DNA of 64,000 nucleotides, taken from NCBI RefSeq assembly GCF_021266465.1, contig NZ_CP089848.1, positions 3,782,001-3,846,000 on the forward strand. The letters run 5' to 3'. The stretch is from Paralcaligenes sp. KSB-10. GTDB lineage: Bacteria > Pseudomonadota > Gammaproteobacteria > Burkholderiales > Burkholderiaceae_B. Positions 1 to 64,000 of this stretch are shown piece by piece; within the stretch, counting starts at the first letter, position 1, and the number at the start of each line of letters is the position of its first letter. The translations under genes and the position numbers were made by a program. The notes under the pieces are model-generated. The model worked only from the letters and a program-made list of their open reading frames with translations. It did no database searches and was not told where the DNA came from.

Positions 1-109
1 TTTTAAAATTCTTGCCCAGGAATTATATAATTTATCTTACATATTGGGAAGTTTTGATGATTTGTGCCATGCCTTTGGCCCTTCGCTTCATGGATATGGG
101 TGCTGATCG
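1..109 (+). promoter_or_regulatory. AT-rich leader of the IclR regulator gene
   Basis: This stretch is much more AT-rich than the genes. It contains a TATAAT hexamer at 26-31, but no -35 box at a normal distance is convincing. It probably holds the promoter and operator of the downstream regulator. The neighbouring gene on the left lies outside the window. Confidence 0.3.
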
Positions 110-889
110 ATGAGCAGCCTCGAGAGAATGCTGAGCCTGCTGGATGTATTCACGCCGGCCGCTCCCGTGTGGTCGGCGGAGGACTTGATCCGCTATTCGG
201 GCTCGCCGCCTTCCACCTGCTATCGCTATCTGAAAGTATTGTGCGGGGCGGGGTTTCTTGCGCGCGTGGCCAATGGCTCGTATGTGCTGGGGCCGAGAAT
301 TCTTGAGCTGGATCGCACGATACGCCTGTGCGATCCCGTTTATGTGGCGGGAACATCCATTGCCCAGCACCTGACGGATGCAAAGGGCTACAGCACGCTG
401 CTGTGCATTCTGTTCAGCGACTCCGTCATGTGCGTGCAGCAGGCGCTCAGCCGCGAGGCCCCGCCGCAACTGTTCAACCGCGGGCAGCGTCGCCCCTTGA
501 TCGCCGGGGCCTCGGCCAAGGCCATACTGGCCCATCTGCCTATGCACCAGCTGCGTTCCATTTATGCGAAGAACCGCAAGGAAATCGCCTCCAGCGGCCT
601 GGGTGCGGACTGGGAATTCTTTAAAAAGGCGCTCAAGCAGATTCGCTCCGACGGCTACTGCATGACGGTGGGTGAATACAACCCCGGTGTCATGTCTATT
701 GCCACTCCTTTGTTCAATCAAGAGGGAGAAGTGTTGGGCAGCCTTGCCATGGTTGCCTGGGCCGAGAATTCGGACATGGCGGATTTCCGCACGCTGATGC
801 CTGATGTGGTTCGTGCCGGCCAGGAAATCTCCGCGCGCATCGCGGCCATGGAAAACATGATGGACTTGCCGGCGCGGGCAATAGGTTAG
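110..889 (+). CDS. IclR-family transcriptional regulator
   Basis: A 259-residue protein with the two-domain IclR layout: a winged helix-turn-helix in about residues 1-65 (SLERMLSLLDVF, then STCYRYLKVL as the recognition helix) and a C-terminal effector-binding domain with the family-typical GASAKAILAHL near residue 132 and GVMSIATP near 195. IclR proteins usually control catabolic genes and bind a small aromatic or carboxylic acid. The likely target is the leftward operon that converges on it from 3243. The effector cannot be read from the sequence. The ribosome site before the ATG is weak, and no better in-frame start is visible. Confidence 0.88.
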   Translation: MSSLERMLSLLDVFTPAAPVWSAEDLIRYSGSPPSTCYRYLKVLCGAGFLARVANGSYVLGPRILELDRTIRLCDPVYVAGTSIAQHLTDAKGYSTLLCILFSDSVMCVQQALSREAPPQLFNRGQRRPLIAGASAKAILAHLPMHQLRSIYAKNRKEIASSGLGADWEFFKKALKQIRSDGYCMTVGEYNPGVMSIATPLFNQEGEVLGSLAMVAWAENSDMADFRTLMPDVVRAGQEISARIAAMENMMDLPARAIG

Positions 890-912
890 CCCGCGCCGGC
901 AGGCCTGCTGTA

Positions 913-1599
913 TCAGGCCGACGGTCGGCTTGCGGCATGCCGCATTACATACTGGGCGGTGGACTGTATCGAAGACAGGACCGGCTTGCCGAAGGCGCTT
1001 TGCAGGGAATCCAGGATGTGAAAAGTCGGCAATTGCGAACAGGCGATGAACAGCGCGTCGCAATCGGCCTCGATCATGGCTCGCGCCCGCTGCTCGACTT
1101 CGTCTTCGGTAATGCGTCCCAGCGCCGACACATCGGCCGCGTGAAAACTGTCCAGGTGATCCACGGAGATATCGCCGGACTCCAGGAAGCGTCGAATGCG
1201 CATATTCACATCGTCCTGGTACGGAGTAAGGAGCGCAATGCGGCGGGCGCCGATTTCTCGCAGTGCATCGAGCATGGCTCGCGCCGTGGTGACGACCGGT
1301 CGACCGGTGATTGCGGCGAGATCCTTCGCGATGGCGGCGTCGCCTTCGGGGCCGAGAATGAATCCCGCCGCGGTGCAGCCGTAGGCGATGACATCGACCG
1401 GCGCCTCGGTGAATGCGGCGGCGAGCTCGACCGCTGCTTTTTTATACGCAGGCAACGATTCGGGCGTCAGCAAACCTTCGCCTCGCGGCACCCGCAATGT
1501 TTTGCAGAGACTGCCTTCGGGGAGCCAGTCCAGCATTTCAGGCTCCATGGTCGTATTATTGGCCGGCACCATCAGGCCCAGGCGAACAGGGTTTGTCAT
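913..1599 (-). CDS. Asp/Glu racemase-superfamily protein, maleate isomerase-like
   Basis: A 228-residue protein of the aspartate/glutamate racemase superfamily, in the branch of maleate isomerase and arylmalonate decarboxylase. It opens with the typical MVPANNTTMEPEM and has two candidate catalytic cysteines: Cys75 in AYGCTAAGF and Cys187 in FIACSQLP. Two cysteines fit a cis-trans isomerase or racemase better than the one-cysteine decarboxylases. The ATG at 1599 has AAAGGAAC upstream and overlaps the stop of the preceding gene as ATGA, so a longer reading from 1707 is unlikely. It is the last gene of a three-gene leftward operon. The true substrate, probably a small dicarboxylate or hydroxy acid, is unknown. 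Confidence 0.78.
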   Translation of the reverse strand: MTNPVRLGLMVPANNTTMEPEMLDWLPEGSLCKTLRVPRGEGLLTPESLPAYKKAAVELAAAFTEAPVDVIAYGCTAAGFILGPEGDAAIAKDLAAITGRPVVTTARAMLDALREIGARRIALLTPYQDDVNMRIRRFLESGDISVDHLDSFHAADVSALGRITEDEVEQRARAMIEADCDALFIACSQLPTFHILDSLQSAFGKPVLSSIQSTAQYVMRHAASRPSA

Positions 1600-2180
1600 T
1601 GTGCTGTTCCTTTTGCGTCGAGCGGCATCAGTGGCGCAGCGACGCCCGCGGGCAACGGCAAGCGTGCGGTATTGAGCACCATGGCCAGCATGCTGTAATA
1701 GCCGCAAAGAGCTATCAGGTCGAGCGCGCCAGGCAAGCCGAATCGGCCCGCAATATCGTTGAACGTGGCATCGTCGGCTTCACCGGACTGATGCAGGCTG
1801 CGGCAAAAAAGGTAGACCGCAGCCTGGTCGCCGCTCATGCCGACGGGCGGCTCGCCCCTGGCGATGGCCTCGATGATGGCAGTCGATAGCGTGGTCGTTT
1901 CGCGCGCAATACGCGAATGGGCATGCCATTCGTACTGGCAGCTCCAGCGTCGCGCCGCAACCAGCACGGCCAGTTCGATCAGATCGGGAGCCAACTGCGT
2001 GCCGAAGCGCAGGTATTCGCCCAGGCTTTGCACCCGGCTTGCCAGTTCAGGCTGGTGTATCAGGGCCAGGAAGGGCCCCCTGATCGAACCTCGCGGGCCA
2101 GAGGCGATCTCGGCCGCAACCTTGCGTTGCGGTTCTGTCATGTTTTCGGGTTCGATCTGGGCAAAACGTGGCGAGGTCAT
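1596..2180 (-). CDS. Carboxymuconolactone decarboxylase-family protein
   Basis: A 194-residue protein of the carboxymuconolactone decarboxylase/AhpD-like superfamily. The core shows LIELAVLVAARRWSCQYEWHAH, split here as LIELAVLVAARRW and SCQYEWHAH, with the conserved Glu and His of the family. The redox CxxC pair of AhpD is missing, so it is closer to the decarboxylase-like members and is unlikely to be a peroxidase component. It starts at 2180 with the ribosome site lying inside the end of the previous gene, and its stop overlaps the next start as ATGA, so the three genes are translationally coupled. Its precise reaction is not known. Confidence 0.8.
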   Translation of the reverse strand: MTSPRFAQIEPENMTEPQRKVAAEIASGPRGSIRGPFLALIHQPELASRVQSLGEYLRFGTQLAPDLIELAVLVAARRWSCQYEWHAHSRIARETTTLSTAIIEAIARGEPPVGMSGDQAAVYLFCRSLHQSGEADDATFNDIAGRFGLPGALDLIALCGYYSMLAMVLNTARLPLPAGVAAPLMPLDAKGTAQ

Positions 2181-2184
2181 GGCA

Positions 2185-3243
2185 TCAGGTCCTTGTGGGC
2201 TGGGCCGGTGGGCTGCCGGCAGGCGGGCGTATGGTGATGGAATGGGCCGGGCGGTCGGGGGCGGCGTTGATGGGGCGCCAGCAGAATGATCGCACCTCGC
2301 CGAATTCATGCGGCAAGCGCAGCCACGTGTCGCCGCCATCGATGCTGCGATATATCTGCCCCAGGTTGCTTGCGAGGAAAATGATCTCGGGATTGGAGGG
2401 ATGCGTTGCCACGCACCACGGTGTACTGTTCAGGCCAGGAGGCAAGCCCGCATCTTTCCAGGTTTCGCCATAATCGGTGCTGCGCCACAGGATTCCTGTG
2501 GAACCCGGTGGCCCGTCGCCGTTGGTCAGGAATAAAGTGGCGTCGCTATCGGCGCGCGGCACGATGGCTCGCGTGTATTGCCATGGGGAGTCGAGTTCTT
2601 GAAAGACCCATGTGCGGCCCTCGTCTTCGCTGCGATGCAGGCCGCGGTTGGTGGTTGCGAACAGGATCGTCGCCCCTGAAGCGTTCCTGATGCAGGCGAT
2701 GCCGTGCACATCGGCCGAGATCAGGCCGTCGTCGCGCCGAACCCAGCTGCGGCCGCCGTCGTCGCTGCGGTAAATGCCGCCGATCTCGACGGTAGCCCAT
2801 ATGACATGGGCATCTCCTGGTTCGACCAGGATTTGCGTGACGCGGGTTGCTCCCATATTGATTTCGGAAAATTTCGAAATGCCGGGCACGTTCAGTTCAT
2901 GCCAGCTGGCGCCGGCGTCGTTCGAGCGGAAAAAGCCGGCGGGACGCGTGCCCGCATAAAGAATGCGGGGATCGTCGGGATCCTGCGCCAAGGCCCATAT
3001 ATCGTGCATGGGCGAGGCCACGGGCGTCCAGCGCACGGTTTTTTCGCTCCACCTGAACAAACCCATGTCTGTGCCGGCGTATAGCTCATCAGGCGTTTTT
3101 GGATGGCCGCAGAATGTCCAGACGCGTGCTTCGAGATACATGCCGGAATGACTGTTCGGGTGGACCCAGGTTTCCCCCATATCGTCGCTGAACCATGCGG
3201 AATGCCCCGCCGTACCCGCGTAGACCTCGATTCGCATACCCAT
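2185..3243 (-). CDS. Asp-box (BNR) beta-propeller protein
   Basis: A 352-residue protein made almost wholly of sialidase-type Asp-box repeats of the form S-x-D-x-G-x-x-W. Six are plain: SDDMGETW, SNDAGASW, SDDGGRSW, SEDEGRTW, STDYGETW and SIDGGDTW, spaced as expected for blades of a propeller. There is no signal peptide, so it is predicted to be cytoplasmic, and the sialidase catalytic residues are not recognisable. Proteins of this kind are often annotated as glycosyl hydrolases, but the fold alone does not show an activity. It heads the operon that runs into the carboxymuconolactone-decarboxylase-like and racemase-like genes, and is divergent from a Bug receptor 96 bases away. Confidence 0.75.
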   Translation of the reverse strand: MGMRIEVYAGTAGHSAWFSDDMGETWVHPNSHSGMYLEARVWTFCGHPKTPDELYAGTDMGLFRWSEKTVRWTPVASPMHDIWALAQDPDDPRILYAGTRPAGFFRSNDAGASWHELNVPGISKFSEINMGATRVTQILVEPGDAHVIWATVEIGGIYRSDDGGRSWVRRDDGLISADVHGIACIRNASGATILFATTNRGLHRSEDEGRTWVFQELDSPWQYTRAIVPRADSDATLFLTNGDGPPGSTGILWRSTDYGETWKDAGLPPGLNSTPWCVATHPSNPEIIFLASNLGQIYRSIDGGDTWLRLPHEFGEVRSFCWRPINAAPDRPAHSITIRPPAGSPPAQPTRT

Positions 3244-3339
3244 TTTTTTCGACGCCTTGCCTATTGCATGGATTGTTAGAAAGATTAATTTATTCTACTA
3301 TGTGAGAAATATTACTATTTATAAGGTAAGGAGACAACT
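3244..3339. promoter_or_regulatory. Divergent promoter region between the propeller operon and the Bug receptor
   Basis: A short intergenic stretch, AT-rich from about 3275 to 3325, separates two divergent transcription units. It must carry promoters for both directions and is a plausible IclR operator site. A good ribosome site, AAGGAGA, ends it on the plus strand just before 3340. Confidence 0.45.
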
Positions 3340-4305
3340 ATGATGAACCTGAGCGCAGCACTGGCTGCCGGCATTCTGGCCCTGGCCGCGGCCCCCGCGA
3401 TGGCGCAGTCCTATCCGTCCCGGCCCATCAGCATTGTGATCGGCTTCCCTCCAGGAGGCGCAATCGACACCATTACGCGCGTCATTGGGCCCAAGATGTC
3501 GGAATCCATGGGCCAGCCGATCGTCATTGAAAACAAACCCGGCGCCGGAGGGGCCATCGGTGCGGCTTATGTGGCGCGTGCCAAGCCGGATGGGTACACG
3601 ATTTTCATGGGCACCATGGGCAACTTCGCGATTGCGCCAAGCCTGATCAAGAACCTGCCCTACAACGTGCAGAAGGATTTTGCCCCGGTAACCCTGGTGG
3701 CCGCTTCGGGTTTTGTCCTGTATGTCAATCCCAAGCTGCCTGTCAAGACTGTCAAGGATCTTATCGCCTACGGCAAGGCGCACCCGGGCGGTTTGAACTT
3801 CTCGTCCAGCGGCAATGGCGGTTTGCCGCATATGGCGGGGGAAATGTTCAACTCCGCAACTGGCCTGAAAATGACTCACGTCCCTTATAAAGGGAGCAGT
3901 CCCAGCATCGCCGGCCTTATTGCCGGCCAGGTCCAGCTGACATTCGAGGCGCCCGCCATCGGCATCCCGTTCGTCCAGTCCGGCCAGCTTGTCGCTCTTG
4001 CCACCACCGGCGACAAGCCCTTGGCCGCTCTGCCCAATGTGCCGACGGTGGCGGCATCCATGCCGGGGTTCACCATATCGAACTGGTTCGGCATGGCTGT
4101 TCCGGCTGGCACTCCGCCAGCGGTCGTAGACAGAATCCAAAAGGAAGTTGCCAAGGCCTTGCGCCAGCCCGCGGTCAAATCCAAGCTGGAATCCGTGGGC
4201 GTGGAGCCGGTCGGCAATACGCCCGGAGAATTCGGCAAATATATAAAGGATGAGACCGGCCGCTGGGCGCATGTGATCAAGGACGCCGGCATCAAGATGG
4301 AATAG
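3340..4305 (+). CDS. Bug-family tripartite tricarboxylate transporter substrate receptor
   Basis: A 321-residue periplasmic receptor of the Bug/TctC family. It has a Sec signal peptide ending AMAQ at about residue 23, then the family signature YPSRPISIVIGFPPGG, the ligand-loop motif GAGGAIGAAYVARAKPDGYT near residue 68, and a C-terminal GEFGKYIKDETGRW. Bug proteins bind carboxylates or related metabolites and normally hand them to TctA/TctB membrane proteins. No tctA or tctB gene is in the window, as is common in Alcaligenaceae, which carry many orphan Bug genes. The gene sits divergent from the racemase operon, so the ligand may be the substrate of those enzymes. Confidence 0.9.
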   Translation: MMNLSAALAAGILALAAAPAMAQSYPSRPISIVIGFPPGGAIDTITRVIGPKMSESMGQPIVIENKPGAGGAIGAAYVARAKPDGYTIFMGTMGNFAIAPSLIKNLPYNVQKDFAPVTLVAASGFVLYVNPKLPVKTVKDLIAYGKAHPGGLNFSSSGNGGLPHMAGEMFNSATGLKMTHVPYKGSSPSIAGLIAGQVQLTFEAPAIGIPFVQSGQLVALATTGDKPLAALPNVPTVAASMPGFTISNWFGMAVPAGTPPAVVDRIQKEVAKALRQPAVKSKLESVGVEPVGNTPGEFGKYIKDETGRWAHVIKDAGIKME

Positions 4306-4322
4306 CGCGCTCCGCGCCCGTA

Positions 4323-4343
4323 GGGCGGCACTCGCGGCCGCCC
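4323..4343. terminator. Weak hairpin after the Bug receptor
   Basis: A 7-bp GC stem (GGGCGGC with GCCGCCC) around a 7-base loop lies 18 bases after the stop codon. There is no strong T-run, so termination activity is uncertain. Confidence 0.3.
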
Positions 4344-4452
4344 GGCAAAGCGTATTTCTTTTCAACTGCGGCGCGTACTACACTAAGGCAGTGATTCACT
4401 CTCTTTGATCGGAGCCTGATATTCCTGGTTCCGGCGCTTTACGGGGTTATCC

Positions 4453-6975
4453 ATGCCTACACATCAATCGGCTCGCGAGGCCGTGGCTTCGGCAACAGCG
4501 TCCGCGATTTCCTTCATCTCTTCCCACACCGCAGGCGGCAAGACCGCTTCTTCCGATGCCGCGGCCCGGCCGGGCGCGTCTTTCCATCTTCGCAAAGTGG
4601 CGGTATGTGGTGCGGGCGTGATGGGGGCCCAGATTGCGGCGCACTGCGTCAATGCGGGCGTGCCGGTGGTGTTGTTCGATTTGCCGTCCAAAGAGGGCGA
4701 TAAAAGCGGCATTGCCAAGCGGGCGATTGCCCAGCTTAAAAAGCTGAATCCCGCGCCGTTGGGCACGCCGCAACTGGCCGAGCTGATCACACCCGCCAAC
4801 TATGCGGACGACCTGAACCTGCTGGCCGATTGCGACCTGATCATCGAGGCCATTGCCGAACGCCTGGACTGGAAGCGCGATCTTTATCATCAACTGGCGC
4901 CGGCGATCAAGCCGCAGGCGATTATCGCCAGCAACACCTCGGGCCTGTCGATCACCGCCTTGTCGCAAGCCTTGCCCGAGCAGTTGCGACACCGCTTCTG
5001 TGGAGTGCATTTCTTCAATCCTCCGCGCTATATGCCTCTGGTCGAACTGATTCCCACCGCCGATACCGAACCGGCGCTGCTCGACGATCTGGAAACCTTT
5101 CTGGTGTCGCAACTGGGCAAGGGCGTGGTGCGCGCCAAAGATACGCCCAATTTCGTGGGTAATCGCATCGGCGTATTCGGGATTTTGTCGGTGTTTGCTC
5201 AGGCTGAAAAATTCGGCCTGCCCTACGATCTGGTCGATGAGCTGACAGGCAAGCGCCTGGGGCGCGCCAAGTCGGGTACCTTCCGCACGGCCGATGTAGT
5301 GGGCCTGGACACCCTGGCGCACGTGGTGCGCACCATGCAAGACCAACTGCCCGACGATCCGTTTCATGCGCATTTCGGCGTGCCGCCGGTGGTGGCGGCA
5401 TTGATTGAAAAAGGCGCCCTGGGGCAAAAGACCGGAGCGGGTTTTTATCGCAAGGAAGGCAAGGCCATATTGCGGCTCGACCCAGCCAAGGGGGAGTATG
5501 TTCCCGCCGATTCCACGATCGACGAGGGCGTGGCCGCTATATTGGCCGAGCGCGATCCGGCCAAGCGCCTGAAGGCCTTGCGCGAATCGGACCACCCGCA
5601 GGCGCAGTTCGTCTGGGCGGTGCTGCGCGACGGCTTCCATTACAGTGCCGTGCATCTGGCCGATATTGCCGATACGGCGCGCCAGGTCGATCAAGCCATG
5701 GCCTGGGGCTTCGGCCATGCCCAGGGTCCGTTCGAGATCTGGCAGTCGGCGGGCTGGTGCGAAGTGGCCGGCTGGATAGCCGAAGATATCAAGGCGGGCA
5801 AAGCCCTGTCCAGCGCGCCGCTGCCCGGCTGGGTCACCCGCGGCCCGGTGTGGGATGCGCAAGGCGTGCAGACTGCCGAGGGCTCCTGGAATCCGCGTAC
5901 GCAGAAATTCCAGCCGCGCAGCGACTTGCCCGTGTATGGCCGCCAGATCGCCGCGCCGCGCCTGGTGGGCGAGCCCGATTCCCTGAACGACACCGTTGTT
6001 TTCGAAAACGAGGCCGTCAAGTGCTGGACGCTGCCGGCGCCGCATCCGCAAGAGGTGTTGATCCTGTCGTTCAAGTCCAAGATGCACACGCTCGGTCCGG
6101 ATGTGGTGCGCGGCATTGCGCGGGCGGTCGACCTGGCCGAGGCCTCATTCAAGGCCTTGGTGATAGGCCAGTTGAGCGAGCCGTTTTCGGCGGGCGCCGA
6201 CCTCAAGGCCATGCTGCCGGTTTTTGCCGCGGGCGGTGCGGCGGCGGTGGAACCCATTGAACGCGAGATGCAGGACATGGTCCTGCGCTTGCGCTACGCC
6301 CAGGTGCCGGTGGTGGCCGCTTTGGCGGGCATGGCGCTGGGCGGGGGCTGCGAGCTTTCGGTGCATTGCGCCAGGCGGGTCGCGCATTTTGAAACGTATA
6401 TTGGCCTGGTCGAGGCCGGCATAGGCCTGGTGCCCGGCGCGGGCGGCCTGACGTACTGCGCGCGCCGCGCGGCCGAGTTGCAGGCTGAAGGCGCGCCGGA
6501 TGCGCCCTTGCTGGCTTTCCTAAAAAAATTCGCCCTGGCGGTGGCCAGCGCCCAGGTGTCCAGGTCGGCGCTCGATGCGCGGCAGATCGGCTATTTGCAG
6601 GCGTCCGATACGGTCGTCATGAACCGCTACGAGCTGCTGTATGTGGCGGTGCGCGAAGCGCAGGCCATGGCCGAGTCCGGCTGGCGCGCCCCGATACCAC
6701 GCACTTTTCCGGTGGCCGGACGCGACGGCACGGCCACGCTGAAGGCGCAATTGCTGAACATGAAGGTGGGAGGCTATATCTCCGACTACGATTTTGTCGT
6801 GGCTGAGAAAGTGGCGCATGTGATGTGCGGAGGCGATGTCGACCCCGGCTCGCTGGTCGACGAGGCCTGGATGCTGGCGCTTGAACGCGAAGCCTTCCTG
6901 GGTTTGCTGACCCAGGCCAAAACCCAGGAACGTATTGCCGGCATATTGAAAACCGGCAAGCCGGTACGCAATTGA
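4453..6975 (+). CDS. 3-hydroxyacyl-CoA dehydrogenase / enoyl-CoA hydratase fusion (FadN-like)
   Basis: An 840-residue bifunctional beta-oxidation enzyme. The N-terminal half is a 3-hydroxyacyl-CoA dehydrogenase: the Rossmann motif GAGVMG near residue 55, the catalytic-His segment GVHFFNPPRYMPLVELI near 183, and a second dehydrogenase C-domain. The C-terminal part (about 530-800) is a crotonase fold with the oxyanion pieces FSAGADLKAM and GMALGGGCELS. This dehydrogenase-first order is that of FadN-type proteins, the reverse of Escherichia coli FadB. It oxidises and hydrates acyl-CoA in the cytoplasm. It lies 105 bases before a thiolase gene, so the pair completes the last steps of beta-oxidation. 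Confidence 0.88.
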   Translation: MPTHQSAREAVASATASAISFISSHTAGGKTASSDAAARPGASFHLRKVAVCGAGVMGAQIAAHCVNAGVPVVLFDLPSKEGDKSGIAKRAIAQLKKLNPAPLGTPQLAELITPANYADDLNLLADCDLIIEAIAERLDWKRDLYHQLAPAIKPQAIIASNTSGLSITALSQALPEQLRHRFCGVHFFNPPRYMPLVELIPTADTEPALLDDLETFLVSQLGKGVVRAKDTPNFVGNRIGVFGILSVFAQAEKFGLPYDLVDELTGKRLGRAKSGTFRTADVVGLDTLAHVVRTMQDQLPDDPFHAHFGVPPVVAALIEKGALGQKTGAGFYRKEGKAILRLDPAKGEYVPADSTIDEGVAAILAERDPAKRLKALRESDHPQAQFVWAVLRDGFHYSAVHLADIADTARQVDQAMAWGFGHAQGPFEIWQSAGWCEVAGWIAEDIKAGKALSSAPLPGWVTRGPVWDAQGVQTAEGSWNPRTQKFQPRSDLPVYGRQIAAPRLVGEPDSLNDTVVFENEAVKCWTLPAPHPQEVLILSFKSKMHTLGPDVVRGIARAVDLAEASFKALVIGQLSEPFSAGADLKAMLPVFAAGGAAAVEPIEREMQDMVLRLRYAQVPVVAALAGMALGGGCELSVHCARRVAHFETYIGLVEAGIGLVPGAGGLTYCARRAAELQAEGAPDAPLLAFLKKFALAVASAQVSRSALDARQIGYLQASDTVVMNRYELLYVAVREAQAMAESGWRAPIPRTFPVAGRDGTATLKAQLLNMKVGGYISDYDFVVAEKVAHVMCGGDVDPGSLVDEAWMLALEREAFLGLLTQAKTQERIAGILKTGKPVRN

Positions 6976-6991
6976 TGGATCAGCCGTAGGA

Positions 6992-7008
6992 GTGGCCCTT
7001 GTGGCCAC
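6992..7008. terminator. Small hairpin between the beta-oxidation genes
   Basis: A short inverted repeat, GTGGCC with GGCCAC around a 5-base loop, lies between the dehydrogenase and thiolase genes without a T-run. It may act in mRNA processing or stability and not as a full terminator. Confidence 0.25.
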
Positions 7009-7080
7009 CCTTCATGCGGGAAATAACAGGACGAGCAGGTACCCGGCTTGTTCCATGCACACGAGGTCAAGGAGTTTGGT

Positions 7081-8277
7081 ATGAGCACTTTGCAGCAAGC
7101 CTATATCGTCGCGGCGACTCGCACGCCTATTGGCAAGGCGCCGCGCGGCGTGTTGTCGCACCAGCGTCCCGACGATCTGCTGGCGCGGGTGATCCAGGGT
7201 GTGCTGGCGCAGGCGCCCAGCCTGGACCCGGCCGCGATTGAAGATGCGATCGTGGGCTGTGCGATTCCCGAGGGCCCTCAGGGCCTGAATGTCGCTCGCA
7301 TAGGCGCCTTGCTGTCGGGGCTGCCCAGCTCGGTCGGGGGCGTGACCGTGAACCGGTTCTGCGCGTCCGGGCTTACCGCCATCGCCATGGCCGCCGACCG
7401 CATTCGCGTGGGCGAAGCCGATGTGCTCATCGCGGGCGGCACCGAATCCATGAGCCAGGTGCCGACCATGGGCGTCAGCACGTCGTTCAGTCCAGCTATT
7501 TTTGCGCGCGACGAGAACCTGGGCATTGCGTATGGCATGGGCCTGACGGCCGAGCAGGTCGCAGTGCGCTGGAAGGTATCGCGCGAGGATCAGGATGCGT
7601 TTGCGCTGCGTTCGCATCAGCGGGCGATTGCCGCGCAGCAGGCCGGCGAATTTGCCGATGAAATGCTGCCGCTCGATGTGATCAACCGGGTGCCCGATTT
7701 GCACACGGGCAAGGTGGCCGAGATCCACAAAATGGTAAGCCTGGACGAGGGCGCACGCGCCGACACCAGCCTGGATGCCCTGGCAAAGTTGCGGCCGGTG
7801 TTTGCGGCGCGCGGCAGTGTGACCGCTGGCAATAGTTCGCAGATTTCCGATGGCGCGGGTGCGCTGCTGGTGGTGTCCGAGCGCGCGCTCAAGACCCATG
7901 GGCTGACTCCTTTGGCGCGCTTTGTGTCGTTTGCGGTGCGCGGGGTGCCCCCCGAGATCATGGGTATCGGTCCCAAGGAAGCCATCCCCCGGGTCTTGAA
8001 ACACGCCGGATTAAAGCTGGATCAGATGGGCTGGATCGAACTGAACGAAGCCTTCGCGGCGCAGTCTCTGGCGGTAATACGCGATCTGGGCTTGAATCCC
8101 GAGATCGTGAATCCAATGGGGGGGGCGATTGCCCTGGGGCATCCCTTGGGTGCAACCGGCGCCATCCGCGCCGCCACCGTCATACATGGCATACGCCGCC
8201 GCAAATTCGATTACGGCATGTTGACCATGTGCGTAGGCACAGGCATGGGGGCGGCAGGTATTTTCGAAAGGGTGTAG
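7081..8277 (+). CDS. fadA: Acetyl-CoA C-acyltransferase (beta-ketothiolase)
   Basis: A 398-residue thiolase. The acyl-accepting Cys94 sits in RFCASGLTA, the second active-site region is [15 protein letters not shown], and the C-terminal cysteine loop is [13 protein letters not shown]. It cleaves 3-ketoacyl-CoA with CoA in the last step of beta-oxidation, working with the dehydrogenase encoded just upstream. The start at 7081 is chosen because AAGGAG lies seven bases before it, and an upstream in-frame ATG at 7048 has no such site. The assignment as FadA-like rests on the neighbour; a biosynthetic thiolase is less likely but cannot be excluded by sequence alone. Confidence 0.88.
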
Positions 8278-8310
8278 TTTAATCGTCTGGCCCGATTGAA
8301 CGATCGTCCT

Positions 8311-9018
8311 TCAGGCCTCGCCGTTTTCCTCGAGTATCGCCATGACATTGCGCCCCGTGCGCTGCAGATGCTGCGTCAGAATCTGTGCGGCGAGTTCCTT
8401 GTCGCGAGCCATGGCCGCCTCGAAAATGGCTTTGTGTTCGGCAGGAACGTTCTCGTCGGGGGCATGCCGCGTCAGAAACAGCCGCCGGTAGCGGTCGCTC
8501 AGATCGTGCAGTGTGCCGCAAAAGCGCAGCAGCAAAGGCATGCCGCAGGCCGAAAACAGAGTCAAGTGGAAAACGCGATGCGTTTTTTCCCATTCGTCGG
8601 ATCGCTCCCCTTTTTCTTCCAGGCGGGCCAGGCGGTAATACGCCGCCGTCAAGGCATCCTCCCAGGCTGCATCGCCGTGCAGGATCGATTCGTTCATGGC
8701 CATGACTTCCATTTGCGTGCGCAGGGTGGTGACTTCACGCAGGTTTTCCGCCGATACGGGGGCGACGCGGTAGCCGCGATGATCCGCGATCTGCACCAGG
8801 CCCTCCGCGGTCAGCCGAGTCAGCGCTTCGCGCAGCGGACTGAGACTGACCGCATAGTGGTGGCGCAGATCGTCCAGCCGCAGCTTGGTGCCGGGCGGGT
8901 ACGAGCCTTGCAGGATCTCGGCGCGGATCTGAATCGCAAGTGCCGCCGTAAGCGACGCTCCGGCTTCCGGTGCCTGGGGGTCTGAAGAATTTTTCATACG
9001 GACGCCATTATGTTCCAT
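8311..9018 (-). CDS. GntR-family (FCD-type) transcriptional regulator
   Basis: A 235-residue regulator with an N-terminal winged helix of the GntR type (GSYPPGTKLRLDDLRHHYAVS, quoted in part; SLSPLREALTRL is the recognition helix) and a C-terminal all-helical FCD effector domain whose conserved acidic and histidine residues (MNESILHGDAAW, HRVFHLTLF, EHKAIFEA) usually bind a metal and a carboxylate. It is divergent from the three-gene set starting at 9189 and probably controls it. A second start, at 8997, is possible; neither has a strong ribosome site. Confidence 0.87.
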   Translation of the reverse strand: MEHNGVRMKNSSDPQAPEAGASLTAALAIQIRAEILQGSYPPGTKLRLDDLRHHYAVSLSPLREALTRLTAEGLVQIADHRGYRVAPVSAENLREVTTLRTQMEVMAMNESILHGDAAWEDALTAAYYRLARLEEKGERSDEWEKTHRVFHLTLFSACGMPLLLRFCGTLHDLSDRYRRLFLTRHAPDENVPAEHKAIFEAAMARDKELAAQILTQHLQRTGRNVMAILEENGEA

Positions 9019-9188
9019 GGCTATTTTAGCTGCATTATAAATAATCGATTAAAAATAAATAATCGATATTTTTATTGACATAGGCAATTTTATAGTCAAA
9101 CATTGAGGCCTGTCGCAAGCCATGCACCGCGTTTTCGCAGCGACGTGGAAGTAGCGGCGCACCAATTCAAGACCTCAAGGAACCATGT
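9019..9188. promoter_or_regulatory. Divergent control region with a repeated ATCGAT operator candidate
   Basis: Between the GntR gene and its divergent neighbour lies an AT-rich block with a perfect 13-bp direct repeat, ATAAATAATCGAT, at 9037-9049 and 9055-9067, each ending in the palindrome ATCGAT, with starts 18 bases apart. A TTGACA at 9075-9080 and TATAGT at 9091-9096 are promoter-like but badly spaced relative to each other. The repeat is the best operator candidate for the GntR protein. Confidence 0.5.
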
Positions 9189-9638
9189 ATGTCCATAGCC
9201 GGAATCGATACGGAAATTGTCCGCAAATCCATGGGTGAGCCGCAGGGCGGCGCCTCCGCCGTGCAGCATGCGGCCGATACATACCGGGATTTGCTGGGCT
9301 TTCTGCCTCCGCGTGTGGAGGCCAGATTGCATGTAACGGGTGCGCTGGATCCCGTCTTGCTCGACCTGCAGGAACAGATTCGCTCCCACGCCATGAATCC
9401 TGCGTGCTTCGACCCCAAGACGGTGCAGTTGATGGTCTTCGGCATGCTGGTCGTCGATCTGAGCGATGCGGCCACCATTCACGGTATTGCGGCGCGGCGT
9501 GCCGGCGCCAGCTGGGAAGAAATGCAAGCGGTCGTGAGCCTGGCGTACTTGTTCCGGGGTGTTTCCGCGGCCAATCGCGGCGCCGATCTGCTGGCGCGGA
9601 TCGCTGAACGCGAAGCGCAAAAGCCGGGCGGTGCGTAG
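9189..9638 (+). CDS. Carboxymuconolactone decarboxylase-family protein
   Basis: A 149-residue protein of the carboxymuconolactone decarboxylase superfamily. The conserved helix pair is visible in KTVQLMVFGMLVVDL, AATIHGIAARRAGASWEEM and VVSLAYLFRG, with a conserved His but no CxxC redox motif. The start at 9189 follows AAGGAACC; the ATG four bases earlier is in another frame. It is the first gene of a set continuing with an amidohydrolase and a Bug receptor, so a role in degradation of a lactone or pyrone-like acid is plausible, but the substrate is not known. Confidence 0.78.
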   Translation: MSIAGIDTEIVRKSMGEPQGGASAVQHAADTYRDLLGFLPPRVEARLHVTGALDPVLLDLQEQIRSHAMNPACFDPKTVQLMVFGMLVVDLSDAATIHGIAARRAGASWEEMQAVVSLAYLFRGVSAANRGADLLARIAEREAQKPGGA

Positions 9639-9691
9639 CCGCGCACGTGCAGTGCCGGTTTTTATCTTCTTCAACTCAGAGGGTATTGCTC

Positions 9692-10552
9692 ATGCAGGAC
9701 TGTCCCGCTCCCGATCGTCACACCAAATCCCCGCGTTTCCAAATGCCGCCCGACGCATGCGACTGCCATGCCCATGTTTTCGGCCCTCAAGCGCGCTACC
9801 CGTTTTCGCCGCAGCGCAGCTATACGCCGGAAGACTGTACCGTGGAAGATTACGAACGACTCCTGGCCACGCTGGGCATTGATCGCGCCGTTATCGTTCA
9901 TGGCGGTGCGCACGGCACTGACAACGAGGTCACCCTGAACGCCCTTGAGCGCATGGGGGCCAGGGCGCGCGGGATCGTCGTCCTGCCTCCCGGCAGTTCG
10001 CACGCCCAGCGCCACCGCATGCATGATCTTGGCATCCGGGGCTATCGCATGTCGACGGTGGTGGGCGGCGGCGTCGGTTTCGATCAGTTGGAAGCGCTGT
10101 CGGCCGAGGCAAAGGAGATGGGCTGGCACCTGGTACTGCATTTCAAGCATGCGAACGAACTGATTGAACTGGCTCCCCGCATACAGGCGCAGCATGTCGA
10201 CTATGTGCTGGATCATCTGGCGCGCATTCGCGGAGATGAGGGGCTGGATAGCCCGGCGTTCGGCACCTTGGCCCGCCTGCTCGACACCGGGCATGCCTGG
10301 GTCAAGCTGGCCAGCCTGTATCGATTGTCGTCCCAAGCCTATCCGCATGCCGACATGCTGCCGATGATTCACCGGGTCGTGCAAATGTGGCCCGACCGGA
10401 TCATTTGGGGCAGCAATTGGCCGCATCCCATTTGCCCGGTTTCCATGCCCAACGATGGCGATCTGGTCGACCTGATCCCCTTGTGGGTGCCGGATGCCGC
10501 CGCCCGACAGAAGGTGCTGGTCGACAACCCCGCCCGGCTATACAGTTTTTGA
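9692..10552 (+). CDS. Amidohydrolase-family protein (2-pyrone-4,6-dicarboxylate lactonase-like)
   Basis: A 286-residue TIM-barrel amidohydrolase. The metal-site DxHxH motif is CDCHAHVFGP near residue 23, and the C-terminal GSNWPHP carries the Asn-Trp-Pro-His stretch typical of the LigI-like amidohydrolase-2 group that opens lactones such as 2-pyrone-4,6-dicarboxylate. A start at 9692 is preferred over 9647 because the extra N-terminus is not family-like. It lies between a carboxymuconolactone-decarboxylase-like gene and a Bug receptor, which suggests uptake and hydrolysis of one cyclic carboxylate. The exact substrate is inferred only. Confidence 0.82.
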   Translation: MQDCPAPDRHTKSPRFQMPPDACDCHAHVFGPQARYPFSPQRSYTPEDCTVEDYERLLATLGIDRAVIVHGGAHGTDNEVTLNALERMGARARGIVVLPPGSSHAQRHRMHDLGIRGYRMSTVVGGGVGFDQLEALSAEAKEMGWHLVLHFKHANELIELAPRIQAQHVDYVLDHLARIRGDEGLDSPAFGTLARLLDTGHAWVKLASLYRLSSQAYPHADMLPMIHRVVQMWPDRIIWGSNWPHPICPVSMPNDGDLVDLIPLWVPDAAARQKVLVDNPARLYSF

Positions 10553-10614
10553 CCCTGATTGCCGCAACACGTGCCGCCGGAAAGAGGGCATCGCAGAAAA
10601 TAACGGAGACTAAT

Positions 10615-11589
10615 ATGAAGAAACAGATATTCCAGGCGTTCGCTTTTGCCGCCGCCTTGCTGGCCATACCCGCGGCACCCTCGCAGGCCGCCGCTTATCC
10701 CAGCGAGCCGATCAGCATTGTCGTGCCGTTTCCGCCCGGAGGCACTACGGATCTTGTGGCTCGTGTGCTGGCGGAAAAACTGGCTTTGCAATTGAAGCAA
10801 TCGGTCATAGTCAAGAACCGCCAGGGCGCGGGCGGAAATATCGGCGCGGCGGAAGTGGCCCGCGCAAAACCCGATGGCTACACGCTGTTGCTATCGAGTG
10901 CGGGGCCGCTCAGCATCAATCAGCAGTTATATGCCAATCCGGGCTATGATCCCATCAAGGATTTCGCGCCGGTGTCGCTGGTGGCTTCGGTGCCGATCAT
11001 GTTGGTCAGCAATCCGAAAGCGCCGTTTACCACTCTGGCCGGGCTGATCGCCTATGCCAAGGCGCATCCGGGCCAGCTTTCGTACGGATCTCAGGGTAGC
11101 GGCACGACCAGCCACCTGACCATGGAACTGCTGAAGCTGGATGCCGGAATCGATCTGCAGCATATTCCCTATCGCGGCAGCGCGCCTGCCGCGGCGGACC
11201 TGATCGGTGGACAGATCCAGGTCATGTTCGACAACTCGCCCACCACTTTGCCCCAAGTCAAGGCGGGTACCATGCGCGCGCTGGGCGTCGCATCCAGCCA
11301 CCGCATACCCGAAATGAAGAATATCCCGGCCATTGCCGAAATAGTTCCAGGCTTCGAGTCCGAGGCCTGGTTCGGCCTGGTGGCGCCGGCAGGCACGCCG
11401 GCCCAAACGGTGGACACACTGAATGCGGCCGTTCGCCGGGTGCTGGCCGATCCGGCCGTCATTTCCCGTTTCAGGGCGGTGGGTGTCAATCTGGTGGGCG
11501 ACTCTCCCAGCGAGTTTCGCCGGTTTATCCAGGCTGAAGTGGGTAAATGGGGCAAAATCATCAAGGCCACAGGCTTGAAGCTGGGGTAG
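10615..11589 (+). CDS. Bug-family tripartite tricarboxylate transporter substrate receptor
   Basis: A 324-residue periplasmic receptor of the Bug/TctC family with a signal peptide ending around PSQAAA (residue 25), then YPSEPISIVVPFPPGG and GAGGNIGAAEVARAKPDGYT. It is the second orphan Bug gene in the window and again has no TctA/TctB partner nearby. The start follows AACGGAGACTAAT, a good ribosome site; an in-frame upstream reading from 10387 overlaps the amidohydrolase and lacks a signal peptide. It closes the GntR-linked set and probably binds the compound that the amidohydrolase acts on. Confidence 0.9.
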   Translation: MKKQIFQAFAFAAALLAIPAAPSQAAAYPSEPISIVVPFPPGGTTDLVARVLAEKLALQLKQSVIVKNRQGAGGNIGAAEVARAKPDGYTLLLSSAGPLSINQQLYANPGYDPIKDFAPVSLVASVPIMLVSNPKAPFTTLAGLIAYAKAHPGQLSYGSQGSGTTSHLTMELLKLDAGIDLQHIPYRGSAPAAADLIGGQIQVMFDNSPTTLPQVKAGTMRALGVASSHRIPEMKNIPAIAEIVPGFESEAWFGLVAPAGTPAQTVDTLNAAVRRVLADPAVISRFRAVGVNLVGDSPSEFRRFIQAEVGKWGKIIKATGLKLG

Positions 11590-11643
11590 CGCGCATTCGG
11601 CAGCCGGGAAAAGGAACTTTTGGCCCCAGGGCGGATCTTAAAA

Positions 11644-11670
11644 TTAGCACTCTCGCTACCAGAGTGCTAA
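11644..11670. promoter_or_regulatory. CIRCE operator (HrcA binding site) upstream of rpoH
   Basis: A perfect CIRCE element: TTAGCACTC at 11644-11652, a 9-base spacer, and GAGTGCTAA at 11662-11670. This matches the consensus of the HrcA heat-shock repressor at all 18 arm positions. It lies 46 bases before the rpoH start, in the right place to block its transcription at normal temperature. Confidence 0.95.
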
Positions 11671-11716
11671 TATAGAAACCTGCTTATTCCTTATTTCTTG
11701 AAGGGTCTGCTGCCTG

Positions 11717-12601
11717 ATGACACAAAACTCGCAATCTTTGGCCTTGTCCAACTCCACTTTGGCCATGGCTATTTCCAACCCAGGTGCTTTAGGCACGATC
11801 GAAGCCTATATCAGCGCCGTCAATCGCCTGCCCTTGCTCACTCAAGAGCAGGAAGTGGCTTTGGGTCAGCGTTTGCGTGACGACTCCGACCTCGATGCCG
11901 CCCGTCAACTGATTATTTCGCATTTGCGGCTGGTCGTGTCCGTGTCGCGCCAGTATCTGGGCTATGGCCTGGCGCATGCCGATCTTATCCAGGAAGGCAA
12001 TGTGGGCCTCATGAAGGCCGTCAAGCGCTTCGACCCCGATCGCGGGGTGCGCCTGGTGTCGTTTGCCGTGCACTGGATCAAGGCTGAAATCCACGAATAT
12101 ATCGTGCGCAACTGGCGTCTGGTCAAGGTGGCAACCACCAAGGCTCAGCGCAAGCTGTTTTTCAATTTGCGCAAGATGCGTCCCGACGGACAAACGCTCG
12201 ATACTGAACAGGTCAGCGCCATTGCCCGTGAACTCAACGTTCGCCCCGAAGACGTCAGCGAGATGGAAGTCCGGCTTTCGGGCCGTGAAATGGCGCTCGA
12301 TGGCCAAAGCGACGACGAAGATGCGTACGCACCCATTGCCTATCTGTCGGATGACGGGCAGCAAGAACCTTCGCGGGTACTTGAGCGCCGCGCACACGAT
12401 ACCCTGCATGGCGCGGGCCTGACCGGCGCACTCGATGGCCTGGATGCCCGCTCGCGCCGTATCGTCGAAGCGCGCTGGTTGCAGGACGAAGGCGGTGCGA
12501 CGCTGCATGAACTGGCTGCCGAGTTCGGTGTGTCGGCCGAGCGCGTGCGGCAAATCGAAGCCGCCGCTTTTAAAAAAATGCGTGTGGCCCTGACGGCTTG
12601 A
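11717..12601 (+). CDS. rpoH: RNA polymerase heat-shock sigma factor RpoH (sigma-32)
   Basis: A 294-residue sigma-70-family factor. Region 2 is visible at LISHLRLVVSVSRQYLGYG and DLIQEGNVGLMKAVKRFD, the RpoH-specific box is TKAQRKLFFNLRKMR near residue 140, and region 4 is LHELAAEFGVSAERVRQIEAAAFKKMR at the C-terminus. It directs polymerase to heat-shock promoters; one such promoter is recognisable before hslV in this window. The CIRCE element just upstream implies transcriptional repression by HrcA, which links the two heat-shock circuits. The following 1.3 kb contains no protein gene. Confidence 0.96.
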   Translation: MTQNSQSLALSNSTLAMAISNPGALGTIEAYISAVNRLPLLTQEQEVALGQRLRDDSDLDAARQLIISHLRLVVSVSRQYLGYGLAHADLIQEGNVGLMKAVKRFDPDRGVRLVSFAVHWIKAEIHEYIVRNWRLVKVATTKAQRKLFFNLRKMRPDGQTLDTEQVSAIARELNVRPEDVSEMEVRLSGREMALDGQSDDEDAYAPIAYLSDDGQQEPSRVLERRAHDTLHGAGLTGALDGLDARSRRIVEARWLQDEGGATLHELAAEFGVSAERVRQIEAAAFKKMRVALTA

Positions 12602-12614
12602 GTTCCTTTTACTT

Positions 12615-12648
12615 GCCGTGGCGCCGTTTGTCTGCGATGTGCCACGGC
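12615..12648 (+). terminator. Hairpin just after rpoH
   Basis: An 8-bp perfect stem (GCCGTGGC with GCCACGGC) begins 14 bases after the rpoH stop. No T-run follows, so it could be a weak terminator or an mRNA end-protecting structure. Confidence 0.4.
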
Positions 12649-12683
12649 TTGGGCTGTGATATGACACATTTTGATACAAGGTG

Positions 12684-12851
12684 GCGGGAGAAACCGAGAA
12701 CTTATTGCCGAAGAGCCTGACTAATCTTCCATAGACAGCGAACTTGGCACCTGCTGCCGGGTTCATGTTCTTGTCGTCCGTTTCGGCTTCTCCTCTTTCC
12801 CCTCCCTTTTGAAACGGATGTTTGCGGGACTCTCCACGAGTCCCGTTTTTT
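12684..12851 (+). ncRNA. Candidate structured small RNA with its own terminator
   Basis: The strand folds into a plausible three-way junction: a closing stem pairs GGAGAA-x-CCGA (about 12687-12697) with TCGG-x-TTCTCC (about 12782-12792); inside are a small hairpin GAAGA/TCTTC (12710-12729) and a 9-bp hairpin GAACTTGGC/GCCGGGTTC (12740-12764), extended outward by GACA/TGTC. A canonical terminator follows at 12825-12851. A -10-like TGATAC at 12672-12677 would start a transcript near 12684. I could not match it to 6S, tmRNA, SRP RNA or RNase P RNA. It could also be the 3' end of the rpoH transcript. Confidence 0.42.
12825..12851 (+). terminator. Rho-independent terminator
   Basis: A perfect 8-bp stem, CGGGACTC with GAGTCCCG, around the loop TCCAC is followed by six T. 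It is a textbook intrinsic terminator for a plus-strand transcript: rpoH itself or the candidate small RNA. Confidence 0.88.
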
Positions 12852-13112
12852 ATGCGCGCCGCGCGCAGGCATTGAAAACAGTATTGCCCAATGACAGCCG
12901 GCGCTAAAAACAGAGATATGCATCAATCCCGATATAGAGATCTATGGGGCAGATAGGTGTTTCCATATTTCTTCCATAGGGGTTCTTCGGGCTGTATGAC
13001 TCGTTTATCCAGTGGGGTCGGCAAATTTGCTTTTCACGTTTGGTTTGAGTTGTTTAGGGCACTCGAGTGTTTACGGCGTTCGATGTTTTGGTCGCTTTGG
13101 TATTTAAAGACG

Positions 13113-13312
13113 CCGTCTATCGGGGCTGGGGGCCAGGCCCGGCACGGCGTGCTTCATCCGGATTTAGCACGTCAAGGCGGGCGTCGGGCGAACTCGCGTC
13201 GCCCCGCGCTGCGGGACGACGCTCAGACAGCGCCCGCCGACTACCCCCGCCTTGCCGAGCTAAATCCGGCGCACGCCTTACGCCGGCCCTGGCCCCCAGC
13301 CCCGATAGACGG
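13113..13312 (+). repeat. Giant hairpin repeat A1 (200 bp)
   Basis: A long imperfect palindrome. The outer arms at 13113-13137 and 13288-13312 are a perfect 25-bp inverted repeat. Next inward, CCGGATTTAGC (13158-13168) pairs with GCTAAATCCGG (13259-13269). At the tip, GTCGCCCCGC pairs with GCGGGACGAC (13198-13220). Between the tip and the inner stem lies the core shared by all copies: AACTCGC on the left (13191-13197) and GCTCAGACA on the right (13221-13229). The left flank is GGTATTTAAAGACGC (13099-13113), and the right flank GGCTCACGTAATGGCATGCC also recurs. No gene is visible in it. Confidence 0.9.
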
Positions 13313-13406
13313 CTCACGTAATGGCATGCCTGGAATGAACTTGCCGGCCCAAGGTATACCTCGATGCATGACCTCACCGTTTCTCTCGGTGCATGCCTCA
13401 ACGCGA

Positions 13407-13632
13407 GCCGCAGGGTGGGCGGTGCTGTGTAGTCCGGCGGTAGTCCAGCGCCGGGTGCTGACGAAGGGAAGGCGGGGGCCTTCGGCGGGCGCTGTCTGAG
13501 TGTCGCCCCGCGCCGCGGGGCGACGCGAGTTCGCCCGACGCCCGCCTGGACGAGGCAGACCCGGGTAGTCGGCTAGCGCAGCTAGCCGACCGCTGGACGT
13601 GCCGGACTACACAGCACCGCCCACCCTGCGGC
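13407..13632 (-). repeat. Giant hairpin repeat B1 (226 bp)
   Basis: A second long palindrome, facing A1. The outer arms at 13407-13437 and 13602-13632 are a perfect 31-bp inverted repeat. Read on the minus strand it has a side hairpin GTCGGCTAGC/GCTAGCCGAC, the same core as A1 (GAACTCGC ... ACTCAGACA) and a perfect 10-bp tip stem GTCGCCCCGC/GCGGGGCGAC (13502-13524). Its outer flank is the GACGCC-ended sequence seen at A1, here as GGCGTCTTTATAGAACTA just after 13630. It is nearly the reverse complement of B2 on the other side of the antiporter gene. Confidence 0.9.
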
Positions 13633-13662
13633 GTCTTTATAGAACTACCACCGCGCCCACAC

Positions 13663-13710
13663 AGCCCAATAGCCCAATAGCCCAATAGCCCAATAGCCCA
13701 ATAGCCCAAG
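13663..13710. repeat. 8-bp tandem repeat (AGCCCAAT), about six copies
   Basis: Five perfect copies of AGCCCAAT followed by one ending in G instead of T. It lies between hairpin repeat B1 and the antiporter gene, about 210 bases before the start codon. It is not inside a credible reading frame. Copy number of such a tract can change by replication slippage, which could alter spacing in the antiporter promoter region. Confidence 0.9.
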
Positions 13711-13921
13711 CCTAGCTGAGCAGTCCGGTGGGCGGCCTTGCCTCCCAGCCCAGCGCAGTCCAATTATCGAAATTATAAAAAAAACGCTATCCTACTTCGG
13801 ACGTATGGCGCTTGATCGACTTTCCGCGCCTTGGAGGCGTCGCCCGAATGATGGCACCACATATAAATCGTCCCTGAATGCTTCCTGATGCTCCGGAAGC
13901 ACAGGGTTTGAGGGATTGCAG

Positions 13922-16495
13922 ATGCAGGTAGGATTTTGGGTATTCGGATTGGCAGGCCTGCTGGCTCTGGTATGTTTCATGCCACCGCTGGCCGGCCGCT
14001 TGCGGCTGCCTTATTCAGTACTGCTGGCCATTGTCGGATTCGTGCTGGGCATCATTATTCATGTGCACAGCTGGGCTCCTGTCATCATGTCGGATTTCCT
14101 CGATTCGCTGCAGCATTTCGAGGTATCGTCCGATACGTTTCTGTTTGTGTTCTTGCCGATTTTGCTGTTTGAAACATCGCTGGCGCTAAATGTACGTCGC
14201 TTGCTCGACGACATCGGCCTGATCCTGATGATGGCTGTTGGGGCCGTGGTCGTGTGCACCGTGGTGGTTGGATTTTCCGTCAATGCCGTATCCAATTACG
14301 GCCTGATCGTTTGCCTGATGCTGGGAGCCATCGTCGCCACCACCGACCCGATTGCCGTGGTGGGAGTCTTTCGCGAAGTGGGCGCGCCCAAGCGCCTGAC
14401 GACCTTGGTCGAAGGTGAGTCGCTGTTTAACGACGCCGCATCGATTGCGCTGTACTCCGTATTGTTGACCACGCTATATACCGGCGGCGATATCTCGGTC
14501 GGCACCGTGTTCTGGAGCTTTCTGTTCAGCTTCCTCGGCGGCGGGGTAATCGGCTTTCTAATGGGGCGTCTCGCATGTTGGCTGATCATGTGGTTGCGTG
14601 GTTGGCCTACCGCCGAAATCACCCTGACCATTGCCTTCGCCTACCTGACCTTCTTCATTTCAGAACATTATTTCGGTGTGTCCGGCGTGGTGGCGACAGT
14701 GATTGCCGGCCTGGTGGTCGGGTCTACGGGCCGCACGCGCATGTCGCCGACGACCTTCGAACAACTCGAAAGCGCCTGGTCGCAGTTCGGTTTTTGGGCC
14801 AATTCGCTGATTTTCGTGTTTGCGGCCATGCTGATTCCACGGATGATGGCCGAGGTCAGCTGGGTGCAGGTGCTGCTGGTGCTGTTGCTGTTCGTGGCCA
14901 CGCTGGCGTCGCGGGCGGTCATGGTGTTTGGCGTCCTGCCGGTGCTGGGCCTGACCCGTTTCGGCACCAAGGTCAGCCGTTCCTACCGCATCGTCATGTG
15001 TTGGGGAGGGCTGCGCGGCGCCGTATCTCTCGCGTTGGCACTGGCGGTTACCGAGCAGCACAATGTGCCGCACGATGCCCGGCAGTTCATTGCCGTGGCC
15101 ACCACCGGGTTCGTGTTGATGACCCTGTTCATCAACGGCGTCAGCCTGCGGCCCCTGATCCGGCGCTTGCATCTGGACCAGCTGTCGCCCATCGAGCGCA
15201 CAATACGCAACCAGGCATTGGTGGTGGCGCTTGAAGACTTGCAACACAAAACCGACGAGATTGCCCAGAAGGAACACATAGGCACAGAAGTGCAGGCCCG
15301 CATACGCGCCGTGTTCGACGCGAGCCTGGCCAGTGTGAACGATGCGCAGGTACGCCAGATGTCGCATGACGAAAAGGTGGCGGTAGGCCTGGCCATTGTC
15401 GCCGCACGCGAAGAGGAAATGTTTTTCGACGTGCTCAAGGCGCAGATCGTCGATTGGCGCATGGCGGAATCCCTGATGTCGCGGGCCGAGCGTATGAGCG
15501 ATGCGGTGCGGGACGGGGGCCTGGCCGGTTTCGAGGCGGCCATAGCGGCCGATCTGCGTTATTCGACCGGGTTTCGCTGGTCTCTGCGCATGCACTATAT
15601 TTTTGGATTCCAGGGCTGGCTGGCGCTTGAGCTGGCCTATCGTTTCATGAATCTCATGAGCAAGCGCTCGGTGGCGCAACGTCTTATCCTGTTTGCCCAG
15701 ACAGAAATCCAGCCCCTGCTCGGCGAGGAAGCCACCAAGGCCATTGTTGAGGCGCACAGGCATCGCCTCGCGCTGCTTGAAAGTGCGATTCAGGCGCTCA
15801 ATCTGCAATATCCCTCATTTGCCATGTGGCTGCAGGAATCGTATCTGGGACGCATGGCGCGCGCCCTCGAGAAGCTGCGCTACCGCGACATGCTGTCGGA
15901 GTTCCTGATCAGCGGCGAAGTCTACGCCGATCTGGTCCGGCAAATCGGCAGTCGCTGGGAACACATCGACAAGCGGCCTGCTCTGGACATTGCCATGAGC
16001 GCCAGCGACCTGATCAAACGGGTGCCTTTGTTCGAGGGAATTTCGCCCGAATCGCTCAAGGCGATCAGCAAGCTGCTCAAGCCGCGGCTGGCGGTGCCCG
16101 ATCAGCCGGTCAGTGTGCAGATGGGGCGCATGCGCGCTATGTATTTCGTGGCTTCGGGTGCTGTATCGGTCGAGTTGCCCGACCGCACTACCATCGAATT
16201 GGGTACGGGCGAGTTTTTCGGTGAAATCGCGTTGATTTCAGGCAATGAATTCGTCTTGAATGTGCAATCGCTGGGCTACAGTCGTCTGTTGATGCTGATG
16301 GGGCGGGACTTCGATGCGCTGTTGGCGCGCGATGCGATTTTGCGTGAAAAGATCGAATCGGTCGCCAAGCAGCGCTTGCGGGCATTGGCGGTGTGGCAGG
16401 AATTCCAGTCTGGAGAGCGCCAATACGAGCCTTTGCCCGAGATGCATCCTCCGGCGGAGGAGCCCACGGTCAAACCGGCTGGCGACACATCGTAA
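13922..16495 (+). CDS. CPA1-type Na+/H+ antiporter with C-terminal cyclic-nucleotide-binding-like domain
   Basis: An 857-residue membrane antiporter. Residues about 1-410 form 12-13 hydrophobic helices with the CPA1 core ATTDPIAVVGVF (the ion-binding Asp region) and LVEGESLFNDAASIALY. A long cytoplasmic helical region follows, then a cyclic-nucleotide-binding-like domain at about 700-830 (VPLFEGISPESL, then FFGEIALISG). The phosphate-binding arginine usual after the GE motif is not seen, so nucleotide binding is doubtful. The layout resembles plant SOS1. ATG at 13922 is chosen because GAGGGA lies six bases before it; a TTG at 13916 overlaps that site. It is the only gene between the mirrored hairpin repeats. 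Confidence 0.85.
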   Translation: MQVGFWVFGLAGLLALVCFMPPLAGRLRLPYSVLLAIVGFVLGIIIHVHSWAPVIMSDFLDSLQHFEVSSDTFLFVFLPILLFETSLALNVRRLLDDIGLILMMAVGAVVVCTVVVGFSVNAVSNYGLIVCLMLGAIVATTDPIAVVGVFREVGAPKRLTTLVEGESLFNDAASIALYSVLLTTLYTGGDISVGTVFWSFLFSFLGGGVIGFLMGRLACWLIMWLRGWPTAEITLTIAFAYLTFFISEHYFGVSGVVATVIAGLVVGSTGRTRMSPTTFEQLESAWSQFGFWANSLIFVFAAMLIPRMMAEVSWVQVLLVLLLFVATLASRAVMVFGVLPVLGLTRFGTKVSRSYRIVMCWGGLRGAVSLALALAVTEQHNVPHDARQFIAVATTGFVLMTLFINGVSLRPLIRRLHLDQLSPIERTIRNQALVVALEDLQHKTDEIAQKEHIGTEVQARIRAVFDASLASVNDAQVRQMSHDEKVAVGLAIVAAREEEMFFDVLKAQIVDWRMAESLMSRAERMSDAVRDGGLAGFEAAIAADLRYSTGFRWSLRMHYIFGFQGWLALELAYRFMNLMSKRSVAQRLILFAQTEIQPLLGEEATKAIVEAHRHRLALLESAIQALNLQYPSFAMWLQESYLGRMARALEKLRYRDMLSEFLISGEVYADLVRQIGSRWEHIDKRPALDIAMSASDLIKRVPLFEGISPESLKAISKLLKPRLAVPDQPVSVQMGRMRAMYFVASGAVSVELPDRTTIELGTGEFFGEIALISGNEFVLNVQSLGYSRLLMLMGRDFDALLARDAILREKIESVAKQRLRALAVWQEFQSGERQYEPLPEMHPPAEEPTVKPAGDTS

Positions 16496-16637
16496 GTGCT
16501 GGCGGGTTGGCGCATTTTTGGTTTGAGCGTTTACGGCGTTGAACGGGTTTCAGTGATTTTTGTTTGAGCTATTTTTAGGCTTATGCGATGGCTTTGGACT
16601 GTGTTGTTTGTATAGGCGGACGTAGTTCTATAAAGAC
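16496..16637. other. Intergenic spacer after the antiporter gene
   Basis: No gene is seen. A segment around 16519-16541 (TTTGGTTTGAGCGTTTACGG) resembles the spacer left of repeat A1 near 13040-13080, so the sequence shared between the two sides extends beyond the hairpins themselves. The flank TAGTTCTATAAAGACG directly abuts repeat B2. Confidence 0.5.
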
Positions 16638-16858
16638 GCCGCAGGGTGGGCGGTGCTGTGCAGTCCGGCACGTCCAGCGGTCGTGGTGCTACGCACCCCG
16701 ACTGCCCGGGTCTGCCTCGTCCAGGCGGGCGTCGGGCGAACTCGCCCGGCCTCGCGAGGCCGGGCTCAGACAGCGCCCGCCGAAAGCCCCCGCCTTCCCT
16801 TCGTCAGCACCCGGCGCTGGACTACCGCCGGACTGCACAGCACCGCCCACCCTGCGGC
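16638..16858 (+). repeat. Giant hairpin repeat B2 (221 bp)
   Basis: The outer arms at 16638-16668 and 16828-16858 are a perfect 31-bp inverted repeat. They match the arms of B1 except for one base pair: T13430-A13609 in B1 is C16661-G16835 here, so pairing is kept. Most of the interior matches the reverse complement of B1, but both hairpin tips differ: the side hairpin is built on GTGGTGC/GCACC and the main tip is CCCGGCCTCG/CGAGGCCGGG (16745-16764). The core GAACTCG ... CTCAGACA is unchanged. The right flank GGCTTGCGTTGAGG matches that of B1. Confidence 0.9.
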
Positions 16859-17080
16859 TTGCGTTGAGGTAATGCATAGAGGTATATGTTGGGGAAGCCG
16901 CGTTTAGCCAATCGAGTCGTCAATCCATCAAGAAGTCAATCGAAGTAGATACGGCCACGTGATAGAGGCATGAGTGCAGGCACGTTAACGGTTCTATGGG
17001 TGCGGGCCCATTAACGGTAGGTGCAAGCGGGTAAATTCCGAGCATCCCGTGATGCAATTCCAGGCATGCCATTACGCGAG
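16859..17080. other. Spacer between hairpin repeats B2 and A2
   Basis: No gene or clear signal is seen. AATGCATAGAGGTATATG near 16871 corresponds to the reverse complement of the A1-B1 spacer (TGCATCGAGGTATACC in that orientation), and CAGGCATGCCATTACGCGAG next to A2 corresponds to the right flank of A1. The spacer is longer here (222 bases against 94). Confidence 0.5.
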
Positions 17081-17280
17081 CCGTCTATCGGGGCTTGGGG
17101 TCAGGACCGGCGTAAGGCGTGCGCCGGATGCTACCGTAGGGAAGGCGGGGGCTTTCGGCGGGCCATGTTTGAGCGTAGCCGCGCCAGCGGCGTAGCGAGT
17201 TTGGCCCGACGCCCGCCTGGACGAGGTAGATCCGGATCAAGCACGCCGTGCCGGGCCTGACCCCAAGCCCCGATAGATGG
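17081..17280 (-). repeat. Giant hairpin repeat A2 (200 bp)
   Basis: The inverted counterpart of A1. The outer arms 17081-17105 and 17256-17280 pair over 25 positions with one G-T pair. Relative to A1 the arms differ at two positions and both differences are compensated in the opposite arm. On the minus strand the core reads AACTCGC ... GCTCAAACA and the tip stem is GCCGC/GCGGC with a symmetric GTA/GTA internal loop. The outer flank GGCGTCTTTAAATACC (17279-17294) is the reverse complement of the A1 flank. Confidence 0.9.
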
Positions 17281-17369
17281 CGTCTTTAAATACCCATCCA
17301 CCGAATACCATAAACAAACACTTAAACAAAAAATGCGCTAATGCCGTGTCTGTTGACGGATGCGATCTC
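17281..17369. other. Spacer between hairpin repeat A2 and the sco gene end
   Basis: It begins with the conserved repeat flank and then has AT-rich sequence. No terminator hairpin apart from the repeat itself is seen, so A2 may end transcripts coming from the cta cluster. Confidence 0.4.
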
Positions 17370-17969
17370 TTAAAGCAATTGCCTGATATCGCCGGCAATG
17401 ACCTTGGCGGGAGCATTGCCGTTGAGCAGCACGCGTGCCTCGCCCTTTTGGTCGAGAATATAAAACGAAGAAGAATGGTTCATGTCGTATTCGCCAGGCG
17501 TCTTACCCGGCGCCTTGGCGTAGTAAGCCTTGAACGACTGCGCGGTTTTATGCAACTGCTCGTCCGAGCCCGTCAGTCCCACGAAGGTGGGATAGAACGC
17601 CTTGACGTATGCGCCCATGAGCGCGCCGGTGTCGCGTTCCGGATCGACGCTGATCATGACGACTTGCACTTTTTTCGCATCGTCCTTCAATAGCTGCATG
17701 GTTTGAGCCAGCTCGGCCATGGCGGTGGGACAGACATCCGGACAGTGCGTAAAGCCGAAGAACACCACCACCACCTTGCCTTTGTAGTCGGCCAGGGTGC
17801 GCACCTGTCCGCTGCTGTCCACCATGGCCATATCGCGTCCGAGATGAGTGCCGCTGATGTCCGTGCCCTGGAATTTGGGCTCGCTTTTACAGCCGGCCAG
17901 GGCCAGGGATAATGCGCCGGCGGCGGACAGGGCGATAAAGGTGCGGCGTTGGCTTGAATAGCGGGGCAT
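17370..17969 (-). CDS. SCO1/SenC copper chaperone, lipoprotein
   Basis: A 199-residue thioredoxin-fold copper chaperone for the CuA site of cytochrome oxidase. It has a lipoprotein signal (LSLALAGC, Cys27), the copper-binding CPDVC and the later conserved His in MNHSSSFYILD. SCO proteins deliver copper to, or reduce the cysteines of, the CuA centre in subunit II on the periplasmic side. It is the last gene of the leftward cta cluster, and its 3' end faces hairpin repeat A2. All three copper ligands are present, so it should be functional. Confidence 0.92.
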   Translation of the reverse strand: MPRYSSQRRTFIALSAAGALSLALAGCKSEPKFQGTDISGTHLGRDMAMVDSSGQVRTLADYKGKVVVVFFGFTHCPDVCPTAMAELAQTMQLLKDDAKKVQVVMISVDPERDTGALMGAYVKAFYPTFVGLTGSDEQLHKTAQSFKAYYAKAPGKTPGEYDMNHSSSFYILDQKGEARVLLNGNAPAKVIAGDIRQLL

Positions 17970-18045
17970 GAGTAATCCAGGGCCGGTGGAAGTTCGCTGC
18001 GGCGTCTTCGCCCAAGGCGCAAGGACGCAGCGCGAGACCGGCAGT

Positions 18046-18936
18046 TTAAATCAGGTTGATCCAGTGATCGAGCAAGAGGGCGCCGAACAATAGCGCCAGG
18101 TACAGGATCGAAAAACGAAACAGCTTGCGTGCCAGCTCGTCGCTGTACTCCTTGTACAGGCGCCATGCGTAGGAGACAAACAGGCCGCTCAGAATGACAG
18201 CCGCCGCCAGATAGACAGGGCCGCTCATGCGGATGACGAAAGGCAGCAGGGTCGTGGCAAACAGCACCAGGCTGTAAAGCAGTATGTGCAGGCGGGTGAA
18301 CTGCTTGCCGTGGGTGACGGGCAGCATGGGCAGCCCTGATTTGATGTAATCGTTGTTGCGGTACAGGGCCAGCGCCCAGAAGTGAGGGGGCGTCCAGATG
18401 AAGATGATCAGCACCAGGATCCAGGCTTCGGCCGGTACGGAATTGGCAACGGCCGCCCATCCCAGCGCGGGCGGCATCGCGCCGGACAGCCCGCCGATCA
18501 CGATATTCTGGGGAGTCCGGGGCTTGAGGATAATGGTATAGATGATCGCATAGCCGACAAAGGTGGCGAATGTCAGCCACATGGTCAGCGGATTGACCCA
18601 GTTGTACAGCACCACCATGCCCAGCCCGCCCAGCAGCCCGGAGCCAGCCAGCACCTGTGTATTGGAAATTGTGCCGCGCGCCGTGGCACGCCTGGCGGTG
18701 CGCAGCATGCGCGCATCGATTTCCTGTTCGATCAGACAATTGATCGCGAAGGCGGCCGCCGCCAGCAGCCAGATGCCTATTGTCCCGGCGACCACATTGC
18801 GCAGGGCCGGCAGGCCGGGCGTGGCCAGGAACATTCCAATGATGGCGCAAAAGACGGCAAGCTGGGTTACGCGCGGTTTGGTCAGCACCAGATATTGACG
18901 CAACAGGCCGGGTTGGGAGGCGGTAGCAGTAATCAT
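18046..18936 (-). CDS. ctaB: Protoheme IX farnesyltransferase (heme O synthase)
   Basis: A 296-residue UbiA-superfamily prenyltransferase with nine predicted membrane helices. The first Asp-rich motif is [15 protein letters not shown] near residue 65, a heme O synthase signature. It farnesylates heme B to heme O, which the product of the overlapping upstream gene ctaA converts to heme A for the aa3 oxidase. Its ATG overlaps the ctaA stop as ATGA, so the two are translated together. Confidence 0.95.
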
Positions 18937-19946
18937 AGTGGTATTTTAGACCCTCCGGCGCGCGACAGGCGCACCAGAAGTGTGACACTGGCCAGCACCA
19001 GGCCGGCGGCGCCGCCGTTATGCAGCACGGCAATCAGCAATGGCCACTGGAAAAAGATCGTGGCCAGACCGGTGCTCAACTGGGCCAGAAGCAAGCCCAG
19101 CAGCAGATGGGCGGGGCCGCGCAGCCCGGGTTCGCGGCGCATTTTCCAGCCCAGCGTGCCAAGGTAAATAAACACGGCGAAGGCGAAATTGCGGTGCACC
19201 CAATGAATGGCGGTGAGGGCGTATTGGGAAATCATTTCGCCCGATGGAAGCAGGCCCAGGCCACGCACCAGGGAATAGCCGTCGCCGAAGTCCATCCGTG
19301 GCAGCCACTGGCCATGGCAGGTGGGAAAGTCCATGCAGGCCAGCGCCGCGTAATTGGTGCTGACCCAGCCGCCCAGGGCGATTTGCGTCAGCAGTAGCGC
19401 GAAGCCGACCGCCATCCAGGGCCGCCATGCCCGGGCCTGGATGGCAATGGGCAGGTGGCCGCGTTCGCGGGCGGCCAGCCAGGTCATGATGGCAAGCAAG
19501 GTCATGCCCAGCAGCAAATGGCTCGTCACGACAATCGGCATGAGCCTGTGAGTAACAGTCCAGGCCCCGAACGCGCCCTGTATGCAGACGGCAAAGAATG
19601 CGACAAAGGCCAGGCGCGGCGTGTTGCCCAGGCGTGCCCGGTAGCGCCAGGCCATGTAGACAATGGCAATGATCATCATGCCGAGTATCGAGCCGGCGTA
19701 GCGGTGGATCATTTCGATCCAGGCCTTGGAAAAACTGACCGCGCCGTACGGCATGGCCTGCAGGGCCTGTTCGATGTGGCCGCTGGCGCCGATGGGGGTG
19801 ATTTTTCCGTAGCAGCCTGGCCAATCGGGACAGCCCAGCCCCGAGTCGGTCAGGCGCACGAAAGCGCCGAACATGATCAGGTCCAGCGTCAGAAACCAGG
19901 TCATGAAAACGAGTTTTCGATAGCGGGCTTGAATGCGGTCGATCAT
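18933..19946 (-). CDS. ctaA: Heme A synthase (COX15/CtaA family)
   Basis: A 337-residue polytopic membrane protein that oxidises a methyl group of heme O to give heme A. The family signature [21 protein letters not shown] (quoted in part as [14 protein letters not shown]) with its paired cysteines lies near residue 33, and heme-ligand histidines are in [22 protein letters not shown] and [10 protein letters not shown]. It lies 6 bases after the SCO-like gene and overlaps ctaB by 4. Confidence 0.94.
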
Positions 19947-19952
19947 GGTTGC

Positions 19953-20597
19953 CTAGCCGATGCGCGAGTTGGCGAGAAGCTTTTTGAGGTCTCCGCGCAC
20001 CTTGAGGGGATCGGCCTGATCGGGATATTCCATCATCAGATTGCCTATGGGGTCTATGATCCACATCGGCTTTTGCAAGGCGGCGCCGGCATTGGCCGCG
20101 TCTGCTTTGGGCGTCAGGTAGGCCGCCAGGCTCTTGGGGTCGGCGCGGACGATGATAGTGCCTTTGTAGGCTTCAAGAATCTTTGCGGGAATGGGGGCGT
20201 CGTCGGTAACGAACCAGACGCGTGTCAGGCGTTCCACTTCCTTGCCTTGGCTGGCGTGCGAATTGCGCAGGATGAACAGTTTCCTGACGCAGGATTCGGG
20301 GCATGCTCCCTGGTCGGCCGAGAGCAGCACCCATTTGCCGTGCAGGCTTTTCAGGTCGAAGGGCTGGCCGTCCAGCGTACGCAAGGACAGATCGTTTGCG
20401 GCCGGCACAGGGCGTTGCGGCTGGATCAGCGTGCCGTAATTGCTTTCGCCATCGGGGCGCAGGCCCAGGCCGGGAACATAATAGGCCAGCAGGGCAAAAA
20501 TAACCGGGGCCAGACACACCAGGAGCACGCCGATCAGAGGCTTGATCGAGCGCGGCTTGAGCGGTTGGGCTGGCGTAATCGGGTTGGAGCTAGACAC
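19953..20597 (-). CDS. Membrane-anchored SCO-like protein of the cta cluster
   Basis: A 214-residue protein with one N-terminal membrane helix (about residues 20-42) and a periplasmic domain that looks thioredoxin-like: LRTLDGQPFDLKSLHGKWVLL, here split as LRTLDGQPFDLKSL and HGKWVLL, then ACPESCVRKLF. The CPESC spacing equals the CxxxC copper motif of SCO, and a C-terminal acidic segment replaces the SCO histidine loop. Related uncharacterised proteins sit at this place in betaproteobacterial cta clusters. A role in oxidase copper or redox assembly is an inference from fold and neighbours. Confidence 0.7.
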   Translation of the reverse strand: MSSSNPITPAQPLKPRSIKPLIGVLLVCLAPVIFALLAYYVPGLGLRPDGESNYGTLIQPQRPVPAANDLSLRTLDGQPFDLKSLHGKWVLLSADQGACPESCVRKLFILRNSHASQGKEVERLTRVWFVTDDAPIPAKILEAYKGTIIVRADPKSLAAYLTPKADAANAGAALQKPMWIIDPIGNLMMEYPDQADPLKVRGDLKKLLANSRIG

Positions 20598-20628
20598 GTG
20601 GATTCCTTGAGTAATTCAGATTCGATAT

Positions 20629-21432
20629 TCAGGTTTGGGCCGGTGGCGGGCTTTTGGGGGCGGGCGTTTTGCGGCGGCGCAGGGCGCCGACGGCCGTAAC
20701 CAGCCACGCAATGCCCGCTATGGCGGCAAATGTGAACCATTGCATGGCATAGCCGATGTTCTTGTCGGCATCCAGAGAGGGTTGAGGCCATTCTCGACCA
20801 AGGCCGTCGCGGTCGTCCGAAGTCTGTTCGACGACTGTCGGCAGCAATTTTAAGCCAGTGGACTGCGCATAGGCATGCAGGTCCAGATTCTGGATCTGCG
20901 GCAAGCTGTGGCCGGGCAGCGGCAGTTTCGCCGGAAGCCGGTCCGCCGTGCTGTGATTGAAAGACCACAGCTCGAATAGCCGGGGTACCCGATCGACCAG
21001 TTCGCCGCTCAGGGTATGCGTGCCTTCAGGAGCGGGTATGGGGGGCAGCGTTTGCCCGGGGCCCAGGGGGCGGGCGAGCCATCCGCGCAATACCAGCACG
21101 GCTGTATGGGTACTCGCATCGATCAGCAGGGGCGTGGCGACCCAGTAGCCCGGCATACCCTTGAAATTGCGGTTTTCGAGCAGCACTGTAAATGAGTTCA
21201 GCCAGGTGCCGCTGGCCGAGATCTTGCGCCAATTGATGAATTCACTGTCGGGTGTATTGGCGTTAAGATGCAAGGGTATGTGTTGACGCCCCGCGTCGAT
21301 GGCCTGGCTTATCGCGTGCCGCTCGTCTGCCCGGCGCAGTTGCCAGTTGCCCAAAGAAACAAAAGCGGCAACCAGGACGCCCAGCAAAATAAGGGTGGCA
21401 ATAGTATGGGTAGTCGTGTGCGTGCGTGCCAT
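20629..21432 (-). CDS. SURF1-family cytochrome oxidase assembly protein
   Basis: A 267-residue protein with a transmembrane helix at each end (residues about 11-29 and 233-252) around a periplasmic domain, the standard SURF1 plan. Family motifs include GNWQLRRADER after the first helix, GYWVATPLLI and LRGWLARP in the middle and NIGYAMQWFTFA before the last helix. SURF1 helps insert heme A into oxidase subunit I. It is divergent from a small twin-helix gene 34 bases away. Confidence 0.9.
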   Translation of the reverse strand: MARTHTTTHTIATLILLGVLVAAFVSLGNWQLRRADERHAISQAIDAGRQHIPLHLNANTPDSEFINWRKISASGTWLNSFTVLLENRNFKGMPGYWVATPLLIDASTHTAVLVLRGWLARPLGPGQTLPPIPAPEGTHTLSGELVDRVPRLFELWSFNHSTADRLPAKLPLPGHSLPQIQNLDLHAYAQSTGLKLLPTVVEQTSDDRDGLGREWPQPSLDADKNIGYAMQWFTFAAIAGIAWLVTAVGALRRRKTPAPKSPPPAQT

Positions 21433-21466
21433 GTCTGCAATAATTCCAGTTTTACCGGAGGCTGAT

Positions 21467-21673
21467 ATGCGTTTCGTAGTAATCCTGGCTTTTCTGGGGA
21501 TCTTGGGAAGTCTGGCCTCGGCCCTGTTCTATCTGATGCATGACAAGAGCGGTACGAATCGCACTGTCAATGCCCTGACTGTGCGTATCGGCTTGTCGAT
21601 AGCCTTATTCCTGTTTGTGCTGTTTGCCCACTACATGGGCTGGATTCAAGCCACCGGAATCCCACAACAGTAA
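21467..21673 (+). CDS. Small twin-transmembrane protein (DUF2909-like)
   Basis: A 68-residue protein with two membrane helices (about 3-22 and 40-60) joined by a short basic loop, MHDKSGTNRTVNALTVR. It resembles the DUF2909 twin-transmembrane family often found inside cta clusters. It is the only gene of the cluster on the plus strand. The ATG at 21467 follows CCGGAGGCTGAT. A longer reading from 21299 would overlap SURF1 and is not credible. Function unknown. Confidence 0.75.
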   Translation: MRFVVILAFLGILGSLASALFYLMHDKSGTNRTVNALTVRIGLSIALFLFVLFAHYMGWIQATGIPQQ

Positions 21674-21691
21674 GGGTAGCCGAAAGTCAGA

Positions 21692-21720
21692 AAAAAGGGC
21701 CGGCAGCGCCAGCCCTTTTT
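21692..21720. terminator. Bidirectional terminator between the twin-helix gene and ctaE
   Basis: A 9-bp stem, AAAAAGGGC with GCCCTTTTT, encloses an 11-base loop. The A-run and T-run make it a good intrinsic terminator on both strands, serving the two convergent genes. Confidence 0.85.
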
Positions 21721-21741
21721 GCGGTTCAGGCCGTTAGCCGA

Positions 21742-22617
21742 TCAGAACCAGTATACGAACAAATACAGACCTAGCCATACCACATCGACAAAGTGCCAAT
21801 ACCAGGCTGCGCCTTCAAAACCGAAATGATGATCGGCCGTAAAGTGGCCCTTGATCAGGCGCAGCATGATGATGGTCAGCATGGTGGCGCCGAGAATCAC
21901 GTGAAAGCCGTGAAAGCCGGTCAACATGTAGAACAGCGAGCCAAAAGCGCCTGAGTTGAAGCGCAGATGCAGTTCGGTGTAGGCATGATGGTATTCGTAG
22001 GCCTGGCAAGCCACGAACGAGAAGCCCAGAATCACGGTTACCAGCATCCAGAAGATGGTCTTGCTGCGATGGCTGGCGCGCAGCGCATGGTGGGCAATGG
22101 TAAGCGTCAGGCCCGAGGTAAGCAACAGGGCGGTATTGATGGTGGGCAGCCAGAACGGGCCCACCGATTCGAACGGCGTAATGGTTCCCGCCGGCCCGAA
22201 ATTGGGCCAGGCGCCGGTAAAGTGCGGCCACAGGAAGGTTTGATGATCAAGATTGCTCAACCAGGGCGTGGTGACTTCGCGCACATACCAGAGCGAGCCG
22301 AAAAACGCCGCAAAGAACATGACTTCGGAGAAAATGAACCAGGCCATGCTCCAGCGATAGGAGTGATCCACGCGCTGGCTGTTCATGCCCCCTTCGGATT
22401 CGCGGATTGCGTCGCCGAACCAGAAAAACAGCACGACGAACAGGCTGAGTATGCCGACAAGGAACAGCCAGAAGCCCGTTTGATAGCTGTTGATCCAGAG
22501 GGCGGCGCCGAGCAGGACCATAAATAAACAGAGGGCCGCCCGGATGGGGTGGACCGAATCGGGGGGCACGTAGTAATAAGGTGCCGCCGTGCCTTGGGCC
22601 GAGTGGCTTGCACTCAT
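21742..22617 (-). CDS. ctaE: Cytochrome c oxidase subunit III
   Basis: A 291-residue subunit III with seven membrane helices. Typical stretches are SMAWFIFSEVMFFAAFFG, LLTSGLTLTIAHHAL, FYMLTGFHGFHVILG and the C-terminal WYWHFVDVVWLGLYLFVYWF, here cited by WYWHFVDVVWL. The start at 22617 has AGGAGA upstream; a reading from 22929 would overlap DUF2970 in another frame. It is part of the aa3 terminal oxidase complex in the inner membrane. Confidence 0.95.
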   Translation of the reverse strand: MSASHSAQGTAAPYYYVPPDSVHPIRAALCLFMVLLGAALWINSYQTGFWLFLVGILSLFVVLFFWFGDAIRESEGGMNSQRVDHSYRWSMAWFIFSEVMFFAAFFGSLWYVREVTTPWLSNLDHQTFLWPHFTGAWPNFGPAGTITPFESVGPFWLPTINTALLLTSGLTLTIAHHALRASHRSKTIFWMLVTVILGFSFVACQAYEYHHAYTELHLRFNSGAFGSLFYMLTGFHGFHVILGATMLTIIMLRLIKGHFTADHHFGFEGAAWYWHFVDVVWLGLYLFVYWF

Positions 22618-22655
22618 GGTTTTTCTCCTGATGCGAATATATAAAACTGAAAGTG

Positions 22656-22880
22656 TTAGGTCACGCTCGTTACGACCCACCGGGCGATCAAGACCAATCC
22701 CCCGACGAACAATAAGGCCGCAAGCGCGCCCGCGATGATGAGGTGGACCGGATTGAGGTTGGCGATATCCTGGTGATAATCTTTGCCTTTGCGCACGCCG
22801 AAAAACGCCCAGGACACCGCTTTGATAGTCTGGAAGAAATTCAGCTTGCGCTGCGAAAGCTCGTGGATATCTTTGCTCAT
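22656..22880 (-). CDS. DUF2970 small membrane protein
   Basis: A 74-residue protein with an amphipathic N-terminus (FFQTIKAVSWAFFGVRKGKDY) cited here as FFQTIKAVSWAFFGVRKG, and one C-terminal membrane helix. It matches the DUF2970 family that regularly lies upstream of ctaE in betaproteobacteria. Its role in oxidase biogenesis is suspected from context only. Confidence 0.8.
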   Translation of the reverse strand: MSKDIHELSQRKLNFFQTIKAVSWAFFGVRKGKDYHQDIANLNPVHLIIAGALAALLFVGGLVLIARWVVTSVT

Positions 22881-22889
22881 GCCGGTCTG

Positions 22890-23003
22890 TCAGCTCATCA
22901 TCATGAGGCCGCCACGCCAGAAGCACCACGCGAAGATCGCAATGACGATCGCGGCGAGTGCCAGTCCGGTGTAGCGGTTGCGGCGGCGTTGTTCAGGAGT
23001 CAT
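22890..23003 (-). CDS. Small cytochrome oxidase assembly protein (37 residues)
   Basis: A very short gene between ctaD and DUF2970. It encodes a basic N-terminus (MTPEQRRRNRYTG), one membrane helix and a short tail ending WRGGLMMMS. Similar tiny proteins follow ctaD in many betaproteobacteria. It has AAGATCATAGTC before the ATG, a poor ribosome site, and starts 10 bases after ctaD, so it is probably translated by coupling. In related genomes a cox11 gene follows here; it is absent. Confidence 0.7.
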   Translation of the reverse strand: MTPEQRRRNRYTGLALAAIVIAIFAWCFWRGGLMMMS

Positions 23004-23013
23004 GACTATGATC

Positions 23014-24615
23014 TTACTTGACGATAGGGGGCGTTACGAAAGTGTGGTAAGGCGCAGGTGAAGGTATCGTCCATTCCAGGCTGGTAGCGCCTTCCCAAGG
23101 TTTGGCCGGTGCAGGCTCGCCGTGTCCGGACCAAGCCTTGAGCGCAACGTACAGAAAGATCAGTTGCGACAGGCCGAACCAGAACGCGCCAATGGTCGCT
23201 ACCTGGTGGAAGTCGGTGAACTGGGCCGGATAGTCGGCGTAACGACGCGGCATTCCGGCCAGGCCCAGGAAGTGCATGGGGAAGAACGTGACGTTGAACG
23301 AAATCATGGTGGACCAGAAATGCCATTTGCCGAGCTTTTCGTCGTACATGCGGCCGGTCCATTTGGGCAGCCAGTAATAGGCGCCGGCAAACATGGCGAA
23401 CAGCGAGCCCGCCACCAGCACGTAGTGGAAGTGCGCCACCACGTAGTAGGTGTCCTGCACCTGGATATCGATAGGCGCAATGGCCAGGATCAGGCCGGTA
23501 AAGCCGCCGATCGTGAACACGAAGATGAAGCCGATCGCAAACAGCATGGGCGTTTCGAAGGTCATGGACCCGCGCCACATGGTGGCTACCCAGTTGAAGA
23601 CCTTGACGCCCGTGGGAATCGAGATCAGCATCGTTGCGTACATGAAATACAGCTGCGCGGTGACCGGCATGCCGGTCGTGAACATGTGGTGGGCCCAGAC
23701 CAGGAACGACAGGATGGCGATCGAGGCGGTGGCATACACCATCGACGAGTAGCCGAACAGTTTCTTGCGGGCAAATGCCGGCACGACCTCTGACACGATG
23801 CCGAAGGCCGGCAGAATCATGATATAGACCTCGGGATGCCCGAAGAACCAGAATACGTGCTGGTAAAGTACCGGGTCGCCGCCGCCGGCCGCGTTAAAGA
23901 AGGTGGTGCCGAAATGGCGATCGGTCAGCAGCATGGTGACGGCTGCAGCCAGCACGGGCATGACGGCGATCAGCAGGTAGGCGGTGATCAGCCAGGTCCA
24001 GCAGAACAGCGGCATTTTCATGAGCGTCATGCCAGGCGCACGCATGTTCAGGATGGTGACGATGATGTTGATCGCACCCATGATCGACGAAGCGCCCATG
24101 ATGTGCACTGCGAAAATCGTGAAGTCCATGCCGGGACCCATTTGCAGCGACAGCGGTGCGTACATGGTCCAGCCGGCGGCATTGGCGCCGCCGGGAGCGA
24201 AGAAGGACAGCGTCAGCAAGGTGGCCGCAACCGGCAGCAGCCAGAAGCTGAAGTTGTTCATGCGGGCGAAGGCCATGTCGGACGCGCCGATTTGCAGCGG
24301 AACCATCCAGTTGGCAAAGCCCACGAAGGCCGGCATGATCGCACCGAAGATCATGATCAGGCCGTGCATGGTGGTGAACTGGTTGAACAGCTCGGGCTGG
24401 AAAAACTGTAGCCCGGGCTCGAACAATTCCGTGCGCAGCAGCAAGGCCAGCGTACCGCCCTCCAGCAGCATGAAGAACGCGAAAATCAGGTACATCGTCC
24501 CGATGTCTTTGTGGTTCGTGGCGAACAGCCAGCGCCGCCAGCCGTGAGGCATGGCATGGGCATGGTCTTCATGGCCATGACTGGCTGGAATGTGATCGGC
24601 AGTAATACTGCTCAT
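23014..24615 (-). CDS. ctaD: Cytochrome c oxidase subunit I (aa3 type)
   Basis: A 533-residue heme-copper oxidase subunit I with twelve membrane helices. The CuB and heme a3 ligands are in [28 protein letters not shown] and [11 protein letters not shown]. The GHPEVY glutamate of the D-channel end and the K-channel lysine region mark an A-type proton pump. The ATG at 24615 follows AAGGAG; a start seven codons earlier is less likely. It accepts electrons from subunit II and reduces oxygen. Confidence 0.97.
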
Positions 24616-24702
24616 GGTGGACTCCTTCCTACTCAACCGGAGCGCCGAGTCGCGGCTGCTCCGATAATAAACTTACGATTTGTTGTACGTTCGTCCGCTA
24701 GC

Positions 24703-25863
24703 TTAGCGCAAAGCCTTGACGTCTGCAGGCTGAACCACCGGATCCGGGCCTTTGCCTGCATTGCTCCATGCGTTGCGGGTATAGGTGATTGCGGCGGCGA
24801 TTTCAACATCGCTCAGCTGGTTGCGCCAGGCCGCCATGGCGGTACCGGGGTGGCCGTTGAGCACGGTAAGGATTTGCCCTTTCATGGGGGCGAGCACGAA
24901 TTTCGCATCGCCGTCCAGTGCCGGGAAAGTACCGGGGATGCCCTTGCCGTTGGCCTGGTGGCACGCAACGCAATTGGCGCCGAATACTTTTTCGCCACGA
25001 GCGACAAGTTCTTCTTTGGTCCATTTCTTGTTGGGGTCGTCAGCCGCGCTGGCCATGGCTTTTTTCTGGTCGGCGGCCCACTTGTCGTAGTCTGCCTGCG
25101 ACACGACTTTGACGACTATAGGCATGAACGCGTGATCTTTGCCACAGAGTTCGGAGCATTGGCCACGGTAGGTGCCGACTTTTTCAGCACGGAACCAGGT
25201 ATCGCGCAGGAAGCCGGGAATGGCATCCTGCTTGACGCCGAAGTCTGGCACGGCCCAGGAGTGAACCACGTCGGCCGCGGTAAGCACGACACGAACTTTC
25301 TTGTTGACGGGGACGACCATGGGCTTGTCGACTTCCATCAGGTAGAACTGGTCGCGAGGCGCCTTGCCCTGTATTTGTTCGCGGGGCGTGGCCAGGTTCG
25401 ACAGGAACTCGACGCCGGCGGCGGGGCCGTCGGTATATTCGTATCCCCATTTCCACTGGTAGCCCGTTACCTTGACGGTCAGGTCGGCGCTGGAGGTGTC
25501 TTTCATGGCGACCACGGTGCGGGTCGCAGGCAAGGCCATGCCGATAACGATGAGGAAAGGGATGATGGTCCAGGCGATTTCGATGGCTGTGTTTTCATGG
25601 AATTTGGCGGCTACCACACCACGCGACTTCCGATGCATGATGATGGAATAAAGCATCGTGCCAAACACACCGATGAAAATGATGGTACAGATAATCAGCA
25701 TCATCCAGTGCAACCACATCACATCGTGAGCGATTTCTGTTACCCCCTGGTGGAGGTTGAGCTGATTGACCTTGGGGCCGCCGGGCATATCTTTAACCTG
25801 CGCACTGGCAACGCCCGCTAGCAGCAATGCGCCAGTGCCCAGTAACCCTCTCAACTTCTTCAT
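24703..25863 (-). CDS. ctaC: Cytochrome c oxidase subunit II with fused cytochrome c domain
   Basis: A 386-residue subunit II. It has a signal peptide (ending VASAQ near 22), two membrane helices, a cupredoxin domain with the CuA ligands CSELCGKDHAFMPI, and at the C-terminus a class I cytochrome c domain with the heme motif CVACH and a distal Met (near LAPMKG). This fused form is the caa3-like variant of the aa3 enzyme and can receive electrons directly from soluble cytochrome c or another donor. It is the first gene of the leftward cta operon. Confidence 0.96.
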   Translation of the reverse strand: MKKLRGLLGTGALLLAGVASAQVKDMPGGPKVNQLNLHQGVTEIAHDVMWLHWMMLIICTIIFIGVFGTMLYSIIMHRKSRGVVAAKFHENTAIEIAWTIIPFLIVIGMALPATRTVVAMKDTSSADLTVKVTGYQWKWGYEYTDGPAAGVEFLSNLATPREQIQGKAPRDQFYLMEVDKPMVVPVNKKVRVVLTAADVVHSWAVPDFGVKQDAIPGFLRDTWFRAEKVGTYRGQCSELCGKDHAFMPIVVKVVSQADYDKWAADQKKAMASAADDPNKKWTKEELVARGEKVFGANCVACHQANGKGIPGTFPALDGDAKFVLAPMKGQILTVLNGHPGTAMAAWRNQLSDVEIAAAITYTRNAWSNAGKGPDPVVQPADVKALR

Positions 25864-26112
25864 TCTGACCTCGAAATACGGCGTGTTTTCACCAAAAAAA
25901 GACGTGCAGCAATCACAGGCTTTTCCGGAGAACACATAATGATTGGATGGCAGGCATGAAAAAGATGCGCCTCAGACTGCCCGCTCGAATTACTTAGAGA
26001 CCGCAGAATTATAGCGAACATGCGAGGATCGTGCGTTGCCCGGTCAGCGGATGCCCGTTTCAATTCCATGCAAGTTGTGCCATTGACAACACGCTTACAC
26101 TACAATTATTAC
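25864..26112. promoter_or_regulatory. Divergent region between ctaC and the NUDIX gene
   Basis: No gene is seen. It should hold the cta operon promoter on the minus strand. On the plus strand a TTGACA (26083-26088) and a TACAAT (26101-26106) lie close to the NUDIX start codon, but only 12 bases apart, so they probably do not form one promoter. Confidence 0.4.
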
Positions 26113-26937
26113 ATGAATGACTTACACGTCGGCTCGTTTACTTCGGCGATTAACGAGCGTTATCAACAGCTTGGACATCAGGCTCAGCAATTGCCCCCAA
26201 AGGGGTCGCGCCCGCTTACCGTGTCGGGGCGCGTATCGGGCTGGGTTACAGCAAAGGCCACTCATGCGCTGGTGGGCTTACCCGGGGTTCATGTCGAAGA
26301 CGAAGCGGTTCACATCACCGCGGCCTCATCGCAGCGCATTCCCCTCAAGGCGGTACTGGCGCGGGTTGCCGTCACCTTGCGAGACGCCGGCTGCGCGCGC
26401 GGATGGCGCGATGAGCTGCTCGATGTCGTGGGCGAGGGGCGCACCCTCTCTGCGATCGAGCGAGCGGCCATGCGGCCTTTGGGTCTGCTGACGCGAGCGG
26501 TGCATTTGAATGCCTGGACGCTCAGGGGAAATCTCTGGATTGCGCGTCGTGCGCTTAGCAAAGCCACGAATCCCGGACTGTGGGATACCCTGGTCGGAGG
26601 CTTGGTGGGCGCCGGCGAAAGCCTGGATGATTCCTTGTTGCGCGAGAGCAACGAAGAGGCCGGCCTGGTGCCCGCCGAGCTTGAGGGCCGTTCGCCGTTG
26701 CGCATGATCATGCGCATGCACAGGCGCTTGCCCGAGGGTTATCAGGTCGAGGACGTGCTGGTCAGCGATTGTGTTCTGGCCGATTCCGTCAAGCCCGAGA
26801 ACCAGGACGGCGAAGTCAGCGAAATCCGCAACGCCCCGGTCGACGAAATCTGGTCGCTCATCAAAGCCGGTGAATTCACACTGGAAGCTGAGCTGGTCAT
26901 ACTCGAAGGCTTGAAAAAGCGGATCGGCAACGCCTGA
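26113..26937 (+). CDS. NUDIX hydrolase with DUF4743-like N-terminal domain
   Basis: A 274-residue protein. The NUDIX box runs GGLVGAGESLDDSLLRESNEEAGL (core pieces GGLVGAGES and LRESNEEAGL) near residue 164, with all metal-binding glutamates present. The N-terminal 130 residues resemble DUF4743, found in NUDIX proteins related to thiamine-pyrophosphokinase-fused enzymes of fungi and plants. It should hydrolyse a nucleoside-diphosphate-linked compound; the substrate is not predictable. There is no ribosome site before the ATG at 26113, and a TACAAT ends seven bases upstream, so a leaderless mRNA is possible. Confidence 0.85.
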   Translation: MNDLHVGSFTSAINERYQQLGHQAQQLPPKGSRPLTVSGRVSGWVTAKATHALVGLPGVHVEDEAVHITAASSQRIPLKAVLARVAVTLRDAGCARGWRDELLDVVGEGRTLSAIERAAMRPLGLLTRAVHLNAWTLRGNLWIARRALSKATNPGLWDTLVGGLVGAGESLDDSLLRESNEEAGLVPAELEGRSPLRMIMRMHRRLPEGYQVEDVLVSDCVLADSVKPENQDGEVSEIRNAPVDEIWSLIKAGEFTLEAELVILEGLKKRIGNA

Positions 26938-27026
26938 GCCTGCCAAGGCTCTATCGCACCGGCAGGGGCGTTCCTTGTGGGCTTCGCGGTTGATGCACCG
27001 GCCTGAACGAGTGGCGTAAAGCCCCT

Positions 27027-27251
27027 TTACGAAGCCTGCTGCTCGTGCCAGACGGCCAGGGCATTCTGGGCGGCGGCCCCCAGCGTGTTCGTGTCGACCT
27101 CGCGTTGCGCGCTGAAAATCATCAGGGCATAAGGCTCGGCCAGGGCCGATGCTTCCGGGCACAAGGACAGCTCGTCCCCGGCCGAGGGTGAGCGCGTCCG
27201 CCAATAATTGATCGCCGATTCCAGTTCAGCCAGAGTATAGGAAGTTTTCAT
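27027..27251 (-). CDS. DUF3717 protein
   Basis: A 74-residue cytoplasmic protein starting MKTSYTLAELESAINYWR, the recognisable beginning of the DUF3717 family, which is confined mostly to Burkholderiales. The rest is helical with no metal or catalytic motif. The ribosome site is poor. It lies alone between the NUDIX and phaM genes and its function is unknown. Confidence 0.75.
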   Translation of the reverse strand: MKTSYTLAELESAINYWRTRSPSAGDELSLCPEASALAEPYALMIFSAQREVDTNTLGAAAQNALAVWHEQQAS

Positions 27252-27339
27252 GGAGATTAAGGATTAGACGCTGGGGCAGAGTTCAGTTTAAGCTTACGAC
27301 ACTGCTGTTTGGGAGCATTTGTAGTGACTAGGAGCCGTC

Positions 27340-28083
27340 ATGACCACGCAAAATAGTAACCCTTTTGTTCTACCTGGCTTGGGCCAGAGCGGCGACTTGG
27401 GGAAAAACCCCCTGATGGCCAGCCTGGAAATGATGCGGCAGGCATGGCAAGGCATGTCGGGTCCTGGCGGCTTGAGCCAGTCCGCCATGGCGGCTCCGGC
27501 GAGTCTTGACGATCTGGATCGCCGTATTGCCGATCTGCAAACCGTTGAAAACTGGCTGCGCATGAATTTGTCCATGCTTTCCAGCACTATACAAGGCATG
27601 GAAGTGCAGCGGGCCACCATCGCCACTCTTAAAACCTTTATGAATGCAGGGGGCGTTGGCGTCGCGTCTGCACAGGGGCCTTCACCGCTGGAAGTAGCGT
27701 TGGGGCTCAAGCCGGCCGGTGCGTCGGCCGCCCAGGCGCCCGCTGCCGAAAAAGACAAGCCTGCCGCCGCGCCGCAGGCCCAAGCTGACAGTGCAAAGAG
27801 TGAACCCGGGGCGCAGGCAGATCAACCGGATCTGGCCGCCATCCAGTCGAGCACTCAGGGTTGGTGGAATATGCTGCAAAAACAGTTCGACAGCCTGGCG
27901 GCGGCGACTGCCGCAACCATGCAGGGCGCCGAGGCTGCCGCGGCCCAGGCCGGCGCATCGGCGGCTTCGCCCGATTCAACAGCACATCGGCCTGCGGCCA
28001 AAAAGACAGCAGCCAAGCCCGCGGGGTCGTCCCCGCGGGCACCCCGCAAGCGCGCCGCGGCTGCCAGGAAGGCGAATCCTTGA
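27340..28083 (+). CDS. phaM: PhaM-family polyhydroxyalkanoate granule protein
   Basis: A 247-residue protein with the PhaM plan: an N-terminal hydrophobic/helical part (LGKNPLMASLEMMRQAW, then DDLDRRIADLQTVENWL), an Ala/Pro-rich middle, and a basic C-terminal tail of AAKKTAAK and APRKRAAAARK type. In Ralstonia, PhaM activates PHA synthase and ties granules to the nucleoid through such a basic tail. No PHA synthase gene is in the window, so storage function is by family only. The start has AGGAG at good spacing. Confidence 0.82.
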   Translation: MTTQNSNPFVLPGLGQSGDLGKNPLMASLEMMRQAWQGMSGPGGLSQSAMAAPASLDDLDRRIADLQTVENWLRMNLSMLSSTIQGMEVQRATIATLKTFMNAGGVGVASAQGPSPLEVALGLKPAGASAAQAPAAEKDKPAAAPQAQADSAKSEPGAQADQPDLAAIQSSTQGWWNMLQKQFDSLAAATAATMQGAEAAAAQAGASAASPDSTAHRPAAKKTAAKPAGSSPRAPRKRAAAARKANP

Positions 28084-28133
28084 TGCGCCGGTAACGCAGC
28101 GGCAAGGCCGCATACGCAAAGGCAACATGATGC

Positions 28134-28162
28134 GGCCTGCGGGCGTGCTGCGTCCGCAGGCC
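28134..28162 (+). terminator. Hairpin after phaM
   Basis: A perfect 9-bp stem, GGCCTGCGG with CCGCAGGCC, around an 11-base loop lies 50 bases after the phaM stop. The downstream sequence is T-rich but lacks a continuous T-run, so terminator strength is uncertain. Confidence 0.5.
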
Positions 28163-28216
28163 CGATCGGTTAATGTTTGTTTTCCACGATTCGTTTTTTA
28201 TTGATCGACTTATCCA

Positions 28217-29590
28217 ATGCTAAATATAGTTATTCTGGCTGCCGGCCTCGGCAAACGCATGCAGTCCGACCTGCCTAAAGTTTTGCATGCCCTGGCAGGC
28301 AAACCCATGCTGGCTCATGTGCTCGACAATGCTCGTCGACTGAACCCCGACCGCATTGTGGTGGTGGTCGGCCATGGCGCCGAGCGGGTGCAGGCCGATT
28401 TTTCCGGGCAAGCCGATCTGCAATTCGCGCTGCAGCGCCCGCAACAAGGTACTGGCCACGCCGTGCAGCAAGCCGTGCCGCTGCTGCTTGAACAGCACGA
28501 TGCGCACGATGCCACCCTGGTGCTGTATGGCGATGTGCCTCTGGTGCAAACCGAAACCTTGCAGCGCCTGCTCCAAGCGCGCACCGATGGCATGGCCGTG
28601 CTGACTGAAACCTTGTCCGACCCCAGCGGCTACGGGCGCATTGTACGCAATGCCCAGGGACTGGTACAGCGCATTGTCGAGCACAAAGACGCAAACCCTC
28701 AGGAACACGCCATTAATGAGGTCAATACCGGGATTCTGGTAGCCCCGACGGCACGCCTGAAAGATTGGCTGTCCCGCATCGACAACAAAAATGCGCAAGG
28801 CGAGTATTACCTGACCGACGTGGTCGGCTTGGCCGTGCACGACGGTGTCGCCGTCAATGCCGCGCAGCCCGGCGCTTCCTGGGAAACGCTGGGTGTCAAC
28901 AGCCGCGTGCAGCAGGCGCAGCTCGAGCGCATCTGGCAGGGCGAGCAGGCGCGCCGCCAGCTTGAACAAGGTGTTACGCTGGCCGACCCGGTGCGTTTCG
29001 ACTTGCGTGGTTCGCTGATTTGCGGACGCGATGTCTTCATCGATGTGGGTTGCGTGTTCGAAGGGTGCGTCGAGCTGGCCGACGGGGTGCGTGTCGGGCC
29101 GCATTGCGTGCTTAAAGATGCGCGCATCGGAGCCGGAACGCATATCGATGCATTCAGCCATATCCAGGAAGCGGTAGTCGCCGACCAGGCGCGTATTGGC
29201 CCTTATGCGCGTTTGCGTCCGGGGGCCGATATCGGTTCGCAGGCCCACGTCGGCAATTTTGTGGAAATCAAGAAAAGCCGCCTCGGCCAGGGCTCCAAGG
29301 CCAATCATCTGGCTTATATCGGCGATGCGCAAGTGGGTGCGCGGGTCAATATTGGCGCGGGCACCATCACGTGCAATTACGATGGCGTGAACAAGTTTCA
29401 GACTATCATCGAAGACGATGCGTTCATCGGCTCCGACTCGCAGCTTGTCGCGCCGGTGCGCGTGGGGCAGGGGGCTACGCTTGGTGCCGGCACCACCCTG
29501 ACCCGCGATGCCCCCGCGCAGCAGCTTACGATTTCCCGCCCGGCTCAACAAACCATCGCGGGTTGGGCCCGTCCCAGCAAAAAATCCTGA
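28217..29590 (+). CDS. glmU: Bifunctional N-acetylglucosamine-1-phosphate uridyltransferase / glucosamine-1-phosphate acetyltransferase
   Basis: A 457-residue cytoplasmic enzyme making UDP-N-acetylglucosamine for peptidoglycan and LPS. The N-terminal nucleotidyltransferase shows [18 protein letters not shown]; the C-terminal part is a left-handed beta-helix of hexapeptide repeats with the acetyltransferase motif [24 protein letters not shown], cited by [15 protein letters not shown]. The length equals that of E. coli GlmU (456). The following MFS gene starts three bases after its stop. Confidence 0.97.
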
Positions 29591-29592
29591 TT

Positions 29593-30981
29593 GTGGCCGA
29601 CTCTACTGGTTCTCATAAAAAAACGTCGTCGGCCGACGGTCTGGACGCGCCCAGGCGCTACTGGGCCGTATTGACGCTGATGTCGGCCATGTCGGTGGCG
29701 ACGCTGGACGCGACGGTCGCCAACGTGGCTTTGCCCACGATTGCCCACGAACTGTCCATCGACCCGGCGTCGGTGGTGTGGGTGGTCATCGCCTATAGCC
29801 TGATGGTCGTTGTGTCCTTGCTGCCGCTGTCGGCGGTGGCCGAACGCATCGGATTCCGGCGCATGTTCGGGCTGGGCATTACCGTGTTCATGCTGTCTTC
29901 ACTGGCGTGTGCCTTATCGACATCGCTCGTCGGCCTGGTTTCCGCGCGGATTGCCCAAGGCCTGGGCGCCGCCATGCTGATGTGCCTGTTCGGCGGCCTG
30001 GTGCGCAATATTTATCCTTTGCGCAAGCTGGGCTTCGGCATCAGCCTGAATGCCATGTTGGTAGGGGTCATGTCGGTGCTGGGGCCCACGATCGGCGCCT
30101 TTATCCTGAGCGTGGCCTCGTGGCCCTGGATCTTTGCGATCAATGTGCCGATCTGTCTGCTGTCTTATCTGGGCATCCGGTTCTTGCCCGATGTGCCGCG
30201 CAATCAGGTGCGCTTCGACTGGGTGGCTTGCGCGCTGAGCGTGCTTGCCTTCGGCCTGTCCATTGTTGGCCTGGACGCCCTGGTCAAGGATCCAATACAT
30301 GCGGCCTGGTGCCTGGCTGTCGCCGGCCTGGCCGGTTGGGTGCTGATGCAGCGCTCGCGCGGCCAGACGGCGCCGCTGGTGCCTGTCGATCTGTTGCGCA
30401 TCAAGCCTGTGGCCTTTGCCGTGGCGGCGTCGGCCTTTTCGTTTGCCGCGCAAATGGCCTCCTTTGTGTCCCTGCCTTTTTATTTCCAGAAAGTCATGGG
30501 GCATAGCTATACCGAAGTGGGGGTGCTGTTGGGGGTCTGGTCCCTGGCCGTGGCTATCATGGCGCCCATAGCGGGCGTGATGTCAGACAGGTTTCCGGTA
30601 GCCATTTTGTGCGCCATCGGAGCAGGCTGCATGGCGCTCGGCCTGGCAATCACGATTCTCTTGCCTTTGCATGTGGGTTTTGGCTGGGTCATGGGGGCCA
30701 TGTTCTTTGGAGGCGTAGGCTTTGGCTTTTTCCAGACTCCGAACAATCGCGCCATGTTGGCCGGGGCTCCCAGGAATCGCAGTGGGGCGGCCGGCGGCAT
30801 GCAGGCCACCACGCGCGTATTTGGCCAAAGCTCCGGCACGGCGCTGGTCGCCATCGCGTTCACGTCCAGCGCCGCGCATGGCGCCATGCTGGGTGTCGTA
30901 GCGGCGATTGTATGTGCCGTGACGGCCTTGTTCATTAATATCGTGCGCCATTTGAACCCTGTTGCGGATCTGGATTTATAA
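29593..30981 (+). CDS. MFS transporter, DHA2 (EmrB/QacA)-like
   Basis: A 462-residue permease with 12-14 membrane helices. Typical DHA2 elements are LDATVANVALPTIAHELS after helix 1, WVVIAYSLM, and the motif C-like GLGAAMLMCLFGGLVRN. It should export drugs or metabolites by proton antiport. The start is taken as GTG at 29593, two bases past the glmU stop, because the first helix begins about 20 residues later; no upstream ATG avoids reading through glmU in another frame. Substrate unknown. Confidence 0.8.
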   Translation: MADSTGSHKKTSSADGLDAPRRYWAVLTLMSAMSVATLDATVANVALPTIAHELSIDPASVVWVVIAYSLMVVVSLLPLSAVAERIGFRRMFGLGITVFMLSSLACALSTSLVGLVSARIAQGLGAAMLMCLFGGLVRNIYPLRKLGFGISLNAMLVGVMSVLGPTIGAFILSVASWPWIFAINVPICLLSYLGIRFLPDVPRNQVRFDWVACALSVLAFGLSIVGLDALVKDPIHAAWCLAVAGLAGWVLMQRSRGQTAPLVPVDLLRIKPVAFAVAASAFSFAAQMASFVSLPFYFQKVMGHSYTEVGVLLGVWSLAVAIMAPIAGVMSDRFPVAILCAIGAGCMALGLAITILLPLHVGFGWVMGAMFFGGVGFGFFQTPNNRAMLAGAPRNRSGAAGGMQATTRVFGQSSGTALVAIAFTSSAAHGAMLGVVAAIVCAVTALFINIVRHLNPVADLDL

Positions 30982-30986
30982 GGCCT

Positions 30987-32048
30987 ATGCGTATCCTGCA
31001 ACTAAATTTCGAGCGGGGCTGGCGCGGTGGCGAGAGGCAGACTCTGCTGTGCATGCAGGAATTCCGCAGTGCCGGGCACGAGGTTGCGCTGCTTGCACGC
31101 CTGAATGGCGAGCTGGCGCGCCATGCGCGGGCCGATGGCTTTGCCGTGCATGCTTATGCCAATGTATGGGGCCTGTGCTGGTTTTTGCTGAGCCGCGGCC
31201 GACGCTTCGACATCCTGCATGCGCAAACGGCCAATACCATTACGTGGCTGGCGGTGTTCAAGCTGTGGCTGCGCCGGCCCATAGTCTTTACCCGGCGGAC
31301 TGCCTTCGACCTGGGCAAGCGGGCTCGCAAGACCGCCTGGAAATGGCGTCGCGCCGATAGGCTGGTTGCGATCAGCGCGGCGGCGGCGGCCGAGCCGCGC
31401 CGCCTTGGCCTGGATGTTGTCGTGATCCCCAGCGCCGTTATGGCCAGAACGCTCGATCTGGCCCATGTCCAGGCGTTCTCCGCCCAGTATGGCCTGAAGG
31501 GCAAGCGTGTGCTGGCTACCGCGGCCGCCCTGACTCGTGAAAAGGACCCTTGCACGCTGATTCGCGCCGTGCATGATTTGCGTTCGCGGCGCGACGATTT
31601 TGTATTTGTGCATTTGGGTGCCGGCGGCGACGCCGAACAGGCCGCTCGCAGCCTGGTGAAGGAGCTGGGTCTGGAAAAGCACTATCTGTTCGCTGGTTTC
31701 CAGGAGCGTGTCGAAGACTTGTATCGCATCATGAGTCTGTTTGTGCTGAGTTCGCGGCAGGAGGCCTTGGGTACCAGCGTGCTGGATGCGTTTTTGTATG
31801 CGGTGCCGGTGGTGTCGACCAATGCCGGCGGCTTGAAGGAAAGTCTGGCCGGCGGACGCGGCCTGTTGTGCGAAGTAGGCGATTATCGGGCGCTGTCCGC
31901 CGCCATGGCCCGTGTGCTGGACGACGCGGCATTGCGCAAGAGCCTTATCGATAAGGCGCAGGTTTATGTCATGCTGGAGCATGATTCCGCGCGCATGGCG
32001 CAACGCTATCTTGCCGAATACAGTCGCTTGCTGGGTACGCGGTCGTAG
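30987..32048 (+). CDS. Glycosyltransferase family 4 protein
   Basis: A 353-residue GT-B glycosyltransferase. The N-terminal domain starts MRILQLNFERGWRGGERQ (the Gly-rich acceptor loop), and the C-terminal donor domain has LATAAALTREKDP and the conserved E-x7-E region SSRQEALGTSVLDAFLYAVPVVSTNAGG, cited by SRQEALGTSVLDAF. It is soluble or membrane-associated and probably builds an LPS core or other surface glycan. It follows the MFS gene by five bases. The sugar donor cannot be told. Confidence 0.83.
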   Translation: MRILQLNFERGWRGGERQTLLCMQEFRSAGHEVALLARLNGELARHARADGFAVHAYANVWGLCWFLLSRGRRFDILHAQTANTITWLAVFKLWLRRPIVFTRRTAFDLGKRARKTAWKWRRADRLVAISAAAAAEPRRLGLDVVVIPSAVMARTLDLAHVQAFSAQYGLKGKRVLATAAALTREKDPCTLIRAVHDLRSRRDDFVFVHLGAGGDAEQAARSLVKELGLEKHYLFAGFQERVEDLYRIMSLFVLSSRQEALGTSVLDAFLYAVPVVSTNAGGLKESLAGGRGLLCEVGDYRALSAAMARVLDDAALRKSLIDKAQVYVMLEHDSARMAQRYLAEYSRLLGTRS

Positions 32049-32119
32049 GTCTCGTGGGGGGGCTTTGTGGCCGCCTATAGGGGGGACTGTCTTGTCGCGG
32101 CTATTTGTGTTCTTAAGGC

Positions 32120-32347
32120 GCGGGGGTGGCGGCCCAGGCAGGGTGGAGCTCGCCTCGTCCGGTCCTGGCTGCGCCAGGACTGCCCGCGGCCGCAGCCTGG
32201 ATCGGGCGGTCGCGGAACTCGCGGGAGCGAACAGCCCCCGGCTGTTCGCAAGCGCCCCGCTCAAACAACCGCTCCCTTGAATCCCGATCCAGGCTGCGGC
32301 CGCGGCGGACTCAAGCTCGCCCACCCCGCCTGGGCCGCCACCCCCGC
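32120..32347 (+). repeat. Giant hairpin repeat C1 (228 bp), solitary relative of A and B
   Basis: Outer arms 32120-32139 and 32328-32347 form a perfect 20-bp inverted repeat. An inner stem, 32184-32206 with 32283-32305, is a perfect 23-bp repeat. The middle carries the same core as the repeats around the antiporter: GAACTCGC (32215-32222) and GCTCAAACA (about 32259-32267), around its own tip hairpin with GCGAACAGCC/GGCTGTTCGC. The flanks TTCTTAAGGCGC before it and GCTTGCGTTTAGG after it resemble those of the A/B copies. The arm sequences themselves are different. It fills most of the gap between the glycosyltransferase and ABC ATPase genes; no gene is visible there. Confidence 0.85.
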
Positions 32348-32466
32348 TTGCGTTTAGGTTTTTTGTATCGTCGTTAACCTGCGTTTTTTATGGTTACGGG
32401 CGGACCTTTTGCATGCTTACAAGCTGGCGCGACCATGAGGGGATTGCGCAGGTGCCAAGCCCGCTT

Positions 32467-33231
32467 CTATGCGGTGTCTTTCAGGATGGCTTGCAGAAAC
32501 AGGCGGGTGCGGGCTTCCTTGGGGTTTTTGAAGATCACGTCGGGCACGCCGGCTTCGATGACGCGTCCGCCGTCCATGACGACTACGGTGTCGGCAACTT
32601 CTTTGGCGAAGGCCATTTCATGAGTGACGACCATCATGGTCATGCCTTCTTTGGCCAGCAGCTTCATTACCTGCAGCACTTCGCCCACCAGTTCGGGGTC
32701 GAGCGCCGAGGTGGGCTCGTCGAACAGCATGACCTTGGGCTCCATGGCCAGGGCGCGGGCAATGGCCACGCGCTGTTTTTGCCCGCCCGATAAACTGGCC
32801 GGCATGGCCGATGATTTTTCCGCCAGGCCGACCTTGGCCAGCAGCGCTTCGCCCAGCTGTTCGCTTTGCGCGGCGCTCATGCCGCGCAGCGTCTTGGGCC
32901 CGATGCTGACATTGTGCAATACGCTTAAATGCGGGAACAGGTTGAACGACTGGAATACCATGCCGACTTGGGTGCGCAGGCGATTGAGGTCTTTCTCGGC
33001 CAGCATGGTGCCGTTGTTGGTGAGGCGCTGGCCGCAGATATCGATGGTGCCTTGCTGGGCGATTTCCAGGCCGTTGCAGCAACGCAGCAGGGTGCTTTTT
33101 CCCGAGCCGCTGGGGCCGATGACCACCACGACCTGAGACAGGTCGACCTCGAGGTCTATGCCTTTCAGTACCAGGTTGCTGCCGAAGGATTTATGCAACT
33201 GGCTGATTTTAATCATGGCGGGCGTGGTCAT
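32467..33231 (-). CDS. Polar amino acid ABC transporter ATPase (GlnQ-like)
   Basis: A 254-residue ABC ATPase with Walker A GPSGSGKS, signature [15 protein letters not shown] and Walker [16 protein letters not shown]. It energises uptake of a polar amino acid by the permease and receptor encoded just upstream. The start at 33231 overlaps the permease stop as ATGA. It is the only ATPase gene near two amino acid ABC systems and might also serve the ATPase-less one at 35.5-38 kb. Confidence 0.92.
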
Positions 33232-33896
33232 TGCACCATTCCTCCGGCTTTGAGGTGGAGTTCGATACGGCGCAGCGCCAGGGTGGTGACGGAGGTCATG
33301 ACCCAGTAAACCAGGGCGATGACCAGGTAGGTTTCCAGTGATCGATAGGAAACGCTGATGATCTTTTGCCCTTCGTGCATCAGGTCGTGGATGGTGACCA
33401 GCGATACCAGTGCCGAGTTCTTGATAAGCGCAATAAATTCGTTGCCCAAGGGGGGAATCATGCGCACGAAGGCTTGGGGCAGGATGATTTTCATCATGGC
33501 CTGGGTCGACGACATGCCCAGGGACCGCGCGGCTTCCATTTGCCCGCGGTCGACCGATTGGATCGCACCGCGCACGACTTCGGACACATACGAAGCGGAA
33601 TACATGCCCAGTCCCAGCATCCCGCAAGCGAAGGCCGGCAGCAGTATACCGAAGCGCGGCAAACCGAAAAACCAGATGAAGAGCTGGACCAGCAAGGGGG
33701 TGCCGCGAAAGCAGGACAGATAAACGCTGCACACGCCGTACAGCACCTTGCGTTGCGGATTCAAATGGCCTATGCCGATGAGCAGCCCCAGCACGCAGGA
33801 CAGCAGCAGGGCGCATACCGTGACCTCGACGGTGACGGTGGCGCCATGCAGCAGCGATACCCAGTCGGTCAGGACCGGGGTGAAGTCGAAGTTCAT
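33228..33896 (-). CDS. Polar amino acid ABC transporter permease
   Basis: A 222-residue inner-membrane permease of the His/Glu/Gln type, with five membrane helices, the early motif [20 protein letters not shown] and the EAA loop [23 protein letters not shown] (cited as [10 protein letters not shown]). It starts at 33896, overlapping the receptor stop as ATGA. Only one permease gene is present, so the channel is probably a homodimer. Confidence 0.9.
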
Positions 33897-34636
33897 TGAG
33901 CGGCCTCGAACCACTTGTCGACGATTTTCTTGTAGGTGCCGTTGGCCTTGATGCGTTTCAAGGCTTCGTTGAAGCTTTTGGTAAGCTCGGGCTGGTCTTT
34001 GCTGACGGCGATGCCGTATTCCTCGGTGGTGATTTGCTCGGGTAGAACCGTCAGGGCGGGGTTGTGCTGCGCATAGAGCTTGGCCGCGGGCTTGCCGGTG
34101 ACGGCGGCATCGGCGCGTCCGACATTGACCAGGTTAAACATTTCTTCATTTTTCTCGACCTCGACGCGCGTTACCTTGGGGTAGTTGTCTTGCAGGTATT
34201 TCACTGATTTGGTGCCGACCTGCACCGAAACTTTTTTGCCGTCCAGGTCTTTGAGGGTTTTGATCGGGCCGTCTTTTTTCGTTAGAACGACCAGGCCGCC
34301 GGCGTAATAGGGGTCGGTGAAATCGACCACCTTTTTACGCGCGTCGGTAATGTAGATGGCCGACTGGGCGGCATCGGCACGGCCCGACACAATCGCCGGG
34401 ATCAAGCCCTTGAAGTCAATGTCGGTCCATTCGATTTTCTTGCCCATTTCTTTGGCCAGGGCTTCGGTAATCTCGATGTCGAAGCCGGTTCGATGGCCGT
34501 CTTTGGTGAATTCCATGGGTGGAAAGGTGGGGTCGGTGACGATGCGGATGGTATCGGAGGCGGCTTGGCTGACGGCCGCAAAACAGCCGAGCGTCAAGGT
34601 CAGGAATGCGGCAAGCAGGGTTTTGCGGGATGTCAT
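33893..34636 (-). CDS. Amino acid ABC transporter substrate-binding protein
   Basis: A 247-residue periplasmic receptor of the SBP_bac_3 family with a signal peptide ending VSQA near residue 25 and the family signature [15 protein letters not shown]. The ligand-pocket pieces [10 protein letters not shown] and GRADAAQSA fit a polar or basic amino acid receptor such as HisJ/FliY/GlnH; the ligand is not determined. The start at 34636 has AAGGAG upstream. It heads a three-gene operon joined by two ATGA overlaps. Confidence 0.9.
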
Positions 34637-34948
34637 GGTGGCTCCTTGGGCAAAGAACAAATCAATAATGTGCAAGAAACGAATAAAGAGTTTTACCGCC
34701 TTGTGGATATGCATGGCAAGGCAATTCCTTTTCTACTGGTCCGCGCTTGGGCGCTGTTATTTAAATAATCGGCCGGCAAAGCATAAGCTTAGCCAGATTT
34801 CCTGGAAAAGAAGAGCCTCATGCCTGAAAGAATGATGTAAATGGGATAAACCCCTAGGCTGGACGCCAGGATATTGAGGGACGCGGGGGATCTTGAGAAT
34901 GTGCTGGCAAGGGGCGACCTTTTTTGCGGTCGCCCGCCATCGACGCGC
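34637..34948. other. Intergenic region before the amino acid receptor operon
   Basis: No gene is recognised in these 312 bases. The AT-rich part around 34740-34770 is a likely promoter area for the leftward receptor operon. The right end holds the hairpin following the carboxymuconolactone-decarboxylase-family gene. Confidence 0.5.
34912..34935 (-). terminator. Hairpin after the carboxymuconolactone-decarboxylase-family gene
   Basis: A perfect 8-bp stem (GGGCGACC with GGTCGCCC) lies 13 bases after the stop codon on the minus strand. Its loop is A-rich on that strand and no U-run follows, so it is a moderate terminator candidate. Confidence 0.5.
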
Positions 34949-35473
34949 CTATCGTTTGTCGTCGGAATGAATATCCAGCGCTTCCAGGAAGCGCGAGACC
35001 ATGTTGTAGGTGGCGATGGTGGCGGTGAGCTCCACAAGCTGCTTGGCGTCGAAATGGGGCTGGACCGCGCCGAAGACTTCCTTGGGCACTTGCACATGGC
35101 GGGTCATGGCATCGGTGTAGGCCAGCACCGCGCGTTCGCGCTCGCTGAACAGCGTCGAGCTTTCCCAGTCGTTCAGGGCGTCGAGCTGGGCCTGGCTCAT
35201 GCCTTCTTTCAACGCGATGGGCGCGTGCTGATCGGCTTCGTAGGGCGCGCCGTTGAGCAGCGCCACGCGCATGATGATCATTTCGCGCAGTTGGCCCGGG
35301 ATCGAATTGCGCAGCCGGATACCTGTCAGGTGATTGAGCCAGCCTCGTGCTATGTCGGGGCTGTGCAGCAGCATTTGATACAGATGCAGGACACTGCCGC
35401 GTTCGGCAACGATTTGATCTACCAGTGGGGCGGCTGCCGGGCTTGTGAGGTCGGCATAGGGAAGGCGGGCCAT
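34949..35473 (-). CDS. Carboxymuconolactone decarboxylase-family protein
   Basis: A 174-residue protein of the AhpD/carboxymuconolactone-decarboxylase superfamily: HLTGIRLRNSIPGQLREM, RVALLNGAPYEADQHAPIA and a C-terminal ELTATIATYNMVSRFLEAL. The YExxxH pattern is present but no CxxC, so peroxidase activity is unlikely. The ATG at 35473 follows AAGGACAG. It lies between two amino acid transport operons, and whether it belongs to either is unclear. It is the third member of this superfamily in the window. Confidence 0.8.
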   Translation of the reverse strand: MARLPYADLTSPAAAPLVDQIVAERGSVLHLYQMLLHSPDIARGWLNHLTGIRLRNSIPGQLREMIIMRVALLNGAPYEADQHAPIALKEGMSQAQLDALNDWESSTLFSERERAVLAYTDAMTRHVQVPKEVFGAVQPHFDAKQLVELTATIATYNMVSRFLEALDIHSDDKR

Positions 35474-35540
35474 GTCTGTCCTTTCGATGGGAATATATAG
35501 GGTAAGAAGAATTGATTGCGTTGGGTCCGCGCCGGCCCGG

Positions 35541-36218
35541 TCAGCCCCTGCCGTGTATGCGCCGTACACCCAGGGATACCGTATAGCAAATAATGAAATA
35601 GACCAGTCCGGCGAAGAACAGGGCCTCTACCACGTCGCCATTGCGTTCGCCGATTCCGTAGGTTTGTCCGAAAAAATCGGCCAGTGCTATCACGTACACC
35701 AGCGAAGTATCCTGGAACAGGATGATACCTTGGGTGAGCAGCAGCGGCACCATGTTGCGAAAGGCCTGAGGCAGGACGACGAGCCGCATCGACTGCCCGT
35801 AGGTCATGCCCAGGGCGTAGGCGGCGTGTTGCTGCCTGCCCGAGACGCTTTGAATGCCGGCGCGGATTATTTCCGAATAATAGGCGGCCTCATACAGGGC
35901 AAAGGCCACCAGCGCCGACACCATGCGCATATCGGTTGCGGCCGATATGCCCAGCAGCGACTGGAACAGGTCTGGAACGATCAGGAAGAACCACAGCAGC
36001 ACCATTACCAGGGGCACCAGGCGAAACACGGTAACGTAAGTGGCGGCCGCAACGTTCAGTATTCGGTAGGAGGACAGCCGCATCAGCGCAACCAGCGTGC
36101 CCCAGACAATGCCCGCCGCCATGGCAACGAAGGTGATCTGCAGCGACACCAGCATTCCGCGGCCAAGCAGGTTGAACGCGTTTGGATTCAGCCAGGTGAA
36201 ATCGAGTCCGAAAATCAT
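35541..36218 (-). CDS. Glutamate/aspartate-type ABC transporter permease (GltK-like)
   Basis: A 225-residue inner-membrane permease with five helices; VTVFRLVPLVMVLLWFF and the EAA loop HAAYALGMTYGQSMRLVVLP are typical of the GltJ/GltK family. It lies 6 bases after the paired permease gene. No ATPase gene follows, although one normally completes this operon. Confidence 0.88.
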   Translation of the reverse strand: MIFGLDFTWLNPNAFNLLGRGMLVSLQITFVAMAAGIVWGTLVALMRLSSYRILNVAAATYVTVFRLVPLVMVLLWFFLIVPDLFQSLLGISAATDMRMVSALVAFALYEAAYYSEIIRAGIQSVSGRQQHAAYALGMTYGQSMRLVVLPQAFRNMVPLLLTQGIILFQDTSLVYVIALADFFGQTYGIGERNGDVVEALFFAGLVYFIICYTVSLGVRRIHGRG

Positions 36219-36224
36219 CGAGGT

Positions 36225-36953
36225 TTATTTCCTTAACGACATGCCAGGGACGCGGCACGCTCTTTCCACCATCCACATGACGGCCATCACGCATACGCTG
36301 ATGACGGCATACAGCAGTGTGACGGCGGTGAACGATTCGTATGAGTGCGCGGTGTAATCGACCAGTTGACGGCCTTGCGCGGCCAGTTCCATGAGCCCTA
36401 TGGTTGAGGCGATCGCCGAGTTCTTGAAGATATTCAGGAATTCGGAGGTAATGGGAGGAAGGACAATGCGAAACGATACGGGCAGCAGTATGTAGCGGTA
36501 GGTTTGCATCATGGTCAGGCCCATGGCCAGCCCGGCGTATTTCTGGCCGCGGGGCAGCGAATTGATGCCGGACCGGACCTGCTCGCAGACGCGTGCCGCC
36601 GTGAATACGCCCAGGCATACGACGGCGGCGATGAATTGCTGGGTAAAAGGGGGCAAGTGCTTGAAATCGACCCCGTACGGCATGATTTCGGGAATGGCGA
36701 AGTACCAGATGAAAAACTGCACCAGCAACGGCACGTTGCGAAACAGTTCGACATAAGCAGCGCCGATTGCGCGCAAGCTGCGGCTGGGCAGAGTGCGCAT
36801 CACGCCCAGCAGGGTTCCCAGCGCCAGCGCAATAAGCCATGCCGACAGGCCCAGCGCCAGGGTTACTTCGAACCCCGATAGCATCCAGTCGAGAAAAGTT
36901 TGGTTCTTGGAGGCGTGTTGCAGGAATACACCCCAATCCCAGTGATATGACAT
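36225..36953 (-). CDS. Glutamate/aspartate-type ABC transporter permease (GltJ-like)
   Basis: A 242-residue permease with the start MSYHWDWGVFLQ, the motif YVELFRNVPLLVQFFIWYF and the EAA loop KYAGLAMGLTMMQTYRYILLP. GltJ and GltK form a heterodimeric channel. The start at 36953 has only a weak ribosome site, but the longer reading from 36995 is not family-like. Confidence 0.88.
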   Translation of the reverse strand: MSYHWDWGVFLQHASKNQTFLDWMLSGFEVTLALGLSAWLIALALGTLLGVMRTLPSRSLRAIGAAYVELFRNVPLLVQFFIWYFAIPEIMPYGVDFKHLPPFTQQFIAAVVCLGVFTAARVCEQVRSGINSLPRGQKYAGLAMGLTMMQTYRYILLPVSFRIVLPPITSEFLNIFKNSAIASTIGLMELAAQGRQLVDYTAHSYESFTAVTLLYAVISVCVMAVMWMVERACRVPGMSLRK

Positions 36954-37016
36954 AGTGCGCTCGCAATACGGTACGGTGCCGGACCCGCCCGGCACCGGTG
37001 ACAGGATGTCGTCTGT

Positions 37017-37940
37017 TTAGTTTACGGCTTTGTCGTTGGGTTCGGCATAGGCTTTCTTGACCAGATCGCTCATGGGCATATTGAAGTTCACGCCCTTCGG
37101 AGGCACCGGGTTCATGAACCATTTGTCGTACAGCTTGGCCATTTCGCCGTCTTTCATCATGCCGGTTATCACGCCGTCGACTTCTTCCTTGAAGACCGGA
37201 TCGCCTTTCTTCATGAAGAAGGCGTAGGGCTCGACGGACTGCGATGTGCCCACGACTTCCCAGTCGTTGGGGTTCTTGGCCAGCGTGCGCGCGCCCGACA
37301 GCAACACATCGTCCATCATGAAGGCCGACACGCGTCCCGACTGCAGTATGAGAAAGGCCTCGGCGTATTCCTTGGCGCTCTGTATGGTCATGTTGGCGTT
37401 GTCGTCGTCATTCATTTTGCGCAGAATCTTTTCGGACGTGGTGCCAGCCAGCGTCACCACCGACTTGCCATGGATGTCCTTGAAATCCTTGATGCCGCTT
37501 TTCTTGTTGACGAGCAGACGGGTTCCGGCGACGAAATAGGTATCGGCGAACTGAACCTGTTCCTGGCGCGACTTCAGGTTGGTTGCCACGCCGCAGGCCA
37601 GATCGACCGTGCCGTTCTGGACCAGCGTAAGGCGGTTCTGGGGCGTCAGCGGCATGAGGCGCACCGGCAGGTCCGGCTTGCCCACATCGGTCTTGATCTT
37701 GGCGATGATCTTGTTGCAAATGTCTTGCGCGAAACCGATGGGTTTCTGGTTCTCGTCATAATAGGAAAAGGGGATCGACGAAGTTCGGTGGCCGATGACC
37801 AGAATGTTATTGCTTTTGATCTTGCTGAGTGTGGGGCTTTTGCTGACATCTATCGCGGCCTGGGCGCAGGCCGCAACGGAGAGCAGGCCTAGCGCTGTGC
37901 CCAGCAATGCCGCCTTGAAGGATGATTTTGCTGCGTTCAT
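37017..37940 (-). CDS. Glutamate/aspartate-type ABC transporter substrate-binding protein (GltI-like)
   Basis: A 307-residue periplasmic receptor with a signal peptide ending CAQAA near residue 28, then ILVIGHRTSSIPFSYYDENQ and PIGFAQDICNKI, the beginning of the GltI/DEBP family. The pocket segment DLACGVATNLKSRQEQVQF is also typical (normally TNN in glutamate binders). It is the first gene of the gltIJK-like operon. The ligand may be an acidic amino acid or a related compound; the neighbouring aminotransferase and C45 hydrolase suggest something less usual. Confidence 0.9.
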   Translation of the reverse strand: MNAAKSSFKAALLGTALGLLSVAACAQAAIDVSKSPTLSKIKSNNILVIGHRTSSIPFSYYDENQKPIGFAQDICNKIIAKIKTDVGKPDLPVRLMPLTPQNRLTLVQNGTVDLACGVATNLKSRQEQVQFADTYFVAGTRLLVNKKSGIKDFKDIHGKSVVTLAGTTSEKILRKMNDDDNANMTIQSAKEYAEAFLILQSGRVSAFMMDDVLLSGARTLAKNPNDWEVVGTSQSVEPYAFFMKKGDPVFKEEVDGVITGMMKDGEMAKLYDKWFMNPVPPKGVNFNMPMSDLVKKAYAEPNDKAVN

Positions 37941-37984
37941 GGTTTGTCTCCTGTTTTACGGAAAGTAAATTCTTTGGATTTGTT

Positions 37985-37999
37985 GCCGTGTTGCACGGC
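37985..37999 (-). terminator. Small hairpin after the aminotransferase gene
   Basis: GCCGTG and CACGGC pair around a 3-base loop, beginning two bases after the aminotransferase stop codon on the minus strand. No U-run follows. It may be a weak terminator separating this gene from the transport operon. Confidence 0.4.
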
Positions 38000-38000
38000 T

Positions 38001-39329
38001 TTATTTCTGCGGTAAGACTTCTTTTATCGTCTGGGTGAGGCGATTTACGATTTCACTGATGTCGGCGCCGGTGCAAATAAAGGGAGGGGCAAGCAATACG
38101 TGATCGCCTTGTTTGCCGTCGATGGTGCCGCCGGACGGATACATCAGCAGGCCGTTGGCCATGGCCTGGGTTTTTAGCAGGGCATGGAGTTTCTGTTTCG
38201 GGTCGATCGGGGCCTTGGTGTTTTTGTCTTGCACGAACTCTATTCCCGTGAAGAGTCCGCGACCGCGTATATCGCCCACATTGGGGTGGGCATCGAGCGC
38301 GTCGTGCAGTTCGGCGCGCAGCTGAGTACCGCGTGCCTGTACGTTGGCCAGGAGATTGTCGGCCTGTATGGCCCGTTGAACCGCCAATGCCGCGGCGCAG
38401 GCGGTGGCGTGACCCATATAGGTGTGGCCGTGTTGGAAAAAGCCGCTGCCGGCGACGATTGCGTCGTAGATCCGGTCGCTGGCGACCATGGCGCCTATGG
38501 GCTGATAGCCTGCGCCCAGGCCTTTGGCAATAGCGATGATGTCGGGCACGACCTGGTCTTCGGCGCAGGCAAACAGGTGGCCGGTGCGGCCCATGCCGGA
38601 CATGACTTCGTCGAGAATCAGCAGGAGGCCATGGTGGTCGCAGACTTGCCGGATGCGCTGCAGATACGTCTTGACCGGAGGCAGGGCGCCGGCGGTGGCG
38701 CCCACCACGGTTTCCGCCACAAAGGCCGCCACGTTTTCAGGGCCGAGTTCAAGTATTTTTTGTTCCAGCTCATCGGCCAGGCGCGCGGCGTACTGCTCTT
38801 CGGTTTCCGTCGCGAGCTGGTCGCGGTAGGCGTAGCACGGCGAAACGTGATGGGCGGGAACCAGCAGTGGCAAGAACGGTTCGCGGCGCCAGGCGTTGCC
38901 GCCAATGGCCAGGGCGCCCAGGGTGTTGCCGTGATAGCTCTGCCGCCGTGCGATGAAGTGTTTGCGCGCAGGCTGCCCGATTTCCACAAAATACTGCCGG
39001 GCGAGCTTGAGGGAAGCTTCTACGGCTTCCGATCCGCCGGATACAAAGTAAACATGGTTCAGATCGCCGGGCGAGTGCTGTTGCAGGAAATCGGCCAGCT
39101 CTTCGGCGGGCCGCGTAGTGAAAAATGAGGAATGGGCGTAGGCAAGCTGGTCCAGCTGCTGTTTGATGGCCTTGATGACGGCGGGGTGGCCGTGGCCGAG
39201 GCACGATACCGCGGCGCCGCCGGAGGCGTCGATGTAGCTTCTGTTGTGCTGATCGAATAGTTCTATACCTTGGCCCCGAACGGCAAAATCGAGTTGTTGT
39301 TTGGGATTTCGGTGGAAAACGTGCGTCAT
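38001..39329 (-). CDS. Class III pyridoxal-phosphate aminotransferase
   Basis: A 442-residue aminotransferase of the class III (omega) group. Visible motifs are YIDASGGAAVSCLGHGHP at the N-terminus, YFVSGGSEAVEASLKLARQ for phosphate binding, LLILDEVMSGMGRTG for the PLP-nitrogen Asp, and DIIAIAKGLGAGYQPIGA with the PLP-lysine. It transfers an amino group, typically from a non-alpha amine, to pyruvate or 2-oxoglutarate. It lies next to a gltIJK-like transport operon and is divergent from an RpiR regulator, suggesting catabolism of the imported compound. Confidence 0.88.
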   Translation of the reverse strand: MTHVFHRNPKQQLDFAVRGQGIELFDQHNRSYIDASGGAAVSCLGHGHPAVIKAIKQQLDQLAYAHSSFFTTRPAEELADFLQQHSPGDLNHVYFVSGGSEAVEASLKLARQYFVEIGQPARKHFIARRQSYHGNTLGALAIGGNAWRREPFLPLLVPAHHVSPCYAYRDQLATETEEQYAARLADELEQKILELGPENVAAFVAETVVGATAGALPPVKTYLQRIRQVCDHHGLLLILDEVMSGMGRTGHLFACAEDQVVPDIIAIAKGLGAGYQPIGAMVASDRIYDAIVAGSGFFQHGHTYMGHATACAAALAVQRAIQADNLLANVQARGTQLRAELHDALDAHPNVGDIRGRGLFTGIEFVQDKNTKAPIDPKQKLHALLKTQAMANGLLMYPSGGTIDGKQGDHVLLAPPFICTGADISEIVNRLTQTIKEVLPQK

Positions 39330-39631
39330 GATTTGCTCTAAAGATGAATTCAACAATTGTTTCTTATATAATATATAAAGAAACAAATAAATCAATACGA
39401 TTAATCCCTCGGCATATGCGGCCTGCTCAGTGACGGGTGCAGGTTGTTACGATTTTGACGGCGGCATTTTTATGCGCTCGACTCTAATAGCGCTATCGCT
39501 TGCACCTGTTCAGGCGATTCGTGGCATGCTCATTGCACCCGCTTTCGCGTGGGCTGGTTTTGCCATGGAGACGACAGCCATGGCTCGATATTCCGGGTTT
39601 TTTCGCCAACCGTTGTTTTTTTACATATCTT
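39330..39631. promoter_or_regulatory. Divergent control region with a 9-bp-arm palindrome
   Basis: These 302 bases contain no gene. A perfect inverted repeat, TTGTTTCTT (39357-39365) and AAGAAACAA (39378-39386), encloses a 12-base A/T centre, 28 bases before the aminotransferase ATG. The place and symmetry fit an operator for the divergently encoded RpiR regulator; the A/T centre may contain the -10 box of the aminotransferase promoter. Confidence 0.6.
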
Positions 39632-40504
39632 ATGAACGAGAATAATCCACCGCAACATCTCGACGAACTGGTTGCATTGGTGCAGCGGGAATTCCCGCGC
39701 ATGACGCAGCAATTTCAGGTGGGCGCGAAGTATCTGATCGATTTTCCCGCCGAAGTGCCTATCGCCTCCATGCGCAAGATTGCCGGGCAGGCGGGGGTGC
39801 AGCCGGCTACGCTGGTGCGCTTGGCGCAGCATCTGGGATTCGAGGGCTGGGAACCCTTGAAAGAGGTGTTTGTGCAGTCTTTTCGGCAAACGCCCAAGCT
39901 TTATACGATGCAGGCCAGGAAAGTGGTCCGGTCCAAGAATCCGCGCACGATGGTGGGCAAGACTTTGGCTTCGCAAGCGCGCAATCTGGCCTTGCTCGAT
40001 GAATTGAACGGCGAGCGGCTGCCGGGGGCCGTCGACTTGTTGCTCAAGGCTCGTCGAGTGCATGTGGCGGGCTTCAGATCCTGTTTTGCGCCGGCCTTTG
40101 CATTCCATTATTTGTACCGCTTGTTCCGTCCCTCGGTGCTTATGTTGCGCGGCGATGCCGGCACGCTGGAAATGGAAGTCCGTGCGCTGGATGCGGCGGA
40201 CGCGGTCGTAGTGATAAGTTTCGCGCCGTATTCGCAAGAGGCGTTGCAGGTGGCGCAGGCGGCGCACAAAGCGGGTTGCAAGGTGCTTGCGATATGCGAT
40301 AGCGTACTTGCTCCCATGGCCCACGAGGCTGATGGAGTGTTGTTGTTTTCAACCGAAACACCATCGTTCTTCCCCTCTGTGGCGGCCGCGCAGGCGCTGA
40401 TCGAGGTGCTGATCGAACAGTTGATGGTCAAAAGCGGCAAACAGGCGGTCAGCGAGATCGAGCTGGCCGAAACACAATTGCATCAGACCGGTGCCTATTT
40501 ATAA
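39632..40504 (+). CDS. RpiR/MurR-family transcriptional regulator
   Basis: A 290-residue regulator with an N-terminal RpiR helix-turn-helix (IASMRKIAGQAGVQPATLVRLAQHLGF, cited by AGQAGVQPATLVRLAQHLG) and a C-terminal SIS domain (VHVAGFRSCFAPAFAF, VVVISFAPYSQEALQVA). SIS domains usually bind phosphosugars, but RpiR-type proteins next to amino acid transporters also occur. It probably binds the palindrome upstream of the divergent aminotransferase gene. The C45 gene follows 30 bases later. Confidence 0.87.
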   Translation: MNENNPPQHLDELVALVQREFPRMTQQFQVGAKYLIDFPAEVPIASMRKIAGQAGVQPATLVRLAQHLGFEGWEPLKEVFVQSFRQTPKLYTMQARKVVRSKNPRTMVGKTLASQARNLALLDELNGERLPGAVDLLLKARRVHVAGFRSCFAPAFAFHYLYRLFRPSVLMLRGDAGTLEMEVRALDAADAVVVISFAPYSQEALQVAQAAHKAGCKVLAICDSVLAPMAHEADGVLLFSTETPSFFPSVAAAQALIEVLIEQLMVKSGKQAVSEIELAETQLHQTGAYL

Positions 40505-40534
40505 TATTTACAGGTTACAAGCGGGTTTTTTTTT

Positions 40535-41548
40535 ATGTTGTCCTTGATTCAGCTGTCGGGTTCTCCTTATGACGTGGGCCAGTCGCTGGGGAAGTTCGGC
40601 GCCGAAGCGGCACACGCCCATCTGGTTTCGTCCCATGCCTGGCAAAGTGTAATGGCATGGAAAGGCACGCTGCAGGCGCGCGCCATGTCGGCGATGGTGC
40701 GAGAACATTTTCCTTCGATCTGGAATGAGCTCGACGGATTGGCCGCGGGGCTTGAGCTGCCGCTCGAAGAAGTGGTGTTGTGGAATTGCCGCGGCGATGT
40801 CTGGGCCATGGCTCCCGATGGCTGTACTACGGTGCAAGTACCTTTGGCGTGCGGCCCGCGCATTACTCATAATGAAGACGGCGATCCGGCGTTTGCGGGG
40901 CATTGCGCTATTGCCGAAATCGCAATCGACCAGGGCTCGCATTTTGCGTCTTTTGTGTATCCGGCTTCTATTCCCGGACATACTTTTGCGGTAACGGAAA
41001 CCGGCCTGGTCATGACGGTGAATAATCTGCGCTGGCGCCAGGTGGCCGTGGGCGTACCGCGCATGGTGTTGACACGGGCGGTGCTGGATCAGGGCAGTGT
41101 GCCTGCGGCGCTGAGTTTGTTGCGCACCATCCCTCGGGCGGGAGGCTTCCATTTAAGTCTGGCGCAGCGCGGGCAGCCGGATTTGCTAAGCGTGGAGTTC
41201 AGCACGATGGGTGTTTCCAGCCAGCCTGTGCAGATTCCCTCTTTGCACGCCAATCATGCAATACATGCTTCGATGCGTGATTTTCCGCAGATTATTACGA
41301 AGTCGTCGCTGTGTCGCCAGCAGTCGGGCGATGCAATGCTGGACACGGCACAGGATCCTCTGGCGATCCTGGCGGATCAGCGCAACGCGGACTTTCCTGT
41401 TTATCGCAACGCGCTCGATGACAGCGACGGTGAAAACACCATGGCCACTGCCGATATGCACGTCGGGGCCGATGCGGTGCGCTGGCAGGTTTATGAACGT
41501 CCCGGAGAGCCGGCGCGTTTCCAGTTGATCGATGCCCGGATCCGCTAA
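40535..41548 (+). CDS. C45-type autoproteolytic acyltransferase/hydrolase
   Basis: A 337-residue Ntn-hydrolase of the acyl-CoA:6-aminopenicillanate acyltransferase-like (peptidase C45) family. The predicted autoprocessing site is Gly96-Cys97 in APDGCTTVQ, so Cys97 would be the N-terminal nucleophile of the mature large subunit; THNEDGDP follows, as in the family. Such enzymes cleave or form amide bonds between an acyl group and an amino compound. It follows the RpiR gene and faces amino acid transport and aminotransferase genes, so hydrolysis of an N-acyl amino acid or amine is a reasonable inference. No signal peptide is seen. Confidence 0.82.
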   Translation: MLSLIQLSGSPYDVGQSLGKFGAEAAHAHLVSSHAWQSVMAWKGTLQARAMSAMVREHFPSIWNELDGLAAGLELPLEEVVLWNCRGDVWAMAPDGCTTVQVPLACGPRITHNEDGDPAFAGHCAIAEIAIDQGSHFASFVYPASIPGHTFAVTETGLVMTVNNLRWRQVAVGVPRMVLTRAVLDQGSVPAALSLLRTIPRAGGFHLSLAQRGQPDLLSVEFSTMGVSSQPVQIPSLHANHAIHASMRDFPQIITKSSLCRQQSGDAMLDTAQDPLAILADQRNADFPVYRNALDDSDGENTMATADMHVGADAVRWQVYERPGEPARFQLIDARIR

Positions 41549-41565
41549 GGGATCAATCTCGGTAT

Positions 41566-42129
41566 CTACTGTTTGGCCAGGCGGCCCAGGGCGTCTCCCG
41601 TGACCCTGACGATCCGCCAGTCGGGCAGGATTTCGGCGCCATGGCGTTTGTAGAAATCGATGGCATTCTGGTTCCAGTCCAACACCGTCCATTCGAAGCG
41701 GCCGCAATCCAGTTCGATGGCAAGCCGAGCAAGGTGCCTTAAAGCCATGCTGCCCAGGCCTTTTCCCCGATGCGCCGGTTGAACGTAAATATCTTCGAGA
41801 TAGAGACCGCGTTTGTCGAGAAAACTGGAGTAATTGTGAAACCACATAACGTAGGCGACCGGCCGGTCCGGCTCGGCTTCGGCATGGATGACCAGACAGT
41901 TCGCCGCGGGATGCCGGCCGAAAAGACTGTTGCGCAGGCTGCCTTCGTTCGCTTTGAATATTTCAGTCAGTTTCTCGAATGTGGCCATTTCGAGCATCAG
42001 CGCGTGTATGTGAGGGATGTCCTGTTCGCGGGCGGGCCGCAGATGGTAATGCTCCTGCATTGATCCGTGCTTGGCCGGCGTGTAGCTGGCCGGCGCCTGA
42101 GGCTGGTAACCGCTGTTTACGTCTTTCAC
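41566..42129 (-). CDS. GNAT-family N-acetyltransferase
   Basis: A 187-residue acetyltransferase with the acetyl-CoA loop PAHRGKGLGSMAL and the C-terminal WNQNAIDFYKRHGAE. It resembles the diamine acetyltransferase-like group (YLEDIYVQPAHRG). A GTG start at 42129 has AAAGGAACAG at good distance; an ATG at 42060 would give 164 residues and lies at the point where family similarity starts, so either may be used. Substrate unknown. Confidence 0.8.
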   Translation of the reverse strand: MKDVNSGYQPQAPASYTPAKHGSMQEHYHLRPAREQDIPHIHALMLEMATFEKLTEIFKANEGSLRNSLFGRHPAANCLVIHAEAEPDRPVAYVMWFHNYSSFLDKRGLYLEDIYVQPAHRGKGLGSMALRHLARLAIELDCGRFEWTVLDWNQNAIDFYKRHGAEILPDWRIVRVTGDALGRLAKQ

Positions 42130-42301
42130 ACCTGTTCCTTTGTTTGGCGCTATGCTTGGGTTGAGGCTTGTTTTGTTATTGTATTGGAAGGGCGCGATCT
42201 TCCGTTCGTCGAGTCGGCAGGGAACCGTTTTCCGGCGCGCGAGTCATAGCAGGGGCGGCTCTTGTGTCCGTCCATGGCTTATACAACAAGGAGTTTAAAG
42301 T

Positions 42302-42604
42302 ATGTCTTTATCGAATCGTGGATGGCAGCAGGCAATCGCTGCCGGTTTGGTTCTGACTTCGGCTTATTCCGTGACCGCAATCGCCCAGGAGGCCAGTGCT
42401 TCGGGCGAGGTGCGCCGCGTCGACGCCGCCGAAGGGAAAATCACAATCAAGCATGGTGCGATCGCCGATCTGCAATTACCGGCCATGACGCTGGTGTATC
42501 AGATCGATCCCGCCTTGCTCAAGGGCATACAGGCGGGGGACAAGGTCAGCTTTACCGCCAAGCGCGACAATGGCAAATATGTGGTGACGAAAATCAAGAA
42601 GTAA
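42302..42604 (+). CDS. CusF-like periplasmic copper-binding protein with altered site
   Basis: A 100-residue protein with a signal peptide ending TAIAQ near residue 29 and a small beta-barrel like CusF/CopK-type copper proteins: GEVRRVDAAEGKITIKHG, then LQLPAMTLVYQI. In CusF the metal is held by His, two Met and a Trp cap; here the His (KHG) and first Met (PAMT) are kept, but the Trp position is Leu and the second Met is Leu. Copper binding may therefore be weak or different. No efflux genes are adjacent. AAGGAG precedes the ATG. Confidence 0.75.
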   Translation: MSLSNRGWQQAIAAGLVLTSAYSVTAIAQEASASGEVRRVDAAEGKITIKHGAIADLQLPAMTLVYQIDPALLKGIQAGDKVSFTAKRDNGKYVVTKIKK

Positions 42605-42638
42605 GCGGCACCGCAAAAATCATCCCCGCCTCCGCCGT

Positions 42639-42679
42639 GCCTGGATCGTCGCGGCGCAATGGGCGGCGACCCAGGCATC
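42639..42679. terminator. Hairpin between the convergent cusF-like and hslU genes
   Basis: GCCTGGATCGTCGC pairs with GCGGCGACCCAGGC over 13 of 14 positions. It lies in the 86-base gap between convergent genes and could terminate both, although there is no clear T-run. Confidence 0.45.
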
Positions 42680-42690
42680 CAACTGATCGG

Positions 42691-44022
42691 CTACAGCACA
42701 TACCGTGCCAGGTCCTGGCTGTTCGCGGCTTCTTCCAGCTTGTCGTTCACGTAAGCGGCATCGATGGTGACATTGCGGCCGCTGCTTGCGGTGGCGTCGA
42801 ACGACAAGTCTTCGAGCAGCTTTTCCATGACGGTATACAGGCGTCGGGCACCAATGTTCTCGGTGCGTTCGTTGACATCGAAGGCCAGTTCGGCCAATCT
42901 TTTTACGCCTTCGTCAGTGAACGTAAGCGTAACGTCTTCGGTGGCCATCAGCGCGCTGTATTGCTTGGTCAGCGAGGCGTCCGTGTCGCACAGTATGCGC
43001 ACGAAGTCTTCCGCCGATAAAGAATCGAGCTCGACCCGGATCGGAAAACGGCCTTGCAGTTCCGGTATCAGGTCCGACGGGCGCGACAAGTGAAAAGCGC
43101 CCGAAGCGATGAACAGAATGTGGTCGGTGCGCACTACGCCGTATTTGGTGTTGACGGTGGTGCCTTCGACCAAAGGCAGCAGATCGCGCTGCACGCCTTG
43201 GCGCGACACATCCCCGCCCGCGTGCTCCTGGCGCGAAGCGATTTTGTCGATTTCATCAAGAAAGACAATGCCGTTCTGTTCGGCATTCGTGACGGCAACC
43301 GTGCGCAGATCTTCTTCGTTGATGCGTCGCGAAGCTTCTTCTTCGGTCAATAGCTTGAAGGCCTCTTTGATGGGCATTTTGCGTGATTTCTTTTTGTCGC
43401 GCCCCATGCCTGCAAACATGCCTTTGAGCTGCTCGGTCATTTCTTCCATGCCGGGAGGCGCCATGATTTCCATTTGCGGCGCCATTTGAGCCACTTCAAT
43501 CTCGATTTCCATATCGTCGATTTTGTGTTCGCGCAGCCGCTTGCGAAACGTCTGCCGCGCAGCATTGTCTTCGCGTTCAGGTTCGCCGTGGGCGTTGCGC
43601 GGCGGCGAGACCAGCACATCGAGTATGCGATCCTCGGCGGCGTCTTCGGCCAGGCTGCGTACGCGGCGCATTTCAATGTCGCGCGTCTGCTTGATCGAGA
43701 TTTCAACCAGGTCCCGGATAATTGTATCGACGTCGCGGCCCACGTAACCGACTTCGGTGAATTTGGTGGCTTCGATCTTGATGAATGGCGCGTTGGCGAG
43801 CTTGGCCAGGCGGCGCGCGATTTCGGTTTTGCCCACACCGGTGGGCCCGATCATCAGGATGTTCTTGGGCAGAATTTCGGTGCGCAAAGGTTCGGGCACT
43901 TGCTGGCGCCGCCAGCGGTTGCGCAGGGCAACGGCAACGGAACGCTTGGCGCGGTTTTGCCCGACGATGTTTTTATCGAGTTCGGAGACGATTTCCCCGG
44001 GAGTCATGGTGGTAGCTGACAT
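42691..44022 (-). CDS. hslU: ATP-dependent protease ATPase subunit HslU (ClpY)
   Basis: A 443-residue AAA+ unfoldase, the same length as E. coli HslU. Walker A is GPTGVGKTE, the pore motif is GYVGRD, Walker B is [11 protein letters not shown], and the C-terminal tail ends DLARYVL, which inserts into HslV. It forms a hexamer that unfolds substrates for the HslV peptidase. The start at 44022 is 19 bases after the hslV stop and both are driven by a heat-shock promoter. Confidence 0.97.
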
Positions 44023-44041
44023 GGTGACAGGTGTTCGGCGT

Positions 44042-44575
44042 TTAAAGGGTTTCGACGATGTGGTTTTGATTTGTGTAAATACACAAATCGCCGGCGATTT
44101 CGAGCGATTTCTTGACGATATCGGCTGGCGCCATGTCGGTGTTGTGGAGCAGGGCGAGGGCGGCCGATTGCGCGTAGGCGCCGCCCGAACCAATGGCTGC
44201 CATGCCGTGTTCGGGTTCGAGCACATCGCCGTTGCCGGTCAGCACCAGGGTATGTTCGCTGTCGGCCACGATCAGCATGGCTTCGAGGCGGCGCAGCGCG
44301 CGATCGGTGCGCCAGTCGCGAGTCAGTTCGACGGCGGCTCGCATCAGGTGGCCTTGGTGTTTTTCGAGCTTGGCTTCGAAGCGTTCCTGCAGGGTGAATG
44401 CGTCGGCGGTCGCGCCGGCGAAACCTGCCAGCACCTTGTCGTGATACAAGCGGCGGATTTTGCGCGCGGTGGCCTTGATGACGATGTTGCCCAAGGTCAC
44501 CTGGCCGTCGCCGCCCAAGGCCACTTGATTGCCGCGGCGAACGCTGATGATGGTTGTGGCGTGAAATTGTTCCAT
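44042..44575 (-). CDS. hslV: ATP-dependent protease peptidase subunit HslV (ClpQ)
   Basis: A 177-residue proteasome-like peptidase. The mature protein should begin at Thr7 in TTIISVRRG after removal of the short MEQFHA leader, the form usual in betaproteobacteria; E. coli removes only Met. Other family parts are [11 protein letters not shown] and [12 protein letters not shown]. It forms a double hexamer capped by HslU and degrades misfolded proteins in heat stress. Confidence 0.97.
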
Positions 44576-44598
44576 GGATTTCTTCCTTTGAACCTAGC

Positions 44599-44626
44599 AG
44601 ATGGGGGTAAAAGCCCAAAATTCAAG
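44599..44626 (-). promoter_or_regulatory. Sigma-32 heat-shock promoter of hslVU
   Basis: On the minus strand CTTGAAT (44626-44620) and CCCCATCT (44606-44599) are separated by 13 bases. These match the sigma-32 consensus -35 CTTGAAA and -10 CCCCATnT very closely. Transcription would start about 15 bases before the hslV ATG. Confidence 0.88.
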
Positions 44627-45053
44627 GGGAGGTGGGATCCTTCCCGATACGCTGCTTTGCGCGAGTGCGGGGTTTGTAATGACGGGGCCGAGGCCGGTGA
44701 CGGGACGGGTTCTAAATTCGCGGCCCAGGCTGAGCATCCCCCTCCGGTTCCTACACTCACCTCCGGGGGATCGCCCACACTCTTTGCTCTTATTGAAGCT
44801 GGCACAGGGCGTAGAACGATAATCTGACCTTTTGTGCTCTAGGAGCCCATAACCGTTCGTCTATGGCCGAGCGGGGAGGATGGGGCAGCGCGCGCAAGCG
44901 AGTGGGTCATCGAGCTGGGGGGAACTGCTCCATCCGAGGTCGCGGTTTTAGAAACCCACCCTGCGCTGCAAGTTCTACACAGCAATATTCAGCTCGCAAC
45001 TACCCCGGACCGAACCGGCTGGATCAGCCCCAGCGATGCGAACCCGCCCGGAA
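44627..45053. other. Intergenic region between hslV and dksA with a possible hairpin
   Basis: No protein gene is credible in these 427 bases. The segment 44885-44969 can form an imperfect hairpin: GCAGCGC (44885-44891) with GCGCTGC (44963-44969), and GTGGGT (44902-44907) with ACCCAC (44954-44959). It may be a terminator region for dksA or an unrecognised RNA. No promoter could be assigned apart from the hslV one. Confidence 0.4.
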
Positions 45054-45497
45054 TCAATCTCCGTAGAGCTTTTGGCGCATTTCGCGCCGTTCCTGGGCTT
45101 CGAGCGACAGCGTGGCGGTGGGACGGGCCAGCAGGCGGGCCAGCCCGATCGGCTCGCCGGTTTCTTCGCACCAGCCGTATTCGCCCGAATCGATTCGCGT
45201 GATCGATTGTTGCACCTTCTTGAGCAGCTTGCGTTCCCGGTCGCGGGTGCGCAGCTCAAGCGCGTGCTCTTCCTCGATCGTGGCGCGATCGGCCGGATCG
45301 GGCACGAATTGCGTCTCACGCAGGTTTTCGGTAGTGGTACCCGCATTACTGATGATGTCTTGTTCCAGTTGCCGCAAGCGGTCTTTGAAGAACGCCAACT
45401 GGGCTTCGTTCATGTAGTCCGATTCAGGCATGGCCAACAGTTCTTTTTCTGTCAGCAGGTGATTCTGAACGGCGGTGGCTGCAGATTTGCTTACCAT
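45054..45497 (-). CDS. dksA: DksA-family RNA polymerase-binding protein, cysteine-poor zinc finger
   Basis: A 147-residue DksA: N-terminal part with SDYMNEAQLAFFKDRL, a coiled-coil with the tip DPADRATIEEE (the Asp pair needed for action on polymerase), and a C-terminal finger. The classical C-x2-C-x17-C-x2-C is here C-x2-T-x17-S-x2-A (WCEETGEP ... ATLSLEA), leaving a single cysteine, so zinc cannot be held in the usual way. Similar zinc-independent forms such as Pseudomonas DksA2 are active. It acts with ppGpp on rRNA and amino acid promoters. Confidence 0.93.
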   Translation of the reverse strand: MVSKSAATAVQNHLLTEKELLAMPESDYMNEAQLAFFKDRLRQLEQDIISNAGTTTENLRETQFVPDPADRATIEEEHALELRTRDRERKLLKKVQQSITRIDSGEYGWCEETGEPIGLARLLARPTATLSLEAQERREMRQKLYGD

Positions 45498-45566
45498 GGT
45501 GTACCCCTTTTTATATGTGATGTTGGCTCTCGTAACCCGTGTCGCTATCTCCGGCGACGTGGTTCG

Positions 45567-46661
45567 CTATGAGGCCAGGCATTGTTCTAAGCCCCGGGTA
45601 AAAATTTCTTCGGGGAGTTTATGGCCGATAAATACCATTTTGGTATTAGGTTTTTCACTGGACATCCAGGGCTTTCCGGGCTCTGCCCCCATCATCATGT
45701 GCACGCCTTGGAACAGCATACGACGATTGATGCCTTTAAGATACAAAATACCTTTGTATCGAAGCAGATCAGGCCCATAAACCTGGACGATACCGCTTAG
45801 GAATTCTTCCAGGCGCTCCGGATCGAAAGCCTTGTTCGAGCGGAAAACAAAGGCGCCGATGGTGTCATCGTGGTGGGCATGATGATGATCATGGTGGTGA
45901 TGTGCGCAGTGCTCGTCGTCGCAATCGTCGTCATGGTCATGGTCGTGATGATCGTGATCGTGAGCTGCATCCGGGTGCTCTTCGGCAAGGAACTCGGGAT
46001 CGATGTCGAGGATGGTATTGAGATTGAAGCCGCTGATATCGAGGAGCGCCTTGATATCGGTTTCGCCAAAATTGACGGGAGTGATCGAGGCGCGCGGATT
46101 CATGTGCACCAGGCGCGAGCGCAATGCCTGGTAATCGACTTCGTTGACCAGGTCTTTCTTGGAAATCAGGATGCGATCGGCAAAACCGACCTGTTTTTGC
46201 GCTTCTTCCTGTTTGTCGAGGGTTTCCATGCCGTGTTTGGCATCGACGACGGTAATGACGGCGTCCAGACGGTAGTAGTCGGCAATGTCGTCGTCCATGA
46301 AGAAAGTCTGGCACACGGGGCCTGGGTTGGCCATGCCGGTGGTTTCGATCACGATGCGCTCGAACGTAACGGTGCCCTCTTCACGCTTGATGCGCAGGTC
46401 GTTCAGGGTGCGCATCAGGTCGCCGCGCACTGTGCAGCACACGCAGCCGTTGCTGAGTTCGATGATTTGCTCGTCGCTATCCTGCACCAGAAGATCGTTG
46501 TCGATGCTTTCGGGTCCGAATTCGTTTTCGATGACCGCAATGCGGCGACCGTGGTATTCGGTCAGGATGCGTTTCAGCAGGGTGGTTTTACCTGCACCGA
46601 GAAAACCAGTAAGAATGGTAACCGGTACCATTTTGTCCGGATTGGGAGCGGTTTTCATCAT
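45567..46661 (-). CDS. COG0523-family GTPase, putative zinc metallochaperone
   Basis: A 364-residue G3E-family GTPase. Walker A is GFLGAGKTT, the metal-binding CxCC is GCVCCTV, and the guanine motif is SKKD. A His/Asp-rich stretch (about 232-268: HDHDHHDHDHDDD and HHHHDHHHAHHDD) would bind zinc. The C-terminal CobW domain ends EEIFTRGLEQCL. COG0523 proteins under Zur control are thought to supply zinc to essential enzymes when it is scarce. The neighbouring zur and znu genes favour zinc over cobalt or nitrile hydratase roles. Confidence 0.9.
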   Translation of the reverse strand: MMKTAPNPDKMVPVTILTGFLGAGKTTLLKRILTEYHGRRIAVIENEFGPESIDNDLLVQDSDEQIIELSNGCVCCTVRGDLMRTLNDLRIKREEGTVTFERIVIETTGMANPGPVCQTFFMDDDIADYYRLDAVITVVDAKHGMETLDKQEEAQKQVGFADRILISKKDLVNEVDYQALRSRLVHMNPRASITPVNFGETDIKALLDISGFNLNTILDIDPEFLAEEHPDAAHDHDHHDHDHDDDCDDEHCAHHHHDHHHAHHDDTIGAFVFRSNKAFDPERLEEFLSGIVQVYGPDLLRYKGILYLKGINRRMLFQGVHMMMGAEPGKPWMSSEKPNTKMVFIGHKLPEEIFTRGLEQCLAS

Positions 46662-46847
46662 GGGCCTCGCTACTCGCGGGTCAAAAAATAGAAGACGCTC
46701 AAATCAGTGTGGCGGCTACCGTTAATTTTGTACCGCGAAAAAAATTCAACATGCGATTACAGCACAGCATGCGTTTTAGAGCAAATAAAACCCCGTTTGC
46801 TTACTCTTTAGTGGAAATCATGCAATTAAATCAAGCGATTAGTGACA

Positions 46848-47336
46848 TCAGTGGGCATGCGCCGGTTTGGCGGGCGTCAGGGTGTGGCAGCGCTTGCACA
46901 GGGCGCGCAGCTCGGTTTCATGGCTGGCCAATATGAAGCCGGCGCCCGCCACTTTCTGGGCCAGTTGATGGCTCAGGGCCGGATCGCTGAGTTCGGCGAC
47001 GGCACCGCATTGGGTGCAAATGATCAACAGATCGTGCGGCTCGCCGGCGGCATCCAGGCAGGCGGCCCAGGCATTGATGGCGTCCAGCCGGTGTATCAGT
47101 CCTTCTTCAACCAGGAAATCCAGTGCGCGGTATACCGTGGGAGGCGCTGCGCCGCTTTGTATATGCCGTATTTCATCCAGCAGTTCGTAAGCCTTCAGGC
47201 TGCGTTGCTGGCGCAACAGGATTTCCAGAACCTTGCGCCGAATGGGCGTAAGGCGTTTGCCGCGTTGCAGGCACAGGGATTCGGCTGTGTTCAGCTGTTT
47301 GGCAATGGCGGCGGGTGTGAGGCGCGGATCTGGCAT
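46848..47336 (-). CDS. zur: Zinc uptake regulator Zur (Fur family)
   Basis: A 162-residue Fur-family repressor. The helix-turn-helix includes RLTPIRRKVLEILLRQQ and PPTVYRALDFLVEEGLIHR; the structural zinc site is CTQCG with a C-terminal CKRC, and the regulatory region has His residues in GEPHDLLI and SHET. It is divergent from znuC with an 18-bp palindrome in between, and lies upstream of the COG0523 gene in the same direction. In high zinc it should repress both sides. Confidence 0.93.
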   Translation of the reverse strand: MPDPRLTPAAIAKQLNTAESLCLQRGKRLTPIRRKVLEILLRQQRSLKAYELLDEIRHIQSGAAPPTVYRALDFLVEEGLIHRLDAINAWAACLDAAGEPHDLLIICTQCGAVAELSDPALSHQLAQKVAGAGFILASHETELRALCKRCHTLTPAKPAHAH

Positions 47337-47431
47337 AGGAATGGATTGACGGCAATACCGGCCCCGGCCGCGGAATTGAACGACAGGGCATCCGGTGCTT
47401 GAGGTGTCATCGTCAGCGTAGTGTTAGAATA

Positions 47432-47449
47432 GTTATGTTATAACATAAC
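47432..47449. promoter_or_regulatory. Zur operator candidate
   Basis: GTTATGTTATAACATAAC is a perfect 18-bp palindrome in the gap between zur and the znu operon. Its sequence fits the Zur/Fur type of A/T-rich palindrome with GTTAT half-sites. It lies 30 bases before the small ORF at 47479 and 96 before the zur ATG, so it could control both directions. Confidence 0.88.
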
Positions 47450-47478
47450 AAACATACTCTTCAATTCTTCGCATCGCC

Positions 47479-47631
47479 ATGCCGTCTCCTCCTGTTCATT
47501 CCAGCCATCCGCCCTCCTACCGCGGCTCGGGGCTTCTCGCGTCGTGCGGCGAGCGTGTGGCGCGTGTGACCCTTGTTGTCGTGCTCATGTGGGGGCTGAC
47601 AGGCTGGGCCATGGGTTGGTGGCCAGGTTGA
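47479..47631 (+). CDS. Small membrane protein candidate in the znu operon (50 residues)
   Basis: An open frame of 50 codons between the Zur palindrome and znuC. The first 25 residues are Pro/Ser-rich (MPSPPVHSSHPPSYRGSG); the second half is one hydrophobic helix (VTLVVVLMWGLTGWAMGWW). Its stop is 7 bases before znuC. No family is recognised and the ribosome site (ATTCTTCGCATCGCC) is poor, so it may be a leader without product. Position argues for a real zinc-controlled small gene. Confidence 0.4.
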   Translation: MPSPPVHSSHPPSYRGSGLLASCGERVARVTLVVVLMWGLTGWAMGWWPG

Positions 47632-47638
47632 CGCCGCA

Positions 47639-48349
47639 ATGAGCACGGTAATCGAGCTGGATCAGGTGTCGCTGGGATGGCGCGATCGGGTTGCCGTGCG
47701 CGATGTCAGCGGCGCTTTCGAACGGGGCTCCCTGACGGCGATTGTAGGCCCCAACGGGGCCGGAAAATCCACTTTGGTCAAAGGCATCATGGGCGTGCTC
47801 AGCCCCTTGCGGGGCCAGATTCGCCTGATGGACGACGCGCGCAACGAAATGGCCTGCCTGCCGCAGGTGGGCGAGCTGGATCGGAGTTTTCCCATCAGCA
47901 CGTATGATCTGGTCGCCATGGGGGCATGGCGTCGTGTCGGCGCATGGGGGCGTTTCGATGCCGTTGAGCACGAGCGAGTGCGGCAGGCGCTTGAAACGGT
48001 CGGCCTGGCCGATTTTGGGGCACGCATTATTGGAACCTTGTCCGGTGGGCAACTGCAACGCGCGCTGTTTGCGCGCCTGTTGCTGCATGATGCGCAAACC
48101 TTGCTGCTCGATGAGCCTTTTGCGGCCGTGGACCGGTCTACGACCGACGACTTGATGGCGCTGCTGCAGCGCTGGAACAACGAGGGCCGCACCGTGATTG
48201 CCGTCTTGCATGATCTGGACATGGTGCGGGCGTCTTTCCCGCGCGCCTTGCTGATGGCGGGCCAATCGGTGGCCTGGGGGGCCACCGCCGAGGTCCTGAC
48301 CCCGGAAAACCTGCATTTGGCCCGCCATTTGTGCGCGGGGGACTACTAA
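47639..48349 (+). CDS. znuC: Zinc ABC transporter ATPase ZnuC-like
   Basis: A 236-residue ABC ATPase: Walker A GPNGAGKST, signature LSGGQLQRALFARLL, Walker B LLLDEPFAAVDRST, and the Mn/Zn-type Q-loop CLPQVGELDRSFP. It powers high-affinity metal uptake through ZnuB. The Zur palindrome upstream points to zinc; a related Mn/Fe role cannot be fully excluded by sequence. Confidence 0.9.
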   Translation: MSTVIELDQVSLGWRDRVAVRDVSGAFERGSLTAIVGPNGAGKSTLVKGIMGVLSPLRGQIRLMDDARNEMACLPQVGELDRSFPISTYDLVAMGAWRRVGAWGRFDAVEHERVRQALETVGLADFGARIIGTLSGGQLQRALFARLLLHDAQTLLLDEPFAAVDRSTTDDLMALLQRWNNEGRTVIAVLHDLDMVRASFPRALLMAGQSVAWGATAEVLTPENLHLARHLCAGDY

Positions 48350-48350
48350 A

Positions 48351-49244
48351 ATGTGGTTGTACGACTGGTTATTCAGGCCGTTTGTCGAGTATGGCTTCAT
48401 GGGCCGCGCCTTGGCGGGTTCGTTTGCGCTGGCGTTTGCCGCGGGGCCCTTGGGTGTATTCCTGGTGTTGCGTCGCATGAGCCTGATGGGCGATGCGATG
48501 GCGCATGCGATCCTGCCGGGTGTCGCCGTGGGGTTTCTGACAGCGGGCCTGTCCCTGAGTGCCATGACCATTGGGGGCATGGTGACCGGCCTGGTCGTGG
48601 CCATGCTGGCGGGCGCCGTGGCGCGCATGACCCCCTTGCGCGAAGACGCCAGCTTTGCTGCCTTTTATCTGATTTCTCTGGGGCTGGGAGTATTGCTGGT
48701 GTCGCTGCGCGGTTCGAACATGGATCTGATTCATGTCTTGTTCGGCACCGTCCTGGGGCTGGACGATGCCTCCCTGCTGCTGGTTACCATCAGCAGCAGC
48801 ATCACTCTGCTGATGATGGCCATCATTTTCCGGCCGCTGGTGGTCGAATGTCTCGACCCGGGCTTTCTGCGCGCGGAGCGCGGCGCCGGGTCGCTCAGCC
48901 ATATGGTGTTTCTGGTATTGCTGGTCATGACCCTGGTTGCGGGTTTTCAGGTGCTGGGTACGCTGATGGTCGTGGGCATCATGATGCTGCCGGCCACAGC
49001 GGCACGTTTCTGGGCGCGTTCGGCGGGCCGGCAAATGGTGCTGGCCGGCGCCATAGGCACTTTTTCGTCTTATTTTGGTCTGTTGATTTCCTACCACGCC
49101 AATGTGCCGGCGTCGCCGGCGATTATTCTGTCTGCCGGCGCGATCTATTTTCTGTCGGTTGCCCTGGGGCCGCTGGGTGGTTTGTTGCAGGCGGCGCGAC
49201 AAATGCGCGCCAGGCATCGCCGTTTGTCCCGGATTTCGGAGTAG
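48351..49244 (+). CDS. znuB: Zinc ABC transporter permease ZnuB-like
   Basis: A 297-residue ABC-3 family permease with eight to nine membrane helices. Family motifs are LRRMSLMGDAMAHAILPGVA near residue 41 (the conserved GDA-HA segment), TLMVVGIMMLPATAA and SYHANVPASPAIIL. Its ATG lies one base after the znuC stop, so the genes are coupled. Confidence 0.92.
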   Translation: MWLYDWLFRPFVEYGFMGRALAGSFALAFAAGPLGVFLVLRRMSLMGDAMAHAILPGVAVGFLTAGLSLSAMTIGGMVTGLVVAMLAGAVARMTPLREDASFAAFYLISLGLGVLLVSLRGSNMDLIHVLFGTVLGLDDASLLLVTISSSITLLMMAIIFRPLVVECLDPGFLRAERGAGSLSHMVFLVLLVMTLVAGFQVLGTLMVVGIMMLPATAARFWARSAGRQMVLAGAIGTFSSYFGLLISYHANVPASPAIILSAGAIYFLSVALGPLGGLLQAARQMRARHRRLSRISE

Positions 49245-49283
49245 CCCGATGTTCAGTCTGTTTTTACAGTACGGAGAGTCCTT

Positions 49284-50351
49284 ATGTCGAGAAAGCTTGT
49301 AGTGGATGCACGCGTCGCGGCGCGCCGCCGTTGCGTGCTGGCAGCGCTGGCCAGTGTTGCCCTGCTGGCCGGTTCTCTGGCCCGTGCCGCCGAACCGGCG
49401 CCGCTTCGGGTGGTGGCCAGTTTTTCGGTGCTGGGCGATATGGTGCACGAGATCGGAGGCGACCATATCGCTTTGACCACGATAGTGGGTCCCAATGGCG
49501 ATGCGCATACATTCGAGCCGACGCCCAAGGATTCAAAGGCCTTGGCGCAGGCCCGGATCCTGTTCGTGAACGGGCTGGGCTTTGAGACCTGGATGCCGCG
49601 CCTCGTGAAGGCCTCGGGCTTCAATGGCCTGGAGGTGGTGGCGAGCAAAGGGGTGACGCCGCGTACTTTGAGCGATGCCGAGCAGGCACTCGAAGCGGCG
49701 GAAGAGCGGCGTGAGAAGTCGAGCCATGCCGGGCACAATGCCAAGGTCAAGGCGCACGGGCATCATGCGGCCGAAAAGGTTGACGATGAGCCGTCCCGCG
49801 AAGCGGCTTATGGCAACATCGACCCGCATGCCTGGCAGAGCCTGGCCAACGGCCTTGTCTATGTGCAAAATATTACCGCCGGATTGAGCAAGGTCGATCC
49901 GGCGCATGCGGCCGATTACAAGGCCCGCGCCGAGATCTATACGGCGCGAATCAAAAGCCTGGATGCCAAGCTCAAGCAGGCGCTGGCGGCGATTCCCGAG
50001 GCGCGGCGCAAGGTGGTGACATCGCACGACGCGTTTGGCTACTTCGGGCTGGCATACGGCGTCCAGTTCATTTCGGCGGTGGGCATTTCCAACGAGGCCG
50101 AACCCTCGGCCAAAGAGGTGGCTAGGCTGATTGATCAGATCAAGAAGAATCACATTCCCGCCGTGTTCGTCGAGAACATCACAAGCCCCAAGCTGGTCCG
50201 GCAGATTGCCCGCGAAACGGGCGCCAAGATAGGCGGGGTGCTGTATTCCGACGCCCTGGCCCCAGGTGATCAGCCGGCCAGCACATACCTGGGCATGTTT
50301 GAATGGAATGCGGGGAAACTGATCTACGCATTGGATCCCAAGCAGAAATAA
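49284..50351 (+). CDS. znuA: Zinc ABC transporter substrate-binding protein ZnuA-like
   Basis: A 355-residue cluster A-I (cluster 9) metal receptor with a signal peptide ending LARAAE near residue 36. Metal-ligand regions are GDAHTFEPTP, NIDPHAWQS and the late YSDALAP; a His-rich loop (SSHAGHNAKVKAHGHHAAE, cited as HAGHNAKVKAHGHH) at about 152-166 is a zinc-receptor mark. It binds periplasmic zinc and passes it to ZnuBC. GGAGAG lies before the ATG. Confidence 0.92.
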   Translation: MSRKLVVDARVAARRRCVLAALASVALLAGSLARAAEPAPLRVVASFSVLGDMVHEIGGDHIALTTIVGPNGDAHTFEPTPKDSKALAQARILFVNGLGFETWMPRLVKASGFNGLEVVASKGVTPRTLSDAEQALEAAEERREKSSHAGHNAKVKAHGHHAAEKVDDEPSREAAYGNIDPHAWQSLANGLVYVQNITAGLSKVDPAHAADYKARAEIYTARIKSLDAKLKQALAAIPEARRKVVTSHDAFGYFGLAYGVQFISAVGISNEAEPSAKEVARLIDQIKKNHIPAVFVENITSPKLVRQIARETGAKIGGVLYSDALAPGDQPASTYLGMFEWNAGKLIYALDPKQK

Positions 50352-50455
50352 TATGCCGGGCTCCGTGGGATGGTTCGTCGCAAAAATTCCGTAGAGGTGT
50401 TTTGCGACAAGGTTCCACAGGCTTGCTTTTCGCGGGAGCTACGGCTTGTGCGCGT

Positions 50456-51481
50456 CTATCTCTTGCGATTGGCGCGCGGATGCGCCTGGTCGTACACCTT
50501 GGCCAGGTGTTGAAAATCGAGCTTGGTGTAAATCTGGGTCGTGGAAATATTGGCGTGGCCGAGCATGTCCTGCACGGCGCGCAAGTCTTGCGCCGACTGC
50601 AATAAATGGCTCGCGAAGCTGTGGCGCAGGATATGGGGGTGCACGTGTACCGGCAGGCCAGTTTTGGTGGCCAGCTTATTGAGCTGCAACTGCACGACCC
50701 GGGGCGAAATGCGTTTGCCGCGGGTGCCCAGAAACAGGGCGGCGGCGTCGCCGACTGCGCTTGTCGCGGAATCCGTGCCGGAAGGTCGCGGTGCGGCGGC
50801 AGAATCCTTGGTGCGAACCGGTAAGGGCGCAACGGCGCCGGGCGGTACAAACTGATGCCGTACCTCCAGCCATGTGCGGATTGCGGCGATTGCCTTGCCG
50901 CCTAGGGGTACATTGCGTGTCTTGCCCCCTTTGCCTTTGACGATGACTTCGTGCTCGTCGGGCAGAATCCAGCTTTGCGATTCATAGCCCTCGGCCCGCG
51001 TGTAGCGCACGTCGAGGCTGACCAGTTCGGCCAGCCGCAAGCCGCTGGAATACAGCACTTCGAACATGGCCTGGTCGCGGCGTTCCGTGGGCGTGTTGGG
51101 GTCGGGCAAGCCGGGATGGTCCAGCAGTACCTGGGCCTGCTCGACGGACAGGGCTTTGGGTAGGCTGCGCGGAGCCTTGGGGGCGCGTATGCCGGCAACC
51201 GGGTTGCTGGCGATCCCGCATTGCGGCGACCACCATTGGTAGAAGCCGCGCCAGGCGGCCAGCGCGCGAGCCAGGCTGCGCGGTTTCAGCCCCTGTCCGT
51301 GCAAACGGGCAATCGATTGCCGGATGTGGCTTTCAGTGACGCGTTCGATGGGCGTGTCGGGCAGGCACTCGACGAGATGGCGCAGATCGTGGCGATATCC
51401 GTCGAGGGTATGAGAGGAATAGCGGCGATTGGCCCCCAGGTGCGTCAGCCATTGCTCCATGGGTGCAGGCAGGGCGGACAT
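50456..51481 (-). CDS. xerC: Tyrosine recombinase XerC
   Basis: A 341-residue site-specific recombinase. Catalytic parts are YSSGLRLAELVSL (Arg), HPHILRHSFASHLL (His and Arg), MLGHANISTTQIYTK (His and the nucleophilic Tyr). It is about 40 residues longer than usual because of a Pro/Ala-rich insertion around residues 215-255 (VRTKDSAAAPRPSGTDSATS). It resolves chromosome dimers at dif with XerD. It follows the dapF and DUF484 genes, the same order as in gammaproteobacterial dapF-xerC operons. Confidence 0.9.
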   Translation of the reverse strand: MSALPAPMEQWLTHLGANRRYSSHTLDGYRHDLRHLVECLPDTPIERVTESHIRQSIARLHGQGLKPRSLARALAAWRGFYQWWSPQCGIASNPVAGIRAPKAPRSLPKALSVEQAQVLLDHPGLPDPNTPTERRDQAMFEVLYSSGLRLAELVSLDVRYTRAEGYESQSWILPDEHEVIVKGKGGKTRNVPLGGKAIAAIRTWLEVRHQFVPPGAVAPLPVRTKDSAAAPRPSGTDSATSAVGDAAALFLGTRGKRISPRVVQLQLNKLATKTGLPVHVHPHILRHSFASHLLQSAQDLRAVQDMLGHANISTTQIYTKLDFQHLAKVYDQAHPRANRKR

Positions 51482-51545
51482 GGGCTAGGCCCCGGCACCG
51501 CATGAATAAAGCAAGTTCGATGGACTCATGGAGTGCCTCGGGGGT

Positions 51546-52214
51546 TCATGCCTCGCCTTTCAGGCGACTCAGGCCGGCGCTGGCCAGCTCGTTGATGGTA
51601 TCCAGGAACGATGTGCCCATGTCGTCGGTGAAGCGGGCAGGGTCGTCCGAGCCCAGGACCAGCAGGCCGAAGGGGGTGTCGGCGCCGATCGGCTTGAGCG
51701 CGATGATAGCCAGCGATGCCGGAGCCGTACCCAGCCATCCTGCCGCTTCCTGGTCTTGTAGCGGACCGCAGTAAGGACGGGTCAGGGCCGCCGCATAGTC
51801 TTTGATCGAGTTGCCGACGTCCTGGGTCAGCTCGCTGTCGACCAGCCTGGGCAAATCCCACAGGCGCAAGGCGACGCTGGGCAAGTCGAAGAGATCGCTC
51901 AGATTGCGCACAATGTGCCCGGGGATCTGAACCGGATCGGTCTCGGCCAGCATTTTGCAGCACCAGGAATGAAGGGATTTGCCGATCTTTTCGTTGCCGG
52001 CGGCGTTGCCGATCAGGCCTGAGAGCCGCCATTCAAGTTCCTTGGTTTTGGCGCGCAAGGTCATGATCTGGCGCTCGCCCAGCGAGATCGCACGGGTTTC
52101 GTGGGGATGCGGTACCCGCAGATTGGCGAACAGTTCGGCGTGATCCTGAAGGAAGTCGGGATTTTCTTTTAGGAACAGGGCGATGTCTTCGGCGGAAATG
52201 CTCTCGGCGCTCAT
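51546..52214 (-). CDS. DUF484 (GAF-like) protein
   Basis: A 222-residue cytoplasmic protein of the DUF484 family, with [18 protein letters not shown] at the N-terminus and a GAF-like C-terminal half. Such proteins are encoded between dapF and xerC in many proteobacteria, including E. coli YigA, and their job is not settled. The ATG overlaps the dapF stop as ATGA. Confidence 0.88.
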
Positions 52215-53104
52215 AGTGGTGATGGCTCTTTGAAGTTAAAGGTGGCGGTCAGGGCGTCGATGTCGATCTGGCCTTTGAATACGGTGACTGCCGGACCGCT
52301 CATGGTGAGTCCGGCGCCATCCCAGGCAACCGTGAGCGGCCCACCCCGGGTATGGACCTGAACCGGGCTGTCGAGCAGGCCGCGGCGTATGCCGGCCGCC
52401 ACAGCCGCGCAGGCGCCGGTGCCGCAAGCCAGCGTTTCGCCGGCACCGCGCTCATAGACCCGCAGCTTGATGGTGTGGCGGTCTACGACCTGCATGAATC
52501 CGGCATTGACTCTTTTGGCAAAACGCGGATGCGCTTCGATAAGCGGCCCCTGGGTGGCAACTGGAGCGGTATTGACGTCGGCCACGACCTGCACCGCGTG
52601 CGGGTTGGAAATGGCCACGAGCGACAGTTCCACCGCGCTGCCGTTGGGCAGCGGCAGCGTCCAGATTGTATCGATGCCGCTGGGCGCGGATTGCAGGCCC
52701 TGGGTATCGAACGGCAGAGCCTCCGGCTCGAAACGAGTCTGGCCCATTTCTACCGTAACGTCGCCATTGTCGGTCTGGTTGAGTACGAGCAGGCCGGTGG
52801 CGATTTCCGCGCGCAGCGGATTGCGCCCCGACAGGCCCTGTTCGTGCACGAAACGCACAAAACAGCGCGCTCCGTTGCCGCAATGTTCGACCTCGCCGCC
52901 GTCGGCGTTGAAAATCCGGTAGCGGAAATCGGCTTCGGGGTGGCTGGGCGCCTCGACCAGCAAAAGCTGGTCGGCGCCGATGCCGAAATGGCGGTCGGCC
53001 AGCGCCCGCGCGCGTTCGGGCGTCATTTCCAAATGTTGACGCACTCCGTCGAGCACGACAAAGTCGTTGCCTGCTCCGTGCATTTTCGAGAAATTCCAGA
53101 TCAT
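52211..53104 (-). CDS. dapF: Diaminopimelate epimerase
   Basis: A 297-residue epimerase with the two catalytic cysteines in HCGNGARCF (near residue 84) and [14 protein letters not shown] (near 233). It converts LL- to meso-diaminopimelate for lysine and peptidoglycan. The N-terminal [16 protein letters not shown] is typical. It is 15 bases after the acyltransferase gene and in the same direction as DUF484 and xerC. Confidence 0.95.
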
Positions 53105-53119
53105 GTTCGAGATTATCGC

Positions 53120-54010
53120 CTAATAGAATCTTTTTTCGCCCTCGGGGCGGGTTTTAAATCGTCGGTGCACCCAATAATACTGGGGAGGGTCCGGCCTGAC
53201 CCAATTTTCGATCAGGTGGTTGATGCGCCCCGTGGCGTGCTCGAGGCTTTCTTCGCCCGGAAAGTCTTCGAGCGGCGGCAGCACCTGAACGGTATAACGG
53301 CCGGTTTCGAGGTCCAGCTTGCTGACAATGGGTACGACCGCCGCCTGCCACGATTTGGCAATTTGCGCCGTCGCTGGAATGGTTGCGGCCTGGACGCCAA
53401 AAAAAGGCAGGAACAGGGCGCCTTGGCGGCCGAAATCCATGTCCGGCAGGTAATAGATTGGCACACCGGCGCGCAACTGTCGAATCAGGCCGCGTACGCC
53501 GTCTTTGCGGCTGACCAGGCGCACGTCGTTGAAGCGGCCGCGGCCTTCGCGCACCAGTTGATCGACGTCTCTGTCGCTTTGCGGCGTATACAGGGTAGCG
53601 GAATGCAGCAGGAACTCCGACAGGCGGGTGGCGGCGGCATCAAGGGCGATGAAGTGCGGCGCCAGCATGATGATGCGGCGTTTGGCCGCGAGCAACTGTT
53701 CCAGGTGTTCCAGCCCCGTGATATGTATGGTTTCGCGAATGGTTTCCGGCCGGCCGAACCAGAACAGGCCGCGATCAATGACCGACTGCGCGAGCAAATA
53801 GAAGTGCCGCCGCAGCCAGGCTTCCCGTTCAGCGGCGGAGCTGTCGGGAAAACACAAGGCCAGATTGGTCCTGACGATATGAGCCCGGGATCGCAGAAGT
53901 TTGGGCGTGAGCCAGCCGAGGGCTAGCCCCCAGCGCCGCCGGGTGGCGCTGCCGCACCGGCCGAAATAGGAAAAAATCGCTCTCAGCAGATTCAGTTTGT
54001 TGAATGTCAT
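53120..54010 (-). CDS. Lipid A biosynthesis lauroyl/myristoyl acyltransferase (LpxL/HtrB family)
   Basis: A 296-residue inner-membrane acyltransferase. The catalytic H-x4-D is HFIALDA near residue 119, followed by YTPQSD and YYLPDMDFGRQGALFLPFFG, typical of late lipid A acyltransferases. It adds a secondary acyl chain to Kdo-lipid A. It follows a second member of the same family by three bases; the two probably add different chains. Confidence 0.9.
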   Translation of the reverse strand: MTFNKLNLLRAIFSYFGRCGSATRRRWGLALGWLTPKLLRSRAHIVRTNLALCFPDSSAAEREAWLRRHFYLLAQSVIDRGLFWFGRPETIRETIHITGLEHLEQLLAAKRRIIMLAPHFIALDAAATRLSEFLLHSATLYTPQSDRDVDQLVREGRGRFNDVRLVSRKDGVRGLIRQLRAGVPIYYLPDMDFGRQGALFLPFFGVQAATIPATAQIAKSWQAAVVPIVSKLDLETGRYTVQVLPPLEDFPGEESLEHATGRINHLIENWVRPDPPQYYWVHRRFKTRPEGEKRFY

Positions 54011-54013
54011 GTT

Positions 54014-54862
54014 TCATTGGATCTGAGGGGGTGGCGGGGCGCCTTTTGGTGTTTTGTAGCGGTTATAGCTCCACAGATATTGCCTGGGACAGCGGCGGAT
54101 CAGGGTTTCCATGGCTTGGTTGATCAGGGCCGCCTGTTCATGCGCATCGCCAGGCAAAGGTTCGGGCAACCGCAGGTAGTGGATGCGCCAGCCCTTGCCC
54201 CAGGGCAGGCGTTCGCCCGCCGTCAGGATGACGGCCACGCCGGTCTGGACGGCCAGTTTGCCGGCCAGGGTCATGGTATAGGCGGGTTTACCGAAAAAAG
54301 GCGCCCAGACCCCGTCGCCGCTGCCGGGTGCCTGGTCGGGCAGCATGCCGACGGCCTCGCCGCGTTTCAGGGCTCGAACGAACTCGCGCACGCCCTGCAG
54401 ATTGGCCGGCACGGCATTGAGCTGCGGGGTATTGCGGGCGCTTTCCATGACCGGCGCCAAAAAGGCTTTGCGCGGCGGCCTGAACATGACGGTGATGGGG
54501 CCGTGGCGCGTCAGATAGCGGGCGGTCACCTCAAAGCACCCCAGGTGAGGGGTCAGGTACAAGATGCCGCGTCCCTCGCTCAGGGCGGCGTCGACCACGG
54601 CGTTGTCGCTGGTAACCACTTTGTCGAGGCTTTGCCGGTTGCGCAGCCAGACCTTGGGCAGTTCCATGATCATGGCGCCTGTTTCGGCCGCAGCCTGGCG
54701 AGCGAAGGCCGCGCCCGGGTAGCCTGCCTGCCGGGCATTGCTTTGCAGGCGCCGACGGTATTTTCCCGGGAAGGCATACACCAGGCGGCCGCCGATGCGG
54801 CCTATGCCATGCAGTATGGGCAGAGGCACGGCGGCGAGCAAGCGGAACAAGGCCAGCAGCAT
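54014..54862 (-). CDS. Second LpxL/LpxM-family lipid A acyltransferase
   Basis: A 282-residue paralog of the downstream gene with an N-terminal membrane helix. Its catalytic motif is HLGCFEV, an H-x4-E form instead of the H-x4-D of its neighbour, and GMLPDQAPGSGDGVWAPFFG follows. The substitution is common in this family and does not imply loss of function. Together the pair would give a hexa-acylated lipid A, but chain lengths cannot be read. Confidence 0.88.
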   Translation of the reverse strand: MLLALFRLLAAVPLPILHGIGRIGGRLVYAFPGKYRRRLQSNARQAGYPGAAFARQAAAETGAMIMELPKVWLRNRQSLDKVVTSDNAVVDAALSEGRGILYLTPHLGCFEVTARYLTRHGPITVMFRPPRKAFLAPVMESARNTPQLNAVPANLQGVREFVRALKRGEAVGMLPDQAPGSGDGVWAPFFGKPAYTMTLAGKLAVQTGVAVILTAGERLPWGKGWRIHYLRLPEPLPGDAHEQAALINQAMETLIRRCPRQYLWSYNRYKTPKGAPPPPQIQ

Positions 54863-55109
54863 AAAACGACAATAACCCTTTTAGAATCAGTGTAAAAACG
54901 CATTTTTCTGTATTTTCGCTTAAAATACATTTCATCGCTGAGTTAACCGACAACTTGCGGAGCGATGGTCGTGCCGTTTGCAAGAATGGCCTGGCCTAAA
55001 AACCGCTAAAGCGTCGCGCCCCGTTTCAATGCTATACGCTACCCGAGGTGCAACGCATACCGTTCAACCTCAAGGCTGTTCATGCAGCCATTTCAAGGAA
55101 CGTATTGCC

Positions 55110-56285
<1,176 letters not shown>

Positions 56286-56291
56286 TCCGGA

Positions 56292-56315
56292 GCGCACCCC
56301 TTTGTCGGGGTGCGC
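56292..56315 (+). terminator. Strong hairpin after metK
   Basis: A perfect 9-bp GC stem (GCGCACCCC with GGGGTGCGC) around a 6-base loop starts 6 bases after the metK stop. No T-run follows; it may reduce read-through into the DUF1289 gene or stabilise the metK mRNA. Confidence 0.5.
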
Positions 56316-56346
56316 GTTCGGGCAGTGCCTGGAAGGAGTTTTCATT

Positions 56347-56562
56347 TTGGCTGACACGATCTTCAATCCCGATAGCAGCCGTAGTCTCAAGCCCAGCGAT
56401 TCGCCTTGCGTGGCGGTGTGCTCTACCTTGTATGACGAAATATGCCGGGGTTGCGGACGTACCACCATGGAAGTCGCCAACTGGGTTTTCCTGTCCGATG
56501 AGGAAAAAAGCGCGATCTGGTTGCGCATCAAGGCGCAGGGCTACCCACGACGCAAGGGCTGA
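56347..56562 (+). CDS. DUF1289 small protein
   Basis: A 71-residue protein with the DUF1289 cysteine pattern: SPCVAVCSTLYDEICRGCGR, then EVANWVFLSDEEKSAIWLRI. The four cysteines may bind a metal or Fe-S centre. The start is taken as TTG at 56347 because GGAAGGAG lies 8 bases before it and no ATG is available. It lies between metK and the SAH riboswitch. Function unknown. Confidence 0.8.
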   Translation: MADTIFNPDSSRSLKPSDSPCVAVCSTLYDEICRGCGRTTMEVANWVFLSDEEKSAIWLRIKAQGYPRRKG

Positions 56563-56593
56563 AAAAAACGGCGCGACTGCGCTACAATTCGAC

Positions 56594-56684
56594 TTTCCTG
56601 AGGAGCGCTGCGACGGGTCTGGGCCGCATAGTCCACACGCCCGCTAGGCTCAGGAAACGTTTCTCGATTCAACGGCGCTCATCA
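56594..56684 (+). promoter_or_regulatory. S-adenosylhomocysteine (SAH) riboswitch upstream of ahcY
   Basis: The sequence matches the SAH riboswitch family. P1 pairs TTTCCTGAG (56594-56602) with CTCAGGAAA (56649-56657); the conserved GAGGAGCGCTGCGAC follows P1; and the pseudoknot pairs GAGCGC (56603-56608) with GCGCTC (56675-56680). It turns on expression when S-adenosylhomocysteine accumulates, which is the substrate of the AhcY enzyme encoded 77 bases downstream. Confidence 0.93.
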
Positions 56685-56761
56685 TCTCCTGTACCGCAGG
56701 CGAAGGTGGGCAGTTCCGTATCTTTGCTCCTTTCCCCGTACAGGTTTATTGGATTAGAACC

Positions 56762-58177
56762 ATGAACACTGTCGCTGAAACTGTTTTTTCCGATTACAAA
56801 ATTGCCGATATCGGCCTGGCAGGCTGGGGCCGCCGCGAAATCGCCATCGCCGAAACCGAAATGCCTGGCCTGATGGCAACCCGCGAGGAATACGCACGCG
56901 CGCAACCCCTGAAAGGGGCACGTATTGCCGGCAGCTTGCACATGACGATTCAAACCGCCGTGCTGATCGAAACCCTGGTTGCCCTGGGAGCCGAGGTGCG
57001 CTGGGCATCGTGCAACATTTTTTCAACGCAAGACCATGCCGCCGCCGCGATCGCCGCCGGCGGCACGGCCGTGTTTGCCGTCAAGGGCGAAACGCTTGAA
57101 GACTACTGGCAATACACGCATAAAATCTTCGAATGGCCGGGCCAGCAGGCCAATATGATCCTGGACGACGGCGGCGACGCCACCACGCTGCTGCACCTGG
57201 GCACCAAGGCCGAATCGGATCCGGCGGTGCTCAACAAGCCAGGCAGCGAAGAAGAGCGCGTACTTTTTGCGGCCATCAAGGCCCAGCTCAAGACCGATCC
57301 CAAGTGGTATTCCACGCGCCTGAAAGAAATCAAGGGTGTTACCGAAGAAACCACGACCGGCGTGCATCGCCTGTACCAAATGGCCCAGAAAGGCGAGCTT
57401 GCCATTCCCGCCATCAATGTGAACGATTCGGTCACCAAGTCCAAGTTCGACAATCTTTACGGCTGCCGTGAATCGCTGGTCGATGGCATCAAGCGCGCCA
57501 CCGATGTCATGGTTGCGGGCAAGGTTGCCGTGGTCTGCGGTTTTGGCGATGTGGGCAAGGGCTGCGCCCAAGCCTTGTCGGCCTTGCGCGCCCAGGTCTG
57601 GGTTACCGAGATCGATCCGATTTGCGCTTTGCAGGCTTCCATGGAAGGTTATAAAGTCGTCACGCTCGACGAGGCGGTGGGCCATGCCGACATCTTTGTG
57701 ACGGCCACCGGCAACTATCACGTCATTACGCGCGAGCATATGGATCGCATGAAAGATCAGGCCATTGTTTGCAATATCGGCCACTTCGACAATGAAATCG
57801 ATGTGGCAGCCATAGAAGATCTGCAATGGGAAGAGGTCAAGCCCCAGGTCGATCACGTGATTTTCCCCGACGGCAAGCGTATCATTTTGCTGGCCAAAGG
57901 CCGTTTGGTGAACCTGGGTTGCGCCACCGGCCATCCTTCATTTGTGATGTCGGCCTCGTTTACCAATCAGACCATTGCCCAAATCGAGCTCTACACGCGC
58001 GGCGAGGCTTATAAAACCGGCCAGGTTTATGTCTTGCCCAAGCATCTGGACGAAAAAGTGGCACGCCTGCATCTTAAAAAACTGGGTGTGCAACTGACCC
58101 AGTTGCGTCCGGATCAGGCCGACTACATTAGTGTGCCGGTAAACGGTCCGTACAAAGCGGATCACTACCGTTATTAA
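56762..58177 (+). CDS. ahcY: S-adenosylhomocysteine hydrolase (adenosylhomocysteinase)
   Basis: A 471-residue NAD-dependent hydrolase that splits S-adenosylhomocysteine to adenosine and homocysteine. The NAD site is [16 protein letters not shown] near residue 257; substrate-binding parts are NPGSEEE-like [24 protein letters not shown] and [12 protein letters not shown]. The C-terminus ends KADHYRY with the conserved Lys and Tyr that reach the neighbouring subunit's NAD. It is controlled by the SAH riboswitch. Confidence 0.97.
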
Positions 58178-58253
58178 ACTCGGGGCATTCATGCCAAGGT
58201 GCGGCGTTGTCTGCCGCATTTTGCGGCTGATGCCTTAAAACGGAGCGTCAAAG

Positions 58254-58592
58254 ATGGAAATCATTCTGGTCTGGATTTTGAACGCGGTTGCGCTGCTGGT
58301 CGTGGCGTATATCTTGCCTGGCATTACTGTTTCGTCGTTCGGGTCGGCGCTCATTGCCGCGCTGGTATTGGGCCTGCTCAATACGCTGGTCAAGCCGGTG
58401 CTCATATTGCTGACGCTGCCGATAACCATAGTCACGCTGGGCCTGTTTTTACTGGTGCTCAATGCGCTGGTATTCTGGTTTGCGGGTTCAATCCTGAAAG
58501 GCTTCCACGTCAACGGCTTCTGGTGGGCTGTGCTGGGGGCGTTTGTCTATAGCATCGTTTCGGGGCTGTTGTCGAGGTTGTTGGGTCAATGA
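58254..58592 (+). CDS. Four-helix small membrane protein (phage holin family 4-like, PF04020)
   Basis: A 112-residue protein with four membrane helices and the family pieces LVVAYILPGITVSSFGSALIAA, cited as YILPGITVSSFG, and LNTLVKPVLILLTLPI. It is listed as holin-like but no phage gene is near, and such proteins are widespread in bacteria with unknown role. Its stop overlaps the metF start as ATGA, so the two are co-translated. Confidence 0.8.
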   Translation: MEIILVWILNAVALLVVAYILPGITVSSFGSALIAALVLGLLNTLVKPVLILLTLPITIVTLGLFLLVLNALVFWFAGSILKGFHVNGFWWAVLGAFVYSIVSGLLSRLLGQ

Positions 58593-59422
58593 GTTTCAAA
58601 CACGCCATCAGCCTGGAATTTTTCCCTCCGCGCGATATTGCGGCACAAGAAAAACTGGTGCGCTCGGCCAAGCAGTTGCTGGCCTTGCAGCCCAGTTATG
58701 TCAGCGTCACTTTCGGCGCCGGGGGCTCGACCCGCTCGGGTACGGCCGACACGATAAGCCTGATGCAGAACCTGGGCTACGATGCGGCTCCGCACCTGTC
58801 TTGCATAGGTTCCAGCCGCAAAGTGCTGACCGAAATCCTGGACGCCTACCGCGCCGCGGGAATCCGGCGCATCGTGGCCTTGCGCGGCGATATTCCGTCG
58901 GGCATGGGGGGCGACGCGGGCGAACTGCGCTATGCCAGCGATCTGGTGAGTTTCATCCGGGAACACAGCGGCGACTGGTTTCATATCGAGGTTGCGGCTT
59001 ATCCGGAAATGCACCCGCAGGCGCTCACGTCTTTCGACGATCTGAACCATTTTGTTACCAAGGTGCAGGCCGGGGCGAATAGCGCGATCACGCAGTATTT
59101 TTTCAATGTCGATGCGTATTTCGATTTCGTGAATCGGGCACAGGCCAAAGGGGTTTCAATACCTATTGTGCCGGGCATCATGCCGATTACCAATCATTCG
59201 CAGCTGGTGCGTTTTTCGACCATGTGCGGAGCGGAAATTCCACGCTGGATCCGTCTGCGCCTGGCTGAATTTGGCGATGATCGTGCGTCGATCAAGGCGT
59301 TCGGGGTCGATGTGATTACGCAGATGTGCCAGCGTCTGCTCGACCAGGGGGCGCCGGGTTTGCATTTTTATACGCTTAATAACGCCGATGTAACCCAGGC
59401 CATTCATCGCGGTTTGCGCTGA
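58589..59422 (+). CDS. metF: Methylenetetrahydrofolate reductase
   Basis: A 277-residue flavoenzyme reducing methylene-THF to methyl-THF for methionine synthesis. Typical pieces are ISLEFFPPRD, VSVTFGAGGSTR, VALRGDIP and NSAITQYFFNVDAYFDFV. With metK and ahcY it forms the folate arm of the activated-methyl cycle. The start overlaps the upstream gene by four bases. Confidence 0.95.
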   Translation: MSFKHAISLEFFPPRDIAAQEKLVRSAKQLLALQPSYVSVTFGAGGSTRSGTADTISLMQNLGYDAAPHLSCIGSSRKVLTEILDAYRAAGIRRIVALRGDIPSGMGGDAGELRYASDLVSFIREHSGDWFHIEVAAYPEMHPQALTSFDDLNHFVTKVQAGANSAITQYFFNVDAYFDFVNRAQAKGVSIPIVPGIMPITNHSQLVRFSTMCGAEIPRWIRLRLAEFGDDRASIKAFGVDVITQMCQRLLDQGAPGLHFYTLNNADVTQAIHRGLR

Positions 59423-59438
59423 ACTGTAGATACCGTTC

Positions 59439-59489
59439 TTAAGACGCGGGGGCGGCGGCCCTGGTGGCCGCCCCTCTGGGCCGTCTTAA
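59439..59489. terminator. Bidirectional hairpin between metF and the cyclo-ligase gene
   Basis: TTAAGACG (59439-59446) pairs with CGTCTTAA (59482-59489), and inside GGCGGC-type arms pair around CTGGT. The right arm overlaps the cyclo-ligase stop codon. The flank TTCTTAAGACGCGGGGG is like the left flank of hairpin repeat C1. It is a likely terminator for both convergent genes. Confidence 0.7.
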
Positions 59490-60118
59490 ACCAGTATAGG
59501 CGCCGGTACTGCCCAGCCTTTGTCTGTGAGGATGGCGTCGAGCCGGATGTCGTGTGCCGCGGGGACATAGCTTTGGTTCGACAGGTCGCCGCATGCCCAG
59601 GCAATGCCTATGGTCGTGCAGCGATGGGATTGCGACTTGAGCGCGGCCAGGGTGCGGTCGTAATAGCCCTTGCCGTAGCCGACGCGATCGCCCTGGCGGG
59701 TGTAGCCCAAAGTCGGCACCAGCATCAGATCCGGAGGCGGAGCGGGTGCGCCCTGCGGTTCGGCAATCCCGTAGGATCCGGTGGCCATGGGGGTGTCGGG
59801 TGTCCACAGGCGGAATTCCAGCGCTGCGTTCGGGGCAGCCACCACCGGCAGAGACACCGTAAGGCCTTCCTCCTCCACCCATTGATGCAGCAAGGGTTGG
59901 AGCTCGGGTTCTTCTTCCAGGGACCAGAATGCGGCAATGTGCCGGGGTGCGGGCCGGTTGGCCTGCCGCAGGGCGGCGCGCGTTGTGGCCAGCCATGTAA
60001 ACAGGCGCCCTCTGATGAGCAGGGCTCCCCGATGCCGATCAATGGGACTCATGTCGGTGCGCAACTGTTTTAGTCGCGCCCGGAGAGGGACTGCGGTATT
60101 CTCTATGCTGTTATTCAT
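59486..60118 (-). CDS. 5-formyltetrahydrofolate cyclo-ligase
   Basis: A 210-residue ATP-dependent enzyme of the FAU1/YgfA family. The C-terminal folate/ATP motif is GYGKGYYDRTLA, preceded by LMLVPTLGYTRQGDRVG; the N-terminal RHRGALLIRGRLF region carries the usual basic residues. It recycles 5-formyl-THF into the one-carbon pool, which fits the adjacent metF. It is divergent from the transglycosylase gene with a 27-base gap. Confidence 0.93.
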   Translation of the reverse strand: MNNSIENTAVPLRARLKQLRTDMSPIDRHRGALLIRGRLFTWLATTRAALRQANRPAPRHIAAFWSLEEEPELQPLLHQWVEEEGLTVSLPVVAAPNAALEFRLWTPDTPMATGSYGIAEPQGAPAPPPDLMLVPTLGYTRQGDRVGYGKGYYDRTLAALKSQSHRCTTIGIAWACGDLSNQSYVPAAHDIRLDAILTDKGWAVPAPILV

Positions 60119-60145
60119 GGGTGATGTTATCGGGGTCGGGACACG

Positions 60146-62254
60146 ATGTTATTGAAGCAAAGACAAAGGTATCAGAAAAAGCAAAATCTTTCCGGCATAA
60201 CCTTTCGCACGCTGTCGCGCAGGAGCTGGTGGCTTGCGCTTTCGTTGGGTCTGGCCGGCTGTGCGGGTGCAAAGCTGCCCGACAACACCGCCAGCGCCAC
60301 CACGGCGCCGCCGTCCTTGCAAGCCTCTCTCGAGCCGATCTTGCCCTCGGCGCCTGCGCCCTTGCCTTCACTAGCGGCATCGCCCGGCGCCGAGCAGGCG
60401 CTGATTGATTCGCGTGCCGCCATGCAGAGCCGGCAATGGGACAGGCTCGCCGCGTTGGTGCCACAGGCCAAGGGCGATCCATTGCTGGGCGATTACCCCA
60501 CTTACTGGTATTTGCGCCAACAACTCCAGGATTCCACGGTACCGGCGCCTACCGCCGAGCTGCAGCAGTTCCTGTCGACCACCCATGATGAATATCTGGC
60601 TGATCGCCTCAAGGCCGACTGGATTCTTGCCGCGGCCCGCACCGGCGACTATGCAACGATAAATCGCCTGGGCCCTGTGGTGGTCAGTAATGCGCAAGTC
60701 GAATGCGCCCGCTTGCAGGCGCAGGCCATGACGGGGCAGCGGGTGTCCGCGGCACAGGCGGTGGCGGCGTTCGCGCCGGGACGCACCTGCTGGGCTTTGC
60801 TTGATTTGCTCGTTACCAGCAAAGTGGTGGGATGGTCGCAGCTCGAGCCCATGTTGCGCGCCGCAATCGAAAACAATAAAACCGGCGATGCGCAGCGACT
60901 GGCCGATGAAATGTTTTCCCCGTCCGAAATGGTCGCGTATCGGGCGCTTATGAAAAACCCCAAGCAGTGGCTCGCTTCGCAGAAGGCGCCTGGATCGCAG
61001 GCGCAAATCGAACTTGTCACGCTGGCCCTGGCGCGTCTGGCACGCAGTTCCGATCGAGACTCCGCGGCCGACTATGTCGAAAGCAAATGGTCCAGGGTGT
61101 TGCCCAAGGCCAATATCGAATGGGTATGGGGGCAGTTCGGGCTGATGTCCGCGCTTAATCTCGAAAACCAGGCTGTGCAGTGGTATCGGCGTTCGGGCAA
61201 TGTGCCCATGACCGACTACAACCACGCCTGGGAAGTTCGCATCGAGTTGCGGCAAGGCAAAATCGATTGGCAAAGAGTGAAGCGCTCTATCGGTAAAATG
61301 TCGGCTGCGCAGCAGGCCGAGCCGGTCTGGACCTACTGGTACGGACGCGCCCTGGCGGCGCAGGGCGATCAGGCGGGAGCCAAGGCGCGCTATGTGTCGA
61401 TAGAAAAAGATTTGAATTTTTACGGCCAATTGGCCAATGAAGAGCTGGGCCGGCCCATACCAATTCCGCCCGCTCCGCCCGCGGTAACACCCTTGGAGCT
61501 GAACGTCGCGAGATCCAACACGGGCTTGCTGCGGGCCATCAAGCTGTTTCGCCTGGGATGGCGTCCCGAGGCAGTTCCGGAATGGAACTACACGCTCCGC
61601 GGCATGAGCGACCGTCAACTGTTGGCCGCTGCCGAGCTTGCCCGCCAGGAGCAGATTTTTGACCGGGTGGTGAACACCTCGTTGAAAACCAAACAGGAAA
61701 TCGACTTCAAGCAGCGGTTTATTGCGCCTTTCGAGGGGCGTGTTACCGAAAAGGCGCGCTTGATCAACCTGGATCCGGCCTGGGTATACGGGCTGATACG
61801 CCAGGAGTCGCGGTTTATTACCGATGCCCGCTCAAGTGTCGGGGCTTCGGGCCTGATGCAGCTTATGCCGGCGACAGCCCGTTGGGTGGCGCGCAAGATC
61901 GGCATGAACGACTTTACGCCTTCGTCGGTCAACGATTTCGACACCAATACGGTGCTGGGCACCAATTACCTGAGCATGGTGCTGCGAGACCTGAACGGCT
62001 CGCAGGTGCTGGCCACGGCGGGTTATAACGCCGGACCCCGGCGCTCGGTGCTATGGCGGTCCAAACTCAGCGGCCCTGTAGAGGGTGCGATCTTTGCCGA
62101 AACCATACCCTTCACCGAAACGCGTTTGTATGTCAAGAATGTGATGTCCAACGCCGCTTATTACTCCGCCATGTTCACGGGCCAGCCGCATTCCCTGAAA
62201 GCGAGGCTGGGGGTGATTTCCCCCGAGCCCAATGAGAAGGTCGATTTGCCGTAG
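60146..62254 (+). CDS. Lytic murein transglycosylase (Slt70 type)
   Basis: A 702-residue periplasmic lipoprotein-like enzyme (LALSLGLAGC, Cys38). A long alpha-superhelical part (about 60-520) is followed by the SLT domain: YGLIRQESRF with the catalytic Glu554, GASGLMQLMPATA, and TAGYNAGPRR. It cleaves peptidoglycan glycan strands with formation of anhydro-muramic ends. The ribosome site is weak; an alternative start is not evident. Confidence 0.92.
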   Translation: MLLKQRQRYQKKQNLSGITFRTLSRRSWWLALSLGLAGCAGAKLPDNTASATTAPPSLQASLEPILPSAPAPLPSLAASPGAEQALIDSRAAMQSRQWDRLAALVPQAKGDPLLGDYPTYWYLRQQLQDSTVPAPTAELQQFLSTTHDEYLADRLKADWILAAARTGDYATINRLGPVVVSNAQVECARLQAQAMTGQRVSAAQAVAAFAPGRTCWALLDLLVTSKVVGWSQLEPMLRAAIENNKTGDAQRLADEMFSPSEMVAYRALMKNPKQWLASQKAPGSQAQIELVTLALARLARSSDRDSAADYVESKWSRVLPKANIEWVWGQFGLMSALNLENQAVQWYRRSGNVPMTDYNHAWEVRIELRQGKIDWQRVKRSIGKMSAAQQAEPVWTYWYGRALAAQGDQAGAKARYVSIEKDLNFYGQLANEELGRPIPIPPAPPAVTPLELNVARSNTGLLRAIKLFRLGWRPEAVPEWNYTLRGMSDRQLLAAAELARQEQIFDRVVNTSLKTKQEIDFKQRFIAPFEGRVTEKARLINLDPAWVYGLIRQESRFITDARSSVGASGLMQLMPATARWVARKIGMNDFTPSSVNDFDTNTVLGTNYLSMVLRDLNGSQVLATAGYNAGPRRSVLWRSKLSGPVEGAIFAETIPFTETRLYVKNVMSNAAYYSAMFTGQPHSLKARLGVISPEPNEKVDLP

Positions 62255-62310
62255 ACCTGGCGGGCACAAGGCCGGCCTTACGGGATCCGCCCGCCACATA
62301 CCACTGAATA

Positions 62311-63435
62311 ATGAGCACACGCCAGACCGACAATGACTCTTGTACCCAGGGCCTCGACGTTTATATCGTCGGAGGCGCGGTGCGGGATCGCTTGCTGGGC
62401 CTGCCTGCCGGCGACCGCGACTGGGTAGTGGTGGGTGCCTCGCCGGAATTGATGGCCAGGCGCGGCTTCATTCCGGTGGGCGGCGATTTTCCGGTTTTCC
62501 TCCATCCGGAAACCAAGGAAGAATATGCGTTGGCGCGCACCGAGCGCAAGTCGGGGCGCGGCTACAAGGGTTTCACATTCTACGCCGGGCTCGATGTCAC
62601 GCTGGATGCCGATTTGAAGCGGCGGGACCTGACCGTCAATGCCATCGCCCAGGCGGCCGACGGCCATCTGGTGGATCCCCTGGGCGGGCAAGCGGATCTG
62701 AAGGCGAAGGTACTGCGCCATGTCGGACAGGCCTTTGTGGAAGATCCTGTGCGCTTGCTGCGCCTGGCCCGCTTCGCGGCGCGTTTCCACGATTTTTCCA
62801 TCGCGCCTGAAACGCTGGTGCTGGCGCGCAAACTGGTGACTGATGGCGAGGTGGATGCACTGGTGCCGGAACGGGTGTGGCGTGAAATGGTCAAGGGCCT
62901 GATGACGGGGCATCCGGGCCGCATGTTCCAGGTGCTTGAGTCCACGGGCGCCCTGGCCAGGGTTATGCCCGGCCTGGTGTTCAACGATGAGATCGATGGG
63001 CAACTGGCAGCGGCGGCGCGCGCGGGCTTGCCGCTTGCCTCGCGCTTTGCCTTGCTCTGCCGCTTGTCGGCGCGGCCCGAGGGCCTGGCCGCACATTTGC
63101 GCGCTCCGACCGAATGCCGGGACTATGCGCGCCTGTTGCCTGTGGTAGTGGCGGCGGTCCATGATGCGCGAAACGGCAGCGCTCCTGAAGGATGGCTGGA
63201 CCTCCTCGAACACTGCGACGCCTTGCGCAAGCCGGCGCGTTTCCTGGATCTGCTCAATGCCTCGGCCTGTGTGGCGATGGTTGATCTGGCTGCCTGGCAA
63301 GAGCGCGTGGCGGCGGTTCGATCGGTTGACGCGGGAGCCATTGCGAAGGCGTGTGGCGGCCAGGCCGGGCAAATCAAGGCGGCATTGCGCGAGGCGCGCT
63401 TGGAAGCGCTGGAGAGTAGTCGGGGGGTTGCTTAA
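62311..63435 (+). CDS. cca: CCA-adding tRNA nucleotidyltransferase
   Basis: A 374-residue class II nucleotidyltransferase. The active site is [24 protein letters not shown] (pieces [10 protein letters not shown] and DRDW); [11 protein letters not shown] and [16 protein letters not shown] follow. It builds or repairs the 3' CCA of tRNAs. The HD phosphohydrolase domain found at the C-terminus of E. coli Cca is not recognisable, so it may lack the 2',3'-phosphatase activities. Confidence 0.94.
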
Positions 63436-63551
63436 TGCGGCTTGGTTTGGTTCGGCGCGCTTTTGGCTTCGTGCGCTGCGATGGGCGGGTATGGATTCCG
63501 GCCAGATCGTCGCTTTGCTCCTCAACCTGGCCTCCACCCACACCCGCCCAT

Positions 63552-64000
63552 TTACAGGCGATGCCGACGGTCGCCGGATGCGAAGCCCGTCAACGGTCCG
63601 GTGACGCCGCGGCCTATGGCCAGCACTTTGAACAATTCCCCCATTTCAGTCTCGGCAATCAGTTTTTGCACAGGCGCCATGGCCCTGGCGTATTGCTGCG
63701 CATCACTGGGATCGAGCTGGGCAAGTAACTGCGGTAGGCCGGCATTCATTAAAAACCGCGCCTGCGACGTATAGCCCAGCACGTCCAGGCCCGCTGTCAA
63801 CGCGGCATCGGCCATGGCGGTGAAATCGACATGAGTCGTGATGTCCTGCAAACCGGCGTGCAGCAATGGTTCGCTATGCGCGTGATGGCGGAAGTGACAC
63901 ATCAGCGTGCCTGTCGCCCGCTGCGGATGATAGTACTCGCGTTGCGGAAAGCCATAGTCTATAAGCAGGGCGGCGCCGCGTTCGAGCCAGCTTCCCATCT
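63552..64000 (-). CDS. MidA/DUF185-like SAM-dependent methyltransferase, 3' part
   Basis: The C-terminal 149 residues of a gene whose start lies beyond the right edge. ALLIDYGFPQREYYHP and GTLMCHFRHHAHSEPL, then DITTHVDFTAMADAAL and GYTSQARFLMNAGL, are the signature of the PF02636 (MidA/NDUFAF7) methyltransferase family, which in mitochondria methylates an Arg of a complex I subunit. In bacteria the target is less certain. It converges on cca with a 116-base gap and no clear terminator. Confidence 0.85.
   Translation of the reverse strand, partial: MGSWLERGAALLIDYGFPQREYYHPQRATGTLMCHFRHHAHSEPLLHAGLQDITTHVDFTAMADAALTAGLDVLGYTSQARFLMNAGLPQLLAQLDPSDAQQYARAMAPVQKLIAETEMGELFKVLAIGRGVTGPLTGFASGDRRHRL

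Follow-up and report, generated by a model that had tools for sequence, protein, structure and literature searches.

The nested hairpin C1, which lies in a stretch of 64,000 nucleotides of the Paralcaligenes sp. KSB-10 genome (the window, contained in the single contig of 4,450,628 bp that makes up this genome), is very probably a member of a large family of non-coding DNA repeats of Burkholderiales, dispersed and built as nested palindromes. As recognized by covariance models, the family has at least 184 members in this genome, 34 full copies resembling C1 and at least 150 of the A/B type, and its fold is kept while the sequence of the arms varies freely between copies. It is a large and apparently unnamed family of BIME-like repeats, although they are longer than BIMEs and have a core of their own, and they are probably recognized as folded DNA. 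The family seems to have neither a name nor a model in the libraries searched: an Rfam search, in gathering and in permissive mode, gave no family above the gathering cut-off and hits at chance level only, and literature searches found no description of it.

Architecture of C1 and covariation within the family

C1 spans about 240 nt between convergent genes (Table 1). The family is built of an outer stem, a side hairpin, an inner stem, an internal loop with conserved sides GAACTCGC and GCTCAAACA, and an apical hairpin; in C1 the last is the variable part, common to only two other copies. A preliminary description of this region had reported perfect arms of 20 and 23 bp, a core made of the two loop motifs, and a setting between a glycosyltransferase gene and the convergent end of an ABC operon, here of the amino-acid type, and all of this was found again: the perfect 20-bp stretch opens the 27-nt outer arms (96%) and is followed by one A·C mismatch, and the 23-nt inner arms match at 100%. 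No plausible gene was found inside C1, which shows the combination of terminal inverted repeats, its 27-nt outer arms, and absent coding capacity by which MITEs are recognized. Compared with dinucleotide shuffles, none of which, out of 200, was as stable, the fold scores z = -12.2 on the + strand and -13.0 on the - strand.

Table 1. Elements of the family in the window, parts of C1 and its neighbouring genes (window positions)
Feature	Position	Strand	Remarks
Family member A1 (class A/B)	13112..13313	+	
Family member A2, facing A1	13407..13632	-	
Family member B1	16638..16858	+	
Family member B2, facing B1	17080..17281	-	
Glycosyltransferase, C1 neighbour	30987-32048	+	
C1 conserved left flank TTCTTAAGGC	32110..32119	+	family keeps (GTT)CTTAAGAC-like sequence at this place
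C1 outer stem, 5' arm	32120..32146	+	same arm present in 29 copies
C1 match to covariance model R1	32154..32320	+	178 bits; C1 is among the sequences R1 was built from
C1 side hairpin GTCCTGGC-TGC-GCCAGGAC	32162..32180	+	fold; covariation in helix 1
C1 inner stem, 5' arm	32184..32206	+	inverted-repeat match; helix 2 of covariation analysis
C1 conserved internal loop, 5' side, GAACTCGC	32215..32222	+	
C1 apical hairpin GCGAACAGCC-CCC-GGCTGTTCGC	32227..32249	+	fold; helices 4-5 of covariation analysis
C1 conserved internal loop, 3' side, GCTCAAACA	32259..32267	+	
C1 inner stem, 3' arm	32283..32305	+	
C1 outer stem, 3' arm	32321..32347	+	
C1 conserved right flank TTGCGTTTAGGTT	32348..32360	+	
Amino-acid ABC operon, convergent end beside C1	32467-	-	

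Two other features of the window were recorded: a SAH riboswitch at 56594-56687 (+), above the Rfam gathering score, and a tandem 8-bp repeat, AGCCCAAT, at 13655-13709, which adjoins element A2.

In an alignment of 117 copies fitted to the covariance model, standard pairs fill 97.0% of the cells, a share that drops to 62.8% with shuffling and to 37-43% with sliding, and double changes are found in 49 of the 52 pairs, for a total of 1856 double-change cells; on an unfitted alignment of 15 copies (alignment A1) they are found in 30 out of 40. Nearly all changes in the stems turn one Watson-Crick pair into another, with few intermediates, and G·U pairs account for about 1% of the cells, a behaviour unlike that of typical RNAs. 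The covariation is stronger than in most RNA families.

Dispersal, position and conservation of the copies

C1 turned out to be one member of a family present throughout the genome, in which the core is common and the arms are exchangeable. The exact core pattern occurs at 19 sites, against none for both reversed-pattern controls, and BLAST with C1 as query returned 29 full-length copies, 86-92% identical, besides partial ones. The 34 full copies were recognized, together with 7 truncated ones, by covariance model R1, for which 15 divergent copies had served as input; the truncated ones are internal deletions, and the members of the A/B type were counted by a second model, made for that type. 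Unrelated arms around the same core are seen, for instance, at positions 3863968, 1527183 and 2816058. The repeat unit is about 250 bp long, the range of the family being about 170-250 bp, and the presence of copies at unrelated loci of one genome shows dispersal. The absence of any further copy combining this core with other arms would have refuted the preliminary description, but many such copies exist, and its view that the family is not tied to the antiporter is supported. "Solitary", as C1 had been called, is correct locally but misleading on the genome scale; likewise, its arms do differ from those of A and B, but are not unique to it, being shared by 29 full-length copies.

Within the same taxonomic family, R1 matches were found in 76 of the 268 genomes and 26 of the 43 genera sampled, with 9 to 56 copies per genome in the ten genomes searched in depth; related copies in other genera have unrelated arms and the same core. 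The strict core pattern is also found in Variovorax, Acidovorax, Paracidovorax, Ramlibacter, Methylibium, Rubrivivax, Albitalea, Pollutimonas and Pusillimonas. Outside the family, R1 gives a few weaker matches, some of which do contain the same core on inspection; in others, L320 and L322 among them, it is absent, and these may be due to chance. Carriage by plasmids or phages was rejected, as the search for matches there gave none.

Gene contexts were called with a simple codon-usage gene caller. Of the copies of this genome, 16 lie in convergent gaps and 3 in divergent ones, while in co-directional gaps 9 are sense and 1 is antisense; for 29 loci of other genomes, counting one copy per locus, 13 are convergent, 10 co-directional sense, 3 co-directional antisense and none divergent, with 3 undecided. 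The upstream gene is sense to the copy in 48 out of 55 cases (p about 1e-8). The preference for convergent gaps that the preliminary description had proposed to look for is present, 29 of 55 contexts being convergent against 10 of 57 gaps in the window, the only one used as baseline. Close pairs invariably face each other (+ then -), 64 out of 64 in class A/B and 16 out of 16 among the others, which is the clustered, alternating arrangement of BIMEs; in genus g2, 12 of 13 pairs lie in convergent gaps. The stem of C copies often starts about 50-65 nt past the stop codon, and is often preceded by a small GTAGGGGCGG...CCGCCC hairpin, also found alone elsewhere in the genome. Repeated GCGTTTTTTGCATGCTTATGGGCC-like units, extending up to about 100 nt, were observed in the 3' flank of C copies of this genome (for example L080, L082 and L093).

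Copies of genus g2 remain at orthologous places, with arms unique to each locus. Identity there is 96.0% in the element core, 92.0% in the upstream gene and 85-88%, with many gaps, in nearby intergenic sequence, as estimated from 27 pairwise comparisons, not all independent. That the copies are conserved at orthologous loci speaks for a local role and less for an element that is purely selfish. No target-site duplication was seen at the copies inspected, and neither a clean empty site nor a parent transposase was found; g2 loci differing by one versus two copies resemble deletion between short repeats, and their reading as insertions facing empty sites was rejected.

The RAYT (Y1) transposase, PF01797, is absent from this genome and from five other carrier genomes (G016-G019 and G021); in a sample from the same family, 3 of the 14 genomes with the repeat have a Y1 transposase, as do 3 of the 11 that lack the repeat. 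A RAYT origin is therefore disfavoured, the genome being devoid of Y1 transposase and the presence of the repeat not tracking it, and membership in the RAYT/REPIN group was rejected for Y1 absence. An IS3-type element (OrfA/OrfB, rve domain) lies in GCTCAAACA of one copy (L068, G000:C1:3545500-3548500), and a remnant of the same element cuts another (L071). Two candidates for larger mobile forms were discarded: one split copy, whose core holds an extra 1.3 kb and which was considered as an autonomous version, is an IS3-type insertion, and the contigs of genome G222 that stop close to a copy, considered as a larger carrier element, are mosaics of repeats. A tandem array in the latter genome (L135, G222:C29) has a unit of about 39 bp, composed of the element left end GTTCTTAA and part of the outer arm.

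Strand asymmetry and possible roles

When leftover stem mismatches flanked by good pairs are counted on the strand with the sense of the upstream gene, A·C is found in 39 distinct contexts and G·U in 9. Genus g2 (17 vs 3) and the other genera (20 vs 4) each show this excess; the count for this genome (4 vs 2) is too small to tell. An A·C on the gene-sense strand is a G·T on the opposite one. Polarised changes indicate that A·C arises by both G>A and T>C, and transitions at unpaired sites are symmetric, so that a mutational strand bias was rejected as the cause of the excess. Taken together, rare G·U, abundant A·C and symmetric unpaired transitions imply that pairing is judged on a single strand, the one opposite to the gene. 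When the two strands are compared, this one has the better fold in 113 of the 117 copies under RNA parameters and in 111 of the 117 under DNA parameters; among A/B copies this is true for all 42 distinct ones, and the conserved loops contribute there. Exposure of the folding strand during lagging-strand synthesis was considered and rejected: as 25 of the 34 copies have their gene-sense strand on the leading strand, the strand that folds does not serve as the lagging-strand template. Part of the asymmetry could come from strand-biased correction of quasi-palindromes.

Our preferred reading, held tentatively and at slightly less than an even chance, is a DNA-level role, in which the element is recognized by a putative partner on the strand opposite to the gene, in its folded state. 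The antisense strand of the neighbouring gene would fold into a long hairpin that bears a side hairpin and two open, conserved loops, and this structure would serve as the recognition site of a putative trans-acting DNA enzyme or DNA-binding protein. Copies would spread in bursts, of which the 29 near-identical C copies may be an example, and would be retained in fixed orientation just downstream of genes, perhaps with some benefit to the latter. In favour of this reading are the shared core with divergent arms, the covariation, the dispersal, the fixed orientation, the strand asymmetry and the greater conservation of orthologous copies than of their genes; against it count the absence of Y1 transposase, the missing target-site duplications and empty sites, the conservation at orthologous loci, and the part that strand-biased correction could have in the asymmetry. 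The broader proposal, that these are genome-wide hairpin sites in single-stranded DNA, formed by the opposite strand, which a putative enzyme common to Burkholderiales spreads and keeps at gene ends as a RAYT-independent mobile or regulatory system, we consider unlikely as a whole.

The main rival also relies on the opposite strand, but as RNA: folding at the element would stop or destroy antisense transcription before the 3' end of the gene is reached. Such an insulator explains the adjacency to stop codons, the convergent enrichment, the facing pairs, like those of genus g2 in convergent gaps, the opposite-strand folding and the local conservation; the antisense strand, however, has no U-tract, neither terminator nor promoter matches were found, and G·U is far rarer than usual in RNA helices; we consider this rival unlikely. 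The preliminary description had instead suggested a terminator or mRNA-end role, and this was not borne out. In the whole family, neither strand has a U-tract after the stem, the terminator scan at C1 gave no match on either strand, and no promoter match was found at the element; an intrinsic terminator, with a GC stem directly followed by a U-tract, was thus rejected for both strands, and the repeat is not a classical transcription terminator. More generally, an element acting at the mRNA 3' end of the upstream gene, as terminator or RNA stabiliser, agrees with the orientation, the location downstream of stop codons, the very stable fold and the precedent of REP and ERIC-like repeats (PMC3733652), but the gene-sense strand is the one with the weaker fold, with more A·C than G·U mismatches and with no U-tract directly after the stem. 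It does not display the tolerance to G·U expected of the transcribed strand of a structured RNA, and the A·C excess with rare G·U argues against an mRNA 3'-end hairpin, which we hold distinctly unlikely, and for a fold at the DNA level or on the opposite strand.

Passive upkeep of the palindromes, by self-templated (template-switch) correction during replication and with selection limited to the loops, would account for the direct replacement of one Watson-Crick pair by another, few intermediates being seen, and for the arms unique to each locus in genus g2; it is nonetheless improbable, since the mismatches of the internal loops are never corrected, and orthologous copies are conserved in the arms as well as in the loops. 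A binding site for gyrase or a nucleoid protein, as proposed for BIMEs, fits the enrichment in convergent gaps but is very improbable, because duplex binding leaves both the strand asymmetry and a covarying fold of 250 nt unexplained.

With 184 or more sites at gene ends of a single genome of 4.45 Mb and a distribution over much of an order, the family would be an annotatable feature for Burkholderiales genomes. It also offers a clean case in which to ask whether it is folded-strand selection, templated correction or a hairpin-processing enzyme that maintains perfect palindromes.

Comparison with known repeat families

A close likeness is with REP, BIME and REPIN sequences, which are also dispersed palindromes, located for the most part in convergent gaps and on the 3' side of genes, arranged in facing pairs and targeted by insertion sequences, as here by the IS3-type element in the core of one copy. 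REPs are 20-40 bp long and most end in GTAG or CGTC, those with GTAG being linked to RAYT transposases (PMC3733652). In contrast, the present repeats, at about 170-250 bp, far exceed a 20-40 bp palindrome, have a conserved internal loop, reside in a genome without RAYT and carry no such terminal tag: their ends are CTTAAGAC-like and TYGCG-like, and CGTC is present inside the element, near the side hairpin. Separately, a small hairpin starting with GTAG, GTAGGGGCGGCCCTTGTGGCCGCCC, occurs with compensatory stem variants at about 60 places in this genome (for example G000, C1:1230148-1230168; window 6989-7009), and resembles GTAG-type REPs although the genome has no Y1 transposase.

ERIC and YPAL elements, which have been grouped with MITEs (PMC3733652), are similar in being non-coding, structured intergenic repeats of 70-300 bp, often adjoining coding sequences; they differ in that no sequence relation to them was seen, no target duplication was found here, and the arms of the present family change freely between copies. 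Within a related genus, Bor-1 and Bor-2 of Bordetella (117 and 167 nt, respectively, in B. bronchiseptica; PMC2267715) are stem-loop families which, likened to the present one by description rather than by sequence comparison, are likewise intergenic structured repeats.
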